From positions 1 through 50,026 of IMG/VR virus record IMGVR_UViG_3300010413_000052: a DNA stretch of 50,026 bases. One strand, given 5' to 3'. Every line of letters starts with the position of its first letter. Position 1 is the first letter of the stretch. The stretch is from a virus. Of this stretch, positions 1 through 50,026 are shown piece by piece. The translations under genes and the position numbers were made by a program. Below the pieces are notes generated by a model. The model saw only the letters and a list, made by a program, of their open reading frames with translations, searched no databases and was not told where the DNA came from.

Positions 1-15
1 CGGCGCGAACAACCT
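1..15. repeat. Left copy of 15-base terminal direct repeat (cos candidate)
   Basis: The first 15 bases, CGGCGCGAACAACCT, are identical to the last 15 bases of the window. Together with the preceding bases at the right end they form a G/C-rich island in otherwise A/T-rich DNA. The small terminase gene lies just inside the right end and reads away from it, as nu1 does next to cos in lambda. The repeat may be a filled-in cohesive end or an assembler overlap. The sequence shows circular closure but not which of the two is right. Confidence 0.75.
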
Positions 16-71
16 GGGACTTTTTTTCAAGATTTATCACAGAACCTACTACACTGTGTGTATATGTATAC

Positions 72-104
<33 letters not shown>

Positions 105-115
105 TATAATATTTA

Positions 116-1168
116 TTATCTATTCTCTATGTATTGTTTTATATTATAATATATAATTCTTGCTACCCAATTAAAAAATTCATCTTTTGAGAGTGCTCTT
201 TTGGAAAGATTACATAATTTACAACAAGAAACCACATTCTCTTTTATATATCCTATTGTATTATCAACACGATCTATACCGTTATATTTAGATCCATCAC
301 CTAACAAACTATACCCCTCACAACCACAATAATAACACCGATGTAATATTAGATTGGTAAATTGTTTTTTAGATAAATTAAATACATAACCTCTTTTTTC
401 TGCACTTTTTTTATATTGATTATATTTTTGTTCTATAAAACGATCTTTTTTCTTTTGTTTTTTATATTTTCTATCTTCATTTGATTCACGTCTAGTGCAT
501 ATGCCGCAACTAGTGCTTCCACCAACACGTAAATTATGTCCTCTTATTTTCTTCTCTACCCCACAATCACATTTAACAATGTATAATAGATTGCCGTTTT
601 TTGTTTTTTCATATCCTACTACCTCTATTCTACCGTTACGATATCCTATTTCTTTTCTGTTATATCGGTTGTTTTTATTACAACCACAACTTTTAGTTTT
701 ACCTCTAAGAATAGATCCAAGTCTTATTTCTTTTTCGTTACCACAATCGCATTTACATAAAGCAATATGTTTTGTTTTCTTTTTATAAACAGACTTAATT
801 ATTAGCATTTCATATTTTTTATTAATATACCTTAGTTTACAACTACAATCTTTTTTTCTGCCTCTTCTTAAATCTGTACCAGTAGATATCGTCTCTTTAC
901 TGCAATATACACACCTAAGTAAATATTTTACATCACCACTTGCATTCTTACCAATTTCTTTTACTACTTTTTTATCACCATATTGTTTGCCTGTTTCTTC
1001 TTTTTTATGTAAACAACCACAACTTCGAACCATTCTTCTTTTTAAATCTGTTAATCTAACAATTTTATGATTACCGCAATCACACAAACATAAAACAGTC
1101 TTATGACCAGTATAATTTAAATATAATTCTTCTATAATAGTTAACTTTCCAAAATTTTTATTTATCAT
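116..1168 (-). CDS. HNH endonuclease with N-terminal zinc-ribbon repeats
   Basis: The C-terminal part has the pattern of phage HNH nucleases: a CxxC pair (CYYCG), then NGIDRVDN, then a second Cys pair with an Asn (CKLCN), so a metal-dependent endonuclease is likely. The N-terminal two thirds hold four similar modules of about 50-60 residues, each with a CDCG-like pair and, about 20 residues on, a CGC-like pair (for example CDCGN then SCGC). These look like repeated zinc ribbons for DNA binding. Lys-rich linkers join the parts. It is the last gene of the left minus-strand block before the genome end. It may be a free-standing homing-type endonuclease or a packaging-associated HNH protein; the order terS-terL-cos is compatible with either. 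Confidence 0.8.
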   Translation of the reverse strand: MINKNFGKLTIIEELYLNYTGHKTVLCLCDCGNHKIVRLTDLKRRMVRSCGCLHKKEETGKQYGDKKVVKEIGKNASGDVKYLLRCVYCSKETISTGTDLRRGRKKDCSCKLRYINKKYEMLIIKSVYKKKTKHIALCKCDCGNEKEIRLGSILRGKTKSCGCNKNNRYNRKEIGYRNGRIEVVGYEKTKNGNLLYIVKCDCGVEKKIRGHNLRVGGSTSCGICTRRESNEDRKYKKQKKKDRFIEQKYNQYKKSAEKRGYVFNLSKKQFTNLILHRCYYCGCEGYSLLGDGSKYNGIDRVDNTIGYIKENVVSCCKLCNLSKRALSKDEFFNWVARIIYYNIKQYIENR

Positions 1169-1173
1169 GTTAC

Positions 1174-1386
1174 TTATTTATTAGGCCAATAGGGACTATA
1201 ATTGATTTTAATCTGTGTAACCTCATCTTCTTCATCTTCTTGTACAGTCTTGTTTATATCTTCTTCTATTTTATACGATGTACATTTATTTTGTTTATTC
1301 CAAGCCTTATTCTGTTTGCCTTTACATGAACATGCTTCGTTGAAACAAACCTCGCAACAGGTTTTCTTTTGTTTTATTTCTATCAT
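1174..1386 (-). CDS. Small Cys-rich protein
   Basis: This 70-residue protein has a Cys cluster near its N-terminus (CCEVCFNEACSC), typical of a small zinc-binding protein, followed by a charged tail. Its ATG overlaps the stop of the preceding gene as ATGA, which indicates translational coupling. Family not recognised. Confidence 0.55.
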   Translation of the reverse strand: MIEIKQKKTCCEVCFNEACSCKGKQNKAWNKQNKCTSYKIEEDINKTVQEDEEDEVTQIKINYSPYWPNK

Positions 1387-1529
1387 TCTTTATCTGGGCA
1401 CTCTTTCTTCATAGCTTTAGTACTTATTTCATTTCTTAAATAAACAAGACCACAAGCACAACAATAACTATAACTTATCTTTTTTCCTAGTGGTCTAGTC
1501 TTATGACTCTTATGTATTCTTCTTTTCAC
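1383..1529 (-). CDS. 48-residue Cys-containing microprotein (GTG start)
   Basis: A short reading frame of 48 residues fits exactly between its neighbours. Its GTG start overlaps the stop of the MazG-like gene (TAGTG), and its TGA overlaps the ATG of the next gene (ATGA). The protein is basic at the N-terminus and carries CCACG plus a later Cys-Pro, suggesting half a zinc ribbon. The tight overlap on both sides is the main evidence that it is translated. Function unknown. Confidence 0.55.
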   Translation of the reverse strand: MKRRIHKSHKTRPLGKKISYSYCCACGLVYLRNEISTKAMKKECPDKE

Positions 1530-1882
1530 TAAAAATTCTTTCTACCATGCTTATAAGGTCTATTTTTATTGTATTCCATTTTTCTTTTAATAGCTTCTTC
1601 AAATTCTGGTCCTAATCCAAGACTTCCAACAGTGTCACAAATACGAATAATACAATCTGCTAACTCAACAAGAAATCCTTCCGGTTTACCGTCATTAGCA
1701 AGATATAATTGAATTTCACCATCACGTAATTCATCTAATGCCTCACTAAGCTCTTGATGCATTAAAGCAAGAGAATTACCTAAATAATATTTATCTGTTG
1801 GTATTATTCCATCATAGAAACCTTTTTCAACAGATCTACTGTGTGCCTCAATAATAAGATTTTTTATTGTTATATCTGACAT
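1529..1882 (-). CDS. MazG-like nucleotide pyrophosphohydrolase
   Basis: The protein has the all-alpha MazG signature: an acidic helix (ELSEALDELRDG, about residues 41-52) and a second helix ELADCIIRI, which supply the Glu/Asp ligands for magnesium. MazG-type enzymes hydrolyse (d)NTPs to NMP and pyrophosphate. At 117 residues it matches single-domain phage members. The start is backed by a good ribosome site (AAAGGAG) upstream of ATG 1882. In a genome that also encodes ThyX, dCMP deaminase and a DUF5664 protein, a role in dNTP-pool control is likely. Action on (p)ppGpp is the alternative. Confidence 0.8.
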   Translation of the reverse strand: MSDITIKNLIIEAHSRSVEKGFYDGIIPTDKYYLGNSLALMHQELSEALDELRDGEIQLYLANDGKPEGFLVELADCIIRICDTVGSLGLGPEFEEAIKRKMEYNKNRPYKHGRKNF

Positions 1883-1893
1883 GTTTTCTCCTT

Positions 1894-3141
1894 TTATCTG
1901 TCAACTTGTATTTTATAGTGCCAAGTAATACCTCGTTTTTCAGACACACCAAAAGTCACCTGGCAAGGTGCGTTTCCCATTCCCATTTTCTTAATTGCGT
2001 ACTGATCATCAGATTTCAACGATCCGTTAGTAAGAAACTCAATACCACTGAAATCAAACCGATTTACAGTATGAAAATGACCTGTACAAAAATAATTAAA
2101 AGGTGCGCTAGTAAGCATTCTTAAAGCTTTTTCTTTATCTAAACTACCATCAACAAGACTGTTTATTATATCTGGCAACAAGTCTCTTTTCATACTCTCA
2201 ATTGATCTCATCCTTAATGCTCTAGTAGTCATACCATAAAAAGGAATAGTCAAATGAATAGGGATCATATCACCATGAATAATTAAAAAATAATGTCCTT
2301 TTATTTCAACTATTTTATATATACTTTCGTGTTCGATATCTATAATAACGTTTTTAACGTTTTCCATTTTTATCTTTACTATAGACATTGCAATAGTATC
2401 CCAATTTGTAGAATAAGCACTTTCTTTACCTGCAGGTGAACCATGATTTCCAGGTACACAATGAACATAAACAGTACGATAGTTACAAGCCATATTAGAT
2501 AAAAATCCTACCATAGATGGGACAAAATGTTCAAAAATTTGATAATATACAGGACACTCAAATTCATCAGAATTAACATTCTTGCCTATTTTTTCACCAT
2601 TAACTAAATCTCCAAGAGAAAAAACATGAAGATCACGTACAGGATAAAGTTTATCATGTAAACTATGTATTTTTAATGTTCCTAAAGTTAAATTTTCTAT
2701 CCTCTGTTTACAAATATCTGAACTAAAAGACTTTGTTTTTACTCCAAAATGAATATCACTAAAAAGAATAACTTGTGCTTCTTCTTTCTCTTTTTTTGTT
2801 ATACGTTTAAATTTTGGGATAGAAACTATTTTAGGTAATATTTCAATTGGTTTTTCATTTTTTATCTTTTTCCAAATAGCTTCTGCTAATAATTCTTCTT
2901 TTGTTTTCTTTTGTTCCTGTATTTCTAAAGGATTATATGTCTCTACTTTTTTTATACGTCCAAAAGGTTTTTTAGGTAAAATACCATTATCAACTAGATT
3001 TTTTAATACCGCTACAGTTGTATTGCAATTTTCAGCTACTTCTTTTCTTGTTGTATCTATTCTATTCCATTCTTGTAAAAGACTTTGCCATGTAAGACTT
3101 TTTTCTTTTTTTGCTTCTTTAAAATCTTTACTGGTTAACAT
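1894..3141 (-). CDS. Calcineurin-like metallophosphoesterase
   Basis: The five signature blocks of the metallophosphoesterase fold appear in order: SDIHFG, LGDLVNGE, VPGNHGS, IIHGDM and TGHFHT. They supply the Asp, His and Asn ligands for two metal ions. The first ~60 residues look like a helix-turn-helix (RKEVAENCNTTVAVLKNL) and a basic linker, so the protein may act on DNA ends, as Mre11/SbcD relatives do. It starts one base after the stop of the basic protein gene upstream. The substrate (nucleic acid or small phosphodiester) cannot be told from sequence. Confidence 0.8.
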   Translation of the reverse strand: MLTSKDFKEAKKEKSLTWQSLLQEWNRIDTTRKEVAENCNTTVAVLKNLVDNGILPKKPFGRIKKVETYNPLEIQEQKKTKEELLAEAIWKKIKNEKPIEILPKIVSIPKFKRITKKEKEEAQVILFSDIHFGVKTKSFSSDICKQRIENLTLGTLKIHSLHDKLYPVRDLHVFSLGDLVNGEKIGKNVNSDEFECPVYYQIFEHFVPSMVGFLSNMACNYRTVYVHCVPGNHGSPAGKESAYSTNWDTIAMSIVKIKMENVKNVIIDIEHESIYKIVEIKGHYFLIIHGDMIPIHLTIPFYGMTTRALRMRSIESMKRDLLPDIINSLVDGSLDKEKALRMLTSAPFNYFCTGHFHTVNRFDFSGIEFLTNGSLKSDDQYAIKKMGMGNAPCQVTFGVSEKRGITWHYKIQVDR

Positions 3142-3828
3142 CTATTTTAATCTCCTTGCACGATCACTCATATATCTAGACATAGTACTTTTCCATGTTT
3201 TAGCACCGACATCTTTTTTTAGAATTTGATCATTTGTGTGTTGCATCCAGGGTCTTTTCTTTTGCCGTGGGATATCACCAATAGCATGTATAAGCTGTAA
3301 TCTAGCTGCACGTCCACCGACAAATTTATAAATACCTTGTCTAATGTTTGTCTCTTTTTGAAGAAAAAATAAACCTTTATACTTCTTACGCCGCAACACT
3401 GCTAGCATTTCTGCATTTCTTTTCGGTTTACTTTTAAAATTCTTTCTAAAAATAACTTGATTAGATCTCTTCAATCTAAGCTTAGGAGAAACTCTCTTTT
3501 GAAGGGCACCACGTCTGGATTGGATAGTAGGTGCTCTGTCTGTCTTAGTACGTCCAAACTCCTGCTCTACAAGGCCGGTAAATCTCTCTCGTTCTATCAT
3601 ACCATATTGTGAAACTAACCGCCCTCTAGTGGACTTCTCATAACGTAGTGACCTAGATATGAACGAACGTGAACGCAGTGTCATATCTTTTGAAATTTGA
3701 TCTGGTGCCAGTTGTTTACCTTGATATGCCATCTTAGTTAAAGTAACTGGCACTGCAGATCTTATCGAACCTTTTAACGCCTTTGAAAAAGCTTTTGCCG
3801 TTGTATTAATTGTTGCCATATTTACCAT
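3142..3828 (-). CDS. Basic phage protein, possibly virion-associated
   Basis: This 228-residue protein is very rich in Arg and Lys along its whole length and has no membrane segment. The pattern near residues 40-60 (DMTLRSRSFISRSLRYEKS) recalls minor tail or morphogenesis proteins of the GpZ kind, but this is a weak resemblance. A second possible start, MATINTT, lies three codons in. It overlaps the gene upstream by 7 bases and abuts the phosphoesterase gene. A nucleic-acid-binding role is equally possible. Confidence 0.5.
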   Translation of the reverse strand: MVNMATINTTAKAFSKALKGSIRSAVPVTLTKMAYQGKQLAPDQISKDMTLRSRSFISRSLRYEKSTRGRLVSQYGMIERERFTGLVEQEFGRTKTDRAPTIQSRRGALQKRVSPKLRLKRSNQVIFRKNFKSKPKRNAEMLAVLRRKKYKGLFFLQKETNIRQGIYKFVGGRAARLQLIHAIGDIPRQKKRPWMQHTNDQILKKDVGAKTWKSTMSRYMSDRARRLK

Positions 3829-4280
3829 TCAAAATGTAATTCAGCATATTCATTAGCATATTCTAATGGAATACAAAAACCTTTACTTGTAGGAGTAGAA
3901 TTAGGAATAAATAACCAATCTGGTTTTTCTTTATGTAATCTTATTAATGTCTTTTTAGAAAAAATCCAAAAATCTTTTTCATCGCCGATACCAAATAACC
4001 AACAATTATCATTCCTATAAATACCACTTAAAATATAAAATTCATTTAATGGGTGCGATTTTTCATGTGTTTCAATATATAAACGATTTGTTTCCCTAAA
4101 AATCTTATCATTTTTTATTTCTAATCCTAAAAGATTCTCCATATATCTTTGATATTTTTTAGAACCAATATTTTGAATAATAATTCCAACAGTACATAAT
4201 TTAAAACAAATATAATCCTGAAATTCTAAAGAATTTTCAAGCTGTAATTTATATATTTTATTATAATCCGATTCGCTCAT
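3822..4280 (-). CDS. Putative PD-(D/E)XK nuclease-like protein
   Basis: The protein has an EIK triad (about residues 54-56) followed 13 residues later by IETHEK, within a predicted alpha/beta region, and ends with a conserved-looking TPTSKGF segment. This resembles small phage proteins with a PD-(D/E)XK nuclease-like core, but the classical first Asp is not obvious. The gene begins inside the 3' end of the ParB/adenine methyltransferase gene, overlapping by 20 bases. An upstream ATG at 4301 would add 7 residues (MDGIDME). The overlap with a DNA methyltransferase raises the possibility of a nuclease-methyltransferase pair; this is inference. Confidence 0.5.
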   Translation of the reverse strand: MSESDYNKIYKLQLENSLEFQDYICFKLCTVGIIIQNIGSKKYQRYMENLLGLEIKNDKIFRETNRLYIETHEKSHPLNEFYILSGIYRNDNCWLFGIGDEKDFWIFSKKTLIRLHKEKPDWLFIPNSTPTSKGFCIPLEYANEYAELHFEW

Positions 4281-5418
4281 TTCCATATCTATCCCATCCA
4301 TCTACATCAGCCCTAGAAAACAATTCAATTCGTGGACCATGCGGATATAACATATCAATAATAGCTCTAAATTCTTTTGGTTTCTCAGAATGTTCTTTTG
4401 TTTTTTTAATTTCAATAACCGAATTTATTCTCTCATCTATATCCGGTTGACATGAACCTTTAACACAAACCAATAAAATTTCATGTTGAACACTATTATA
4501 ATATCCCCAATTATGAGAAAGTTTATTCCATATAAATGAAGTTTTATATTTAAAACCCCAAGAATTTATAACATCAAAAGCATCTTCTAACATAGGACTT
4601 GTAGTCCATAAAAACAATACTGAATCTTTTAAACTAATAGAATCTACATCTAATTTACAAATCTCCTCAAGAGGCATTGTTTCATAATGTTTAGCTGCAT
4701 GACCGTAATTTTCTGTGTTGCCACTATTACTGTATTCCCAGGGTGGATCAGCATAAATAACACGATATTTACCTGTGGGCCATTCTGTTTTTTCCAGTTT
4801 CTCAATTCTATCTTTTTTCTTTTTCTTAGCTCTATCTGCCCTTATTTCTTTTGCTGCAGCAAGTATTTCTTTTTCACCTTTTGCAACTATTTCATTTTGC
4901 TGTTCTTTCGGGAGCTGCGCTACCTCGGATGCCGTTGACACAGCTACCTTCCCATCCTCAACCATTTTTACAAGATCTGGTGTGCCTTTAGTGTTTACCT
5001 GTCGAGCACGCTGCACAGATGGGACACTTACATTCATCATAGTGGCAGCTTGATCTTGGGTAGATACATCAATTGAGGTATCTACCCGATCACTTCTAAC
5101 ACCACGAGGTAAACCAGCTATTTTATCCGCTATCAGTGACCTTTGGCTTTCGTTCAAGTGGCGACGGTGTAGATTCATACGTACTACAAAAGAAAGTGGA
5201 TCATCACCAAATGCAGTAGTAAAAAAATCTATTTTTGGTTCAATATTTAATAATTCACAGGCTTTAAATCTGTTTCTACCATCTAATATTTTTCCTTGAT
5301 ATAAAATAATTGGTAAATCTAATCCATTATTTTCTATACTTTTTATTAATTCATTAAAAGTAACATCATCCATCATAGGAAAAAGATTTGCTATTTCATG
5401 AAATTCATATTTTTTCAT
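4261..5418 (-). CDS. ParB-like domain fused to MT-A70 adenine methyltransferase
   Basis: Residues 1-90 match the ParB/Srx fold (LYQGKILDGRNRFKA, then RMNLHRRHLNESQR), followed by an HTH-like part (AATMMNVSVPSVQRA) and a Lys-rich linker. From about residue 217 there is an MT-A70 methyltransferase with the catalytic DPPW at 224-227 and a C-terminal IELFSR motif typical of this class. It probably methylates adenine N6 in DNA, with the ParB/HTH part giving site binding. The fusion is known in phages and prophages. The likely job is protection from host restriction or marking of the phage origin. Confidence 0.85.
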   Translation of the reverse strand: MKKYEFHEIANLFPMMDDVTFNELIKSIENNGLDLPIILYQGKILDGRNRFKACELLNIEPKIDFFTTAFGDDPLSFVVRMNLHRRHLNESQRSLIADKIAGLPRGVRSDRVDTSIDVSTQDQAATMMNVSVPSVQRARQVNTKGTPDLVKMVEDGKVAVSTASEVAQLPKEQQNEIVAKGEKEILAAAKEIRADRAKKKKKDRIEKLEKTEWPTGKYRVIYADPPWEYSNSGNTENYGHAAKHYETMPLEEICKLDVDSISLKDSVLFLWTTSPMLEDAFDVINSWGFKYKTSFIWNKLSHNWGYYNSVQHEILLVCVKGSCQPDIDERINSVIEIKKTKEHSEKPKEFRAIIDMLYPHGPRIELFSRADVDGWDRYGNERIGL

Positions 5419-5424
5419 TTTATT

Positions 5425-6042
5425 TTATCCAAACAACACTCTTGAATATCTCTTAAAAAGATCTTCTATTCCACTAATCACACTCTTCATTATTGGATGA
5501 CAATTAGGTTTTGTCCGAAGCGTAAATATGTGTTTCCATTCTCTCAGATTACAACCTATCACAATTTCAGCTTTTAGTCCAATTGGAAGTACTGACCGTG
5601 CGATTTGTGCAGGTACACCTTCATTAATAAGGCGTAGATAATATCGCTCTGAACGCTGCATTGCCCTTTTCCACCAAAATTCTTGGTGTTCAGTTAAACC
5701 AGGTTGTTCAATGACAGTAATAGTTTCTCCAAACTTACCTTTTGAATAGTTACACCAACGTGTACTCTCTTGGGCAAAAGACGCCAGCCGATGTCTCACC
5801 AATTCATGTGTAAAACCTCGGTCTGCTACAATAAAGACTACAGCATACCCAAACTCTAACATAGCATGATGACCGTTTTTTTGAAGCATTCTGATAAATT
5901 CATTTGCAGAATTCGATCCGCTAGAACCAGGACTCGATTGATAACAGACCCGGCCTATTCTCTCAATTAGTGCCTCTATATTTTCACCGGAGTCAGGTTC
6001 AAAAAATACAACGTCTTTTATATAAGGTTTTATTATATTCAT
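5425..6042 (-). CDS. thyX: FAD-dependent thymidylate synthase ThyX
   Basis: The ThyX signature RHRxxSxxxxSxR is present as RHRLASFAQESTR at residues 83-95. The enzyme makes dTMP from dUMP with folate and reduced FAD. At 205 residues it is at the short end for the family (often 210-250). ATG 6042 has an AAAGGA ribosome site. It is the first gene of the left minus-strand block, downstream of a candidate promoter. With the dCMP deaminase at 11296 it forms a dCMP to dUMP to dTMP route. Confidence 0.93.
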   Translation of the reverse strand: MNIIKPYIKDVVFFEPDSGENIEALIERIGRVCYQSSPGSSGSNSANEFIRMLQKNGHHAMLEFGYAVVFIVADRGFTHELVRHRLASFAQESTRWCNYSKGKFGETITVIEQPGLTEHQEFWWKRAMQRSERYYLRLINEGVPAQIARSVLPIGLKAEIVIGCNLREWKHIFTLRTKPNCHPIMKSVISGIEDLFKRYSRVLFG

Positions 6043-6083
6043 TATATCCTTTCTATTCAGAAATTAATTTCCAAAGTATTTTT

Positions 6084-6112
6084 ATACTACATTCATACGG
6101 GACCAAATGCAA
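6084..6112 (-). promoter_or_regulatory. Candidate sigma70-type promoter for the thyX block
   Basis: On the minus strand, TTGCAT (6112-6107) and TAGTAT (6089-6084) are separated by 17 bases. A transcript would begin about 35 bases before the thyX ATG and include its ribosome site. The match is moderate and rests on sequence alone. Confidence 0.4.
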
Positions 6113-6136
6113 CAATTTTAAAGCCCTTAAAATGCC

Positions 6137-6406
6137 AGTGACACCTCAAAAAGTCGAAAAAATAACAAATTTCAAAACAATTTCAAATATTTACTAATGT
6201 AGCCAAAGAATAGCCCAATTTCAGCCGAGAGATATTTCTGGGGTGTTTGATGTACCATACATAATAATACATATAGCATAAAACACACACCACCAACATC
6301 CCAGAAATTAGTTTTGGAGTCAAATGACACTATTCTTTGGCTACCAATTTATCTGTTTGAAATTATTGAAAAATTCCTTAAATCTATGATTTTTTGAGGT
6401 GTCACT
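6137..6406. repeat. Imperfect palindrome of about 270 bp (nested inverted repeats)
   Basis: Several inverted-repeat blocks share one centre at about 6271.5. AGTGACACCTCAAAAA at 6137-6152 pairs with 6391-6406 (16 of 16). AATTTCAAA at 6179-6187 pairs with 6356-6364. GTAGCCAAAGAATAG at 6199-6213 pairs with 6330-6344 (15 of 15). ATTTCTGGG at 6234-6242 pairs with 6300-6308 after a 1-base shift. The parts between the blocks are degenerate copies. The whole could fold into one long hairpin or cruciform. It holds no open frame. It may be a MITE-like element, an origin structure or a structured RNA; no clean target-site duplication is visible. Confidence 0.85.
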
Positions 6407-6439
6407 AAGGCCAATTTTTGGTGATCAGAAGTTGTGTAA

Positions 6440-6540
6440 TTTTTCAGTAAAGATAAAACAGCTATAATTCTTAAATTTAATAAAAATAAGGATTTTAAAC
6501 TTTTTATTTTTACTGTAATTTTTACACTTTTATTGAATTT
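6440..6540. other. Very A/T-rich non-coding stretch (origin candidate)
   Basis: This stretch between the palindrome and the first early gene is almost entirely A and T, richer than its surroundings. A/T-rich DNA next to an inverted-repeat structure, in front of the early replication genes, is what a DNA unwinding element would look like. No iteron series was seen, so the origin call is tentative. The rest of the 6043-6573 gap contains only the palindrome and the promoter features listed. Confidence 0.3.
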
Positions 6541-6562
6541 GACTATTTTAAAAGAGGTGTCA
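6514..6562 (+). promoter_or_regulatory. Candidate early promoter with operator-like dyad
   Basis: TTTACA (6521-6526) and TATTTT (6544-6549) are spaced by 17 bases and read towards the first early gene. The -35 box lies inside a perfect dyad TGTAATTTTTACA (6514-6526). The motif GAGGTGTCA at 6554-6562, near the expected start point, also occurs at 6396-6404 and inverted at 6139-6147 in the arms of the palindrome. The arrangement suggests repressor or activator sites. An overlapping alternative uses TTGACT at 6539. Confidence 0.4.
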
Positions 6563-6573
6563 TAGTAAATCCC

Positions 6574-7119
6574 ATGAAAGATTTCGTTTATTTTATAAAT
6601 AGGGCTTTTAGTCGTTGGACAATCAACAAGATTAATGACTGGATACTTGACTCAAATTCTCAGTCTATAGTTGTTAAAGGCATAAATGGTGCCGAGTATA
6701 CATTTGATAAAGATGAATTTGATTCAAAATTTTTGAAAAAAAGATCAGAAGTAATTTTGAGAATGAGAGAAAAGAAAAGAAAAGTGGAGGAAAACAAAAA
6801 GAAAAAAGTTGAGGAAAACAAAAAGAAAAGAGCAGAAGAAAACAAAAAGAGACATAAAATAGAAAAAGAAAATGAGAAAATAATAGAACCAACACGAAAA
6901 CTTTTTACAATTTTAGTAAAGAAATTACTATCAAAAAAACAAACAAATGAAATAAAACAGATTATAAAAACACTTCGTCAACTCAGAGGTGGTGAAGAAA
7001 TAGATACCTTCTGGTTGCGTCCGACTATGACAATGCTTTTGTCAGAATATCCCGATTTAGATTTAGACAAATTGCACAGATTTTGTGTGCCGTCGCTGAC
7101 AGATCCCTGGACAATATAA
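6574..7119 (+). CDS. Hypothetical early protein with Lys/Glu helical repeats
   Basis: It is the first gene of the rightward early region. The middle part consists of near-repeats of EENKKK(K/R) coded by tandem repeats around 6780-6860 and should form a long charged helix. The flanks (residues 1-60 and 115-181) look globular. There is no membrane segment and no recognised domain. No strong ribosome site precedes ATG 6574. Its place next to the putative origin and before the primase hints at a role in replication start or early regulation, which is inference only. Confidence 0.6.
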   Translation: MKDFVYFINRAFSRWTINKINDWILDSNSQSIVVKGINGAEYTFDKDEFDSKFLKKRSEVILRMREKKRKVEENKKKKVEENKKKRAEENKKRHKIEKENEKIIEPTRKLFTILVKKLLSKKQTNEIKQIIKTLRQLRGGEEIDTFWLRPTMTMLLSEYPDLDLDKLHRFCVPSLTDPWTI

Positions 7120-7159
7120 AAAACCCCGTCCAGAAAAACCCTAGAAAACCTGGACGGGG
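7117..7159 (-). terminator. Strong hairpin; terminator geometry on the minus strand
   Basis: A perfect 10-bp stem, CCCCGTCCAG (7124-7133) with CTGGACGGGG (7150-7159), is followed on the minus strand by a run of seven T, so it has Rho-independent terminator form for leftward transcripts. Read rightward it lacks a T run and leads into the GGAG-rich leader of the primase gene. It may stop antisense transcripts before the origin region, or act as a leader hairpin. Confidence 0.6.
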
Positions 7160-7196
7160 CGAAAAGGAGCACACAGAAAGAGGAGGCACTCTATTA

Positions 7197-7253
7197 ATGT
7201 CTACCAAAAAATATTTCTTGAGTCAACTACAATTGCGTGCTACTGTGCAATGA
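7197..7253 (+). CDS. Short leader ORF coupled to primase-helicase
   Basis: ATG 7197 is preceded by the best ribosome site in the area (GAGGAGG) and opens an 18-codon frame (MSTKKYFLSQLQLRATVQ). It ends with TGA at 7251-7253, one base before ATG 7255 of the primase-helicase gene, which has no ribosome site of its own. This is the usual layout for termination-reinitiation coupling. A sequencing frameshift joining the two frames is the alternative. Confidence 0.45.
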   Translation: MSTKKYFLSQLQLRATVQ

Positions 7254-7254
7254 T

Positions 7255-9705
7255 ATGCATTTTTGTATATTCGCGCACACAGAAGATAACCAGCCAAAAC
7301 CTCAAGAAAAACCATGGAAATGGCTGGCTATGAGCCTGACAAAACACCGTGAAACATCGGTAGATAAGAATGCACCGGGACGGGTAGAGATCCCACTTCT
7401 GTCTTTTGTCACTTACAAGCCTGGTACGCTGCGAGCAAAATACAATGTACAGACTGTAAACGCAGCAGCGTTGGACATAGATTATATAACATCTGAAGAA
7501 TGGAATTCTATACAACGAATTTTAGAACAGAACGAGATATCCTCTTTTTGGTACACCACTTTTAGTCATCAACTACACGATCGACCAGACAATTTCAAGC
7601 TACGTCTATGCCTAGAACTGTCCAGGCCAGTTACAGGTCAAGAATGGGCTCAAATTTTTCCATTTTTTAAAGAGCATTTTCAAGCGGATTCAAATGCAAG
7701 TGATGCAAGTCGAATGTTTTTCGGTCCCTTTATACCGTCGGGTACACAGCACTTGCACTTTTCTGGTATTCAAGAAGGTTCACCTTTTGACGTAGACAAT
7801 TTACTTAAAGTGCAAAAACGTCCACCTACAGTGGTCGATCTACCACCAGAACCATCCATAACTGTCACAAAAGAAATGCTTACCAAACTGTCAGCAGATT
7901 TAAAACGCCGGTCTGACACGTACTCACAGCTGGCAAGCAGTATGATAAGACACTTGCGTGATGGTGAAAAGTTTACAGAAGAAGGTCACAGGGATGAAGC
8001 TGTTTTTCGTTATATAATTTCTTCAATAGTAAAAAAATGGCCTAATTTGAATACTACTGAACTAACAGCACTTGCAACACCATCATTAGAATTAAATGGT
8101 GGTGTGACTCCTGATCAATTTACATATAAAGTTGAACGTGCTAAACAAGAACGGCAAAAATACTTAGAAGATAACTACTTAAAACAAAAACAAAAACATG
8201 AAAATTCAATTGCAAAAACCAACACAAATAGACAACTTGTGGGAATGGATGCATATTATATAAATGACACCTTACCAGTAATAACGGCAACGACTTTTGC
8301 AAATAAAGAACTTGATATCCCGATCGGACAAGCAAAAATAGTGCAACATCAATCTGATTTTTATTTTTGGTGTAATGGCACTTATCATGGTCCTGTACAG
8401 AAAACAGCTTTTATACAAGCTGCAATTAAATATTTATCACCTTTTGAGGAAATAGAAGTTGAACTTTTTGATAGTTTTGGAAACCTTAAAGAAATTAATT
8501 TAGAAAACTTTTTATCACAGCACAGTACTTTTGTAAAAGAAGTGGTTTTTGCGCTGGGAAGTAACCAAACCGCATTAACAAAAGATGCACTGGTACTGCC
8601 TTATTATCCGCCTTTGACACAACCGCTTGAATATTCTTGGAGGGTTGACCATTGGATCAAGTTCCTGTTTAGCGGCAAGTCTGAGCCATCTGAGAGAGGA
8701 TGGGAACGTGTTAAGTGGGCTTGGAAATGGTTATGTCATTACCAGGATCACAATGTTCTTTTGCCGGCCATACTCCTTGTAGGTGCTACTGGTGCCGGCA
8801 AGGGGTTATTTGCCGAGTGGTTATCACAAGCCTATGAAATACCTGCTAATGTAGTGTCACTCAATCTATTGTATAATAGTGGCACTGAAAATGATGTGTA
8901 TCCGGTTATGGTAGCAGATGAGGAATTCCCGGACTGCAGTTCAGCGCAACTTAGAGAAGGTATAACAGCACGCAACCATATTCTGAAGAAAAAGTACCAG
9001 AATATACGCAGAGTAACCGGGTACATACGGCACATTTTAATTCTAAATGACGCTGATCGAATTAAGACTTTTGATGTCGGCGTAGAAGCACAACGTGCTA
9101 CAGCTGAACGTTTTATGTACGTCAATGTAACAGAGAAGTGCCGCGAATATCTAGAGGCACTCGTAAAAGGGAATGAGCTGTTACAACCGGGCGAGCTGCA
9201 AAAGCATATTGCATGGTTAAGGGAACAAAACCTGTATAATAGACTTGATCCCGGCCGTTTTGGTGTAGCAGTACCAGAAGACAACCAAGCCTTTTATGAG
9301 ACGTTTTACCGACAGAAAAACAGATTTGCAGTGTTGAATGTAATCTGTGATTTTATATGTCGAGATAGCTATCCTATAGGCATGATCGAAAGATATGGTA
9401 AATGGCCTATTGAAGTGACAGAAACAGGTGAAGTAAAGATTCGATCTGCACCTTTTGCAGCATACTGTGAAGATAAACTTGAAAACCGATCTAAGGCGTC
9501 ATTGGGTCAAGTGGTAAAGTCCATATCAGAACCAGTAAGAACGGCAAAAGAACGGTATTGGCGCCTGCAGAAAACCCACATTTATAGGTGGGCAGAAATA
9601 GCGATGGAATATTCTGATGAAGAGATCAAGGATGGTTTAAATACCACGACCGAATCAAAAGTTGACTCGGCCGTGGTAATAGAAAAAGAGAAGTGGATTA
9701 ATTAG
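7255..9705 (+). CDS. Primase-helicase (PrimPol/VapE-like, DUF5906 ATPase)
   Basis: The N-terminal ~200 residues hold an archaeo-eukaryotic-primase-like part (ALDIDYIT, FWYTTFSHQ, RLCLELSRP). The C-terminal half is a superfamily-3-like helicase with Walker A GATGAGKG at about 510-517, an acidic VADEEF and a later ILNDADRI. It likely primes and unwinds the phage origin. The start at 7255 is chosen because it sits one base after the stop of a leader ORF with a strong ribosome site; GTG 7237 in the same frame would add six residues but also lacks a site. The 3' end contains a long hairpin. Confidence 0.88.
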   Translation: MHFCIFAHTEDNQPKPQEKPWKWLAMSLTKHRETSVDKNAPGRVEIPLLSFVTYKPGTLRAKYNVQTVNAAALDIDYITSEEWNSIQRILEQNEISSFWYTTFSHQLHDRPDNFKLRLCLELSRPVTGQEWAQIFPFFKEHFQADSNASDASRMFFGPFIPSGTQHLHFSGIQEGSPFDVDNLLKVQKRPPTVVDLPPEPSITVTKEMLTKLSADLKRRSDTYSQLASSMIRHLRDGEKFTEEGHRDEAVFRYIISSIVKKWPNLNTTELTALATPSLELNGGVTPDQFTYKVERAKQERQKYLEDNYLKQKQKHENSIAKTNTNRQLVGMDAYYINDTLPVITATTFANKELDIPIGQAKIVQHQSDFYFWCNGTYHGPVQKTAFIQAAIKYLSPFEEIEVELFDSFGNLKEINLENFLSQHSTFVKEVVFALGSNQTALTKDALVLPYYPPLTQPLEYSWRVDHWIKFLFSGKSEPSERGWERVKWAWKWLCHYQDHNVLLPAILLVGATGAGKGLFAEWLSQAYEIPANVVSLNLLYNSGTENDVYPVMVADEEFPDCSSAQLREGITARNHILKKKYQNIRRVTGYIRHILILNDADRIKTFDVGVEAQRATAERFMYVNVTEKCREYLEALVKGNELLQPGELQKHIAWLREQNLYNRLDPGRFGVAVPEDNQAFYETFYRQKNRFAVLNVICDFICRDSYPIGMIERYGKWPIEVTETGEVKIRSAPFAAYCEDKLENRSKASLGQVVKSISEPVRTAKERYWRLQKTHIYRWAEIAMEYSDEEIKDGLNTTTESKVDSAVVIEKEKWIN
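9643..9677 (-). terminator. Hairpin in primase 3' end, possible leftward terminator
   Basis: The arms 9643-9656 and 9664-9677 form a 14-bp stem with a 7-base loop. In rightward RNA two positions are A-C mismatches, but in leftward RNA both become G-U wobbles, so the stem is complete only on the minus strand. It lies 84 bases beyond the stop of the minus-strand gene 9761-10015 and could end that transcript. The T tract after it is poor. Confidence 0.35.
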
Positions 9706-9760
9706 TCATTAAGCCAACCAAGCAATTCATGTACTAGATTATTTATATTACGTCTTAACA

Positions 9761-10015
9761 CTACCAATTATTAATTGGTTTCTCGCGGATCTCGTAAGTG
9801 TCAAAAATTCGCCCGTTGCGCTGCATGTCTTGCACTGGCTCAGCTTCAATGTCCTGTGGACCTCTCACATACCCACAACCACATTGTGGCATTCCGTTAT
9901 GTGGACACAGTGTCTTGACGCGTCTCATTTGACTATGAGTCAGCGTAGCCGTAGGGGTAGTGACTCTCAATGTAATTGACGTTCCGTGAAAGTTGTTTCT
10001 TAGTTCGATTTTCAT
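9761..10015 (-). CDS. Small protein with CxCGCG metal-binding motif
   Basis: This 84-residue protein starts with a beta-rich segment (MKIELRNNFHGTSITLRV) and has CPHNGMPQCGCG in the middle, a likely zinc site. ATG 10015 has a good ribosome site (AAGGAGG) and its own promoter with an extended -10. It is the last of four minus-strand genes that interrupt the rightward early region. Function unknown; a regulator of host or phage functions is plausible. Confidence 0.65.
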   Translation of the reverse strand: MKIELRNNFHGTSITLRVTTPTATLTHSQMRRVKTLCPHNGMPQCGCGYVRGPQDIEAEPVQDMQRNGRIFDTYEIREKPINNW

Positions 10016-10038
10016 TTTTATTGCCTCCTTGTTCTTAA

Positions 10039-10066
10039 GTTATAGCAGTTTAAAACTACTTTGCAA
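10039..10066 (-). promoter_or_regulatory. Promoter with extended -10 for gene 9761-10015
   Basis: On the minus strand TTGCAA (10066-10061), a 16-base spacer ending in TGC, and TATAAC (10044-10039) make a convincing extended -10 promoter just upstream of an AAGGAGG ribosome site. The same TTGCAA layout precedes the other genes of this cassette. Confidence 0.6.
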
Positions 10067-10166
10067 CTTTTTAAAACAAAAAAGTGATTAAAACTTTTGT
10101 CTTAACCACTTTTTGTTCTTTTTGTAGGTTTTGTCTTATGTTTTACTGAAAAACCTCTTAACAGCA
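10061..10166. repeat. Copy 1 of ~106-bp intergenic direct repeat
   Basis: This segment is nearly identical to 10439-10546. The first 63 bases (10061-10123) match perfectly; the rest differs by a few substitutions and single-base indels. It contains the promoter -35 box, a terminator and the 3' end of the preceding unit (TTTACTGAAAAA and following bases). The pattern shows duplication of a whole promoter/terminator interval. Confidence 0.9.
10079..10114 (-). terminator. Rho-independent terminator (copy 1)
   Basis: The arms 10102-10114 and 10079-10091 pair over 13 positions, with one G-U wobble in leftward RNA, followed by a T-rich tail. In rightward RNA the same position is an A-C mismatch. 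It lies after the stop of gene 10158-10382 and before the promoter of gene 9761-10015. Confidence 0.65.
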
Positions 10167-10382
10167 CTCTCTTCTTGTATGTTTTTCACTTCCGTAACTA
10201 TTAGCATATTTGCAAATGATTCCCCACTTGTCATTAGCAATTTGATCCATCACCCATTTTTCTTCTATGACCAATTCATAGATTTCCTTAGATAATTTGA
10301 CATTATCTTCTATTTTATAAGCAACATGAAACAGCTCATGTAATAATTTGTTTAATTTTTGCCTTCTTTCAAGTGGTGTCAT
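10158..10382 (-). CDS. Small hypothetical protein of the minus-strand cassette
   Basis: The chosen start (MTPLERRQ) has a strong AAAGGAGAG ribosome site; an in-frame ATG at 10409 lies upstream of that site. The 74 residues are mostly helical and charged. The C-terminal SEKHTRRECC resembles RSEKHSRNA near the N-terminus of the protein at 10703-10915, and the DNA is similar there too, so the genes may share sequence by duplication. Function unknown. Confidence 0.6.
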   Translation of the reverse strand: MTPLERRQKLNKLLHELFHVAYKIEDNVKLSKEIYELVIEEKWVMDQIANDKWGIICKYANSYGSEKHTRRECC

Positions 10383-10416
10383 TGTCTTTCTCTCTCCTTT
10401 TGTGTCCATATTTATT

Positions 10417-10444
10417 ATTATTACATTTTAAAAACGTTTTGCAA
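10417..10444 (-). promoter_or_regulatory. Promoter for gene 10158-10382
   Basis: On the minus strand TTGCAA (10444-10439) is followed after 16 bases by AATAAT (10422-10417), with TGT before it as an extended -10. The start point falls just upstream of the AAAGGAG site. It belongs to the second copy of the intergenic repeat. Confidence 0.5.
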
Positions 10445-10546
10445 CTTTTTAAAACAAAAAAGTGATTAAAACTTTTGTCTTAACCACTTTTTGTTCTTTT
10501 TTGTAGGTTTTTGTCTTACACTTTACTGAAAAATCCCTTAACAGCG
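10439..10546. repeat. Copy 2 of ~106-bp intergenic direct repeat
   Basis: This is the partner of 10061-10166, offset by 378 bases. It ends inside the last codons of gene 10516-10710, so copy 1 carries a relic of that gene's 3' end downstream of gene 10158-10382. This suggests that the unit was copied from here. Confidence 0.9.
10457..10492 (-). terminator. Rho-independent terminator (copy 2)
   Basis: It is identical to the terminator at 10079-10114: a 13-position stem with a G-U wobble in leftward RNA and a T-rich tail. It follows the stop of gene 10516-10710. Confidence 0.65.
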
Positions 10547-10710
10547 TTTTCAAGTCCCTCTGCTGCCTGGACAAGCTGCATAACATCCGCTTGTTGAGTT
10601 GAGTCTGTGTCAAGCCATAGCCTTTTTAGGTTGCGCTGTACTTTTTTAAGGTCTTCACAGACCATAACTTCGCGTGATCGTCTTGGTTTTTGTACTTTTT
10701 CTTCACTCAT
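10516..10710 (-). CDS. Small charged hypothetical protein
   Basis: The start MSEEKVQK is preferred because AAGGAG lies 9 bases before it; longer in-frame starts at 10764 and 10827 run deep into the gene upstream. The start overlaps the end of gene 10703-10915 (ATGAGTGA), so translation is probably coupled. The 64 residues are helical, basic in the middle (PRRSRE). No family recognised. Confidence 0.6.
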   Translation of the reverse strand: MSEEKVQKPRRSREVMVCEDLKKVQRNLKRLWLDTDSTQQADVMQLVQAAEGLENAVKGFFSKV

Positions 10711-10915
10711 AGTTGAATTCTCCTTGTCTGTTGTCTTGGGTTTTGGTTGTATAGGTTTCGCCATCTTGTTCAGTCCCTTCTGGACAGCTACACTGCCCTT
10801 CATAAAGTTTTTCAATTTCAGTAACAATTAAATCATACAGTGCTTTTGCATTTCTAGAATGTTTTTCACTCCTGTAGTGTTTAATTGCCTCCAAAAGTTT
10901 TTGTTTTTTATCCAT
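10703..10915 (-). CDS. Small helical hypothetical protein
   Basis: This 70-residue protein begins with a basic helical part (MDKKQKLLEAIKHYRSEKHSRN) and ends with an acidic, Gln-rich tail. It is the first gene of the minus-strand cassette and reads away from a promoter region shared with the rightward gene at 11124. The CSC pair in the middle could bind metal. Function unknown. Confidence 0.6.
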   Translation of the reverse strand: MDKKQKLLEAIKHYRSEKHSRNAKALYDLIVTEIEKLYEGQCSCPEGTEQDGETYTTKTQDNRQGEFNYE

Positions 10916-10922
10916 GTCTTTT

Positions 10923-10973
10923 TTCTTAGCATGGGAAAAACATGTTGCAAGGGAAATTTTTATCTGCTAGGTT
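10923..10973. promoter_or_regulatory. Divergent promoters sharing one palindromic -35 box
   Basis: TTGCAA at 10945-10950 is its own reverse complement. Leftward it pairs with TAAGAA (10928-10923) after 16 bases; rightward with TAGGTT (10968-10973) after 17 bases. Both spacers end in TGC, an extended -10 feature. One -35 box serving two directions would make the two transcripts mutually exclusive or jointly controlled. Sequence evidence only. Confidence 0.4.
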
Positions 10974-11065
10974 TTAATATCGTGAAAAAAGAATATAGAA
11001 AGGTGGTGAAAAATGTGTTCCCTGGGCTAGAAAAGGAACTATGTTTTTAAATAATACTGCACAAT

Positions 11066-11103
11066 ATGATCGGGAGTTTAAATGTGTCGCAACTCCCGAT
11101 CAT
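11066..11103 (+). other. Stem-loop in leader of gene 11124-11315
   Basis: A perfect 13-bp stem (ATGATCGGGAGTT with AACTCCCGATCAT) and a 12-base loop end about 8 bases before the AAAGGAG ribosome site. There is no T run, so it is more likely an mRNA-stabilising or translation-control hairpin, or an operator, than a terminator. Confidence 0.55.
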
Positions 11104-11123
11104 TATTAAAAGGAGCAAAAATC

Positions 11124-11315
11124 ATGTCAAAAATATTAGATGAGGTTTGGGTAGCATATGGAAAAAGTAAATCAGAAAAACCAGATATTGAATTTGGTTA
11201 TTATGCACTTTCGACTACAAGATATGGTGCAAGATTAAAATTTGAAGAAAATTATTCTTTTGCAGTTATAACAGAAATAGTAAGGTACAAAAAAGATGAC
11301 AACCAATTGGCATAA
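11124..11315 (+). CDS. Small hypothetical protein
   Basis: This 63-residue protein starts at MSKILDEVW after a clear AAAGGAG site; the longer in-frame start at 11082 lies inside the leader stem-loop. It is mixed alpha/beta with no motif. Its end overlaps the dCMP deaminase start by 20 bases, so the two are likely translated together. Confidence 0.6.
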   Translation: MSKILDEVWVAYGKSKSEKPDIEFGYYALSTTRYGARLKFEENYSFAVITEIVRYKKDDNQLA

Positions 11316-11754
11316 ACGTTTTTTTGAGCTTGCTCTATATATTGCCGAGTGGTCGAAATATCCCGGTCGTCATGTAGGCGCAGTGATTGTTGATGATCAT
11401 CATACGGTTGTTTCTATGGGTTATAATGGATCACCACGGGGCTGTGATGACAGAGATCAGAGTAAATATGCGATCCCGGTGAAATACTTTTTTGCCGAAC
11501 ACGCAGAACGCAATGCAATCTATAACGCACAACGATCACTTAGGGGTTGTCAGATTTATACAACACTGTTCCCTTGCGCTGACTGTGCTAGGGGAATAAT
11601 TCAGTCAGGTATATGTGCAGTGTATACCAAACGGCCTGATATGACTGACAAAGATTTTGGCCCACATTTTAAAGCCGCATTAAAAATGTTTGACGAATGT
11701 GGTGTTAAGGTGTACTATTTAGATGATCGTGGATTTATCATAAATAAGGATTAA
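11296..11754 (+). CDS. dCMP deaminase
   Basis: The zinc-dependent cytidine/deoxycytidylate deaminase motifs are present: HAE at residues 69-71 (catalytic Glu) and PCADC at 93-97 (zinc ligands). The length (152) and the N-terminal pattern ending in SMGYNGSPRG match phage dCMP deaminases. The product dUMP feeds ThyX. It is transcribed with the small gene before it, with overlapping frames. Confidence 0.93.
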   Translation: MTTNWHKRFFELALYIAEWSKYPGRHVGAVIVDDHHTVVSMGYNGSPRGCDDRDQSKYAIPVKYFFAEHAERNAIYNAQRSLRGCQIYTTLFPCADCARGIIQSGICAVYTKRPDMTDKDFGPHFKAALKMFDECGVKVYYLDDRGFIINKD

Positions 11755-11758
11755 GATA

Positions 11759-12016
11759 ATGAAATATGATAAAAAACAGAAAGTCGCAATCTTCTCACTT
11801 CTTTCAATAGGTTACGTAGTTAATAATCGACATGGAGTTATATCTGTAGCGGCGTGTTTAAATACACTTGGTTTTGAAGTTGCCGACCTTGCCGAAATAT
11901 ACCATGATTCATCAATAACAGAGTATTTAGAAGAGAAAATAGATGAAATAGTAGATGATTTAGGTGATGAATCAGAAAAATTTTTAGTGGGTAGAACTGA
12001 TGGATCTCAAAATTAA
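11759..12016 (+). CDS. Hypothetical acidic protein
   Basis: This 85-residue protein has a helical N-terminus (KQKVAIFSLLSIGYVV) and a strongly acidic C-terminal half (YLEEKIDEIVDDLGDESE). It sits 4 bases after the deaminase stop and overlaps the next gene by 17 bases. No family recognised. Confidence 0.6.
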   Translation: MKYDKKQKVAIFSLLSIGYVVNNRHGVISVAACLNTLGFEVADLAEIYHDSSITEYLEEKIDEIVDDLGDESEKFLVGRTDGSQN

Positions 12017-12212
12017 TGAACCTTATTATAAAGGCAATGATCATTTTCTTATTATAAGAGAAGACAAGTATAGTTATTATATACTTGATAGTATAGCTTT
12101 AGAAATGTTAGAAGAATTTGATGAACTAGAACCCTTATTTGAAATAGAAAAAACCTTTGATAGTGAGTGGCATTTAAAACAATTTTTAACAGAACAAGGA
12201 GTGCAATTATGA
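12000..12212 (+). CDS. Hypothetical acidic protein
   Basis: These 70 residues are mostly acidic with aromatic positions (YYKGNDHF, YSYYILDS) and might fold as a small beta/alpha unit. It overlaps both neighbours; the stop shares bases with the next ATG (ATGA). Function unknown. Confidence 0.55.
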   Translation: MDLKINEPYYKGNDHFLIIREDKYSYYILDSIALEMLEEFDELEPLFEIEKTFDSEWHLKQFLTEQGVQL

Positions 12213-12514
12213 AAAAAACATTAACAAGAAATAAGAAATTATATTGGGGTTACCTGACCGGTATCCTGGGTTACCTGACCGGTATCCGGGGTGACCTGAC
12301 CGGTGTCCGGGGTGACCTGACCGGTGTCCGGGGTGACCTGACCAATGTCTGGGGTTACCTGACCGATATCCGGGGTGACCTGACCGGTGTTTGGGGTAAC
12401 CTGACCGGTGTCCGGGGTGATCTGACTGGTATCCAGGGTGACCTAGATGATTGTGAAATTACATATGAGGACCGGGAAAAAGGTATAGATATTAAAGACC
12501 TAATCCAAGAGTAA
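12209..12514 (+). CDS. Heptad-repeat (pentapeptide-like) protein
   Basis: After a basic start (MKKTLTRNKKLYW) the protein has ten consecutive 7-residue units of the type G(D/Y)LTG(V/I)(R/W), coded by 21-bp tandem repeats at 12248-12457, then an acidic tail (DDCEITYEDREKGIDIKDL). Such regular short repeats usually form a narrow beta-helix or stacked coil, as pentapeptide repeats do. The AAGGAG site decides the start at 12209. Similar proteins with the same DDCEI tail occur in phages as hypothetical. A DNA-mimic role like that of some pentapeptide proteins is speculation. Confidence 0.75.
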   Translation: MKKTLTRNKKLYWGYLTGILGYLTGIRGDLTGVRGDLTGVRGDLTNVWGYLTDIRGDLTGVWGNLTGVRGDLTGIQGDLDDCEITYEDREKGIDIKDLIQE

Positions 12515-12519
12515 GAGCT

Positions 12520-13254
12520 GTGTCATATATAGAAAACCCTAAAACAAAAGGTAGTGGTATCTATTGTGCAATACCACAAGATTATAAACCGTGTTCACGT
12601 AATTGTAAGGACTGTTTTTTTCAGAACGGCCGATCATATTTAGAACCACTTGTAGAAAACTTGCCGAATATTCCACCTAAAGAGATCATAGACAACTTTG
12701 TGATTAGAGTGAACGACGGACTAGATAGTGGTCAGGATATAGATCGGGTAATTGAAGTAACTAAGAACTGGCCTAATAAGTTTTATAATACGACAAACAT
12801 AGCAGCATTAGAGTATTTACCTAGTCCTACCGTTTTGACTATTAATCCCGGTAATTTCACAGATGAAAGGTTTCATTTTCCTTACCAATCTAGTTATAAA
12901 CCAATGGCTGTCCGTTTCCGAGCTAATATGTGGAATCAGAAATTACTCAAATTAGCTGTAGAGTATTGGACTAGTCAGGATGTACCTGTAATAATAACCT
13001 TTATGCGGTATTATGAAAAACCAAAAGAGATCGATAGTTGTCTTGATTGTTATGACTATAAGGATCATATTCTAAACCCATCTTGGTCAATAAACATAAA
13101 TGGTTGGGAAAACATTATGTGGGATTATGCAGGATGTAATTCATTAGTGTTTGCTTGTGGCGCCGGTCCTGACAAACCATTATGTAAAGATTGTGGTGTA
13201 TGCCTACAGCTTTATTGGAGATCAAAGGATGAGCGGAAAAATAAAAACCTTTGA
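12520..13254 (+). CDS. Radical-SAM-like protein (GTG start)
   Basis: Cys25, Cys29 and Cys32 form CxxxCxxC, the iron-sulfur cluster motif of radical SAM enzymes, followed by F and an aromatic/Gly-rich turn. The C-terminus has a second Cys group (CGAGPDKPLCKDCGVC) that could hold an auxiliary cluster. Beta/alpha segments such as SPTVLTINPG, MAVRFRAN and VPVIITFMRY fit a partial TIM barrel. A GTG at 12520 follows AAGAG. The substrate is unknown; nucleoside or base modification is possible given the surrounding nucleotide genes. Confidence 0.6.
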   Translation: MSYIENPKTKGSGIYCAIPQDYKPCSRNCKDCFFQNGRSYLEPLVENLPNIPPKEIIDNFVIRVNDGLDSGQDIDRVIEVTKNWPNKFYNTTNIAALEYLPSPTVLTINPGNFTDERFHFPYQSSYKPMAVRFRANMWNQKLLKLAVEYWTSQDVPVIITFMRYYEKPKEIDSCLDCYDYKDHILNPSWSININGWENIMWDYAGCNSLVFACGAGPDKPLCKDCGVCLQLYWRSKDERKNKNL

Positions 13255-13591
13255 AAAAAAGATCAGTGAAATACGGCAACTTATTCAAGAAGCTGAAACC
13301 GAACTTTCACGGCTAAAAAGTTTGACAGATCTTCATGTTGAATATAAGAAACTAAAAGAAAAGTATAATTTTTTGCGTGATAAACTTAACCTTCTTGAAC
13401 GTATGTTTTCAATGGAGTCTGATCCTGAATCACAGCAAATAGTTGTGACGGTAAAACGGATTAAATATGAAATAGATTCACCAGTAGAAATACAACATCG
13501 GGAACAGAGAAGAGAACAAAAGAAAGAACAAAAGAAAGAACAAAGGAGCCAACAAAATGCCAAACCTAAGGGAGAAAAGCAAAAGCCGTAA
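13229..13591 (+). CDS. Coiled-coil protein with basic Gln-rich tail
   Basis: The start MSGKIKTF follows GGAGATCAAAGG and overlaps the end of the radical-SAM gene by 26 bases. Residues 1-70 form a long coiled coil; residues 92-120 are a highly charged tail rich in Gln, Lys, Arg and Glu with short repeats (EQKKEQKKEQ). No enzyme motif is seen. It may be a structural or scaffolding partner. Confidence 0.6.
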   Translation: MSGKIKTFEKKISEIRQLIQEAETELSRLKSLTDLHVEYKKLKEKYNFLRDKLNLLERMFSMESDPESQQIVVTVKRIKYEIDSPVEIQHREQRREQKKEQKKEQRSQQNAKPKGEKQKP

Positions 13592-13781
13592 ATGGCGTGT
13601 TTTTGTCATCTGTCTAGCTGCAGGTGTTGCCGGTCAAGTAATTGTTAAGGGACTGTCAAATTGCCCGTGGTTTTTTAATGCTAAGGTACGAACTGGAGAT
13701 ATCATGACATTTGTTAATGACGCTGTTAAAGAATATCAGAAAAAATGGGAGTGGGAAGAAGGTGAGCATTATGAACTTTGA
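13557..13781 (+). CDS. Small membrane protein
   Basis: The 74-residue protein has a basic N-terminus (REKSKSRKWR), one hydrophobic segment (VFVICLAAGVAGQVIV) and a C-terminal soluble part rich in Trp, Glu and Lys. It would sit in the inner membrane with its N-terminus inside. AAAGGAG precedes the ATG. It overlaps the genes on both sides. A holin-type role is possible but unsupported. Confidence 0.6.
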   Translation: MPNLREKSKSRKWRVFVICLAAGVAGQVIVKGLSNCPWFFNAKVRTGDIMTFVNDAVKEYQKKWEWEEGEHYEL

Positions 13782-13860
13782 AATTTTCATAGCCGGATTT
13801 TCATTTGGTATAATTGTCACAGTCGTTTTATTTTATTGTATTTGGTTTATTACAAGGTAG
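13771..13860 (+). CDS. 29-residue single-span membrane microprotein
   Basis: The frame starts inside the end of the previous membrane-protein gene (11-base overlap) with GAAGAAGG upstream. It codes for an almost wholly hydrophobic peptide (FSFGIIVTVVLFYCIWF). The overlap and a clean hydrophobic helix argue for a real gene, although its length makes the call uncertain. Confidence 0.45.
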   Translation: MNFEIFIAGFSFGIIVTVVLFYCIWFITR

Positions 13861-13865
13861 GTAGT

Positions 13866-14381
13866 ATGATTATTTTTCAAAACCTCAAAGGAAAAACCCT
13901 AGATTTAGAAAACCTTCAACCAGATGATATTGATATTAATGAAATAGCTCATTCTTTATCAATGCAATGTCGTTACAATGGTATGATTCCAGAATTCTAT
14001 TCTATAGCTCAACATTGTATTATAGTTGCAAATATGATCTTTTATTCTACCAAAAGAAAAGATCTTGCATTATGTGGTCTTCTTCATGATGCAGCAGAAG
14101 CATATATCGGTGATATAATAAGTCCAGTTAAGAATACTATATCGAGCATAAAAATGCTTGAAAGTATTGTCTTGGAACCAATACTTAAAAAAGAAGGCTT
14201 ACACATACATGATTTATATTTGCAATCTATAGATCTAATACATGAATATGATGTACTTTGTCTCGATTTTGAAATGAAATATTTTTATGAAAACGCACCA
14301 AAACTTTTTGATACATATCCACTAGATCAACCAGAAGCCAAGCTATCGTTTTTGAACACATATTTCTTTTATAAAGGATAA
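13866..14381 (+). CDS. HD-domain phosphohydrolase (5'-deoxynucleotidase/dNTPase type)
   Basis: The pattern H-x(n)-HD-x(n) of the HD fold is seen in SIAQHC, LLHDAAEAYIGDI and a later Asp (LCLDFEMKY). The length (171) fits YfbR-like nucleotidases and small phage dATP triphosphohydrolases such as DatZ. The start MIIFQNL is chosen by position after AGGTAG; an in-frame start at 13836 would run into the gene before. It acts on deoxynucleotides, but the specificity cannot be read. Confidence 0.8.
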   Translation: MIIFQNLKGKTLDLENLQPDDIDINEIAHSLSMQCRYNGMIPEFYSIAQHCIIVANMIFYSTKRKDLALCGLLHDAAEAYIGDIISPVKNTISSIKMLESIVLEPILKKEGLHIHDLYLQSIDLIHEYDVLCLDFEMKYFYENAPKLFDTYPLDQPEAKLSFLNTYFFYKG

Positions 14382-14382
14382 T

Positions 14383-14625
14383 ATGCAAGAAAAACTTACA
14401 AGAAAAGGAATACTTGAGTTTTCACTACCAGAAGAAAATTGCTCTTTTAAAATAGCTGTATATAGTATGGACTATGCAATAGTGTGGAATGATTTAAAAA
14501 ACAGGTTACGATATATTTTGAAATATGAAGACTGGCATAGTGAAGAATATTATAAAGCATGTGCTGAGATACAACAAATAATATTCAACCTAGATAATGA
14601 TTATCAACTACCAGAATTGGAGTAA
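14383..14625 (+). CDS. Hypothetical protein
   Basis: This 80-residue soluble protein shows beta strands (FSLPEEN, FKIAVYS) followed by a helical, aromatic-rich half. It is tightly packed between two nucleotide-metabolism genes (1- and 2-base gaps). No domain recognised. Confidence 0.6.
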   Translation: MQEKLTRKGILEFSLPEENCSFKIAVYSMDYAIVWNDLKNRLRYILKYEDWHSEEYYKACAEIQQIIFNLDNDYQLPELE

Positions 14626-14627
14626 AA

Positions 14628-15263
14628 ATGAGAGACTACACAGCCAAACACGATCAAGGCAAAATTGACTGGGCGCTCCTACCATGGAAAATAATAGAGC
14701 GATCCGCTAAAATAATGACTGATGTGATCCGCCCAAAAGAAGAAGGTGGTGAAGGTTATGGTAGAGCATCGTGGCGTACTGTACCTGGTGGATTTTTCCG
14801 CTATTGGGCAGCTATGCAACGGCATATATTTGAAAGGTTTGTACTTGGTGAAGTACTTGATAAAAAGTCAGGTGAACCACATACGGCACACATAATTTGT
14901 AACGCAGCATTTGTTGGTGAGATGGATCTTGAATATGCAGAAGAATGTAAGAAAACAGAAGGGACAAGAAACGAGCTATCAATAGAACAATTCAATAACT
15001 TTTTTGATCCAGATATTTTTGATGAACCTGAAGATGTTGAAGAAAAACAACAAGAAACGTTTTGGAGATATGGAACACCACCAGGAAACAGAAAAGTATT
15101 ATTTCAATTTAGTGATGAAGAATGTGTATATACAGAAATAGGAGAAACAGATAATCGTCAAATATGGTATAATGATGGTGTAGATGTTATAAAATTAGAA
15201 GATATAAATAGGTGGGCTTATCTCCATGAAGTAATTGCAATGTTAACATCAAAACACAAATAG
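14628..15263 (+). CDS. DUF5664-like dATP/dGTP diphosphohydrolase domain protein
   Basis: The first 115 residues show the pattern of the phage domain named dATP/dGTP diphosphohydrolase: GKIDWALLPW, GYGRASW, RYWAAMQRH, GEVLDKKSGEPHTAHIICNAAF. The remaining ~95 residues, after an acidic linker, look like a separate small beta domain (FRYGTPPGNRKVLFQFSDEE in outline). It probably lowers selected purine dNTPs. Its closeness to the HD phosphohydrolase supports a dNTP-pool role. Confidence 0.7.
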   Translation: MRDYTAKHDQGKIDWALLPWKIIERSAKIMTDVIRPKEEGGEGYGRASWRTVPGGFFRYWAAMQRHIFERFVLGEVLDKKSGEPHTAHIICNAAFVGEMDLEYAEECKKTEGTRNELSIEQFNNFFDPDIFDEPEDVEEKQQETFWRYGTPPGNRKVLFQFSDEECVYTEIGETDNRQIWYNDGVDVIKLEDINRWAYLHEVIAMLTSKHK

Positions 15264-15271
15264 GAATAGTT

Positions 15272-15445
15272 ATGCGAAAAAGAAAACCTAAATCTCAAAA
15301 AAGGGCTGAACGTATACATCGACGCGCAACCACATTAGAAATAGAAGAAATAATAGAAGGGAACATTTCAGAAAAAGCTGCATTAAGTATACACAAACAA
15401 CGTGTAAAAGAATGGTTCGGAGGGCAAAACAATGTTAAACTTTAA
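15272..15445 (+). CDS. 57-residue basic microprotein
   Basis: A short frame of 57 residues with a very basic start (MRKRKPKSQKRAERIHRRAT) and an amphipathic C-terminal half. It begins 8 bases after the previous stop with a weak TAGGAA site and overlaps the next gene by 14 bases. The composition suggests nucleic acid binding. No family recognised. Confidence 0.55.
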   Translation: MRKRKPKSQKRAERIHRRATTLEIEEIIEGNISEKAALSIHKQRVKEWFGGQNNVKL

Positions 15446-15581
15446 TCAGTGTCTAACATTGCTTTTTGTATATTTAAAAGTAGCATATGGTCTTGAGTGG
15501 TCTTGGTGGTTAGTATTTCTACCTTTGAATATTGATCTATTATTAAAAACTATAATTTGGACTTGTAAAAGGTATTTATGA
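15432..15581 (+). CDS. 49-residue membrane microprotein
   Basis: The frame has GGAGGG upstream and overlaps both neighbours; its TGA shares bases with the ATG of the methyltransferase (ATGA). The core LEWSWWLVFLPLNIDLLL is typical of small phage membrane proteins of unknown role. One or two short membrane spans are likely. Confidence 0.6.
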   Translation: MLNFNQCLTLLFVYLKVAYGLEWSWWLVFLPLNIDLLLKTIIWTCKRYL

Positions 15582-16789
15582 GTTATAGCCTAATACACGG
15601 TGATTGCCGAGAAGTCCTGCAACAGTTTAAGGATAATACCATTGACGCGCTGGGAACAGATCCGCCATACGGTTTATCTTTCATGAATAGATCATGGGAT
15701 AAAGAGATCCCTGGACCAGATTATTGGGCAGAGATATTGCGTGTTATGAAACCAGGCGCATATGGGGTAGTTATGGGTGGTTCTAGAACCCATCACCGAC
15801 TTGGTTGTGTTTTGGAAGACTCTGATTTTGAGATTAGGGATTGTATAATGTGGATATACGGTTCAGGTTTTCCAAAGTCTCAAAATGTAGCACTTATGAT
15901 CGATAAGCACGCTGGACATAAAAATCGAGGTAGGGCAATACCAACGGCTAGTACGTATCAGGCTTGTGACATAGACCGACAAAACAAACTTGAAAGTAAC
16001 GTTGTAGGTAAATACCAACCAATTGAAGACTTAGCAAAAGAGTGGGATGACTATGGTACGAATATTAAGCCGGCGTATGAGCCTATTTTCCTTATACGTA
16101 AACCTCTAATAGGAACTGTAGCCCAGAACATAATTGAATATGGTGTAGGAGCATTAAATATAGATGCTTGCCGCATAGGGACAGAAACAGTACCTTCAAA
16201 CCTTTTTACAGATGGTGCTAAACCTTTTGGAAATGGCGCCGGTCATGAATATGAAACTGTAGTACAACAAGGTCGTTTCCCTGCTAATGTTTGTCATGAT
16301 GGTAGTGATGAAGTTTTAGAATTATTTCCAGAAGTAAAAACAAAAGAGAGAATAACCAAATGTACCAGATCAGATAATGAAATATATGGAAAAGCAAATT
16401 CAATAACAGATTATTATATAATTGGTGGTAATCCTGCAAGGTTTTTCTATTGTTCAAAAGCTTCCCAAAAAGAACGTGAGGCCGGCCTTCATGAACGCGA
16501 TCCGATTAATGTTACAGATGGTCGAAACAAACCAACAGATAACCCCTATCAGAGAGGTAAAACCCAGCGCCGAAATACCCACACTACAGTCAAACCGATC
16601 TCACTATGTAGATGGTTATCTCGTCTCATATGTCCCATAAATGGCACATTACTTGATCCTTTTGCTGGCAGTGGTAGTTTTGGTTGCGCTGCAGTTCAAG
16701 AGGGTTTCAACTGGATAGGGATCGAATTTGAAGAAGAAAGTGTGATGATCTCAGAAGCACGCATAGAATATTGGAGTAAGCAAAAATGA
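15578..16789 (+). CDS. Site-specific DNA methyltransferase
   Basis: Motif IV TDPPYG lies near residues 28-33 and motif I DPFAGSG near the C-terminus, the order of beta-class amino-methyltransferases (N4-cytosine or N6-adenine). The Tyr after DPP leans to adenine N6 but does not prove it. The middle ~150 residues form a target-recognition region. No restriction partner is adjacent. Self-protection of phage DNA is likely. Confidence 0.88.
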   Translation: MSYSLIHGDCREVLQQFKDNTIDALGTDPPYGLSFMNRSWDKEIPGPDYWAEILRVMKPGAYGVVMGGSRTHHRLGCVLEDSDFEIRDCIMWIYGSGFPKSQNVALMIDKHAGHKNRGRAIPTASTYQACDIDRQNKLESNVVGKYQPIEDLAKEWDDYGTNIKPAYEPIFLIRKPLIGTVAQNIIEYGVGALNIDACRIGTETVPSNLFTDGAKPFGNGAGHEYETVVQQGRFPANVCHDGSDEVLELFPEVKTKERITKCTRSDNEIYGKANSITDYYIIGGNPARFFYCSKASQKEREAGLHERDPINVTDGRNKPTDNPYQRGKTQRRNTHTTVKPISLCRWLSRLICPINGTLLDPFAGSGSFGCAAVQEGFNWIGIEFEEESVMISEARIEYWSKQK

Positions 16790-16980
16790 AAGCACCACAA
16801 GGACAAGTTTATGTTTGTAACCTATGCGGTAAAATGAATAAGGTAATAAAAGAAGGATGTTGTTTACTCCATAGTAAACTTTGCTATGAAGACACTGTGG
16901 CGATAGGATCTAATGGTAGGGTTATATCTGCTAGAGTTGTTTATAAGAAAGAGAAGGTAAATAAAAATGAACTTCACTGA
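16786..16980 (+). CDS. Small zinc-ribbon protein
   Basis: The 64 residues contain CNLCG and CCLLHSKLC, four likely zinc ligands, then a basic beta-like tail. It overlaps the methyltransferase stop by 4 bases and the next gene by 14. It may bind nucleic acid or a protein partner. Confidence 0.6.
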   Translation: MKAPQGQVYVCNLCGKMNKVIKEGCCLLHSKLCYEDTVAIGSNGRVISARVVYKKEKVNKNELH

Positions 16981-17293
16981 TGCTATATTAGAAAAAATAT
17001 ATGGTGAAAAGGCAATAGATGAGTGTAAATTAGAAACGTTGCGTCTAGATAACGCAAGATTAAGAGAAGAAAACGAAAACCTGAAAGTAAGCTTTAGATC
17101 AGATACAAAGCTACTAAACGAAAAAGAAGATGAAATTTTTAATCTGCATAGTGAAATAGAAATATTAGAACAATATTTAAATGATAAAAATAAAGAAATA
17201 GATTTTTATAAAAAAGAAGCAAGAGAATCAAAACAAGCACTATATAGATTAAAAGAAGAAATAACAACATATTTAAAATCCCTACCAATATGA
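16967..17293 (+). CDS. Coiled-coil hypothetical protein
   Basis: Residues 20-105 form an almost continuous coiled coil rich in Leu, Glu, Lys and Asn (LRLDNARLREENENLK). No enzymatic motif. It overlaps the next gene by 4 bases (ATGA), so coupling to the Cas4-like nuclease is likely. Confidence 0.6.
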   Translation: MNFTDAILEKIYGEKAIDECKLETLRLDNARLREENENLKVSFRSDTKLLNEKEDEIFNLHSEIEILEQYLNDKNKEIDFYKKEARESKQALYRLKEEITTYLKSLPI

Positions 17294-18435
17294 CAAAACC
17301 AAGACTAAAAACCTCAGCAACACAGATTAACGAATTTCTTACTTGTAAACGCCGGTGGGTTGCATCCTATGTATTAGGCATTAAGCAACCACAAACAGAA
17401 GCTATGGCATTTGGTGAAACAGGCCATAAGTATCTTGAAAATTACATGAAATATGGTACACCACCAGACGCAGAAAAGCCCTGGCAATTTACAAAAGAAA
17501 GCAGAATTCGATATCCCGGTTTATCTGCTAAAAAAGCTATTAAACACATACCAAAACCAGGTACAGCAAGGGCAGAACACGGTTTTAGTTTTATAATAAA
17601 TGGTATTGAATTCATAGGATATATCGATCTTGAGTATTTTGATGAACATAAAAACATATATTTGACTGATTATAAATTTGTATCTAGTTATCAAAGTGCT
17701 CTGGATTCAGACAGTCTACAAACAAACGTGCAAGCTACTATTTACGCCGCAAAAGCAATATTTGAATATAAAGTAGAAAATATAAATCTAAAGTGGATTT
17801 ATATACTCTCAACAAAAAACCCGTCTGCGAGAACTATTACATCTGGATTAACTAAAAAACAAACTAGTGATCAACTTAAGAAATTACTAGATATTTGTGA
17901 AGAAATGATTGAGTTGAGAGACAGTATAAAACAAGAAAAATACTCGGACATAGAAATTTTAAATGAAATACAACCGACCATAGAATCATGTTCACGGTAT
18001 GGCGGTTGTTATTATATTAACATGTGTAACCTTACACCCGAACAATTAATGCAAGGAGATTTTAAAGAAATGGATAATGATTTATCAAGTAAATTAAAAG
18101 GACTAGGATTAGATCAATATATAAAAAAAGATACGTCCAAAAAAGATGACCCACCTGAAGTAAAAGGACCGCCACCTTCAAACGGTGGAACTAAAACAAC
18201 TGCTAAAGGGACTATGGATCTGTCTCAATTCATGAAACAGCCAACAGTACACACTGAACAAAAACCTGAAGAAAGGGCACCTGTAGAAGTTGTGCAAACC
18301 ACTATAGTACCGCCGGCGAAACTAAATGCACCAGAACACTACACACAAGAAGTTAAAGAAGTAGTTGCAGACTTATCAGATGAAGATAAGTCAGCTTTTT
18401 TACGGGTTGTAAAGGCCGTTTTAGATCGTATCTAA
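17290..18435 (+). CDS. RecB/Cas4-like PD-(D/E)XK nuclease
   Basis: The N-terminus SATQINEFLTCKRRW and AFGETGHKYLE are typical of the RecB/Cas4 family. The active site reads GYIDLEYFD followed by YLTDYKF (Asp...DxK). Cys near 235-250 (CSRYGGCYYINMC) together with Cys18 could hold an iron-sulfur cluster as in Cas4/AddB. The C-terminal ~110 residues are a low-complexity Pro/Lys linker and a short helical end. Probably a 5'-3' exonuclease for recombination or end processing with the helicase next door. Confidence 0.82.
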   Translation: MTKPRLKTSATQINEFLTCKRRWVASYVLGIKQPQTEAMAFGETGHKYLENYMKYGTPPDAEKPWQFTKESRIRYPGLSAKKAIKHIPKPGTARAEHGFSFIINGIEFIGYIDLEYFDEHKNIYLTDYKFVSSYQSALDSDSLQTNVQATIYAAKAIFEYKVENINLKWIYILSTKNPSARTITSGLTKKQTSDQLKKLLDICEEMIELRDSIKQEKYSDIEILNEIQPTIESCSRYGGCYYINMCNLTPEQLMQGDFKEMDNDLSSKLKGLGLDQYIKKDTSKKDDPPEVKGPPPSNGGTKTTAKGTMDLSQFMKQPTVHTEQKPEERAPVEVVQTTIVPPAKLNAPEHYTQEVKEVVADLSDEDKSAFLRVVKAVLDRI

Positions 18436-18438
18436 ATT

Positions 18439-20115
18439 GTGGACTACATATCACCAACAAAGGAGTTCATCAGGATCAAAAAATTACCTAGACGTATATT
18501 TGATCCTGAAGACTCCGAATTGTTGGAAATTAAAGATATGCTATCTGCATACTTAAAAACACCAGAAGGCACACAAGACCTACTTCCTATTCAAGCTTTT
18601 GTGTTAAAAGAATTTCACGATTACAAAGGGTTTATAGGTGCAATACCTGTTGGTAAAGGTAAAACCCATATGTTTGCACTTGCGCCATCTGTGATTGACT
18701 GTGAACGACCATTGGGAATAGTACCAGCTAAACACTTAAAAGAGAAAACACCACGGCACTTAAAACAGATAGCGCAACACTGGAAAGTACGATCAGATAT
18801 TCAGTTAATATCATATGAAAAACTTGGTGTTGTATCTGGTAAGGACATATTATTTGATATAAAACCAGACGTTATTCTTTTAGATGAAATGCAGTATGTT
18901 AAAAACCGTAAAGGGGTTGCTAGAACAAAACGATTAGAGAAATATATTAGAGCGCACAGACCAAAAATACTTGGATTAAGTGGAACATTTATAGATCGGT
19001 CATTGACTCAAGGATGGCATATTCTTTATTGGACACATCCTTACCATATGCCACTACCTCGAAAATGGTGGGAATTCAATAGATGGGTTCAGGCCATAGA
19101 AGGTAATCCGCTTTTTACAGATCTTTCACCGGGTGTACTTAACGAATTTTGTAATATGAATGAAGAATTGTCAGATGCAATCGGACGCAGAATTGTTGAA
19201 ACACCCGGAATTGTTGCAATGAACTCGAATGGCGCAAGGTCAAGTCTCACAGTGGAGGCAGTTTTCCCAGATGTACCAGACGAGATAGGCCGCGCAGTAG
19301 CAGAAATGAGAGAGACTTGGGAAACACCAGGAAGTGAACCTTTTGAATTACAGCTCGACTTGTGGCGTCATGCTCGAACTTTAGGAACCGGATATTACAA
19401 TAAGTGGAAAGATCCACCACCAACGGAATGGTTATTTAAGCGTAGAAAATGGTCAAAAATGGCGCGAGAAGTGCTTTACAGATCACGCCTATATGAGACA
19501 CCAAAAGAGATCGCTTTAGCAGCACAGCGAGGTAAATTATCATCCCAGCAGGCCAATATTTACTTTGAGTGGGCTGAAATACGGGATATCTACAAACCGG
19601 TAACGGTGCCAGTATGGATCTCGGATTATCTTATACAGTATTGTTGTAATTGGGTTAAAGAAAATCCACGTGGTCTTGTGTGGTGTGAACTTAAGGCTTT
19701 TTCATATCGACTCGCAAAAGAAGCAAATGTGCCATATTTTTGTCATCTTGGAAAAGATGATAGTGGCATATTTGTTGAGGATTATGGTAAGGGACCGGCC
19801 GTTGTAAGCCCACGAGCAATTCAAGATGGATATAACCTACAGTACAATTGGGATACAAATCTAATCGTCTCTTGTCCACCAAACAATGAGGCAATAGAGC
19901 AGGTTATAGGCCGCACACACAGAGAGTTCCAATCATCTGATGAAGTGAAAGTCCAATTTGTTTTCACTGTAGACGAAACAATTGCTGGTTTTGAGAAAAT
20001 GATCGAAGAAGCAAGAAAGTACAAGAGTATTTTGAACTCAAAACTCCTGTACGCTGACTACATAAATTTGGATATTACTAAACCAATAGGAGTGCAACGT
20101 TATGATAAGAAATAA
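18439..20115 (+). CDS. SF2/SNF2-like helicase (GTG start)
   Basis: Walker A PVGKGKT is at residues 70-76, DEMQ (motif II) at 149-152, a SGT motif III (LGLSGTF) and a C-terminal VIGRTHR as motif VI. The order fits a superfamily 2 DEAD-like/SNF2-like ATPase. The GTG start lies 3 bases after the nuclease stop. With the Cas4-like nuclease it may make a recombination or end-resection pair. Confidence 0.83.
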   Translation: MDYISPTKEFIRIKKLPRRIFDPEDSELLEIKDMLSAYLKTPEGTQDLLPIQAFVLKEFHDYKGFIGAIPVGKGKTHMFALAPSVIDCERPLGIVPAKHLKEKTPRHLKQIAQHWKVRSDIQLISYEKLGVVSGKDILFDIKPDVILLDEMQYVKNRKGVARTKRLEKYIRAHRPKILGLSGTFIDRSLTQGWHILYWTHPYHMPLPRKWWEFNRWVQAIEGNPLFTDLSPGVLNEFCNMNEELSDAIGRRIVETPGIVAMNSNGARSSLTVEAVFPDVPDEIGRAVAEMRETWETPGSEPFELQLDLWRHARTLGTGYYNKWKDPPPTEWLFKRRKWSKMAREVLYRSRLYETPKEIALAAQRGKLSSQQANIYFEWAEIRDIYKPVTVPVWISDYLIQYCCNWVKENPRGLVWCELKAFSYRLAKEANVPYFCHLGKDDSGIFVEDYGKGPAVVSPRAIQDGYNLQYNWDTNLIVSCPPNNEAIEQVIGRTHREFQSSDEVKVQFVFTVDETIAGFEKMIEEARKYKSILNSKLLYADYINLDITKPIGVQRYDKK

Positions 20116-20251
20116 TATAAATAAAATACTAAAAGAATTAGATATACCAAAAAAAGAAATAGAAAAATTAAAAAATAATTTTTTCAAAAATTTCCCACAA
20201 ACAAAAGAATATATCGAATATTTAAATAAAAAAGTAAAAAATGCAGAATAA
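20102..20251 (+). CDS. 49-residue Lys-rich microprotein
   Basis: It starts inside the helicase end (14-base overlap) after AGGAG and ends over the start of the next frame. Sequence is Lys/Asn/Ile rich and helical (KELDIPKKEIEKLKNNF). Function unknown. Confidence 0.45.
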   Translation: MIRNNINKILKELDIPKKEIEKLKNNFFKNFPQTKEYIEYLNKKVKNAE

Positions 20252-20393
20252 CTACCATTATTACTATGAAATAGTTGTACTTGCAGCACTAGCAATAATA
20301 ATTTTTTCGATTCAAGCTTTAACAAAAAGTGTGAATTATTTGGAGGATAAAATTGAATGTATTAATCAAGAAACAACAGGAGTTAATAAATGA
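20241..20393 (+). CDS. 50-residue single-span membrane microprotein
   Basis: A Tyr-rich N-terminus (MQNNYHYYYE) is followed by one hydrophobic span (IVVLAALAIIIFSI) and a short charged tail. It overlaps its neighbours on both sides. The topology would suit a small inner-membrane protein. Confidence 0.5.
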   Translation: MQNNYHYYYEIVVLAALAIIIFSIQALTKSVNYLEDKIECINQETTGVNK

Positions 20394-20529
20394 ACTAAAT
20401 AAGAGAATAGAAACTAAAAGTAGAATGATTAGAGTACAAGAAGCAATAATTAATAAACAAGAATTTACAATTAATGAATTATATAAAGAATTATTTGAAA
20501 GGATAAGAAATGGAAATAATAAACAATAA
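20353..20529 (+). CDS. 58-residue helical microprotein (TTG start)
   Basis: The frame uses TTG at 20353, chosen because a perfect GGAGG lies 6 bases before it. It overlaps 41 bases of the membrane microprotein and 20 bases of the next gene. The sequence is a charged amphipathic helix (LIKKQQELINELNKRIETKS). Confidence 0.45.
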   Translation: MNVLIKKQQELINELNKRIETKSRMIRVQEAIINKQEFTINELYKELFERIRNGNNKQ

Positions 20530-20719
20530 AAAAGATGAATATGTGCGTTTATATGATATGCAACCTACAGCTGTATTTAAAGAAGCTGATGATGTGTTAA
20601 TGAAGTGTGAAATAAAAGTAGGATATTGTAATGTAATATCATTAAAAACTGGTAAATTTCATGATTATGACGCAAATATGAAGTATAAACAAGAAAAAGT
20701 AAAATTAATAATTGAATAA
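20510..20719 (+). CDS. Small hypothetical protein
   Basis: The 69 residues look beta-rich (VRLYDMQPTAVFKE, MKCEIKVGYCNVIS). The start has AAGGATAAG upstream and overlaps the microprotein before it. No family recognised. Confidence 0.55.
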   Translation: MEIINNKKDEYVRLYDMQPTAVFKEADDVLMKCEIKVGYCNVISLKTGKFHDYDANMKYKQEKVKLIIE

Positions 20720-20740
20720 ATAAAAAAAGGATAAGAAAAA

Positions 20741-21241
20741 ATGACAGATAACAATAATAACGACTTTGATGCAATGTTTGCAAACAATGATGACGTGTTT
20801 TCAGGGCTGGATGATCCAGAACTTCAAACATATAATCGATTACCTTTTTTCAATAGTGAATTTAATTATCTACTTGAGATAGATACAATAAAGTTTAGTG
20901 TATCTTCTCAGAATACAAATCGATATTATCATATCGAGTTTACTATTTTGGAGTCATCTGATCCCGAACTTTTTGCAGGTCAACAAGCACGGCATACAAT
21001 TACCATTTCAGGTCAACCTAAGTTTAAAGCTTACGGTCCTGCAGCTTTCAAAGGTTTCCTATCAGCAGTAACGGGTATACCAGAAAAAAGAGCAGATCTA
21101 CCTGATGGTTTTTGGGGCGCAGTAGCTACAGCTGCAATTAAAGAAGGTAAACTAAACGGTGAAAAAGTACGACTACAGACCGTGCGAAATAATAATAATG
21201 AGAATTTTCCTTTTCATAATTATTCACACTATAATGGTTAA
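20741..21241 (+). CDS. Single-stranded DNA-binding-like protein
   Basis: After an acidic, Asn-rich N-terminus the protein has an OB-like series of strands (YLLEIDTIKF, YYHIEFTILES, GQQARHTITISG), then KAFKGFL-type and GFWGAV helices, as in phage SSB-like proteins of the DUF669-like kind. The place just before the DNA polymerase supports a role in coating single strands. Family assignment is by pattern, not search. The C-terminus is Asn/His rich instead of acidic, unlike bacterial SSB. Confidence 0.6.
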   Translation: MTDNNNNDFDAMFANNDDVFSGLDDPELQTYNRLPFFNSEFNYLLEIDTIKFSVSSQNTNRYYHIEFTILESSDPELFAGQQARHTITISGQPKFKAYGPAAFKGFLSAVTGIPEKRADLPDGFWGAVATAAIKEGKLNGEKVRLQTVRNNNNENFPFHNYSHYNG

Positions 21242-21243
21242 TA

Positions 21244-21465
21244 ATGTTATCAGATAGACAAAAAAGACGTAACCTATTACATAAAAGCAAAAAGAAAATA
21301 GACTTTATAATAAAAGTCCATTCACGATCAGAAGTACTAAAAAATTCTGATAAAAAAGCACCAAAAGAAGAAATAAAGAAATTGTTTGTAAAAGAGGCAC
21401 GCCGACTTGTAAAACTAGGTATAGTTCAAATGCCAAAATGTTTAACTTTTAGGGACTTTGAATAA
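21244..21465 (+). CDS. Small basic hypothetical protein
   Basis: This 73-residue Lys-rich protein overlaps the DNA polymerase start by one base (TAATG). It may bind nucleic acid or the polymerase. No domain recognised. Confidence 0.55.
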   Translation: MLSDRQKRRNLLHKSKKKIDFIIKVHSRSEVLKNSDKKAPKEEIKKLFVKEARRLVKLGIVQMPKCLTFRDFE

Positions 21466-23513
21466 TGTACACTGTTATAGATACCGAAACCGATCTAATA
21501 GATCGCTCATATACTTACCCTAAAATAAGTTGTTTGACTTATTGTGACGATCAAGATCGGTACGGTATCTATAGCTATAAATGCAACAAGATAGAACAAT
21601 ATATAGGGGATATTCTTGAAAAAGGTGGTCATCTGGTAGCGCATAATGCGGCTTTTGATATGGGAGTTCTATGTGAGAACTACCCCAATCTCTTACCTCT
21701 TATCTTTCAAGCATACGATGAAGACCGAATTCATTGTACAATGATACGGCAAAAAATCCTTGATATTGCACTTGGATATATAACAGCAGATGAAAGTGGT
21801 GAAAAAAACATAGGTTTCTATAAAAACCATTTTGATGGTAAACGATACCTAATAAAATACTCATTAAAGGATCTACATTATCGTCGTACTGGTGAAGAAT
21901 TAGAAAAAGGTCAAGAACGTGTAACCTTTGGTCCTTTACGAGATTTACCCCTTGAACAGTGGCCTAAAAAACATATAGAATATGCTATAAAAGATGCCAT
22001 AGTTACAAAACCTCTTTATGAGGCACAAGCAACACCTAAGCTGGCACATTACCTTGAATGTGAAGGTCTACAAACTCGCGCTTCTTTTTGTCTTGGACTT
22101 ATCACGGCTCACGGTTTACGTACTGATAAAGAATTTGTTGATAAGTTAAGAGAAGAAACAGAACGCGAAATTGCCAAGTACCAACCAAAACTACCACAAG
22201 GTTGGCTAGTTAAAGATGTACTTAAACAGAACCCCGCAAAAGAAAGAGTAATGTGGCATGTAAGAGAAAAAAGTATCTGGCCTAAACTTACAAAGGCCGG
22301 TATAAAAATACAACTTAAAAATGATAAAAAAGGACTTGCAACTGCCCTTGTACATAATGACGAAATAGTAGCTATTACAAGTAGAGTAATAGATAGAAGT
22401 GATGAATTTGTAACCCTAAAACACCTATCCATAGATAAAGAAGCAAGTGAAGATCTCGAAGATGAAGATCTAATAACACGCACAAAGTTTCATTCTGCTA
22501 GAACTGTTTTGAGTAAGACCATACCTGTTTTAGAACAAGGGATAAATCTACCAATACAACCATCATATGAACCTTTATTAGCAACAGGTCGGACTAGCAG
22601 TTATGCAAGACCACCACTTGTTGGTGATAATATTCAAAACCAAAAAAGAAAACCAGGTGTAAGAGAATGTTATATTCCAAGACCAGGAAAAATATTCTGT
22701 GCAATAGATTATGATACAGCTGAGCTTAGGACACTGGCAGAAGTATGTTATCAATGGCTAGGATATTCAACATTAGGTGACAGTATAAACGCTGGTCTTG
22801 ATCCACATCTTGATTTTGCTTCTAATATATTATGCATACTATACGAAGAAGCCTTACAACGCAAAAAACAAAAAGATAAACAAATAAAAGAAGTACGACA
22901 AACCTCAAAAGCTGCAAATTTTGGTTATCCTGGTGGCGCAGGTCCAAGATCATTTCAACAATACGCAAAAGGTTATGGTGTAAAACTCACAGAAGAAGAG
23001 GCACGTAATCTAAAAGAAAAATGGCTTGAAAAATACCCAGAAATGAAAGAGTATTTCAAATATATAAGCCAAAAAATAAAAGCTGGAAATGGTAAATGTC
23101 AAATAAAAGTCCCTATGTCAAACTTTTACCGTGGCGGTTGCCGTTACACAGTGGCCTGTAATACACCATTTCAGAATCTCACAGCAACAGGTGCAAAAGA
23201 TGCAATGTGGGAACTTGTAAAAGCCATGTATTGGTATGGACAAAACGAGATACTTTATGGTGAACGAATTCCCGCATTCATACATGACGAATTTTTATTT
23301 GAATTTAGAGATGAACATCCACACAAGTCAAAAGCTGCAAATGAAGCAACACGTATAATGGTACAGTCCTTTAACAAATATGTTCCACACTGCCCGGTTA
23401 CAGCTGCACCTGTACTCATGAATAGATGGTCAAAAAAAGCAGATGATGTTAAAATAGATGATAAAGGTAATCATATACCATATATTTTTGAAATAAAGGA
23501 TATTTTTAAATGA
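21465..23513 (+). CDS. DNA polymerase I family with 3'-5' exonuclease
   Basis: The exonuclease has DTE at residues 6-8 (DxE), HNAAFD as Exo II and a later YAIKD as Exo III. The polymerase part has motif A IDYDTAELR (Asp415), motif B RQTSKAANFGYPGG (Lys near 482, Phe as in Klenow) and motif C HDE (Asp608). It resembles T7-type replicative enzymes with no 5' nuclease part. The length (682) fits. It is the phage replicase, in one run with SSB-like and resolvase genes. Confidence 0.94.
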   Translation: MYTVIDTETDLIDRSYTYPKISCLTYCDDQDRYGIYSYKCNKIEQYIGDILEKGGHLVAHNAAFDMGVLCENYPNLLPLIFQAYDEDRIHCTMIRQKILDIALGYITADESGEKNIGFYKNHFDGKRYLIKYSLKDLHYRRTGEELEKGQERVTFGPLRDLPLEQWPKKHIEYAIKDAIVTKPLYEAQATPKLAHYLECEGLQTRASFCLGLITAHGLRTDKEFVDKLREETEREIAKYQPKLPQGWLVKDVLKQNPAKERVMWHVREKSIWPKLTKAGIKIQLKNDKKGLATALVHNDEIVAITSRVIDRSDEFVTLKHLSIDKEASEDLEDEDLITRTKFHSARTVLSKTIPVLEQGINLPIQPSYEPLLATGRTSSYARPPLVGDNIQNQKRKPGVRECYIPRPGKIFCAIDYDTAELRTLAEVCYQWLGYSTLGDSINAGLDPHLDFASNILCILYEEALQRKKQKDKQIKEVRQTSKAANFGYPGGAGPRSFQQYAKGYGVKLTEEEARNLKEKWLEKYPEMKEYFKYISQKIKAGNGKCQIKVPMSNFYRGGCRYTVACNTPFQNLTATGAKDAMWELVKAMYWYGQNEILYGERIPAFIHDEFLFEFRDEHPHKSKAANEATRIMVQSFNKYVPHCPVTAAPVLMNRWSKKADDVKIDDKGNHIPYIFEIKDIFK

Positions 23514-24004
23514 AAGATTCTTTTGCAATAGATCCAAGTATTCGTGCTTGTGGATGGGCTCGGTTTATATATCCTACTAATTATATTTATGCCGGCCTTT
23601 GTAGATCAAAAGAAAAAAGATCAGAAGATGCAATACTTGATATTACAAATCAAATAAAAAGCGAATTACCAATTCATTTATCGCATCTCATAATTGAACG
23701 TCCTATATTATTAGAAGGTTGGACAAAAAATAGAAAAGCGCTTGAAAAATTACTTGCTTGTTATGGTGCGTTACTTACTTTAAAAGAAGATCCAACTGTT
23801 AACCTTTGGACACCTTCTGTTCCAGAATGGAAAGGACAGATTAGTAAAAATATTTCATATTTTAGAGCACTTAGAATAATAAAAAATAACTATATACAAC
23901 TTAACATTTCAAAAGGCATACCAAACAATTTATTACATAATACACAAGATGCAATTGCATTATTAACAACATATTTAGTAAGAGAAAGGATCATACATGT
24001 TTAA
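23510..24004 (+). CDS. RuvC-like Holliday junction resolvase
   Basis: The RNase H-like acidic residues appear in the RuvC order: DPSIRACG (Asp8), IIERP (Glu63) and NTQDAIAL (Asp147). The length of 164 matches RuvC. It would resolve branched DNA before packaging. It overlaps the polymerase end by 4 bases. Confidence 0.75.
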   Translation: MKDSFAIDPSIRACGWARFIYPTNYIYAGLCRSKEKRSEDAILDITNQIKSELPIHLSHLIIERPILLEGWTKNRKALEKLLACYGALLTLKEDPTVNLWTPSVPEWKGQISKNISYFRALRIIKNNYIQLNISKGIPNNLLHNTQDAIALLTTYLVRERIIHV

Positions 24005-24824
24005 ACTAGTACAAAAAACAACTACAGGGCAATGTGATGCTATGCGCTGTAAAGGAACACCAGAACAAGAATGTGAAGTTGACGGTCGAATAGTAAACCT
24101 CTGTACAAAACATGCTGCAGAGTTACAAGAAAAACCAGAGCAACCAAAACAAGACATAACACTACCAACAGGTTCACTTGAAAATATTCTTGTTCAAAAT
24201 TTAGCTGTGAAATCCGGCGCAATAGAATCACGTGAAAAACAAGCAATACAAATACATGAAATAGCTCTAGCTATACCTGTAAAAGATGTGAGCACAAGAG
24301 ATAAGGCCGATGAACTATTGAGTATGGTGCACCAAGAAGAAAAAGCACTCAAGGCCGAAGTAGCTGCAATGTACAAACCAATTAAAGACGCTGCTACAGC
24401 AACAAAAAAGCGATTAGATTCTTGGTTTGGTCCTACATTACAGTTCTACGCAGAAGCAAAAACAACGTTAAAAGAAAAGATAGGGGATTTTATTCGCCTA
24501 GAAAAAGCGAAAGAGGATGTAGCATTAGCAACTGGTGATCATGAAACAGCGGCATTATGTGCTACAGAAGCATCAGAAAATGTAAGACTTAAAAGAGAAT
24601 ATGAATATGTAATTGAAAATGATGGTATAAATCTTCCTATTCAATTCTTAACACCGAATGAAGATAGAAATCTTGAAATAGTACAATTATTGCCTCGTGA
24701 ATTATTAATACCAAACTATGATCTGATTAGTGCATTAGTAAAAGAACATGGCACACTTCTTGAAATTCCAGATGTTAGAGTCATCATGATCGAAAAAGTT
24801 CAAATGAAGGGTAAGCGCTCATAG
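23997..24824 (+). CDS. Coiled-coil protein with N-terminal zinc motif
   Basis: Residues 1-45 carry Cys/His pairs (CDAMRC, CEVDG, CTKH) like a small zinc finger. From about 75 to 180 it is a long helical region (ADELLSMVHQEEKALKAEV) found in phage proteins that accompany recombination genes, followed by an alpha/beta C-terminus. It overlaps the resolvase by 8 bases. A role in DNA processing is inferred from place only. Confidence 0.55.
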   Translation: MFKLVQKTTTGQCDAMRCKGTPEQECEVDGRIVNLCTKHAAELQEKPEQPKQDITLPTGSLENILVQNLAVKSGAIESREKQAIQIHEIALAIPVKDVSTRDKADELLSMVHQEEKALKAEVAAMYKPIKDAATATKKRLDSWFGPTLQFYAEAKTTLKEKIGDFIRLEKAKEDVALATGDHETAALCATEASENVRLKREYEYVIENDGINLPIQFLTPNEDRNLEIVQLLPRELLIPNYDLISALVKEHGTLLEIPDVRVIMIEKVQMKGKRS

Positions 24825-24848
24825 AAGAAAGGTAAAAGGTCGTAGAAC

Positions 24849-25601
24849 ATGAGAATAGGAGTATACATTAGAGGAATAACAAAAAAATATGATCCATATG
24901 AAACCGCCGAAAAACTAGCTAAACACGGTGTTTCTTTTGCCACAATCATGGTTTTTTGGCAAGAAGCTACTGCTGTAAAGAGTAGACTTACAAACTCCAA
25001 GAAACTTGCAGAATGGTCAAAAATATTTAGTGAATATGGAATTGAAACATGGATATGGGGTTATCCTTGGTGTGGTCGAGAGGTGTCTTTTGTACAACGT
25101 CTTGAATGGGCAAAAAACGAGTGCTCTGGACGATTGAGAGGCATTATTCTTGATCCAGAACTCGGCTATCAGGGTCATAAGGTAGGTCATATAGAGGCAC
25201 GTGTAGGTGCCACAAGACTCATAAATGGTGTATTGAATGTGATGGACGAATCCATGAATCTTGGTGTAACAAGTTTTGGTGCAGGTCATATTCATAAATC
25301 ATTTCCCTGGATGGAAATGTGTGCGGGTTTTGGTTCACCACAATTTTACCAAACTACTAATTTAGGACAAATTAGTAGTGGATTACGACATTGGTATGAT
25401 ACCGGGTGGAAAGAAATCTATCCATCAGTGCCACTTTTTGGTCGGAATTCTGGACAAAACTTAGAAAGGTATCTTGGAAATATTGAACTTTGTGCAAGAC
25501 AACATGATCCAAAAATTAAAATTCCAGGTTATATTTTTTGGTCTTTTCAACAATTAAATGGTGTAGAATGGAAAATTTTGAAAAAATTAGCAGACCAATA
25601 A
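24849..25601 (+). CDS. TIM-barrel hydrolase-like protein, candidate endolysin
   Basis: The layout MRIGVYIRG, ATIMVFWQE, IETWIWGYPW, GIILDPELGY, GVTSFGAGH, SPQFYQTT, GYIFWSFQ is that of an eight-strand barrel of glycoside hydrolase type, with Asp-Pro-Glu at the end of one strand as likely catalytic acids. It recalls GH25-like or related phage muramidases, but the family is not sure. No signal peptide is seen, so export would need a holin. It is the last large gene of the early block and the only lysin candidate found. Confidence 0.5.
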   Translation: MRIGVYIRGITKKYDPYETAEKLAKHGVSFATIMVFWQEATAVKSRLTNSKKLAEWSKIFSEYGIETWIWGYPWCGREVSFVQRLEWAKNECSGRLRGIILDPELGYQGHKVGHIEARVGATRLINGVLNVMDESMNLGVTSFGAGHIHKSFPWMEMCAGFGSPQFYQTTNLGQISSGLRHWYDTGWKEIYPSVPLFGRNSGQNLERYLGNIELCARQHDPKIKIPGYIFWSFQQLNGVEWKILKKLADQ

Positions 25602-25837
25602 AAATTGATCTTATAAGGCTTTTAAATACTCATATTGAATTGGCCCTAGAAACTATAGCAAGTACCTTAAATAAACCTGTACGAGAGATTGAAAAACAGT
25701 TCAGACCAATTTTGCTTTCTCTTGCAAGAAATTGTTATAGGGAACGCCGACATTTCCCACGAATACAACTCAAAACGTTTTCAGAAGAAGATATTCCGAC
25801 CAGAAAATTTTTAAGGGAAAAAAGGTGGACAAGGTAA
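25568..25837 (+). CDS. Small basic hypothetical protein
   Basis: The start MENFEKIS lies 34 bases inside the preceding gene in another frame. The 89 residues contain an HTH-like helix pair (LALETIASTLNKPVREIEKQF), so a small DNA-binding regulator is possible. The gene ends the rightward block and overlaps the leftward lipoprotein gene tail-to-tail by 27 bases. Confidence 0.5.
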   Translation: MENFEKISRPIKIDLIRLLNTHIELALETIASTLNKPVREIEKQFRPILLSLARNCYRERRHFPRIQLKTFSEEDIPTRKFLREKRWTR

Positions 25838-26377
25838 TTGTTTAGGCTTAGGTTCCCATCCTTGTACAAATTCACCTTTGTTGAAATAGGTATCTACCAC
25901 GTCACCACATTGATGTGATATAGCACATCCCCCTTCCATAAAAGCGTGCATACCATCGAACTCAAAGTGTGCCAGCATGTGTCCTATTTCATGTCCTAAA
26001 GCCGCTAAAGACGGAGGTACTTTAGCGAGAGGAGGATCTTCGTAAATTGCATACTGCCCGGCACACTTAAAATCATCTGACCTACAATTCCAATACTGTA
26101 CATCATTATAAAGTGTCTTATAATCTTTTACTATATAAACATAAAAATCTTTTATATGTTTTTGTGGACCAACACCATAACACTGCATAACTGCAAGGTA
26201 TTTGGCGTCAATCAGATTGTGATCAACCTGTACACCATTTGAAATAACTCTAATCCCAAACGGTGTGCGTTCATCTGGTTTATATTGTGTGTATGTACAA
26301 CTATACAAAAAGCTTAGGCTGAGTAGCCAAAAACCGATTAAAAGCCTGTATGTGTGTTTCATTTCCCTGAACTGCAT
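25811..26377 (-). CDS. Lipoprotein with HExxH metallopeptidase motif
   Basis: A hydrophobic N-terminus (LLIGFWLLSLSFLYSC) ends in a lipobox with Cys27, so the protein should be a lipoprotein. Residues 129-137 read HEIGHMLAH, the zinc-binding HExxHxxxH of metallopeptidases, followed by a Glu-containing GG turn. Six more Cys suggest disulfides outside the cytoplasm. The start MQFREM has AAAGGTAGG upstream. It is the last late gene. It may cut envelope proteins during lysis or alter the surface of the infected cell; both are inference. Confidence 0.7.
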   Translation of the reverse strand: MQFREMKHTYRLLIGFWLLSLSFLYSCTYTQYKPDERTPFGIRVISNGVQVDHNLIDAKYLAVMQCYGVGPQKHIKDFYVYIVKDYKTLYNDVQYWNCRSDDFKCAGQYAIYEDPPLAKVPPSLAALGHEIGHMLAHFEFDGMHAFMEGGCAISHQCGDVVDTYFNKGEFVQGWEPKPKQLPCPPFFP

Positions 26378-26504
26378 TAAAACCTACCTTTACCCACGGT
26401 ACATAATCTTCACCGTATTGCACTTGTTTAAAAAAGATCCACAAAGTATCTGTATGTTGTATTTTAAACTTACCATATCTTTCATCTGTATAAAAAAATT
26501 CCAT
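26301..26504 (-). CDS. Small protein overlapping the lipoprotein gene
   Basis: ATG 26504 follows a good AAAGGAG site. The 67 residues are aromatic-rich and mixed (FYTDERYGKFKIQHTDTLW). Its last 77 bases are also the start of the metallopeptidase gene in another frame, an unusually long overlap in which both starts have ribosome sites. Function unknown. Confidence 0.55.
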   Translation of the reverse strand: MEFFYTDERYGKFKIQHTDTLWIFFKQVQYGEDYVPWVKVGFNAVQGNETHIQAFNRFLATQPKLFV

Positions 26505-26507
26505 TTT

Positions 26508-26654
26508 TCAGCTCCTTTTCGGTGGTGCTAATGTGGGTTTTGTATGTGGTTCTAAGAACTTATCTATAAGTCGTTCTATTTTATAGATAAGCTCTTTTTG
26601 CACAGGTTGTCCAAACTCATTTGGCGGCAATATTGTTTCTTTAGGTTTTCTCAT
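26508..26654 (-). CDS. 48-residue Pro-rich microprotein
   Basis: The frame encodes MRKPKETILPPNEFGQ, a helix, and a Pro-rich basic end. It stops 3 bases before the next ATG and contains that gene's ribosome site. Its own site is weak (TAAAG). Function unknown. Confidence 0.45.
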   Translation of the reverse strand: MRKPKETILPPNEFGQPVQKELIYKIERLIDKFLEPHTKPTLAPPKRS

Positions 26655-26679
26655 ACTTTAATTATTACCACAAAATTAA

Positions 26680-26814
26680 TTACTTTACAATACCATTATC
26701 ACAAAATTGCAAATTTAAACCAATCTCATTAAAGTCCTTTTTTTCTCTTATTTCATAAGATAGGTAACATGAACTTACAAAAGAACACAATATTATACTT
26801 ATAATTAATTTCAT
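26680..26814 (-). CDS. 44-residue lipoprotein
   Basis: MKLIISIILCSFVSSC is a short signal sequence with a lipobox (VSSC), after which 28 polar residues follow. AAGGAG precedes the ATG. The size and type match small outer-membrane lipoproteins such as Rz1-type spanin subunits or superinfection-exclusion lipoproteins. It is separate from the other spanin-like pair at 42806-43418. Confidence 0.6.
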   Translation of the reverse strand: MKLIISIILCSFVSSCYLSYEIREKKDFNEIGLNLQFCDNGIVK

Positions 26815-26856
26815 GACATGCTCCTTTTTATTTTTAAGCATATCATATTATAATAA

Positions 26857-27531
26857 CTAAACAAGTGTTTTTATTATTTTAACAGCTGCAACTTTGTCTT
26901 GATTGGTTGCACCATCATTGCCAGCTTTTATAATAGCCATATAACAACGTGTATCTGTTGTAGGTGTTAAACCAGATACAGTGTCTATCAAAGTATCTAA
27001 TGTTGTCCCACCATTATCATAATCGACAGATCCAATTAATGTTAAACTATTCCATTGGTATGAGTAAATTCCAAGACTCACTCTATCTGCTCCGGATCTT
27101 GCTGCACCTGGAACAACCTGAACCTCAACTTGTAAATTTATTTCTACGTTTAATGGTATGTTTATTGGAAAGTATAAATTACCATTATTTTGTGTTGATA
27201 CCCATGGCGTTGAGCTACTTAGATTAAATTCCCATGCTTGTTCTGGTGTTGCACCAACATTGGATTCAGGTAGACCAGAGCATATAGGGATAACCTGTTC
27301 ACCAGGTATAAGTTTTAATGCATTTAATATCTGTGACGCAGTATAAACCTCTACCGAGTCATCTGGTGTTGCACCAACATCACTTAAAAGTGCCTGAATA
27401 AAACCCATATAATCAGTCATTGTTTCAGCAATAATTGCCGTACCGTCTGTTTCACCAGGACCAGAACAATCCTGAGCTATTACACTTGGAAAACTTCCAG
27501 AACTATTTGGTATATCCGCGAAATCTTTCAT
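26857..27531 (-). CDS. Tail fibre-like protein
   Basis: The N-terminal pattern ETDGTAIIAETMTDYMGFIQALL followed by ASQILNAL in shorter form is common at the start of phage tail-fibre and side-fibre proteins. The C-terminal half is beta-rich with Gly/Thr/Asp. AAGGAG lies before the ATG. It follows the gp48-like gene, where Mu has its fibre gene S. No host specificity can be read. The residues quoted are an outline of the longer region at about 28-68. Confidence 0.6.
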   Translation of the reverse strand: MKDFADIPNSSGSFPSVIAQDCSGPGETDGTAIIAETMTDYMGFIQALLSDVGATPDDSVEVYTASQILNALKLIPGEQVIPICSGLPESNVGATPEQAWEFNLSSSTPWVSTQNNGNLYFPINIPLNVEINLQVEVQVVPGAARSGADRVSLGIYSYQWNSLTLIGSVDYDNGGTTLDTLIDTVSGLTPTTDTRCYMAIIKAGNDGATNQDKVAAVKIIKTLV

Positions 27532-27545
27532 TTTTTATTTGCTCC

Positions 27546-29168
27546 TTATCTTGAAACTAAAGAATAAATAGATGATTCCGATCCTTGTTGTCCAAGATCA
27601 GACCATGTTAGTCCACGATCAATTGATTTTAATATTTTACCATGTGTAGAAGTACCAGCGAAACAAACATTTTCTCTTGAAGTATAAGTTAGACTTCTAA
27701 TTACTGTTTCACCTGCTTGTTGTCCAAGACTTTCCCATGTTAAGCCATAATTAATTGATCTAAGAATTAAACCACCATTTCCTGTACCAGCCAAACAAAC
27801 ACCGTTTCCTATATGCAATAAACAATAAATAGCAGTTTGAGAATATTGTTGTCCTAAATCAGACCATGTTAATCCATAATCAACAGATCTAAAAATTTTA
27901 CCGGAATTATAAGTACCTGCTAAACAAATTCCAGATCCTAAATAACATAAAGCATATACTTGAGTTTCAGAATCTAATTGTTGAATTTCTGACCACGTTA
28001 ATCCATAATCTATCGATCTAAAAATTTTACCATTAGATCCAGATCCAGCTAAACATATCCCAGAACCCGCATATGCAAAACATCTAATTGATATTTCACT
28101 TTCCTGTTGTCCGAGATTTGACCATGTTAATCCATAATCTATTGATCTAAGGATTAATCCGCTAGATTGTGTACCAGCTAAACAAACACCATTTCCTATG
28201 TGTATTAAAGAGAGAATAGAAGTTTGTGAATATTGTTGATCTAAATCAGACCATGTTAATCCATAATCAACAGATCTAAAAATATGTCCACCAGTAGAAG
28301 TACCAGACAAAAAAATTCCAGATCCCAAATAAATTAAAGATAAAATGTATGTTTCAGATCCCTGTTGTCCTAAATCTGTTATAGTTGTACCATAGTCAAT
28401 AGATCTAAAAATATGCCCACCAGTAGAAGATCCAGCAAGCAAGGTTGATAATTGATCTACTAATACACACCAAGTAAATGCAGGTTTATATTTTAAAATA
28501 AGATTTTTTAATTGTGTTATTCTCTGTTCGTCTACAATTAAAGCATCTACAACAGGCGAAGAAGGCCATCCAGAAGATGCACTACCCACCCAAAAAACAT
28601 ATCTCCAAGCCCAGTGTGCGTTAATTTCTGTCGGTATTAAGTACGTTTTTAGTGTTTTAGTTACATTTAAATAATATCCAGAATATGCTCTACTATGCCC
28701 AGCAAAAGCAATACTTGAATTCGCAGCTAAATAATATGCAGGACTTTGATCAGTATATATTTTACCATTAACAACAAGTTCAGAATCTATACCGTCAGAG
28801 ATATCTACATCATCTGGATCAACTACAGGATTGTTTTCAATCACAATTGCATCTTCAAATCCTGCATTAATTAAAGCATTTTGTAAGTGTTCCCATGAAG
28901 CTGTAGTAGGACGTTGATAAACAATATGCGCTAACATCTGCCTACGGACAGATTCAGATAATGAAGAATTTGGTATAATACCATATTCACGTTCTAAATC
29001 TGAAAGATTACCTGTACGTCTTGGATCTCTAATATATGCAATAAGTTGAATTTGATCATATATGCTCTGATAATCTTCTGCTAATCCATCTAAAAGTTTA
29101 GAAAAATCACCTTCTTGATCAATATCTGTAGGCCAAAGTGTTTCTAATAATGTTTTAAAATCAAACAT
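27546..29168 (-). CDS. Mu gp48-like baseplate protein fused to a seven-repeat propeller
   Basis: Residues 1-150 match the gp48/YmfQ type of baseplate protein (LLETLWPTDIDQEG, DPRRTGNLSDLEREYG, RRQMLAHIVY). From about 250 there are seven repeats of ~43 residues with Asp-box-like cores (RSIDYGLTWSDLGQQ), a number that would close a seven-bladed beta-propeller. Such a domain at the tip of the tail is a good receptor-binding candidate. A very similar seven-repeat array lies at 43658-44683. Confidence 0.75.
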   Translation of the reverse strand: MFDFKTLLETLWPTDIDQEGDFSKLLDGLAEDYQSIYDQIQLIAYIRDPRRTGNLSDLEREYGIIPNSSLSESVRRQMLAHIVYQRPTTASWEHLQNALINAGFEDAIVIENNPVVDPDDVDISDGIDSELVVNGKIYTDQSPAYYLAANSSIAFAGHSRAYSGYYLNVTKTLKTYLIPTEINAHWAWRYVFWVGSASSGWPSSPVVDALIVDEQRITQLKNLILKYKPAFTWCVLVDQLSTLLAGSSTGGHIFRSIDYGTTITDLGQQGSETYILSLIYLGSGIFLSGTSTGGHIFRSVDYGLTWSDLDQQYSQTSILSLIHIGNGVCLAGTQSSGLILRSIDYGLTWSNLGQQESEISIRCFAYAGSGICLAGSGSNGKIFRSIDYGLTWSEIQQLDSETQVYALCYLGSGICLAGTYNSGKIFRSVDYGLTWSDLGQQYSQTAIYCLLHIGNGVCLAGTGNGGLILRSINYGLTWESLGQQAGETVIRSLTYTSRENVCFAGTSTHGKILKSIDRGLTWSDLGQQGSESSIYSLVSR

Positions 29169-30738
29169 ATGTTATTAATCCTAGTTTAGCTAATTCACCT
29201 TCACCTAAACTATAAGAAGCTAAAAATATACCTTCTTCAACACCAATACCAATTCCTGCACAAGTTGCACCATAACTGTCTAAAACATCCTGTACAACTT
29301 TTGAGATAAGGGGATCTGTAATCTGATCGGCTTGACTCGATTGAGAGTCAAGGCCTTGAATATATGGAGTTGCGTTTCTAAGATATGCATCTACATCTGT
29401 ATCTAGATCTGCTTTTGCTTGTGTTTCAAGTTCAGATACAATATCTAAACCACGTATTTCGAGGTAAATAGGTGTACGAATAATTGGCTCAACAAAAAGA
29501 TTATCATCTATTAATCCAAGACTAGGCCGTGCAATACCTGTAACTTGATCTTCTGTTAAATAGTCTCTTACGTCTGAAAGAAGTGAAGTAGTTGGTATAC
29601 CATCTGCTTGTACACTTGAATCACACTCACAATATACAGTTACATGTCCGGGATACTCAGTCTGAAGAATTTCAAAATCATCAAATTCACAATATGTACT
29701 GCTTGTACTTGTTACCGCCACAAGACGTATTGTTGTATCATGTGATGCACTTTGCCCGACCAACACAGTAATATTAATTTCTTGCCAACTTGTACTTGTT
29801 GTACCAGTCCATACGTTTATTGTTCCAATCCTAATTTGTGGGTATGCAGTACCATCCCCTCTCGCCCATCCTGTTATAGTATATTCATTATATAGTTTTA
29901 TACAATTTTGATATCCATACGGATCTGATGTACCATTATATGTTACTCTTAAAATTTGTGTTCCCTCATGCGGTGTACCTGTTTGCTTGGATAATGTTGC
30001 GTTATTTCCTACTGTCCAATTTGTAACACCAGATTCTTCCATATCCCAATCAACAAAATCCACACTTTGACGTACAGGAGTACCAGAATAAGGGAAAGCG
30101 CGGGTTATATTTGGCGTTTCCTGAGCCCAATTTCTAAAGTCTGCTAAATTGCTTCCCCCTCCTGTTGTCTGAATTTCATCTAAAACTTGACGCCTATAAA
30201 CCTCAATATCTTCTTGATCAATACCTTCTACAGAAATTGATGCAACTACAGCAGAATTATCTATACCAGAAATAGGACTAGATAAAGTGAGTGTATCAGA
30301 AACAGCTAAATTTCCATCTACGCCAGCCAAATAACAAGTCACGGTAGGAGCTGCAGTGCCACCAGAAATAGTAACAAGCGCTTGTGTATAATAGAGCAGT
30401 CCAGTTGAATCCCCTATAAATACCGTTTCTGCAGGTATATCAATACCATTTGTACCTGTACAAGTAAGGACTAATTCAGCTGCTACAGCTCCTTGACGTG
30501 TAACACCATATTCCTCACCTATAAGTTCCAAATCTTCCTCTGTAGCTGTCAAGGCAAGGTTTTGGAGTTGACGTTCAGCTGCTAATTTATAAAGACCTAA
30601 AACAATTGTGGCTTGTACATATGCCTGAATACGTAGGTATGATTTAGGTGTAATAGGAGCGTCTTGTCCAAGTGAGGTTTCATAATTTGAAACTGCTGCG
30701 TCAACAAGATCCTGAAAAGTTGGAATTGTTAAACTCAT
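29161..30738 (-). CDS. Baseplate J-like protein (Mu gp47 type) with inserted beta-sandwich
   Basis: The ends match baseplate J/gp47: IPTFQDLVDAAVSNYE at the start, DLELIGEEYGVTRQGA, AETVFIGDSTG, and a C-terminal GIGVEEGIF region. Between about 225 and 360 lies an extra beta-rich domain (WDMEESGVTNWTVGN to CEFDDFEIL) with the look of a carbohydrate-binding module. Gp47-type proteins form the baseplate wedge. The insertion is unusual and may help surface contact. It overlaps both neighbours by 4-8 bases. Confidence 0.8.
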   Translation of the reverse strand: MSLTIPTFQDLVDAAVSNYETSLGQDAPITPKSYLRIQAYVQATIVLGLYKLAAERQLQNLALTATEEDLELIGEEYGVTRQGAVAAELVLTCTGTNGIDIPAETVFIGDSTGLLYYTQALVTISGGTAAPTVTCYLAGVDGNLAVSDTLTLSSPISGIDNSAVVASISVEGIDQEDIEVYRRQVLDEIQTTGGGSNLADFRNWAQETPNITRAFPYSGTPVRQSVDFVDWDMEESGVTNWTVGNNATLSKQTGTPHEGTQILRVTYNGTSDPYGYQNCIKLYNEYTITGWARGDGTAYPQIRIGTINVWTGTTSTSWQEINITVLVGQSASHDTTIRLVAVTSTSSTYCEFDDFEILQTEYPGHVTVYCECDSSVQADGIPTTSLLSDVRDYLTEDQVTGIARPSLGLIDDNLFVEPIIRTPIYLEIRGLDIVSELETQAKADLDTDVDAYLRNATPYIQGLDSQSSQADQITDPLISKVVQDVLDSYGATCAGIGIGVEEGIFLASYSLGEGELAKLGLITYV

Positions 30739-31178
30739 AATTTTGTAACCTCACTTAATTGTATTTTCCAATTCAAACCGTATTTTGTTGCAAGAATAGC
30801 AATTGCGGTTTTGCCTGGTGGTTTTACTAATATTAAAGCCTGAACAGTCTTGCCTTCTGGATTACGTAATCTAACATCTACTTCAGAGGCAATGTTTTCA
30901 TCGATCATCCATTGAAGCGCTTTTAATCCAATACTTCTTGCTTTATTAAGGTTAGAAATAGTAATAGGATTATCATTTATAAAAGAAATAAAATCTGAAC
31001 CTATATGCTGAACATCTTCTTCAATAACAGCATTCATAAACCAAGGTTCAGGAAAAAGAGATAAAATAACAGAATTTGTTAGACCATTATCAAGTTTAGG
31101 TTGACCACCTAAAAAAGTAAGATCCATTCCGTTACCAGAAACAGAAATAAGCGGATCACCTTGATAAATGCTTGTCAT
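30735..31178 (-). CDS. Mu gp46-like baseplate protein
   Basis: The pattern DLTFLGGQPKLDNGLTNSVILSLF in outline, followed by RSIGLKALQWMIDENIASEVD, fits the gp46 family (homologous to T4 gp25-like wedge parts). Position between the gp45-like and gp47-like genes supports it. 147 residues is the usual length. The first motif lies at about residues 18-41. Confidence 0.75.
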   Translation of the reverse strand: MTSIYQGDPLISVSGNGMDLTFLGGQPKLDNGLTNSVILSLFPEPWFMNAVIEEDVQHIGSDFISFINDNPITISNLNKARSIGLKALQWMIDENIASEVDVRLRNPEGKTVQALILVKPPGKTAIAILATKYGLNWKIQLSEVTKL

Positions 31179-31702
31179 TACTCATCTGCTTTCAAATTTG
31201 AAGAAGAGACATCTGTCTCACTTATACCTGCTGACCATGCTGTTTTTAAAGCTGCACCACCATCATTTGCAACAGGTGTCCACGAACTAAACACATTATT
31301 TATAAAATCTAAAGCTGTTTTTACTTTATTTGCTAAAGCAACAAATTGATCACCACCACCTATTTCTACAATACCCGTGTTTCTTAAATAGATACTAGAT
31401 ACAATGTTATTACTACTATCTACAGCATATATCTTCTTTTCACCAGGATCTAAAGTTTCATCAATATCAACAAGATCATTAATTGCAATTGCTAGTTTCC
31501 AACTTGGGTTTAATTCTAAAACTAAAACTGTTGTATCATCTAATGGATTTGTCTGTTCACCGTTTTGATTTATGTGTTCAATAGACTGTACATCATTAGC
31601 TTCCGATAACTCGACAGATAGCATACGAGATTCGTTTTCACTATCACGATTTTCAATAATCTCACGCCCAACTACTGTTCCTATGCTTACATTTATTGCC
31701 AT
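31178..31702 (-). CDS. Mu gp45-like baseplate spike protein
   Basis: This 174-residue beta-rich protein lies where Mu carries gp45, the central spike. It has an OB-like start and a late GIVEIGGGDQFVALANKV segment, typical of the switch from spike to C-terminal helix in this family. Overlaps the next genes by one base. The role is inferred from order and pattern. Confidence 0.6.
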   Translation of the reverse strand: MAINVSIGTVVGREIIENRDSENESRMLSVELSEANDVQSIEHINQNGEQTNPLDDTTVLVLELNPSWKLAIAINDLVDIDETLDPGEKKIYAVDSSNNIVSSIYLRNTGIVEIGGGDQFVALANKVKTALDFINNVFSSWTPVANDGGAALKTAWSAGISETDVSSSNLKADE

Positions 31703-32886
31703 TATAACCCTAAGCTTTTCAAAAGACCACCATTATCACTACCAAAAACATAAGGTATTTCTTCACCAGTATACGCTTGTGGTGGTACTAACATAAGAGA
31801 ACAAGTTGCGCCATTATCATCTAACGTATATTCAACAGACTTGATCAAAAAATCAAAACCTTTTCCTAACCAAACATCTTCATTTTTTAAAGTAACAAGT
31901 GTATTTTCCCTATAAAGATTATCACTTCCTTGTGGATACCAACCGATTCGAGGTACACGTATCGTTAACGCTTCTGCCCATCTTTTAGACCGTTCCCATT
32001 CTGCAGTTTTGCCTACTTCATCAATGTTCACATTATCTGCTCTTATGGTTGTTTGTCTTGTTATTGGTACAATTGCATCATCATATGCTTCTGCTATTTT
32101 TGTAAGCTGTACTGTTTTATAATTATCAACTAGTTTGCTGCCTATTTTTCTTTTCTTTTTTACTCTCTTCTTTAATTTTTCTGTCTTCTTTACTCTTACA
32201 GGTGTAGTTGAAACAATACGGTAAACAGCATATAATTGCCTACCATCATATTTTGTTTTTACGTTTGTTACATTTTCAATAACTTCAACAGGCTTACTAT
32301 CTGTATTTGCTTTAGTAAAAAGGACTTCACCTTTTTCATTTGATGTAATAAGAATTCCAAATTGGTTTGATATCTCATTAAGAAAATTAAAAATAGTCTG
32401 TTGCTTATCAATACACACTCTATCAAGAAAATGTGAACCAAGATCAGAATCATAATTTACAACAAGTCCAAGATCACTTATTATTTCTTCTGCGAGTTGT
32501 TGTAAACTAATCATCTTGTATTCGTATGGTGGATACTTTGTACTATCTATAATATCACAAGCTGGGCTGAAAACACCTATCGTTAAAAATTTCTCTTCGC
32601 TTGTTATTTCAGCTTCTACTGAATATACCACACCAGTAATAACAAGTTCACCACCTAAATAAACTTGTGCATCAGCATAATCAAAAGGTATAATCTTTTC
32701 CTTAGCTTTATCTGTTAACACTATAGTAGCACTACAACCGTCAGCACAATTATCAATACTTCTAAACACCTTACCACTTACAACAGGGAATTCTTCTTTA
32801 TCTATTACCAAAGTAAAATCTTTTTTATCTTTCCCAGATAAACCAGGTATTAAACCACCTACAGCTTTTTTTATATCGTCGAACAC
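31702..32886 (-). CDS. Mu gp44/gpP-like baseplate hub protein
   Basis: The N-terminal DFTLVIDKEEFPVVSG and later YKMISLQQLAEEIISDLGL and IFNFLNEISNQFGILITS match the hub proteins of Mu (gp44) and the T4 gp27 type. Length 394. A Lys-rich loop (KKTEKLKKRVKKKRK) is in the middle. It lies directly after the gpN-like gene as in Mu. Confidence 0.72.
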   Translation of the reverse strand: MFDDIKKAVGGLIPGLSGKDKKDFTLVIDKEEFPVVSGKVFRSIDNCADGCSATIVLTDKAKEKIIPFDYADAQVYLGGELVITGVVYSVEAEITSEEKFLTIGVFSPACDIIDSTKYPPYEYKMISLQQLAEEIISDLGLVVNYDSDLGSHFLDRVCIDKQQTIFNFLNEISNQFGILITSNEKGEVLFTKANTDSKPVEVIENVTNVKTKYDGRQLYAVYRIVSTTPVRVKKTEKLKKRVKKKRKIGSKLVDNYKTVQLTKIAEAYDDAIVPITRQTTIRADNVNIDEVGKTAEWERSKRWAEALTIRVPRIGWYPQGSDNLYRENTLVTLKNEDVWLGKGFDFLIKSVEYTLDDNGATCSLMLVPPQAYTGEEIPYVFGSDNGGLLKSLGL

Positions 32887-34256
32887 TATAGACTCACAAC
32901 AATTTCTTTACCTGCAGGTAACCAAAGTATTTCAGAGCTTTTAAGTTTATTATTCTCTATTAATTCATCATATTTATCTAAAGTACCATATTCACTTATA
33001 CACAATTCAGCAGTAGATCTAGGCCGATCAAGTACTATTTTCTTTTCTATTTGTAAATCCCCTATAAGGGATTGCATATATTTTAAAGTTAAAGCTATAA
33101 GAGTAACAAGATCAGTATAAATAGCACTATTTGAAAAATATTGATTTTCTAGGAGCGCTTCTTCTTGGTTTTCTTGTTGTGTATCATATGCCGTGGTTAA
33201 TTCAGAAAAAGCATTTATTAGTTGCTGAGAAAGATCTAAAGCTTTTGTACGTGACTTTATATCGTTAGCTGTCAAAAGAATTTGAGAAAACGCCACTATA
33301 GAAGATATACTTGCCAATTCGGCAGTTGCTATATTGTTCTTCTTCTCTTTATCTGTTGACCATGTTTTTGTAATAGAGCCACCAACACGGTTCTGCGATG
33401 GTGTATTTTCACCAGGTAATAAAGACAATATTCCAAGTCGTAATTCAGAATATTTAGTAATCCTTTTTTTCGTATCACGACTTGCTAGTAAAGGAAGATT
33501 TATTAGGTTCTGTAATTGTCCAGCTAATTCAGCTAAAGGTAATAAAATAGCATCTAAAGATGCCTGAATACCATATTTTACAGATGTAATTGCAGATGAT
33601 ACTAAATCTTCTACAGCAAAAACAGGACTAAGAACGAAATCAACCACATTACCAATACCATCAACAGTATTTTCAATAACAGCCCTTAAAGCCCTACTTG
33701 TCTGATCACAAGCTGCTACAAATTGTTCAATAGAATTAAGCTGTACAAGAGAACACTGACCGTCAACTAAACCAGCCAATTCTCTTGAAGTAAGAAGTTT
33801 GTCTTCATCTATTGATTCTATCCACTCAGTTGATAGTTCTGTATAACCGCCCTCATCAGCGTAACGTGTTTCACGTATTGAAAGTAATTGTAAACCAAGA
33901 TACCCGTAACTAGGATGTACTACAGCCCATTGACCTTTTTCTTTTGCTGCTATTGCATAAAAATCCCTTGCAAAAAGATCATTATTCTCATAATCAGTAA
34001 ACCTAAAAGTTATAGAAAATCTATTTGAAGAAGTAGCTAAATCTTGGGAAACCGTACCTTGAATATTAGGATAATCAAAAAGACCTACTTTTTTATCTGC
34101 TCCTTTTGTACTCTCAATCCACTTTGCAGAAAATTCCGTTGAAGTTTTTGGACTAGTCAAAATAATAGTTGCATCGCCTATGCGCTCTTTCCAATTATCA
34201 CCCTCCTGAAAAAATGCATCTATAATACCTTGTCCAATTTCCTCAAATAAGCTCAT
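32886..34256 (-). CDS. Mu gpN-like DNA circularisation/tail protein
   Basis: The N-terminus (WKERIGDATIILTSP, GLFDYPNIQGTVSQD, FRFTDYENNDLFARDFY) matches the family called DNA circulation protein, to which Mu gpN belongs. In Mu it is a structural baseplate/tail component. The remaining part is helical. It overlaps the tape measure by 4 bases. Confidence 0.7.
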   Translation of the reverse strand: MSLFEEIGQGIIDAFFQEGDNWKERIGDATIILTSPKTSTEFSAKWIESTKGADKKVGLFDYPNIQGTVSQDLATSSNRFSITFRFTDYENNDLFARDFYAIAAKEKGQWAVVHPSYGYLGLQLLSIRETRYADEGGYTELSTEWIESIDEDKLLTSRELAGLVDGQCSLVQLNSIEQFVAACDQTSRALRAVIENTVDGIGNVVDFVLSPVFAVEDLVSSAITSVKYGIQASLDAILLPLAELAGQLQNLINLPLLASRDTKKRITKYSELRLGILSLLPGENTPSQNRVGGSITKTWSTDKEKKNNIATAELASISSIVAFSQILLTANDIKSRTKALDLSQQLINAFSELTTAYDTQQENQEEALLENQYFSNSAIYTDLVTLIALTLKYMQSLIGDLQIEKKIVLDRPRSTAELCISEYGTLDKYDELIENNKLKSSEILWLPAGKEIVVSL

Positions 34257-36196
34257 TGGTTCTTACCTAAATTATGTTTTATATCCGGCGCACCTTTTGT
34301 AGATTGTGTATAAGTCATCCCTTGTGGAGGGTTCTTAAAATTAAATTCACCACTTATTTGCACTTTTTGTGGTTGTGCTGTAGGTTGTACACTCGGAGTT
34401 GCACCAAGTTTAATATTTGGTAATGTAAATTCTTGTTTCTTGATTTGTGTTTTTTCTACTGTTGTTTCTTTTATTTTTTCTACTTTCATTTCGCCTATTT
34501 TACTTAATGCATCTAATTTCTTTGTTATTGCACGCTGTAATTCTTTTTCTGTTTTAGGAACACTTACACCACCAAGAATATAACCTGTTTTACCGACTTG
34601 TTTAGTTATTTCAGCCTCATCCCTAGCATCACGTAAAGCTTGAATTTCAGCTTTAGATCTTGGTTGAATTGAAGATAATCCTAACCAACTGGATATTATT
34701 GGATGATCTCTTCTAAAATCCTCAATAGCCCAATTAAGATCCTCAAAATCCCTTTTAACAGTTGCTATCATTGAATCCCAGTTTTTAGCCCAAATTACAG
34801 TGACAGCTGTTAATGTTGTAATAGAAGCAATAAGAAGACCAACAGGATTTGCTGTCATAGCAGCATTAAAAGCCCATTGAACAGCCGTTGCACCTTTTAC
34901 AGCTACATTATAAGAAATAATTGCAATACCTATTGCTTCAATTAATCTCTTGTTTTTGTCAATAATATCCCACATTTCTTTAAGATCAGAAACAACTTCT
35001 GCAGGATTTATATTATCTAGTGCTTCTTGCATAGAATCTAAAGCACCAGGAATTTTATCTGCGAACATATCAATCATCTGAAATCCAATTTCAATTAATC
35101 TAGATCTCATAATCTTTAATTTATTTGGAACAGATTCTCCCATTCTTCTTGCAAGATCTGCAGCTGCACCGGATGCGCCTTCAAGTCTTTTTTGATATTC
35201 TAATACAGTATCTCGCCCTGCTTTCATTAAAATAGAAGCTGAATTTACTGCCCTTGCACCAAATAAATGACTATATGCAGCTTGTCTGGTTTTATCATCT
35301 AGTTTTTCTGTCTTCTTTCTAACATCATCCAAGATATCAATCATAGGCCGCATTTTGCCCTTACTATCTTGAATACTTACATTATATTTCTTTAAAACTT
35401 TTTCAACTTCTGAAGTACCAGAAGTTAATCTCAAATACATATTTCTTAAAGCAGTACCGGCAACTTCTGCTTTAACACCACTTGAAGCAAGTGTACCAAA
35501 CATTGCACCAAGTTGCTCAATAGTACCACCTAAACCTTCTGCAGTAGAAGCAACAGGTTTTAATGCCTCCCATAACATAGGTATGTCTGTATTCGCTGTC
35601 ACAGCAACTTGTGCCATTACATCGTTTACACGATCCAAATTTTTAGCAAGCTGTACTGAATCTGTTGACATCAAATTTAATGCACCGAGCGCATCACTAG
35701 CAATATCTGAAGCTTGCGCCAGATCCATATTACCAGCTACTGCAAGATCTGTAACACCCTTCAAACTTGACATGGACTGTTGAGCAGTAAAACCAGCCAT
35801 AGCCAAATAATCAAGTGCTTGCGCCGATTCTGCTGCACTATAAGGCGTTATCGCCGCTACTTCCCTAGAAGCTTTTGCAAGTTCATTAAATTGTCTTGTA
35901 CCACGATCAAATTTGAATTTTGAAGCTGCACTTGTAATTGCATGATCAAAGTCCAGGAACTCACTTGTAAGCCCTGCTACACCTTGACGTAAACGAGCCA
36001 TACCGGCGGTAATAAGGTTTGCACCTAGTACACCACCAAGAATAGTCTTAAACTTTAAAGCACCTGCACTGGCTCGTTTAAAACTGTTTTCAGATCGCCG
36101 ACCAAACAGATCCATCCTATTAGTCAAACCGTTGACTTTGGACGCCATCTGATCATGAGCTTTAAACACAGTATTTATTACATAAGTATCAGCCAT
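34253..36196 (-). CDS. Tail tape measure protein
   Basis: The protein has the TP901-type tape-measure core (YSAAESAQALDYLAMAG, GTALRNMYLRL), hydrophobic segments around 410-470 and a Pro/Gln-rich C-terminus. With 647 residues the tail would be of middling length if the usual length rule holds. Its ATG overlaps the stop of the frameshifted chaperone. Confidence 0.9.
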   Translation of the reverse strand: MADTYVINTVFKAHDQMASKVNGLTNRMDLFGRRSENSFKRASAGALKFKTILGGVLGANLITAGMARLRQGVAGLTSEFLDFDHAITSAASKFKFDRGTRQFNELAKASREVAAITPYSAAESAQALDYLAMAGFTAQQSMSSLKGVTDLAVAGNMDLAQASDIASDALGALNLMSTDSVQLAKNLDRVNDVMAQVAVTANTDIPMLWEALKPVASTAEGLGGTIEQLGAMFGTLASSGVKAEVAGTALRNMYLRLTSGTSEVEKVLKKYNVSIQDSKGKMRPMIDILDDVRKKTEKLDDKTRQAAYSHLFGARAVNSASILMKAGRDTVLEYQKRLEGASGAAADLARRMGESVPNKLKIMRSRLIEIGFQMIDMFADKIPGALDSMQEALDNINPAEVVSDLKEMWDIIDKNKRLIEAIGIAIISYNVAVKGATAVQWAFNAAMTANPVGLLIASITTLTAVTVIWAKNWDSMIATVKRDFEDLNWAIEDFRRDHPIISSWLGLSSIQPRSKAEIQALRDARDEAEITKQVGKTGYILGGVSVPKTEKELQRAITKKLDALSKIGEMKVEKIKETTVEKTQIKKQEFTLPNIKLGATPSVQPTAQPQKVQISGEFNFKNPPQGMTYTQSTKGAPDIKHNLGKNQ

Positions 36197-36722
36197 TATT
36201 TTTCATCATTTCTTAAAATACTGTGCATTTTTTCCCAATATTTTAAACTTGTATATGTTGCTTTTTCAATTACCTCTATGTTTTGTTGTCTGGAATATTG
36301 ATTTAGCATCCATTGATCAAGTTTAACTATCCCATTAAAAAAATCATACCCAAATATTCAGCTATTTTTAAATCTGGACCAGAAAATTTCTGTATTTGTT
36401 CTGGTGGTTTTTTTGCTAAACAACCAAGAAGTGCATAAAGTCTCTGATGCGAACCTTCAAATCTTTCCATCTGTACTTTTGCCATGCCAGTAACTTCATG
36501 ATAAAGAAATTGTTTACCGTCCCGTAAATTTTGTCTTACAACTAATTCAGTATCAGTATTTTCAACTTCTACTTTTCCATCCATAATAGCTTTTATTAAT
36601 GTTTTTTCTACGAGTGTTTTTAATGTTCCATCTTTATCAAGGGATGCTAGATCTACATCATAAAAATTCAAAAGTAGATCTAGCTGTTCCCTTGCATTTA
36701 CATCTGATAATTGGTTTTCCAT
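36196..36722 (-). CDS. Tail assembly chaperone, -1 frameshift product
   Basis: Near the end of the 131-residue chaperone frame, T_TTT_TTA (36342-36336) is a canonical -1 slippery heptamer in the right phase. After slipping, translation continues for 46 codons (NGIVKLDQWMLNQYSRQQ and on) without a stop to a TAA at 36198-36196 that overlaps the tape-measure ATG. This G/GT-type arrangement before the tape measure is conserved in long-tailed phages. The product joins 36722-36337 to 36336-36196 in the -1 frame. Confidence 0.75.
36327..36722 (-). CDS. Tail assembly chaperone, zero-frame product
   Basis: This 131-residue protein lies between tail tube and tape measure, where Mu has gp41. It is alpha-helical and mildly acidic. 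Ribosomes that do not slip stop at TAG 36329-36327, just five codons after the slippery site. The ATG has an AAAGGAG site. Such proteins coat the tape measure before tube assembly. Confidence 0.75.
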   Translation of the reverse strand: MENQLSDVNAREQLDLLLNFYDVDLASLDKDGTLKTLVEKTLIKAIMDGKVEVENTDTELVVRQNLRDGKQFLYHEVTGMAKVQMERFEGSHQRLYALLGCLAKKPPEQIQKFSGPDLKIAEYLGMIFLMG

Positions 36723-36747
36723 TTATTATGCTCCTTTTATTTACTTA

Positions 36748-37119
36748 CTATGCAGCAGAAATATCCCATTTAGTCTTACAATAAATTGAAATAGAAACTG
36801 TTCCTGCAGCTGTACTAACTTCATCAACTTTCAAAAGACCACGGCAACCATAAACAGAGCCATCCCGTAAAGTCATATAAAATTCAACAATAGTTGCATC
36901 GTCTGACCAATCACGCAAATATCCATGCTCAACTGCATCTGCCCTTAGCATAATATTAGAAGCACTTGGCACTTTACGAACAGATTTAGTACTTGCCGGT
37001 CCTGAGCCGTTTGGCTCAAGTTCATTATCCCATTGATTTAAAACAATACTGACATCAATATCAGCAACAGGTACAAAAGAAATACCTTCAATTGAAACAG
37101 CTAGTAATGATCCATGCAT
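36748..37119 (-). CDS. Tail tube protein (Mu gpM-like)
   Basis: The 123 residues are beta-rich, with ISFVPVADIDVSIVLN and VEFYMTLRDGSVYGCRG matching tail-tube proteins of contractile tails. It lies directly after the sheath gene, the normal order. The Mu equivalent is of similar length. Confidence 0.78.
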   Translation of the reverse strand: MHGSLLAVSIEGISFVPVADIDVSIVLNQWDNELEPNGSGPASTKSVRKVPSASNIMLRADAVEHGYLRDWSDDATIVEFYMTLRDGSVYGCRGLLKVDEVSTAAGTVSISIYCKTKWDISAA

Positions 37120-37135
37120 TTAAAATTCTCCTACT

Positions 37136-38695
37136 TTATGCAGCTGCAAGATTTGTATCAAATGCCAATTGGAGATCGATAATATTACCAACACCACTTA
37201 GCAAACAAGGAAATACAATATTAAAACCATCTGACAAGGTTCTAATAGTTATATATCCACTTTCCTTAAGTTTATCTTTTGTAAAATCAGCATTATATAA
37301 CCATGCTTTTTCTGCAAAAAGATCAGCAAGTTTATTAAGTGTAGATCGGACGCTTTCAACACTTCTAACTTTTGCTCTATTCACAGCATTTGAAACCTCA
37401 GAAGGATCTTCTACAATTGTAATTCCTGTCCATTTTGAAGACTCGAACTCAGCACCAAGTGAATAAAGCAAATTCTGAAGAATCGCAATGTTTCTCATTT
37501 CACGATAACCGTTTGAAGAAACAGGAATTGCAACACTGTGATAAAAAGTAATTACATTGGAAAGTTTTACAGATCCACCTTTTACAATAGTTGCCGTAAT
37601 ACCTGCTTTTGTCGCAGTATCTCTACTATCATAACTAGAAGTCCAACGATTAGCTACATCACCAGGGAACACACCAGGGAGTATCTTACCAACATAATTT
37701 TCTTCTGGTCTAAGAGAGGCAATCTGCTCCATTATACCAACAGTTTTTGCAGCTATTTCATGCTCAGAATTAGGTGATCCTGGAACAGCAACACAACCAG
37801 AAGTCCGATCCTCCTCAATACGATTACCACCCAAGGTAATAAGAGCTGACAAACCGGCCGATCCCGCAGCTGTATCACCAACCATTGATCTTAAAGGTCT
37901 ATGAACAAGCTTACCCCAGTTACCAGAAATCTCATTACCTATACCATTCCAATCACTCAAAGCATCCAGAGAAGTGGTATCTTGACCGTTTATATGAACA
38001 AGTGCAGTAAAGAAATCCTCATTCTGATCGTCATCTAAACCGAGTTCATCCAATAAATCTGCAAGCACAGCAAGTCCTGCACCTGAAGACATGTCTGTTG
38101 GTGTTGCTGTAATACCAGCTGGCATTTCTTCATTAAAACCAAGATTAAATTGAAGAGTAAAATCACCAAAAGGTCCGGCACTTTTAGCAGTAAAATCCGC
38201 TTGTTCGGGTGTAACACCATTTTCAGCGCAAGTTACTGGAAGATCTGGATCTGCTGCTACTGCGAGCACAACCTTTTCTTGTACATTCTCACCATCATCA
38301 CCAACGGCGATCTGTATACCTTCTACTTTATGACCACCTACATAAAGATGAAGTTGTCCTGCAGCTGTACAAGCACCTGCAAATAACACATTACCTGTAG
38401 ATTGAGTAGGCGTATCTGGTTCAAACATAGGCGCAAGCCACAATTCACCATCATAGACTTCTCTGATCCATTCAAGCATTTTTGCAGCTGCAGATCCCCT
38501 ACCAGCTTTGTTTGCGTGATATGCAACGTTCGTCACAATTTCAGGTATATTTTCTGTAAAATTGCCTTCATTTGCCGGCATAACCGTCGCACAAACAAGC
38601 ACCTTTCGAGGTACATTTAATGCAGCAGACGTAAACGGCGTATTATCGGCGCTTATTCCAACACCTGCTGCTAAACTAGAATCATTAATTGTCAT
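37136..38695 (-). CDS. Contractile tail sheath protein (Mu gpL-like)
   Basis: This 519-residue protein has sheath features: NVPRKVLVCATV at the start, KAGRGSAAAKMLEWIRE, NRWTSSYDSRDTATKAGIT near 350-370 and a C-terminal domain ending in a beta strand. Followed by tube, chaperone and tape measure. It shows that the tail is contractile. Confidence 0.88.
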   Translation of the reverse strand: MTINDSSLAAGVGISADNTPFTSAALNVPRKVLVCATVMPANEGNFTENIPEIVTNVAYHANKAGRGSAAAKMLEWIREVYDGELWLAPMFEPDTPTQSTGNVLFAGACTAAGQLHLYVGGHKVEGIQIAVGDDGENVQEKVVLAVAADPDLPVTCAENGVTPEQADFTAKSAGPFGDFTLQFNLGFNEEMPAGITATPTDMSSGAGLAVLADLLDELGLDDDQNEDFFTALVHINGQDTTSLDALSDWNGIGNEISGNWGKLVHRPLRSMVGDTAAGSAGLSALITLGGNRIEEDRTSGCVAVPGSPNSEHEIAAKTVGIMEQIASLRPEENYVGKILPGVFPGDVANRWTSSYDSRDTATKAGITATIVKGGSVKLSNVITFYHSVAIPVSSNGYREMRNIAILQNLLYSLGAEFESSKWTGITIVEDPSEVSNAVNRAKVRSVESVRSTLNKLADLFAEKAWLYNADFTKDKLKESGYITIRTLSDGFNIVFPCLLSGVGNIIDLQLAFDTNLAAA

Positions 38696-39318
38696 TCTTT
38701 ATAAACTCCTGTTTGACCGTCTGTCGGTTCATCGTTTACGTTAACTGTCAAATCAATAATGTCACCTGAATCACCAGTATCACCAACAAATGTTTCTTCT
38801 ACATCACACTCATAAGTGAGAATTGCTGAACAAATGACAGTATCTCCAACATAAATTGGATCTTCTTTTTTAATATTAGAGATCCACCTATTTGCAAAAA
38901 TTGATTTACTTAATCCAAGAAATGCATTTCTATTATCTAATAAAACACCAAAAATAATAGAAATAAAAGAATCTAAATTTGTATTTGCTAAACTTTTAGC
39001 GTCTTGTAGTGCTGCTAAAGCAGTTGCACGCTGTACAGCAGTTGATCCTTCATCTTCTAATGTAGTAAGATCAACACTTGCTTTTTGTGAAAGTTTTAAA
39101 TCAATATTAAAAACACATGAATGTGTAGCAGGACCATAACGACCAGATAAATTTAATGGGAAATCACCTTTTACATAATAAACAGAAACAAGTTTATTTG
39201 TGTTTTGGATTTCGCTTTGACCAATTGGTAAATCTTTATACCCAATTGCACGATAACGCCCCGCTGCAGCTGAACCTAGAGCAGTTACTAAAGCAGATTG
39301 TACAGATTGAAAATTCAT
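38692..39318 (-). CDS. Tail-completion-type protein (Mu gp37 position)
   Basis: This 208-residue alpha/beta protein lies directly before the sheath gene, where Mu has gp37/gp38. The sequence ends with an acidic tail (VGDTGDSGDIIDLTVNVND). A role as tail terminator or neck part is inferred from order, since its own motifs are weak. Confidence 0.5.
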   Translation of the reverse strand: MNFQSVQSALVTALGSAAAGRYRAIGYKDLPIGQSEIQNTNKLVSVYYVKGDFPLNLSGRYGPATHSCVFNIDLKLSQKASVDLTTLEDEGSTAVQRATALAALQDAKSLANTNLDSFISIIFGVLLDNRNAFLGLSKSIFANRWISNIKKEDPIYVGDTVICSAILTYECDVEETFVGDTGDSGDIIDLTVNVNDEPTDGQTGVYKE

Positions 39319-39671
39319 TATGAAGACTGTTCAGCTAATGTTAAATATAGTTTTATAAAACCAATTGATCTACCATGTTGTACAGGTTTATCTAAAACAT
39401 AAGTAACTAAAGTATCTGTTGTAGATGGATTTTGAGGTATTCTTACAGCCCAATTTTCACCATCTAAAGGTACTCTTGTTAAAGAAGATATTCTAAGTGT
39501 AACTACTGGTTTACCAGAAAAATTCTCATTTTCATCTATTGAATCATAAAGAACTTGCCCAACAAGATCATCATAAACAACACCAGAAGGATCAATCAAC
39601 TCAACAGGTAAGCCGAAATCACCTTCGAGTGTTGTTTCAAGATCTGATTCTATTTGTTCTCTTATGTTCAT
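39318..39671 (-). CDS. Head-tail connector-type protein (Mu gp36 position)
   Basis: The start MNIREQIESDLETT is preferred: GAGGGG lies 8 bases before it, whereas the in-frame ATG at 39725 has none and would place a terminator hairpin inside the gene. The 117-residue product is alpha then beta. It is the first tail-side gene after the capsid gene. The function is inferred from place only. Confidence 0.5.
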   Translation of the reverse strand: MNIREQIESDLETTLEGDFGLPVELIDPSGVVYDDLVGQVLYDSIDENENFSGKPVVTLRISSLTRVPLDGENWAVRIPQNPSTTDTLVTYVLDKPVQHGRSIGFIKLYLTLAEQSS

Positions 39672-39681
39672 TTTAAAAACC

Positions 39682-39717
39682 CCTCTACCCTGCTGATATT
39701 GCAGACCAGGGTAGAGG
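39682..39717 (-). terminator. Terminator hairpin after the capsid gene, covering the next ribosome site
   Basis: The arms 39707-39717 and 39682-39692 form a perfect 11-bp stem (CCTCTACCCTG with CAGGGTAGAGG) with a 14-base loop, followed by TTTTT on the minus strand. It begins 9 bases after the capsid stop. The GAGGGG in its 3' arm is the only ribosome site for the next gene, so the hairpin could both end most capsid transcripts and hold down translation of the next gene. Confidence 0.75.
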
Positions 39718-39726
39718 TTTATCATG

Positions 39727-40932
39727 CTATGAATGACAACCAGTCATAACATAAAAAGCATCAGTCATAGTAGTAGCAAAAATAGGTGCAGCTTGTACCC
39801 TAATCGTCCAGCCCTTATTATTACCGTGTGGGTAAGCATCAAAATAAAGACTATTAGGATCAAAAACATTGCCCGGCCTTGCGTTTGGTGCAATTGGAGG
39901 ATTATCCAAATTAAAACCAAACAGAGATCGAAAATCAGCACGAACTGAAGGAGCCATAGGCATAACTTCAGGGGGCCCAAAATAACGATCACAACGCGCA
40001 CCAGAATAACCTAGAACAGCATAACCACTAGGCAAATATCTATATGAAGACCCAGATAGTGTATAAGTATCCTCATACAGAAACAGATAAATCCTTGCAC
40101 CGTTCTCTGAAACCAGAACACCAACACACAGAAAACCATTTGCGATCATACGATTATATCGTGCTGGAACTGTATCTTCTGGTCCCATACGAAGCAAATT
40201 ATAACCAGGATTCTCAGCAAGTCCTACAAGAGTAGTATTCTTCACCATGTTTGACCATGAGTCAGAAGCTAGCAAACAATAATCAGGTGTAACATGAGCA
40301 GCTGCACGAATAGCAGCAACACCAGTTGAAATATCACCCCATGGATCTCCAGTGCCCCATTCGGTCCCCACCGCAACAGTATGACCAGAAGGACGTAGAA
40401 AATCATAGAGCAAATTTGCATCTGACGTACCAATAATCGCGGGTTGTTTGCCCGTAAGAATACTCTGCCAGGCAAGATACTCATTAAGCCGACCAACACG
40501 ACGTACCATTTCAGTGGCACCTTCTTGTGCCAGATACATCATACGATCTTCACGAGTAACTCTCTGTTCATCACTCTCACCAGGAATAGCAAAAAGCAAT
40601 TGACTTGCACGAATAGGATATTCATCCTCAGCTAGAGGATAAACACGCTGAAACACAGATTGTTTTGCCTCTACAAGTTTTGGAGTTGATAAATCAATCC
40701 CTGGAATTCCACCACGAGGTACAAGTGCAGCAATTTCATCATTACCGCGCAAGATTGCGATCTCTACAGTGTTTTTATCTCTAGAATAAACCGTTCTAGA
40801 ACCACTAGAAGGATCACCAAAAATGCTTTGTCCACCTTGGGGTATTCCAATAAGATCTTTATCAGAAAATAAATTTACCAGAGTTCTGGTAAAATCATCT
40901 TTTTCAACAGGAGTATTTTGATAACCAGCCAC
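39727..40932 (-). CDS. Major capsid protein (lambda gpE-like)
   Basis: The 401-residue protein follows the gpD-like gene, as E follows D in lambda, and has the HK97-fold gpE pattern: SVFQRVYPLAEDEYPIRAS in shorter form, then EEGATEMVRRVGRLNEYLA-type helix and a C-terminal GYSGARCDRYFGP. It would build the icosahedral shell. A terminator follows, consistent with a need for more transcript of this gene than of the tail genes. Confidence 0.85.
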   Translation of the reverse strand: MAGYQNTPVEKDDFTRTLVNLFSDKDLIGIPQGGQSIFGDPSSGSRTVYSRDKNTVEIAILRGNDEIAALVPRGGIPGIDLSTPKLVEAKQSVFQRVYPLAEDEYPIRASQLLFAIPGESDEQRVTREDRMMYLAQEGATEMVRRVGRLNEYLAWQSILTGKQPAIIGTSDANLLYDFLRPSGHTVAVGTEWGTGDPWGDISTGVAAIRAAAHVTPDYCLLASDSWSNMVKNTTLVGLAENPGYNLLRMGPEDTVPARYNRMIANGFLCVGVLVSENGARIYLFLYEDTYTLSGSSYRYLPSGYAVLGYSGARCDRYFGPPEVMPMAPSVRADFRSLFGFNLDNPPIAPNARPGNVFDPNSLYFDAYPHGNNKGWTIRVQAAPIFATTMTDAFYVMTGCHS

Positions 40933-40943
40933 TTTAATTCTCC

Positions 40944-41390
40944 TTATGCCTCGTAAGAGGTTCCTTCAGTAGTATCCACAAGATGAATACCTAGATCAGC
41001 CAAAAATTGCCAAGCAGCTTTTGCTACATTTGTCGGAGCAGTAACAATTGTGTCTTTTGTAAGAGAATTCTCAAAAGTAATAAGATCCTCATTCAAAAGA
41101 AGATTATCACCACCAACGATCATAGACACGTCGGAAATAGGTCCGGCTTGAACTTCCGCTTCTGTGAATTCATCCAACAGAATACCAACAGGATACTGAG
41201 TACCATCTGTAGCATCTTCGTCAGTCCAAGGAACCCAATTCTCATTAGTTGGATCGTATGCCATTACAGTTCCTTTAACAAGACTACCAGATCGTGTATC
41301 ATCATCTGCCAATTCAACACGCCGAGTTACAGGAACACCGCCTACAATATAAGGATGTGAGCTAATATCTGTCTGTTGCTGTACAGCCAT
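40944..41390 (-). CDS. Head decoration protein (lambda gpD-like)
   Basis: This 148-residue beta-rich protein fits the gpD family: TRRVELADDDTRSGSLVKG, AYDPTNENWVP and PVGILLDEF. It lies between protease and capsid genes as D does in lambda. It would bind the outside of the expanded shell and stabilise it. Confidence 0.8.
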   Translation of the reverse strand: MAVQQQTDISSHPYIVGGVPVTRRVELADDDTRSGSLVKGTVMAYDPTNENWVPWTDEDATDGTQYPVGILLDEFTEAEVQAGPISDVSMIVGGDNLLLNEDLITFENSLTKDTIVTAPTNVAKAAWQFLADLGIHLVDTTEGTSYEA

Positions 41391-41392
41391 AA

Positions 41393-42610
41393 TTACACCT
41401 TAATACCTTTCATAGTCTGAACGGCCTTTGTACGTTCTTCGACAGTACGTTCATTTTTACCAAAATCTGGCTGAATAGCTGGACTTGGTTCGTTATTAAC
41501 TGGATCAGAAGCATTTAATCTCGCTTCATCTTCTGCCTTTTTACGATCACAGAAATTCACCAAAACGTCAAGCGCTGCACGAGGTTGATTACCTTCACAA
41601 ACCTCTACAGCTAAATCCTTAACTTCTTGTGGATATTCTGTAGATATAATGAAACTCATTACACCTTTAACATCGGAAAAAGCACTCTCACGACCCGATT
41701 TTCTTGCACTAGCGATTTCTGCCTGCACACCGGGATCATTCAACATTTCTTCAAGAGTCATTTCGTCTTTTTCTCCCTTAATTATTAATTCCATAGTGAC
41801 AGGCGAATCCTTATCACTATTTAAATTTAAACCTATCCCATCTATCATTTTTACTTGTACTGCAGCTTTTGATAAAAGAGTAGATCCTTGTCCAAAATTT
41901 TCAATAATTTCATTAGTAGTTAAATTTCTACCTTCTGAAATTCTTGCAATAAATATATCTTCTAATTCATCTAATTGTTCTTGTAGCTTCTCATCAAAAC
42001 CGTCTTGATCTATAGAAAAATGTTTATACTTAGCATTCTTAGAAACAAGTATTTTCTTACTTACACCTTCTTTTTCCATAGCCTTAGAAAAATCAATATA
42101 TCCTGCTAAAGCACCGATAGATCCTTGTCTATTTATTTCTGATGTAGAAATTATCTTATTTGCTGCACTTGCTAACCAATATGCACCACTTGAGAGATTA
42201 CCTTCATTTATTGCAATAACCTCAAAATCTTCTCTCAAATCCATTATTGCTTGCCAAGTTTCATCAACACCTTGCGCAGTTCCACCAGGTGAATCAAAAT
42301 GAAAATATACTTTTTCAGGTTTAAACCCTTGTTCATAAACCTGTTTAATATCGTTTCGTATCGATTCATAAGTAGTGGACCACCGACTATAAAGTATAAG
42401 ATATGGATCAGGTTCAGAAACTAAAGGACCATAAATATAAATATGTGCATCTTTCCCTTTCATCTCAAATTGTGGAGTTACAGGAATTCTCTGTTCTTTA
42501 ATTTGAGAATTAATTACTTCAAGTTGTTTTTCAGTAACAAACTTAGAATATGTAATTAATGAAATTAAATAATCAGGATTTACAAGAAGTTGAGATTCAG
42601 AAAAAAACAT
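41393..42610 (-). CDS. S49-type head maturation protease/scaffold (lambda gpC-like)
   Basis: The SppA/S49 fold is seen in FHFDSPGGTAQGVDE and LSSGAYWLASAA with likely nucleophile Ser141, and RQGSIGALAGYIDFS. Residues ~270-405 are a helical, charged extension of scaffold type (AEIASARKSGRESAF). In lambda the gpC protease carries its scaffold part (Nu3) at the C-terminus in the same way. Order protease, gpD, gpE is as in lambda. Confidence 0.87.
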   Translation of the reverse strand: MFFSESQLLVNPDYLISLITYSKFVTEKQLEVINSQIKEQRIPVTPQFEMKGKDAHIYIYGPLVSEPDPYLILYSRWSTTYESIRNDIKQVYEQGFKPEKVYFHFDSPGGTAQGVDETWQAIMDLREDFEVIAINEGNLSSGAYWLASAANKIISTSEINRQGSIGALAGYIDFSKAMEKEGVSKKILVSKNAKYKHFSIDQDGFDEKLQEQLDELEDIFIARISEGRNLTTNEIIENFGQGSTLLSKAAVQVKMIDGIGLNLNSDKDSPVTMELIIKGEKDEMTLEEMLNDPGVQAEIASARKSGRESAFSDVKGVMSFIISTEYPQEVKDLAVEVCEGNQPRAALDVLVNFCDRKKAEDEARLNASDPVNNEPSPAIQPDFGKNERTVEERTKAVQTMKGIKV

Positions 42611-42654
42611 TTTATCAATCCTTAAAAGCTTTTATTGCATTAACTCTAGATTTA

Positions 42655-42813
42655 CTTAGGTATCTTATTTCTCCAACTTTTCTCTTTTTGTATTGGTTGT
42701 CTACTATCTACCTCTTCAAGAGCATCAACCAAAGGTTTAGCATCTTGACAATACTTCGATATAACAGGTAACAACCTACCAATAAACTTTAATACTGCTA
42801 AAACTTTATTCAT
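42655..42813 (-). CDS. 52-residue microprotein
   Basis: The frame MNKVLAVLKFIGRLLPVISK starts inside the end of the lipoprotein gene (8-base overlap) and stops 44 bases before the protease gene. The N-terminal helix is amphipathic/hydrophobic and the rest is charged. It might be a small membrane-active lysis protein. The overlap is the main support. Confidence 0.5.
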
Positions 42814-43150
42814 CTTTTAAACTTTCTTTTAAAAATTCTTTTTCAATCCGTTGAATCTCATTTGAAACTTTATCGGCTTGATCACAGAAATTTACAAGTC
42901 TTTTTTGTGCTCGTGGATTATTATAAAGTTCTACATACATATCTGCACAAAATTGTTGTATATCAGATACACCTTCTTGTACCATATCATGTACTTTAAC
43001 AAAACCATTCACTATTTTTGCAGATTTCTTCATTGAATCATTAAATGAAGCACAACCTTGAACAAAAAACGCAGAAAAAATAAGCATAACATATATAAAA
43101 ACAAATCCACAACACACTATAACACCGTTTGTATTTATCTTATTTCTCAT
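42806..43150 (-). CDS. Lipoprotein, candidate outer-membrane spanin subunit
   Basis: A long hydrophobic signal (VIVCCGFVFIYVMLIFSAFF) ends in VQGC, a lipobox. The mature ~80 residues are helical. It overlaps by 11 bases the gene for a small protein with one membrane span and a coiled coil. Inner-membrane coiled-coil protein plus outer-membrane lipoprotein in overlapping genes is the Rz/Rz1 arrangement; the helical mature part is longer than in Rz1. Gram-negative host implied if correct. Confidence 0.5.
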   Translation of the reverse strand: MRNKINTNGVIVCCGFVFIYVMLIFSAFFVQGCASFNDSMKKSAKIVNGFVKVHDMVQEGVSDIQQFCADMYVELYNNPRAQKRLVNFCDQADKVSNEIQRIEKEFLKESLKDE

Positions 43151-43418
43151 TTTTTATTTCCTCTAAAAGTTTCTGAAGGGTATTTAATCTCTCATCTATT
43201 CTTGCAAAAACAGTTTTAAGTTCATTGGTATCTTTTTTACATTCTTTTATGTCAACTGTATTTTTATCTATTTCTATTTTTTGAAAATCTTGAATTTGTT
43301 TAAGTAAAGATTGGCCTTTATCATTAGAATATACGGTAGATACACTATAAGTAGAAAAGCTTATAATCGCTAATGCAATCACTGTTGCTACTATTCCTAA
43401 AAGCCAATTTTTATTCAT
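43140..43418 (-). CDS. Membrane-anchored coiled-coil protein, candidate inner spanin
   Basis: One N-terminal membrane span (LLGIVATVIALAIISFS) is followed by a coiled coil of about 60 residues (LLKQIQDFQKIEIDKN to LNTLQKLLEEIKNEK), the layout of Rz-type inner-membrane spanins. It stands directly before the lipoprotein gene. Alternatively the pair is a surface or exclusion system. Confidence 0.5.
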   Translation of the reverse strand: MNKNWLLGIVATVIALAIISFSTYSVSTVYSNDKGQSLLKQIQDFQKIEIDKNTVDIKECKKDTNELKTVFARIDERLNTLQKLLEEIKNEK

Positions 43419-43422
43419 ATTA

Positions 43423-43656
43423 TTACAACTTTGAAATGATATTTAACAATACACGAATATCAGCCAAATCTACCTGTGCAGTTTGCGCCAAAGTAAGGGT
43501 TGTTAACTCTACTAAAAGCCTTCCCATCCATATCTCGGGACCATCAGCTACATAAGTTTTTACTGCATCTATATTACCTATAGTTGGTCTATTAATTGAT
43601 ATCTCTGTTATTGTTCCACCTTCTATTGGGTATTGTAAAGTGTAATTATATGCCAT
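43423..43656 (-). CDS. Tail-assembly-chaperone-like protein (Phage_TAC_7 type)
   Basis: The 77 residues read LQYPIEGGTITEISINRPTIG near the start and a helix plus VDLADIRVLLNII at the end. This is the pattern of the small Mu gp41/E-type tail chaperones (Ile-Arg-Pro after two strands, closing D-x3 helix). It lies far from the tail genes, between propeller and spanin genes, and the tail module already has a chaperone. The residue assignment is by memory of the family. Confidence 0.5.
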   Translation of the reverse strand: MAYNYTLQYPIEGGTITEISINRPTIGNIDAVKTYVADGPEIWMGRLLVELTTLTLAQTAQVDLADIRVLLNIISKL

Positions 43657-43657
43657 T

Positions 43658-44683
43658 TTAAAAAACCTTACTTAATGATAAAATATCTGATTGAGAATAT
43701 TGTTGTCCGAGATCAGACCAAATTTGACCATAATCTATTGATCTAAAAATATGTCCATTATTATTTGAACCAGCTAAACAAATTCCATTTCCTAAATATT
43801 CTAAAGATTCTATTCTTATTTCAGAACCTTGTTGACCTAAATCTGACCATGTTGCACCATAATCTATTGATCGTAATATTTTGCCATGATCATAAGTACC
43901 AGCTAAACAAATTCCATTTTTTACTTTTTTTAAAGATAAATGTTCAAGTTCAGAAGCTTGTTGCCCAAGATCGGACCATGTGACACCATAATTTATTGAC
44001 CTAAAAATTTTACCTGTTAACCCTCCACCAGCTAAACAAATTCCATTTCCTAAATATTCTAAAGAAGCAATATATGTAGGACCATAATTACCTAAATCTG
44101 ACCATGTTGCACCATAATCTGTTGATCGTAATATTTTACCTGCCAATCCCGTACCAGCTAAACAAATTCCATTTCCTAAACAAGTTAAACTCAGTATTCT
44201 ATCCTGTGAATATTGTTGTCCAAGATCAGACCAATTTTGACCAAAGTCTGTTGATCTAAAAATTTTACCTAAAGGATATGATCCAGCTAAACAAATACCA
44301 TTACCAACATACGCTAAAGATAGTATCATTTGTTCAGATGCTTGTTGACCTAAATCTGACCATGTTGCACCATAATCTGTTGATCGTAATATTTTACCTG
44401 CCAATCCCGTACCAGCTAAACAAATTCCATTTCCTAAACAAGTTAAACTCGATATTCTGTTTTGACTTCCTTGTTGACCTAAATCTGACCATGTTGCACC
44501 ATAATCTGTTGATCGTAATATTTTACCTCCGTTTTGTGTACCAGCTATAATTATTGAATATAATTTTTCAAAAAGACCAGAACCATTTCCTATAACAGTT
44601 CTATAACCACCAGAAATTACTTTCTTAGGAGGAATTAAACCTTTTCCGTTTGGTTTAATATTATTTCCAATAAAAGAGACCAT
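43658..44683 (-). CDS. Seven-repeat beta-propeller (Asp-box) protein
   Basis: After ~50 residues, seven repeats of about 43 residues follow, each with a core such as KILRSTDYGATWSDLGQQ and a closing NGICLAG. Seven repeats would close a seven-bladed propeller. The start MVSFIGNN is chosen for AAGGTTGG upstream and because it lies 8 bases after the previous stop; ATG 44734 would overlap that gene by 44 bases. Two blades share a 103-bp identical stretch. Likely a virion surface or receptor/glycan-binding protein. Confidence 0.7.
   Translation of the reverse strand: MVSFIGNNIKPNGKGLIPPKKVISGGYRTVIGNGSGLFEKLYSIIIAGTQNGGKILRSTDYGATWSDLGQQGSQNRISSLTCLGNGICLAGTGLAGKILRSTDYGATWSDLGQQASEQMILSLAYVGNGICLAGSYPLGKIFRSTDFGQNWSDLGQQYSQDRILSLTCLGNGICLAGTGLAGKILRSTDYGATWSDLGNYGPTYIASLEYLGNGICLAGGGLTGKIFRSINYGVTWSDLGQQASELEHLSLKKVKNGICLAGTYDHGKILRSIDYGATWSDLGQQGSEIRIESLEYLGNGICLAGSNNNGHIFRSIDYGQIWSDLGQQYSQSDILSLSKVF
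44090..44192. repeat. 103-bp perfect direct repeat in propeller gene (copy 1)
   Basis: These bases are identical to 44348-44450. The offset is 258 bases, exactly two blades of 43 codons. The identity at DNA level points to recent duplication or gene conversion between blades. Confidence 0.9.
44348..44450. repeat. 103-bp perfect direct repeat in propeller gene (copy 2)
   Basis: Partner of 44090-44192, two blades upstream in the coding sense. Recombination between the copies would add or remove two blades. Confidence 0.9.
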
Positions 44684-44690
44684 ACCAACC

Positions 44691-44969
44691 TTAATACGAA
44701 ACCATAACCCGTCCAGTGTCTTCATTGACGCCACCTAAAAACATTACATAAACGTCAATATCCTCATCTGCTGCTATTACTGCACTATTCCCTTCAAACA
44801 AAACACCAAGTGTTTCATCAGTAGAAGTAGGAGCGGCTTGACCATCTTTTCTCCAAGTATGCATATATCTACCTGGTGTTTTTATATGTATAGTTCCAGA
44901 CTGAATTGCATCTGCAACCAGTGTCCAAGTTCTATCTGATATATTCACAAATGTAGGAGCATTTTCCAT
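44691..44969 (-). CDS. Small beta-rich protein after the portal gene
   Basis: The 92 residues are beta-rich (TWTLVADAIQSGTIHIK, IDVYVMFLGG) and start one base after the portal gene's stop. It might be a head or decoration part or a carrier for the propeller next to it. No family recognised. Confidence 0.55.
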   Translation of the reverse strand: MENAPTFVNISDRTWTLVADAIQSGTIHIKTPGRYMHTWRKDGQAAPTSTDETLGVLFEGNSAVIAADEDIDVYVMFLGGVNEDTGRVMVSY

Positions 44970-46505
44970 CTAAACACCTGTTTTCTTCTGCCAAGGTATT
45001 TCAGGCATATCTGCCAATTCTCTCTTTAACCTCGCCCTATTTAATGCAGCATTTGATCCATTTGTTTCTCTCGCAATTCTCTCTTGAGTGGTAGCACCAA
45101 GTTCAATCTTAAGTTTCTCGCCTTGTGCATATTTTACCGGATCAATATGTGGTTTACTTCGACCAGTCCATTCACAATAAGACCATGCTTTTCTTAAAAA
45201 AGGATCTGACCATCCTGGACATTGAATCCTACCACGTGCAATTTCATTATCTAACCAAGTTATATAAATTATATCAAGAAAATCAGAAGCTAATTCATCA
45301 CGCCATATTTTGAGTATATCCCAAAACATAAGTATTGCAGCTTGACTGGCAGAATAATTACTATTAAAAGTCATTCTACCTATTTCAGGGGGCAAATTTA
45401 CAGATGAGTAAACTATTTCTTCTATTGCTTTATTAAAAGATGAAAAAGCTTCATTTGGTGAAGAAGGATCAAAACTTTTTAATTCTTCACCAGCATTTAA
45501 ACTCATTACACTTAATCCGCCAGTAGAAGCTACAGCTTCATCCATTCTCTTATAAGTAACCGGATCAACTGGTGGATTATCTTCTGCAGGTATAGAATCT
45601 TCTTCATACTCTGCTAAAGGACCAGCATTGTTTCCCATATCATCAAATATGTTTGTCGCTGGTGCATCTTTAGACGGTTTTACCCAAAGGTTCAATGATG
45701 CCTGAAGTCCTGCTTTAATAAGCTCAAAAATTTGATAATCTGCAAGAAGTTTACATTCTTGAAGCAAATGTGCTATTTGAGATAAACCCCTTACTTGACC
45801 AGAATAGTCAGGCATAAAACCATGAATAATCAAAGGTTTATTTCTTGAAGTATATTTTGGAAAAATAGCAACCTTTTTATCACTTACTCTAATTCTATAT
45901 TTATCTATAGCACCATATTCATTACGATGTACACCATTATCAAAACGGACACCATCTGTTATACCTTCTTCAAGTTGTGTAGGATCAAAGGTTCCAATTT
46001 TTATTTCACCATTAATATAATGAATACGTCCAAAATATTCACCATCTCTATGTTGACTTTTCATAAAGAAATTCTGAAGTTGATAAAAAGTCATACTTTC
46101 AGAAATATCTGAATCTTTACTTTTAGCCCATAAATGAAAACGCCTTTGAACATCTAAAGACCATTCGACTAATTGTTCAGGAGATCTATTTAAAAGTTCA
46201 GCTTGTGGTGCAGCTTCAAGAAAAAGTCCTGAACCTATCCCTAACATTGCATATCTATCAACAATTGATTTTGCAATTGTAGAATCATGATAAGCAATTC
46301 TTGCTTGTTTTAAAACTTTTTCAGTATCAAGCTTTAAACCACTTGCAGCATTGAGATTGCGCAGACCTTCAACGTACTTAGCACCAGACTCATAAGTGTT
46401 TCCTGTGTTAGGATATGAAGCGGAAACAGCAGGACCACGTTGCTGTATAGTCCACCTTTTTTTAGGTGTTTGTGGTATATCTTTTTTCCAGAATGCCAGC
46501 TTCAT
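44970..46505 (-). CDS. Portal protein (lambda gpB-like)
   Basis: The 511-residue protein has lambda-type portal features: ARIAYHDSTIAKSIVDR, LGIGSGLFLE, HGFMPDYSGQVRGLSQIAH and NLPPEIGRMTFNSNYSASQA in outline. It follows the gpW-like gene as B follows W in lambda (with a one-base overlap). It forms the dodecameric DNA gate. Confidence 0.9.
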   Translation of the reverse strand: MKLAFWKKDIPQTPKKRWTIQQRGPAVSASYPNTGNTYESGAKYVEGLRNLNAASGLKLDTEKVLKQARIAYHDSTIAKSIVDRYAMLGIGSGLFLEAAPQAELLNRSPEQLVEWSLDVQRRFHLWAKSKDSDISESMTFYQLQNFFMKSQHRDGEYFGRIHYINGEIKIGTFDPTQLEEGITDGVRFDNGVHRNEYGAIDKYRIRVSDKKVAIFPKYTSRNKPLIIHGFMPDYSGQVRGLSQIAHLLQECKLLADYQIFELIKAGLQASLNLWVKPSKDAPATNIFDDMGNNAGPLAEYEEDSIPAEDNPPVDPVTYKRMDEAVASTGGLSVMSLNAGEELKSFDPSSPNEAFSSFNKAIEEIVYSSVNLPPEIGRMTFNSNYSASQAAILMFWDILKIWRDELASDFLDIIYITWLDNEIARGRIQCPGWSDPFLRKAWSYCEWTGRSKPHIDPVKYAQGEKLKIELGATTQERIARETNGSNAALNRARLKRELADMPEIPWQKKTGV

Positions 46506-46780
46506 TATCTACGCCTTGCTACCATCTGCATAATCCCCCTACCACGTAACAGATTATATTGATATTCCCTTTGTCTGTAGAGAATATCCACGGATTTTTG
46601 CATATCTTCAAGCTTACGGTTTACCGCACGTTGCGATCCATCCCCTGAATTAAATGAATATTCCTCTATATCTTTTGCTACTGCTGTTTCAATTGCAGTT
46701 TCTAAAGCCGTAATTTGAGCAGTTAAGGCCGTAATTCTTGCCTGAATTCTGGCTCGTCTAGTAGAGGATAACGTGAGCAT
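46505..46780 (-). CDS. gpW-like head-tail joining protein
   Basis: A small helical protein (about 91 residues from MLTLSSTRRARI) sits between large terminase and portal, the place of lambda W. The C-terminal helix ends in a basic RGRGIMQMVARRR, as in W-like proteins. An in-frame ATG at 46798 would add six residues; neither start has a clear ribosome site. On the minus strand TTGACA at the terminase stop is a possible -35 box. Confidence 0.7.
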   Translation of the reverse strand: MLTLSSTRRARIQARITALTAQITALETAIETAVAKDIEEYSFNSGDGSQRAVNRKLEDMQKSVDILYRQREYQYNLLRGRGIMQMVARRR

Positions 46781-46813
46781 GTAATATTTACATACCACGG
46801 TAATTTTTCAGTG

Positions 46814-48766
46814 TCAATTTTTTTCGTAAACACGTCGTTTGGTGCGCTGCACAAGAAAATCTAACACTGTACTGTGATTAATTCTCTGTATCTGACCGTC
46901 TGTTAAACCCCGGACTTTTGCGTCGGCCTTATGAGAATTCACTAATTTATCAAGAAATATATCCCCTGCGGCCATATTATAGACTTTTAAATCTAAAGCT
47001 TCATTTGATCTATGTCCTGGATGATAAAAAGATCCATCTGATAATCTCTCTTCTGCTCTTAATTGTTCAAAATATTCATCAGTATAATCACGAGGAAATT
47101 CACAAAAACCAGGACTTTGTATTTCTTTTGTTTCATCTTTTACTTTATTAAGATTATTATAAATATGATGTTTATAATAATTTGTACTAACTTCATATAA
47201 TAACATATCTTTTTGATCACCAGTTTTTGCTAAACGATATCTTCTAAAATAATCTGGTCCAGCTTCATCTATTCTTTTTTCTATTTTCTTTTTCTTAAGA
47301 AAATTATAACCTTTTAATGGATATGTAAATTGCCAAGTTCGACAAAAATCATAAACAATATGCGCATTATAACCACTATCAATTAATATAAGACTAATTG
47401 GAAACCTCATTCCATCATCACGATAAAATGATCCTTTAATACTTCCAAACCAAAAAGTCAGCTCTTTCCATGCACCACTACCAATATCATCTATTTCACC
47501 TTCTATTACTTTATGTAAAATACTCCAAGTCCTAAAACCCCTACCGTGTCCACACACCTCAAGTTCAAGTCTGGCATTTTTACCTTCTTCTGATGCCTGA
47601 CCCTTTTGAACATCTACTGCCATGGTTAAAAAAAGCACTCCATCTGGAACATCACCAGATTTATAATTACTTCTTAGGTTTTGAAGTTTAGAAAGTTGTG
47701 GTCTAACTCCTTGTTCTTTATACGGCAATCCTAAATAAAGATTTGTAAACCCTCGCATACCGTCTATATTGTCTTGCGCCTTAAGAAAAAGTTCATACAT
47801 ACTGAACCATGTTATCATTCCAATTGGAGAATAAAGCGTAGATATATGATACGAACGGAAAGTTTTTGATTTAGATTTAGCTGTAGGACGCCATTCACCT
47901 TTTTTTAATAATTCTGTTTTATGGTGATTATAAAGTTTTTGTTTACAATGTGGGCATTCATAATAAACATCAAAAAGAATTCCTTGCTTATAAATCGGTC
48001 TGATATGATCCCACTCTAGAACTTGATAAACTCCACAATGTAAACAAGGTACAAAAAACTTTCTCTGATCACCATATTCAAATTGTTTAAATATTTCTGA
48101 TGCATTATATGTGGTAGGTGTTGATAAATCAAAAACTTTTCTTGTATTTTCATATGCATTTGTTCGTGCGTAACTCACATCTAACCAAAAACCCTCACCT
48201 GTTTTCGTTTGTGAAGGGGCGCCATCTATCTCATCACGGCCAAGAACTCTCTTAGATTCAGCTCTAAGGGACGGTGGACTTTGAGCACTTGCCATATCAA
48301 GAGTCCCACCAATGAACTCCTTGGAGTGTCCTTTGTCTGCTGACCGACGTGTTTTAAGGTCTACAGTGAAGTTATGTTGGATCTTATGCCGAAACCCGCA
48401 CGAATCTATACCTGGTTCCAAACGCCTATTAACCCACTTCTCAAGAAGTGCATCAGTAGCAGAAATGTACATTACGTTACTTGGTGCTTCATCCATATAA
48501 TAAAGGATCACATTTGTTAATGTTTCTGTGGCACCAACTTGTGCAGCTTTCATTAAAGCAATGTGCTGAATTGGTGAATGTGGTCCTAATGAATCCATCC
48601 ACTCTACAGCATATGGTGTACGATCGTTCGACCATGGTCCAGGATACGGTGAACCAGGAGGCATTATACGCTTATTCTGGACATATTCCGAAATCTTAAA
48701 TTGTGGTGGATCTGAAGGACGATTTTTTATTTGTTCTCTGAAATATTTAATATCTTGAAGCTGCAT
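46814..48766 (-). CDS. terL: Terminase large subunit (lambda gpA family)
   Basis: The Walker-A-like KAAQVGATE at residues 73-81 corresponds to that of lambda gpA. The first part (SEYVQNKRIMPPGSP, PGPWSND) and the middle CxxC pairs (CLHCGVYQ, CPHCKQK) are also as in gpA. The C-terminal half holds the nuclease (LILIDSGYN). The enzyme cuts cos and pumps DNA into the head. It supports cohesive-end packaging. Confidence 0.93.
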   Translation of the reverse strand: MQLQDIKYFREQIKNRPSDPPQFKISEYVQNKRIMPPGSPYPGPWSNDRTPYAVEWMDSLGPHSPIQHIALMKAAQVGATETLTNVILYYMDEAPSNVMYISATDALLEKWVNRRLEPGIDSCGFRHKIQHNFTVDLKTRRSADKGHSKEFIGGTLDMASAQSPPSLRAESKRVLGRDEIDGAPSQTKTGEGFWLDVSYARTNAYENTRKVFDLSTPTTYNASEIFKQFEYGDQRKFFVPCLHCGVYQVLEWDHIRPIYKQGILFDVYYECPHCKQKLYNHHKTELLKKGEWRPTAKSKSKTFRSYHISTLYSPIGMITWFSMYELFLKAQDNIDGMRGFTNLYLGLPYKEQGVRPQLSKLQNLRSNYKSGDVPDGVLFLTMAVDVQKGQASEEGKNARLELEVCGHGRGFRTWSILHKVIEGEIDDIGSGAWKELTFWFGSIKGSFYRDDGMRFPISLILIDSGYNAHIVYDFCRTWQFTYPLKGYNFLKKKKIEKRIDEAGPDYFRRYRLAKTGDQKDMLLYEVSTNYYKHHIYNNLNKVKDETKEIQSPGFCEFPRDYTDEYFEQLRAEERLSDGSFYHPGHRSNEALDLKVYNMAAGDIFLDKLVNSHKADAKVRGLTDGQIQRINHSTVLDFLVQRTKRRVYEKN

Positions 48767-48778
48767 AAGATCTCTTAT

Positions 48779-48793
48779 TGTTTACTGTAAACA
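48779..48793. promoter_or_regulatory. 15-bp palindrome before terL
   Basis: TGTTTACTGTAAACA is a perfect 7+1+7 palindrome that fills half of the 31-base gap before the large terminase gene. It may be an operator or a protein-binding site. It has no T run and is too short for a good terminator. Confidence 0.45.
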
Positions 48794-48797
48794 ACAC

Positions 48798-49055
48798 CTA
48801 TTCTTCGTCTTCATCATTACTATCGTCTTCATTAAGTTTATTAAAATTAGCTATTCCATATTCTCTATTTACAAATTCACTACAAAACAAATCTTCTCTC
48901 ATTTCTTTTATTTCCGATTTACTTCCTGGATCTCCAAAACAACAATCCGCATAATAAAACTGTTTCTTATTTTTATCTTTTTCTTTAATTATATGTTTGC
49001 AATCAAGATCCCACCAATAACAATTACAACAACTTTCACCTATAGGACCGGGCAT
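48798..49055 (-). CDS. Small Cys-rich acidic protein
   Basis: The 85-residue protein begins MPGPIGESCCNCYWWDLDC, has further Cys (DCCFGD, LFCSEF) and an acidic tail (NEDDSNDEDEE). Several Cys likely bind zinc. It lies between small and large terminase genes, so a packaging helper role is possible. Confidence 0.55.
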   Translation of the reverse strand: MPGPIGESCCNCYWWDLDCKHIIKEKDKNKKQFYYADCCFGDPGSKSEIKEMREDLFCSEFVNREYGIANFNKLNEDDSNDEDEE

Positions 49056-49070
49056 TTTTATCCTCCGTTT

Positions 49071-49277
49071 TTAAAAAAACATTAAATCAAATAATTTATC
49101 ATAACAAGATCCACATAAATGCAATAAATCGGTATTTTTATAATTTTCTCCTTCTATTTCTAAATTCTCTCTATTTATTTCTACATAATCATTAGAACAA
49201 TTATTTTCACATTTATCACAATAAATAGATTTTATTACAGACTTATATACTCTTATTTGTTTAAATACTATTGTCAT
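49071..49277 (-). CDS. Small zinc-finger-like protein
   Basis: Two Cys pairs (CDKCENNC and CGSC) about 35 residues apart could form one zinc site in this 68-residue protein. It overlaps the small terminase end by 17 bases. Function unknown. Confidence 0.55.
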   Translation of the reverse strand: MTIVFKQIRVYKSVIKSIYCDKCENNCSNDYVEINRENLEIEGENYKNTDLLHLCGSCYDKLFDLMFF

Positions 49278-49875
49278 TTATTTCACCAGCTTCTATTTTA
49301 GATAAATAATCTGACATTATTCTTTTACAGTGTCCAAGTACATTCCACACTTCTTTATCTATTTTTTCTCTTACTTTTGCTATTACTTCAGGATCTTCTA
49401 CTCCACATATACTACATATTTCGGGTGATATTTTCGTTGCAAGTGGTATCAACTGACTTGAGTCTACTGACCACAATTTATTAAATATTTGTGAAACTGC
49501 TTTTCTATTTACAAGCTCACCACGAAACTTTTCATTCTTTAACTGCTTTTCTCTTATTGCTTCCCGTTCTTTTAAATTACGTAATTGACTAAAATCGTTT
49601 ATATCTTCTATCCCATCTAAACTAATTTCAGTTTCTTGTTTTGGTTTAGTTTTTCGTGCAGATCTTGGTTTAGGAACACTGGTTTGTGTATTTGCTTTAA
49701 TAATTTCCAATCCTTCTACATTAGTTGGATCTGTTATGTCATATTTTCCTTTATATGTTCCCTTTCCTACTTTAACAAGTAGACCTTTTTGTTCTGCGAT
49801 ACGGATTGTTTTCTCATCAATTCCGCACCTTTTTGCTAACCCTCTACCACTATAACAATTCTTATTTTTAGGCAT
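49261..49875 (-). CDS. terS: Terminase small subunit (Nu1-like)
   Basis: The N-terminal ~45 residues are a helix-turn-helix (GRGLAKRCGIDEKTIRIAEQ) as in Nu1-type proteins. Then come a Lys/Thr linker and a helical oligomerisation part (LKEREAIREKQLKNEKFRGE). It starts about 150 bases from the genome end and would bind the GCGGAAT repeats there. Order terS, terL, W, portal is lambda-like. Confidence 0.72.
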   Translation of the reverse strand: MPKNKNCYSGRGLAKRCGIDEKTIRIAEQKGLLVKVGKGTYKGKYDITDPTNVEGLEIIKANTQTSVPKPRSARKTKPKQETEISLDGIEDINDFSQLRNLKEREAIREKQLKNEKFRGELVNRKAVSQIFNKLWSVDSSQLIPLATKISPEICSICGVEDPEVIAKVREKIDKEVWNVLGHCKRIMSDYLSKIEAGEINDNSI

Positions 49876-49887
49876 ATAATTTTATTT

Positions 49888-49990
49888 TGCGGATTAAAAT
49901 GCGGAATGCAAATTTTAGTGCGGAATTAATAAACTATAAATATACTGTAATTCTACTCACATTAGAATTTTTGCGGTTCTGCTGGAATTC
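49888..49990. promoter_or_regulatory. TGCGGA(A/T)T repeats, candidate terminase-binding (cosB-like) sites
   Basis: TGCGGATT at 49888, TGCGGAAT at 49900 and TGCGGAATT at 49919 are direct repeats upstream of terS. TGCGGTTC at 49972 and the inverted GGAATTCC near 49984 are weaker relatives. They lie between the terS start and the end repeat, where lambda has cosB with its R sites. The A/T-rich background makes these G/C cores stand out. Confidence 0.5.
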
Positions 49991-50011
49991 CGACACTAGT
50001 TTTTTTCTGCC

Positions 50012-50026
50012 CGGCGCGAACAACCT
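50012..50026. repeat. Right copy of 15-base terminal direct repeat (cos candidate)
   Basis: The last 15 bases equal the first 15. Read across the junction, the island is CCCGGCGCGAACAACCTGGG, with short dyad ends (CCC/GGG). A 15-base overlap is not a common assembler word length, which leans towards a biological cohesive end but does not prove it. Confidence 0.75.

What the first reader, a model, noticed from the sequence alone, without database searches (positions are those of the whole stretch)
6137..6406. A 270-bp nested palindrome in the main non-coding region
At least four inverted-repeat blocks (16, 9, 15 and 9 bp) share one centre at about 6271.5, and the DNA between them is degenerate in the same symmetry. 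It lies between divergent gene blocks, next to an A/T-rich stretch and upstream of the primase-helicase. It may be a replication origin, a transcribed long hairpin RNA or a decayed MITE. The GAGGTGTCA end motif recurs at the early promoter, linking the structure to regulation.
Basis: partly seen in the sequence, partly recalled or inferred. Interest (0 to 1): 0.8.

Follow-up and report, generated by a model that had tools for sequence, protein, structure and literature searches.

The report
Phage replication origin shaped like palindrome
In a little-known virus of bacteria, a 270-letter stretch of non-coding DNA that reads almost the same on both strands is most likely where the virus starts copying its genome, because a tested start site on an E. 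coli mobile island and matching stretches in unrelated phages have the same mirror-image layout.

Summary
The palindrome is real. Window 6137-6406 pairs with itself around 6271.5 over 135-bp arms (84 of 135 positions). It is the strongest such structure in the 50-kb virus, a contractile-tailed phage, and in about 1.7 Mb of other DNA scanned. It lies in the largest non-coding gap, next to an A/T-rich stretch and 0.83 kb upstream of a primase-helicase gene.

Best reading: a replication origin. The end word TGACACCTC led to phage intergenic arrays of TGTGACACC. Five distinct arrays are palindromes with 105-138-bp arms; several lie right after primase genes. Marinobacter phage PS3, found by primase homology alone, has the same structure with a different word. 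As a positive control, the gap holding the ori of the E. coli island EcCICFT073 (published plasmid assay) is also a palindrome with 133-bp arms. Different words sit in nearly the same mirror-symmetric layout.

The window is a reduced variant: one inward site per arm, distinct inner blocks, and a primase outside the recognised VapE family. A MITE is unsupported: no copy or matching inverted pair appeared in the collections searched. Telomere-resolution and packaging sites are also disfavoured. An RNA role has no positive support but is not excluded. Function is inferred, not shown.

The parts
6137..6406 (.). 270-bp quasi-palindrome, centre 6271.5; proposed initiator-binding core of a replication origin
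   Evidence: 84/135 symmetric matches; top score in window and in 1.68 Mb scanned
6137..6152 (+). Left outer block AGTGACACCTCAAAAA, inward-pointing site
   Evidence: 16-bp perfect pair with 6391-6406; same place and orientation as the outer iterons in other origins
6391..6406 (-). Right outer block, same word inverted
6169..6187 (+). Left B block: two ATTTCAAA copies 11 bp apart (AATTTCAAA at 6179-6187 is the paired one)
   Evidence: 9-bp perfect pair with 6356-6364; second most over-represented 9-mer of the gap
6356..6364 (-). Right B block TTTGAAATT
6199..6213 (+). Left mid-arm core GTAGCCAAAGAATAG
   Evidence: 15-bp perfect pair with 6330-6344
6330..6344 (-). Right mid-arm core CTATTCTTTGGCTAC
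6325..6330 (+). TGACAC, an outward-pointing site in the right arm at +53.5 from the centre (compare +50.5 in EcCICFT073)
   Evidence: a single weak site, could be chance
6234..6247 (+). Left inner block ATTTCTGGGGTGTT, one base out of register with 6295-6308
   Evidence: pair I9, 93%
6295..6308 (-). Right inner block AACATCCCAGAAAT
6248..6294 (.). Centre rich in alternating purine-pyrimidine; proposed loop or melting point
   Evidence: RY alternation 0.78 in 50 bp, reached by 0.12% of windows in the genome
6442..6518 (.). A/T-rich stretch (84%) with its own weak palindrome; proposed unwinding element
6554..6562 (-). Third GAGGTGTCA, just upstream of the rightward operon; possible initiator autoregulation site
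   Evidence: function inferred
5425..6042 (-). thyX (FAD-dependent thymidylate synthase), first gene of the leftward block
   Evidence: Pfam Thy1 1.3e-34, NCBIfam thyX above cut-off
6574..7119 (+). 181-aa charged protein of unknown function, first gene of the rightward block
   Evidence: no family match above chance
7237..9705 (+). 822-aa primase-helicase, candidate initiator
   Evidence: phrog_3228 replicative helicase-primase 1.2e-7, phrog_256 7.8e-5; N-terminal region aligns to VapE-type primases at hhalign E 4e-4, probability 35%

Best explanation
6137-6406, together with the A/T-rich stretch to its right, is the phage's replication origin. A phage-encoded initiator, most likely the 822-aa primase-helicase, binds inward-pointing TGACACCTC sites at the two ends and further mirror-image sites inside. 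This would assemble two facing complexes around the centre, so that the centre or the adjacent A/T-rich DNA melts and two helicases load for bidirectional copying. The third site at 6554 may let the initiator regulate its own operon. Shown here: the palindrome, the words, the gene context and the shared geometry with other elements. Inferred: origin activity, the identity of the initiator, and the melting site.
For: Positive control: the 288-bp gap after pri-rep of EcCICFT073, whose rep and ori were both needed for normal maintenance in a plasmid assay (PMC6092414), is a palindrome with 133-bp arms scoring 35.4 against a null maximum of 13.4; it is the best in 26 kb. Marinobacter phage PS3, chosen by primase homology only, has one with 119-bp arms right after its primase. 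Five distinct TGTGACACC arrays have 105-138-bp arms: two directly follow VapE-type primases and one a Prim-Pol. In 1.68 Mb scanned, before the CFT073 control was fetched, the top seven distinct registered palindromes are these and the window. Sites are mirror-symmetric, with outermost inward pairs at about 110-139 bp from the centre; the window's are at 132.5. L018 shares 19 bp with the window end. The gap is the largest in the genome, beside A/T-rich DNA and a primase-helicase.
Against: No function was measured. The window has only one inward TGACACC site per arm, where the others have several. The TGTGACACC arrays were found using the window's own word, so they are not fully independent; PS3 and EcCICFT073 are. 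Among 21 named VapE phages only PS3 has a registered long palindrome. The origin lies upstream of the primase, not directly after it. The window's primase-helicase has no Pfam VapE match. Two TGTGACACC arrays lie nearer terminase genes.
Confidence: 0.74

Rival explanations
1. A paired operator: a phage regulator binds the mirror-image sites and controls the two divergent operons, with no role in replication.
For: It lies between divergent gene blocks, and the third GAGGTGTCA is close to the start of the rightward operon.
Against: 270 bp of nested symmetry is far more than a usual operator; the geometry matches origin regions beside replication genes, one of them functionally tested.
Confidence: 0.12
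2. A transcribed long hairpin RNA, for example in the leader of the leftward thyX operon.
For: Very stable folds on both strands, z about -11; a weak promoter-like match points through it from 6519 on the minus strand.
Against: Any palindrome folds this well. G-U pairs are only 12 against 6 in favour of the minus strand, not significant. No Rfam match and no terminator-like site.
Confidence: 0.06
3. A decayed MITE or other mobile element with TGACACC ends.
For: Terminal inverted repeats of 16 bp and a palindromic body.
Against: No copy in phage, plasmid or E. coli collections; no same-spacing inverted pair in IMG/VR or GTDB; none of 69 GTDB loci or 53 IMG/VR loci with the end word has an inverted partner within 2 mismatches nearby; no direct repeat flanks it; two internal runs of 15 bp or more have P 0.0002 under even decay.
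Confidence: 0.04
4. A packaging (cos/pac) or telomere-resolution site.
For: Nested inverted repeats resemble the N15 tos site (from memory).
Against: The centre is the least symmetric part; no protelomerase in the genome; the small terminase gene lies at 49261-49875, beside the contig end, which coincides with the end of a relative.
Confidence: 0.04

Closest known systems
Replication origins of phage-inducible chromosomal islands (PICI/SaPI), e.g. EcCICFT073 (PMC6092414)
   Same: Non-coding about 270-bp region beside a primase-helicase gene; opposed recognition words flanking a centre. Registered palindrome of nearly equal arm length (133 against 135 bp), outer inward sites, and a single outward site at similar distance in the right arm (+50.5 against +53.5).
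   Different: EcCICFT073 has eleven TCTACC sites, the window has one inward TGACACC per arm plus different inner blocks. The PICI ori lies directly 3' of pri-rep; here it is upstream, in a divergent gap. The helicase family differs.
Gap after the VapE-type primase of Marinobacter phage PS3 and TGTGACACC arrays in IMG/VR phages (L087, L091, L097, L017, L018)
   Same: Palindromes with 105-138-bp arms; in L018 the outer word is identical over 19 bp.
   Different: Dense iterons, often 9 bp apart; different neighbouring genes; function of these is also untested.
Phage P4 origin with alpha primase-helicase (from memory, plus the mention in PMC6092414)
   Same: Origin recognised by a primase-helicase binding short words.
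   Different: P4 ori and crr were not compared here.

Membership tests
PICI-type replication origin | Two opposed sets of iterons flanking a melting region | tested here: inconclusive
   Opposed outer sites at +/-132.5, but one per arm instead of sets; other symmetric words inside
PICI-type replication origin | Lies immediately 3' of the rep/pri-rep gene | tested here: not met
   Lies 0.83 kb upstream of the primase-helicase with one ORF between
PICI-type replication origin | Cognate VapE-like/Pri-Rep initiator | tested here: inconclusive
   Helicase-primase by PHROG and weak primase-domain alignment; no Pfam VapE match
PICI-type replication origin | Registered about 270-bp palindrome (seen here in EcCICFT073, not a published criterion) | tested here: met
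   Arm 135 against 133, both far above null
PICI-type replication origin | Drives autonomous replication | not testable with these tools
   needs a plasmid assay
MITE | Terminal inverted repeats | tested here: met
   16-bp perfect ends
MITE | Target-site duplication | tested here: not met
   no direct repeat at either flank
MITE | Dispersed copies or a parent transposon with the same ends | tested here: not met
   none found in the collections searched
Protelomerase site (N15 tos) | Near-perfect central palindrome | tested here: not met
   centre is the least symmetric part
Protelomerase site (N15 tos) | Protelomerase gene | tested here: not met
   no PF16684 match in the genome
Known structured RNA | Match to an Rfam family | tested here: not met
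   no match at gathering score

The most novel reading that the evidence does not exclude
Phages and phage satellites with unrelated recognition words and different primase-helicases share one mirror-symmetric origin plan of about 270 bp: inward sites at the arm ends, an outward site and a non-iteron core in mid-arm, inward sites near the centre. The window is an extreme form that keeps the geometry while most repeated words are replaced by unique paired blocks, perhaps read by an initiator that recognises the pairing or spacing more than a single repeated word.
Probability: 0.3. Interest if true: 0.72.

Novelty: new variant of a known kind. Interest (0 to 1): 0.52.

Why it matters
It gives a testable origin for an uncultured phage lineage. 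It also shows that a simple scan for registered 200-280-bp palindromes picks out origin-like gaps in unrelated phages and in a PICI with a tested origin. If the shared plan holds, origins could be predicted from geometry without knowing the recognition word, and the common layout would suggest a shared way of loading two helicases face to face.

Tried and rejected
Relatives: scans of IMG/VR with the primase, methyltransferase and exonuclease proteins gave none. ThyX gave only distant relatives without a long palindrome. The large terminase gave one close relative (88%), whose contig starts at window 12.2 kb and lacks the region. Structure prediction of the primase-helicase failed (pLDDT 37). 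GC skew turns near 6 kb and 26 kb, but gene strand turns at the same places, so it is uninformative. The 21-bp tandem repeat at 12.2 kb was considered as an iteron origin and rejected, because it encodes a 7-residue protein repeat kept in frame in the relative. Most of the 53 and 69 loci with the end word alone look like chance matches. Streptococcal satellites Javan257 and Javan154 and most named VapE phages lack a registered palindrome, so the plan is not universal. Paper searches with the recognition word found nothing relevant.

Full report
What is there. The window is a whole 50,026-bp viral contig of a contractile-tailed phage: terminase, portal, protease, sheath and tape measure genes lie on the minus strand from 27 to 50 kb, and nucleotide and replication genes on the plus strand from 6.5 to 26 kb. 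The largest non-coding gap is 6043-6573, between thyX (minus strand) and a 181-aa gene followed by an 822-aa primase-helicase (plus strand). Inside it, 6137-6406 pairs with its own reverse complement around 6271.5 at 84 of 135 symmetric positions; the next best centre anywhere in the window reaches 63. Perfect runs of 16, 15 and 9 bp lie in spacers that match about 46%. Two runs of 15 bp or more have P 0.0002 if the same matches are spread at random. That points to discrete paired sites kept in register, not to even decay of an old perfect palindrome. Other 9-bp inverted pairs of similar spacing in the window enclose DNA that matches 28% on average, at most 42%; this one encloses 59%.

The word at the ends. 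GAGGTGTCA occurs three times in the window, at both ends and at 6554, and is the most over-represented word of the gap. A scan of IMG/VR for the 15-mer end gave 53 loci, most of them probably chance. A blind palindrome scan of the loci then held flagged L017, an unrelated phage with about ten copies of TGTGACACC right after a Prim-Pol gene. L011/L018 were second. A scan for facing TGTGACACC pairs gave 26 loci, about ten of them with dense arrays. Three of these follow VapE-type primase-helicase genes, L017 follows a Prim-Pol, one follows a DnaB gene, and one lies inside a replication-initiator gene; domain searches show VapE just before the array in a further record and about 6 kb away in another. 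Two lie nearer terminase genes.

The arrays are palindromes of the same size. Scored the same way, L087, L091, L097, L017 and L018 have registered palindromes with arms of 123, 105, 130, 113 and 138 bp, well above shuffles. Because these were found with the window's own word they are not independent, so two sets chosen without it were examined. In 21 named phages picked only for a VapE-type primase, several have facing iterons with other words in the gap after the primase, but only Marinobacter phage PS3 has a registered long palindrome: arms 119 bp, score 48.6 against a null maximum of 18, exactly in that gap. The second is the PICI EcCICFT073 of E. coli CFT073, for which a published plasmid assay showed that both rep and ori matter (PMC6092414). 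The 288-bp gap after its primase gene is a registered palindrome with 133-bp arms, score 35.4 against a null maximum of 13.4, and the best in 26 kb. In a scan of 1.68 Mb made before that control was fetched, the top seven distinct palindromes are the window, PS3 and the five arrays.

Shared layout. Relative to the centre, sites are mirror-symmetric. In EcCICFT073 they are at 110.5, 101.5 (inward), 50.5 (outward), 33.5 and 22.5 (inward) on both sides. PS3, L087, L091 and L097 show the same order, two or three inward, one outward, two or three inward, with different words and one missing site in L087. The window keeps the outer inward pair at 132.5 and has one outward TGACAC at +53.5, but the rest of its pairs are distinct words (AATTTCAAA, GTAGCCAAAGAATAG, TTTCTGGG). 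Its centre is unusually rich in alternating purine-pyrimidine, as in L087, and an A/T-rich stretch lies to the right.

How it probably works (inferred). An initiator binds the facing sites, two complexes form around the centre, DNA melts there or in the A/T-rich stretch, and helicases load in both directions. The 822-aa protein is the best candidate: it is a primase-helicase by PHROG match, although it has no Pfam VapE match and only a weak primase-domain alignment to VapE-type proteins. None of this was measured.

Rivals. A MITE would need copies, a parent element or a target duplication; none was found. A hairpin RNA is possible, since both strands fold strongly, but nothing favours one strand. 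A telomere-resolution site would need a symmetric centre and a protelomerase, and neither is present. A packaging site is more likely at the contig end, next to the small terminase gene, where a relative's contig also ends. A paired operator between divergent operons is the most serious rival, and could also be true at the same time.

Status. It works like a PICI/VapE-type origin but is not filed as a member: it is not 3' of its primase, lacks sets of repeated iterons, and its initiator family is unsettled. I call it a new variant of a known kind.

Noticed in passing
window 12246-12444; L068 68-1365: A GC-rich 21-bp tandem repeat (GGGGTGACCTGACCGGTGTCC) in this A/T-rich genome encodes a 7-residue repeat (GDLTGVR). 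The relative has two adjacent paralogs with many more copies, and its contig starts at this repeat.
   Followed up: partly
window 49261-50026; L069 end: The window and the relative contig (38,004 bp) end at the same aligned position next to the small terminase gene, suggesting a defined genome end or packaging site.
   Followed up: partly
L204 11997-12284 (NC_004431 about 1383996-1384283): The origin region of EcCICFT073 is a registered palindrome with 133-bp arms and a mirror-symmetric layout of TCTACC sites; I did not see this described in the passages read of PMC6092414.
   Followed up: yes
window 27696-28412 and 43694-44528: Two distant open reading frames share 129-bp-period repeats, probably repeat-rich structural or fibre proteins.
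   Followed up: no
window 7124-7161: A GC-rich inverted repeat (CCCCGTCCAG ... CTGGACGGGG) lies between the 181-aa gene and the primase-helicase gene, without a T-run after it.
   Followed up: no
L114, L123, L128, L134, L140, L156, L160, L163, L167, L170, L172, L174: Amphibacillus sp. MSJ-3 has a dispersed element AGTGACACCTCAAAAAcATTTAAGAGGTGATGA in at least a dozen contigs; its first 16 bases equal the palindrome end by apparent chance.
   Followed up: no
window 4261-5418: A ParB-like N-terminal region fused to an MT-A70 methyltransferase sits next to thyX; full-length relatives occur in rhizobial phages.
   Followed up: partly
window 6780-6888: 24-bp tandem repeats inside the 181-aa gene encode a lysine/glutamate-rich stretch.
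   Followed up: no

Follow-up and report, generated by a model that had tools for sequence, protein, structure and literature searches.

Probable duplicated terminator-promoter joints and a probably swapped-in small gene in a phage operon

Results

A block of four small leftward genes (C-B-A-D) in a rightward phage operon probably contains duplicated terminator-promoter joints and a foreign small gene, A, that was swapped into one B-like copy. The block lies in the window, by which we mean the whole stretch of DNA that was analysed, an IMG/VR virus record of 50,026 bases and apparently a complete phage genome. A previous sequence-only reading had drawn attention to this region; its observation holds in essence, and its interpretation is partly supported.

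The repeat, the 97% match of gene A to another virus, the B-like remnant behind A and the predicted asymmetry of the folds are all seen in the sequence itself (Table 1). In the history that we propose for them, the two repeats would be duplicated joints that separate leftward units of one or two genes (C-B, A and D) within the rightward operon, and at each joint transcription of the upstream gene would stop at the hairpin, the next transcript beginning from TTGCAA and an extended -10. A segment with the 3' end of a B-like gene and the joint would have been duplicated, and the body of one B-like copy would then have been replaced by a small gene drawn from another phage's gene pool, with the 5' break near the -10 and the 3' break just ahead of the remaining B-like codons. 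The newcomer A would thus combine the resident terminator and -35 with a -10, leader and coding body of its own, and its C-terminus would be new. We infer this order of duplication and replacement; alternatively, A may have been inserted first and the joint duplicated later.

The phage genome

An identical 15-base sequence stands at both ends of the window (1-15 and 50012-50026), and an independent 38-kb contig (G001) terminates at this end sequence. The window therefore probably represents a complete genome whose ends are real, either cohesive or fixed in some other way. Among the encoded proteins are the large terminase subunit, the major head protein, DNA polymerase, thymidylate synthase and dCMP deaminase, together with a baseplate wedge protein and a tail sheath, which point to a contractile tail. 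The best families (PHROGs) were phrog_15 for the terminase and phrog_17 for the polymerase, which we take not to be the families of T4. Scans against PHROGs showed no T4-type core in the 10 window proteins examined for it and no integrase in a total of 20.

The one close relative found was G001, the terminase of which is 88% identical to that of the window; this contig begins downstream of the leftward-gene region. Nucleotide searches of INPHARED with this region and, by megablast, with window positions 1-25000 gave no match. In IMG/VR, the primase-like protein gave eight pattern stretches and no relative, and the helicase-like protein gave five stretches with two relatives, namely G001 again and one at 26%.

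The leftward genes

The claim that four small minus-strand genes break the rightward operon was confirmed, as all four are open reading frames with start sites. Their rightward neighbours end at 9705 and start at 11082 or 11124. As read from the sequence, A, B and D each have a clear Shine-Dalgarno motif and C has a weak one.

Table 1. Features of the leftward-gene region and of the matching viral contig. Positions are those of the window unless a locus is named.
Feature	Position	Strand	Description
Gene C	10703..10915	-	70 aa; first of the C-B pair; weak Shine-Dalgarno
Gene B	10516..10710	-	64 aa; start overlaps stop of C (ATGAGTGA); last codons inside repeat
Gene A	10158..10382	-	74 aa; alternative ATG at 10409; foreign body, altered C-terminus
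Gene D	9761..10015	-	84 aa; strong Shine-Dalgarno
Repeat copy 2	10418..10545	-	3' end of gene B, terminator hairpin, TTGCAA and spacer
Repeat copy 1	10040..10165	-	B-like 3' remnant, terminator hairpin, TTGCAA, extended -10
Hairpin 2	10457..10492	-	terminator-like; 16-bp stem, U-rich tail leftward
Hairpin 1	10079..10114	-	terminator-like; 16-bp stem, U-rich tail leftward
Promoter P2, predicted	10417..10444	-	TTGCAA, 16 nt, AATAAT; TG one base before
Promoter P1, predicted	10039..10066	-	TTGCAA, 16 nt, TATAAC; TGC before hexamer
Third TTGCAA, doubtful divergent promoter pair	10945..10973	+	rightward TGC-TA at 17 nt (TAGGTT); leftward at 16 nt (TAAGAA, 10928-10923)
Gene A body match	10199..10393	-	195 bp, 97% DNA identity to L027:482-676
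Gene A leader	10394..10430	-	resembles promoter cassette at L030 minus strand 17434
Remnant of second gene-B-like 3' end	10130..10198	-	other-frame reading VKNIQEESAVKRFFSKT-stop; partly read as the new C-terminus of A
Five repeated TTGCA-16-TG.TA sites (family D2)	L030 19571, 17434, 16771, 15318, 13973	-	before small ORFs

Genes B and D had no relatives in any search made, including IMG/VR, where B gave 22 pattern stretches and D gave six. Gene C resembles the Pfam family ALC (the family of T4 Alc) below the threshold (E 0.013; 15.6 bits with a cut-off of 25), and a tblastn search of phages gave no relative of it. The sole IMG/VR match of C (L028, one of five stretches) was discarded as a chance hit, with 46% over 28 amino acids and an unrelated-looking context. 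PADLOC and NCBIfam gave nothing reliable on A to D. AlphaFold yielded no usable fold: A came out as a single long helix with a mean pLDDT of 73.5 (two sequences), and C reached 60.5 (one sequence). A to D may be small accessory proteins of early infection.

Upstream of the block, at 11069-11130, we noted an inverted repeat whose 11-bp arms enclose a loop of 12 nt (z -4.7 as RNA). Immediately upstream of it is the leftward site that best fits sigma-70 within 8500-12500 (11 of 12 positions match; about 0.13 such sites expected per 4 kb), and this arrangement could be an operator-controlled leftward promoter of the C-B unit.

The duplicated repeat

The repeat (about 127 bp) occupies the gaps between B and A and between A and D, and only these two copies were found in the genome. 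Its earlier description as near-identical repeats of some 106 bp was roughly right, albeit the real repeat is slightly longer, reaches the coding end of gene B and is uneven. The copies are 89% identical over 126 bp and 92% identical over an 84-nt block, and they share a core of 64 nt with no difference at all. On the left of this core (the 3' end of gene B) 37 of 44 columns match, and on the right 15 of 27. By arithmetic from these column counts, 64 identical positions would arise at the left-flank rate with a chance of about 1.5 in 100,000, suggesting that the core is under constraint or has been homogenised. An exact 26-mer of the stem was found nowhere in IMG/VR, and a degenerate stem pattern gave no match in GTDB genomes. 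The stem was likewise missing from 32 of the 34 loci compared, the other two (L001 and L002) being cut from the window itself.

Of 32 terminator-like sites (13+12+7) listed for the window, these two have the longest stems. At two stem positions the leftward RNA has G.U pairs whereas the rightward RNA has A.C, and the predicted hairpin energy is -19.8 kcal/mol leftward versus -10.3 kcal/mol rightward. The stem, which had been said to be complete only in leftward RNA, is thus predicted to be stronger in that direction, but the rightward one is weakened rather than absent. A hairpin that is strong leftward and weak rightward should be less of an obstacle to rightward transcription. Being identical, the stems offer no covariation, and the hairpins are predicted terminators.

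Each repeat also carries a promoter-like motif, P1 or P2, previously described as a TTGCAA extended -10 promoter. The motif with its TG is indeed present in both copies, but promoter-like matches as a class are at chance level in 8500-12500 (13 found, 12.4 expected), and both -10 hexamers (TATAAC in P1, AATAAT in P2) are imperfect. What favours P1 and P2 as individual sites is their position, a Shine-Dalgarno sequence downstream, and a spacing and TG that both copies retain despite their different spacers. Promoter activity of P1 and P2, and independent expression of the units behind them, are predictions from the DNA. For P2 we propose a hybrid origin, with a resident -35 and spacer and a foreign -10 and leader.

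A third TTGCAA (10945-10950) had been assigned the role of a -35 shared by two directions. Properly spaced TG-C-TA elements are present on both of its sides (chance about 0.016-0.020 per side), but the -10 hexamers (TAAGAA and TAGGTT) match at just three of six positions, and TTGCAA is its own reverse complement, so that any copy would read as bidirectional. A shared -35 at this place is therefore doubtful rather than established.

Gene A and its relative in a 90-kb contig

When IMG/VR was scanned with a gene A pattern, four stretches were retrieved, one of which (L027) is a relative. It is part of a viral contig of 90,087 bases that is otherwise mostly unrelated to the window. The match at 97% DNA identity drops sharply at both ends, and little homology is seen at the breakpoints. 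An assembly error is conceivable but made less likely by the 3% divergence and the different flanks. Neither GTDB genomes (64 stretches, no relative) nor phages and plasmids searched by tblastn contained a further relative of A.

A comparison of the whole window with the 90-kb contig (five pieces; blastn, E 0.01) gave three matches, namely gene A, 209 bp at 75% and 152 bp at 69%, and nine further ORFs have protein matches at 26 to 50% identity. The two weaker blastn matches and the nine weak protein matches indicate that both phages draw partly on a common gene pool. A second small gene in common with the contig (48801-49070 versus L034 1427-1642; 72% identity as protein and 75% as DNA; blastn match 48853-49058) adjoins the packaging genes near 48.9 kb.

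Four of the five coding differences between gene A and its homologue are synonymous (P 0.045), so gene A seems to have stayed useful. In the 90-kb contig the homologue is intact, and its stop overlaps the start of the next gene. The last dozen or so codons of gene A are not found in this homologue, the intact 3' end of which suggests that the transfer was into the window. The terminator unit of the window is absent from the contig.

The new end of gene A overlaps a remnant of a B-like gene. The coding end of B before the terminator reads ENAVKGFFSKV-stop and the remnant behind A reads ESAVKRFFSKT-stop; the common AVKxFFSKx-stop belongs to the reading frame of B but lies outside that of A, and gene A stops inside the remnant. 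At the DNA level, 33 nt including the stop codon match the end of gene B with five mismatches, and the remnant leads into the identical core through two one-base gaps. On this evidence a gene end was part of what was duplicated, and A would have replaced a gene body. That the arrangement may grow by duplication, as had been suggested, is supported by this doubled B-like 3' end before the terminator in both copies. A 25-nt likeness of the end of A to gene C was set aside, since 46 of 2000 shuffles reach its score and it overlaps the B-like remnant.

The homologue of A sits behind site 19571 of the five repeated promoter-like sites in the contig (Table 1), some of which have a short inverted repeat between the hexamers. 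Over the 20 kb at the right end of the contig, the pattern TTGCA-16-TG.TA was matched six times, the sixth match being outside the repeat family. Terminator-like sites in the right part of the contig number six with 5.3 expected, so the cassettes are promoter-only as far as seen. Compared with the five sites, the gene A leader (from the -10 to the Shine-Dalgarno sequence) was the best of 6662 window tiles, with a score of 34 versus 29 for the next distinct place, and a best-of-five score of at least 31 was reached in 8 of 10,000 shuffles. Its score against site 19571 was lower (23; 14 of 1000 shuffles) and came mostly from the Shine-Dalgarno part. The resemblance of the leader to the cassette at 17434 is short, but supported by these statistics. 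The idea of a modular cassette for small genes is borne out to the extent that gene A lies between the repeat copies and its 97%-identical homologue lies behind repeated promoter-like sites of another phage.

Discussion

Several other explanations of the region were weighed against duplicated joints with a swapped-in gene. The gaps could be ordinary intergenic regions in which a gene end, a terminator and a promoter were locally duplicated, with A landing there by unrelated illegitimate recombination. We regard this as rather unlikely: the presence of only two copies, the scant homology at the breakpoints and the failure to find the stem in IMG/VR (exact 26-mer), in GTDB (degenerate pattern) or in 32 of the 34 loci would all fit, but the 5' join falls at the promoter, and in both phages A stands behind a TTGCA-16-TG promoter-like site, though the sites differ in sequence. 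It is improbable that A came into an ancestor along with the second joint and that the B-like remnant is a chance resemblance. The remnant is admittedly short, and the 25 nt preceding it also resemble part of gene C at a level reached by shuffling; its 33 nt with the stop nevertheless match the end of B and run on into the identical core, and the joint is missing from the 90-kb contig.

The palindromic TTGCAA and an AT-rich core that is more identical than its flanks might point to binding or recombination sites (an origin, partition sites or integrase arms) in an AT-rich stretch, instead of promoters and terminators. This has a low probability in our judgement, as both repeats are placed precisely where one gene stops and the next begins, the hairpin is favoured in one RNA strand by its wobble pairs, and the scan of 20 proteins against PHROGs turned up no integrase. 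Leftward RNA from D could also serve as antisense to the primase-like gene, in line with the fact that no terminator-like site was listed between the two. However, that scan was crude and no other sign of antisense control was seen, making an antisense role very improbable.

Duplicated joints with a swapped-in gene, which we thus prefer, have counterparts in known systems. In T4-type phages, the motifs known as PeSLs (Arbiol 2010; Comeau 2014, via PMC4503421, PMC3950731) combine a stem-loop terminator with an early promoter between genes and have dense copies in variable regions (PMC4503421). As in the cited passages on PeSLs, the predicted stem-loop and promoter of the window form one small intergenic unit that is repeated between small accessory genes. 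PeSLs are moreover linked there to gene shuffling, and the window has one probably swapped-in gene between two copies. Unlike the PeSLs described in those passages, the window has two copies only, with a strand-asymmetric stem, and its presumed exchange concerns one single gene between two dissimilar phages; the likeness is one of anatomy and not of sequence comparison. The window phage is also not T4-type by the proteins scanned (phrog_15, phrog_17) and, with only two copies, its unit is not a PeSL by membership, though it seems to work alike.

In the haloarchaeal virus HGTV-1, PeSL-like motifs are described before the majority of ORFs in one part of the genome (PMC3950731). Conserved and placed ahead of many small ORFs, they resemble the units of the window in that an inverted repeat accompanies a promoter-like box and the virus is not of the T4 type, but the promoter is archaeal and TATA-box-like, and the passage concerned mentions no swapped gene. 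The SAS/ESAS of cluster K mycobacteriophages are, as described in the passage cited, repeated regulatory elements with inverted repeats near the starts of small genes (PMC12699233). The window repeats would likewise be regulatory and lie near such starts; unlike the 17-nt SAS repeats at the start codon, they have a terminator-like hairpin upstream of a predicted promoter, and the SAS consensus gave no match in the window with up to two mismatches. Our searches of the open-licence literature turned up no such unit for which a gene swap between dissimilar phages could be traced.

A moron is a small foreign gene between its own promoter and terminator. Gene A is moron-like in that it lies between a predicted promoter and a predicted terminator and has a foreign relative at 97% DNA identity. 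No relative that would mark B, C or D as foreign turned up. Morons are further marked by their absence from close relatives; the only one found here, G001, starts downstream of the region.

The findings suggest a recent swap of one gene from the pool of a mostly unrelated virus, and thereby a way in which viruses may trade single small genes that are still switched on. One-at-a-time gain and exchange of tiny phage genes has so far mostly been inferred within one family. Here the swapped gene, the fossil of the gene it apparently replaced, the doubled signal and an intact relative in a mostly unrelated contig can all be read, and promoter-joint swapping thereby becomes directly testable. The wobble-paired terminator suggests a simple, low-cost way to place reverse-strand genes in an operon.

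A wider and more speculative reading, to which we give a fairly low probability, is that phages of unrelated lineages sharing a host use the TTGCA-16-TG architecture as a universal joint, and that single genes are exchanged by crossover inside the promoter. If so, an incoming gene would be switched on at once by the hybrid promoter, and the strand-asymmetric terminator would insulate it leftward with the rightward operon not fully blocked. Shuffling of the PeSL type would then extend to exchange between unrelated phages.

A minor observation concerns short tandem units elsewhere in these genomes. At 12167-12514 the window has a gene built of 15-nt pentapeptide-like units. The pentapeptide-like gene of G001 (L023 1-1300) is longer and present in two copies, and the 90-kb contig has two arrays of 15-nt units as well.
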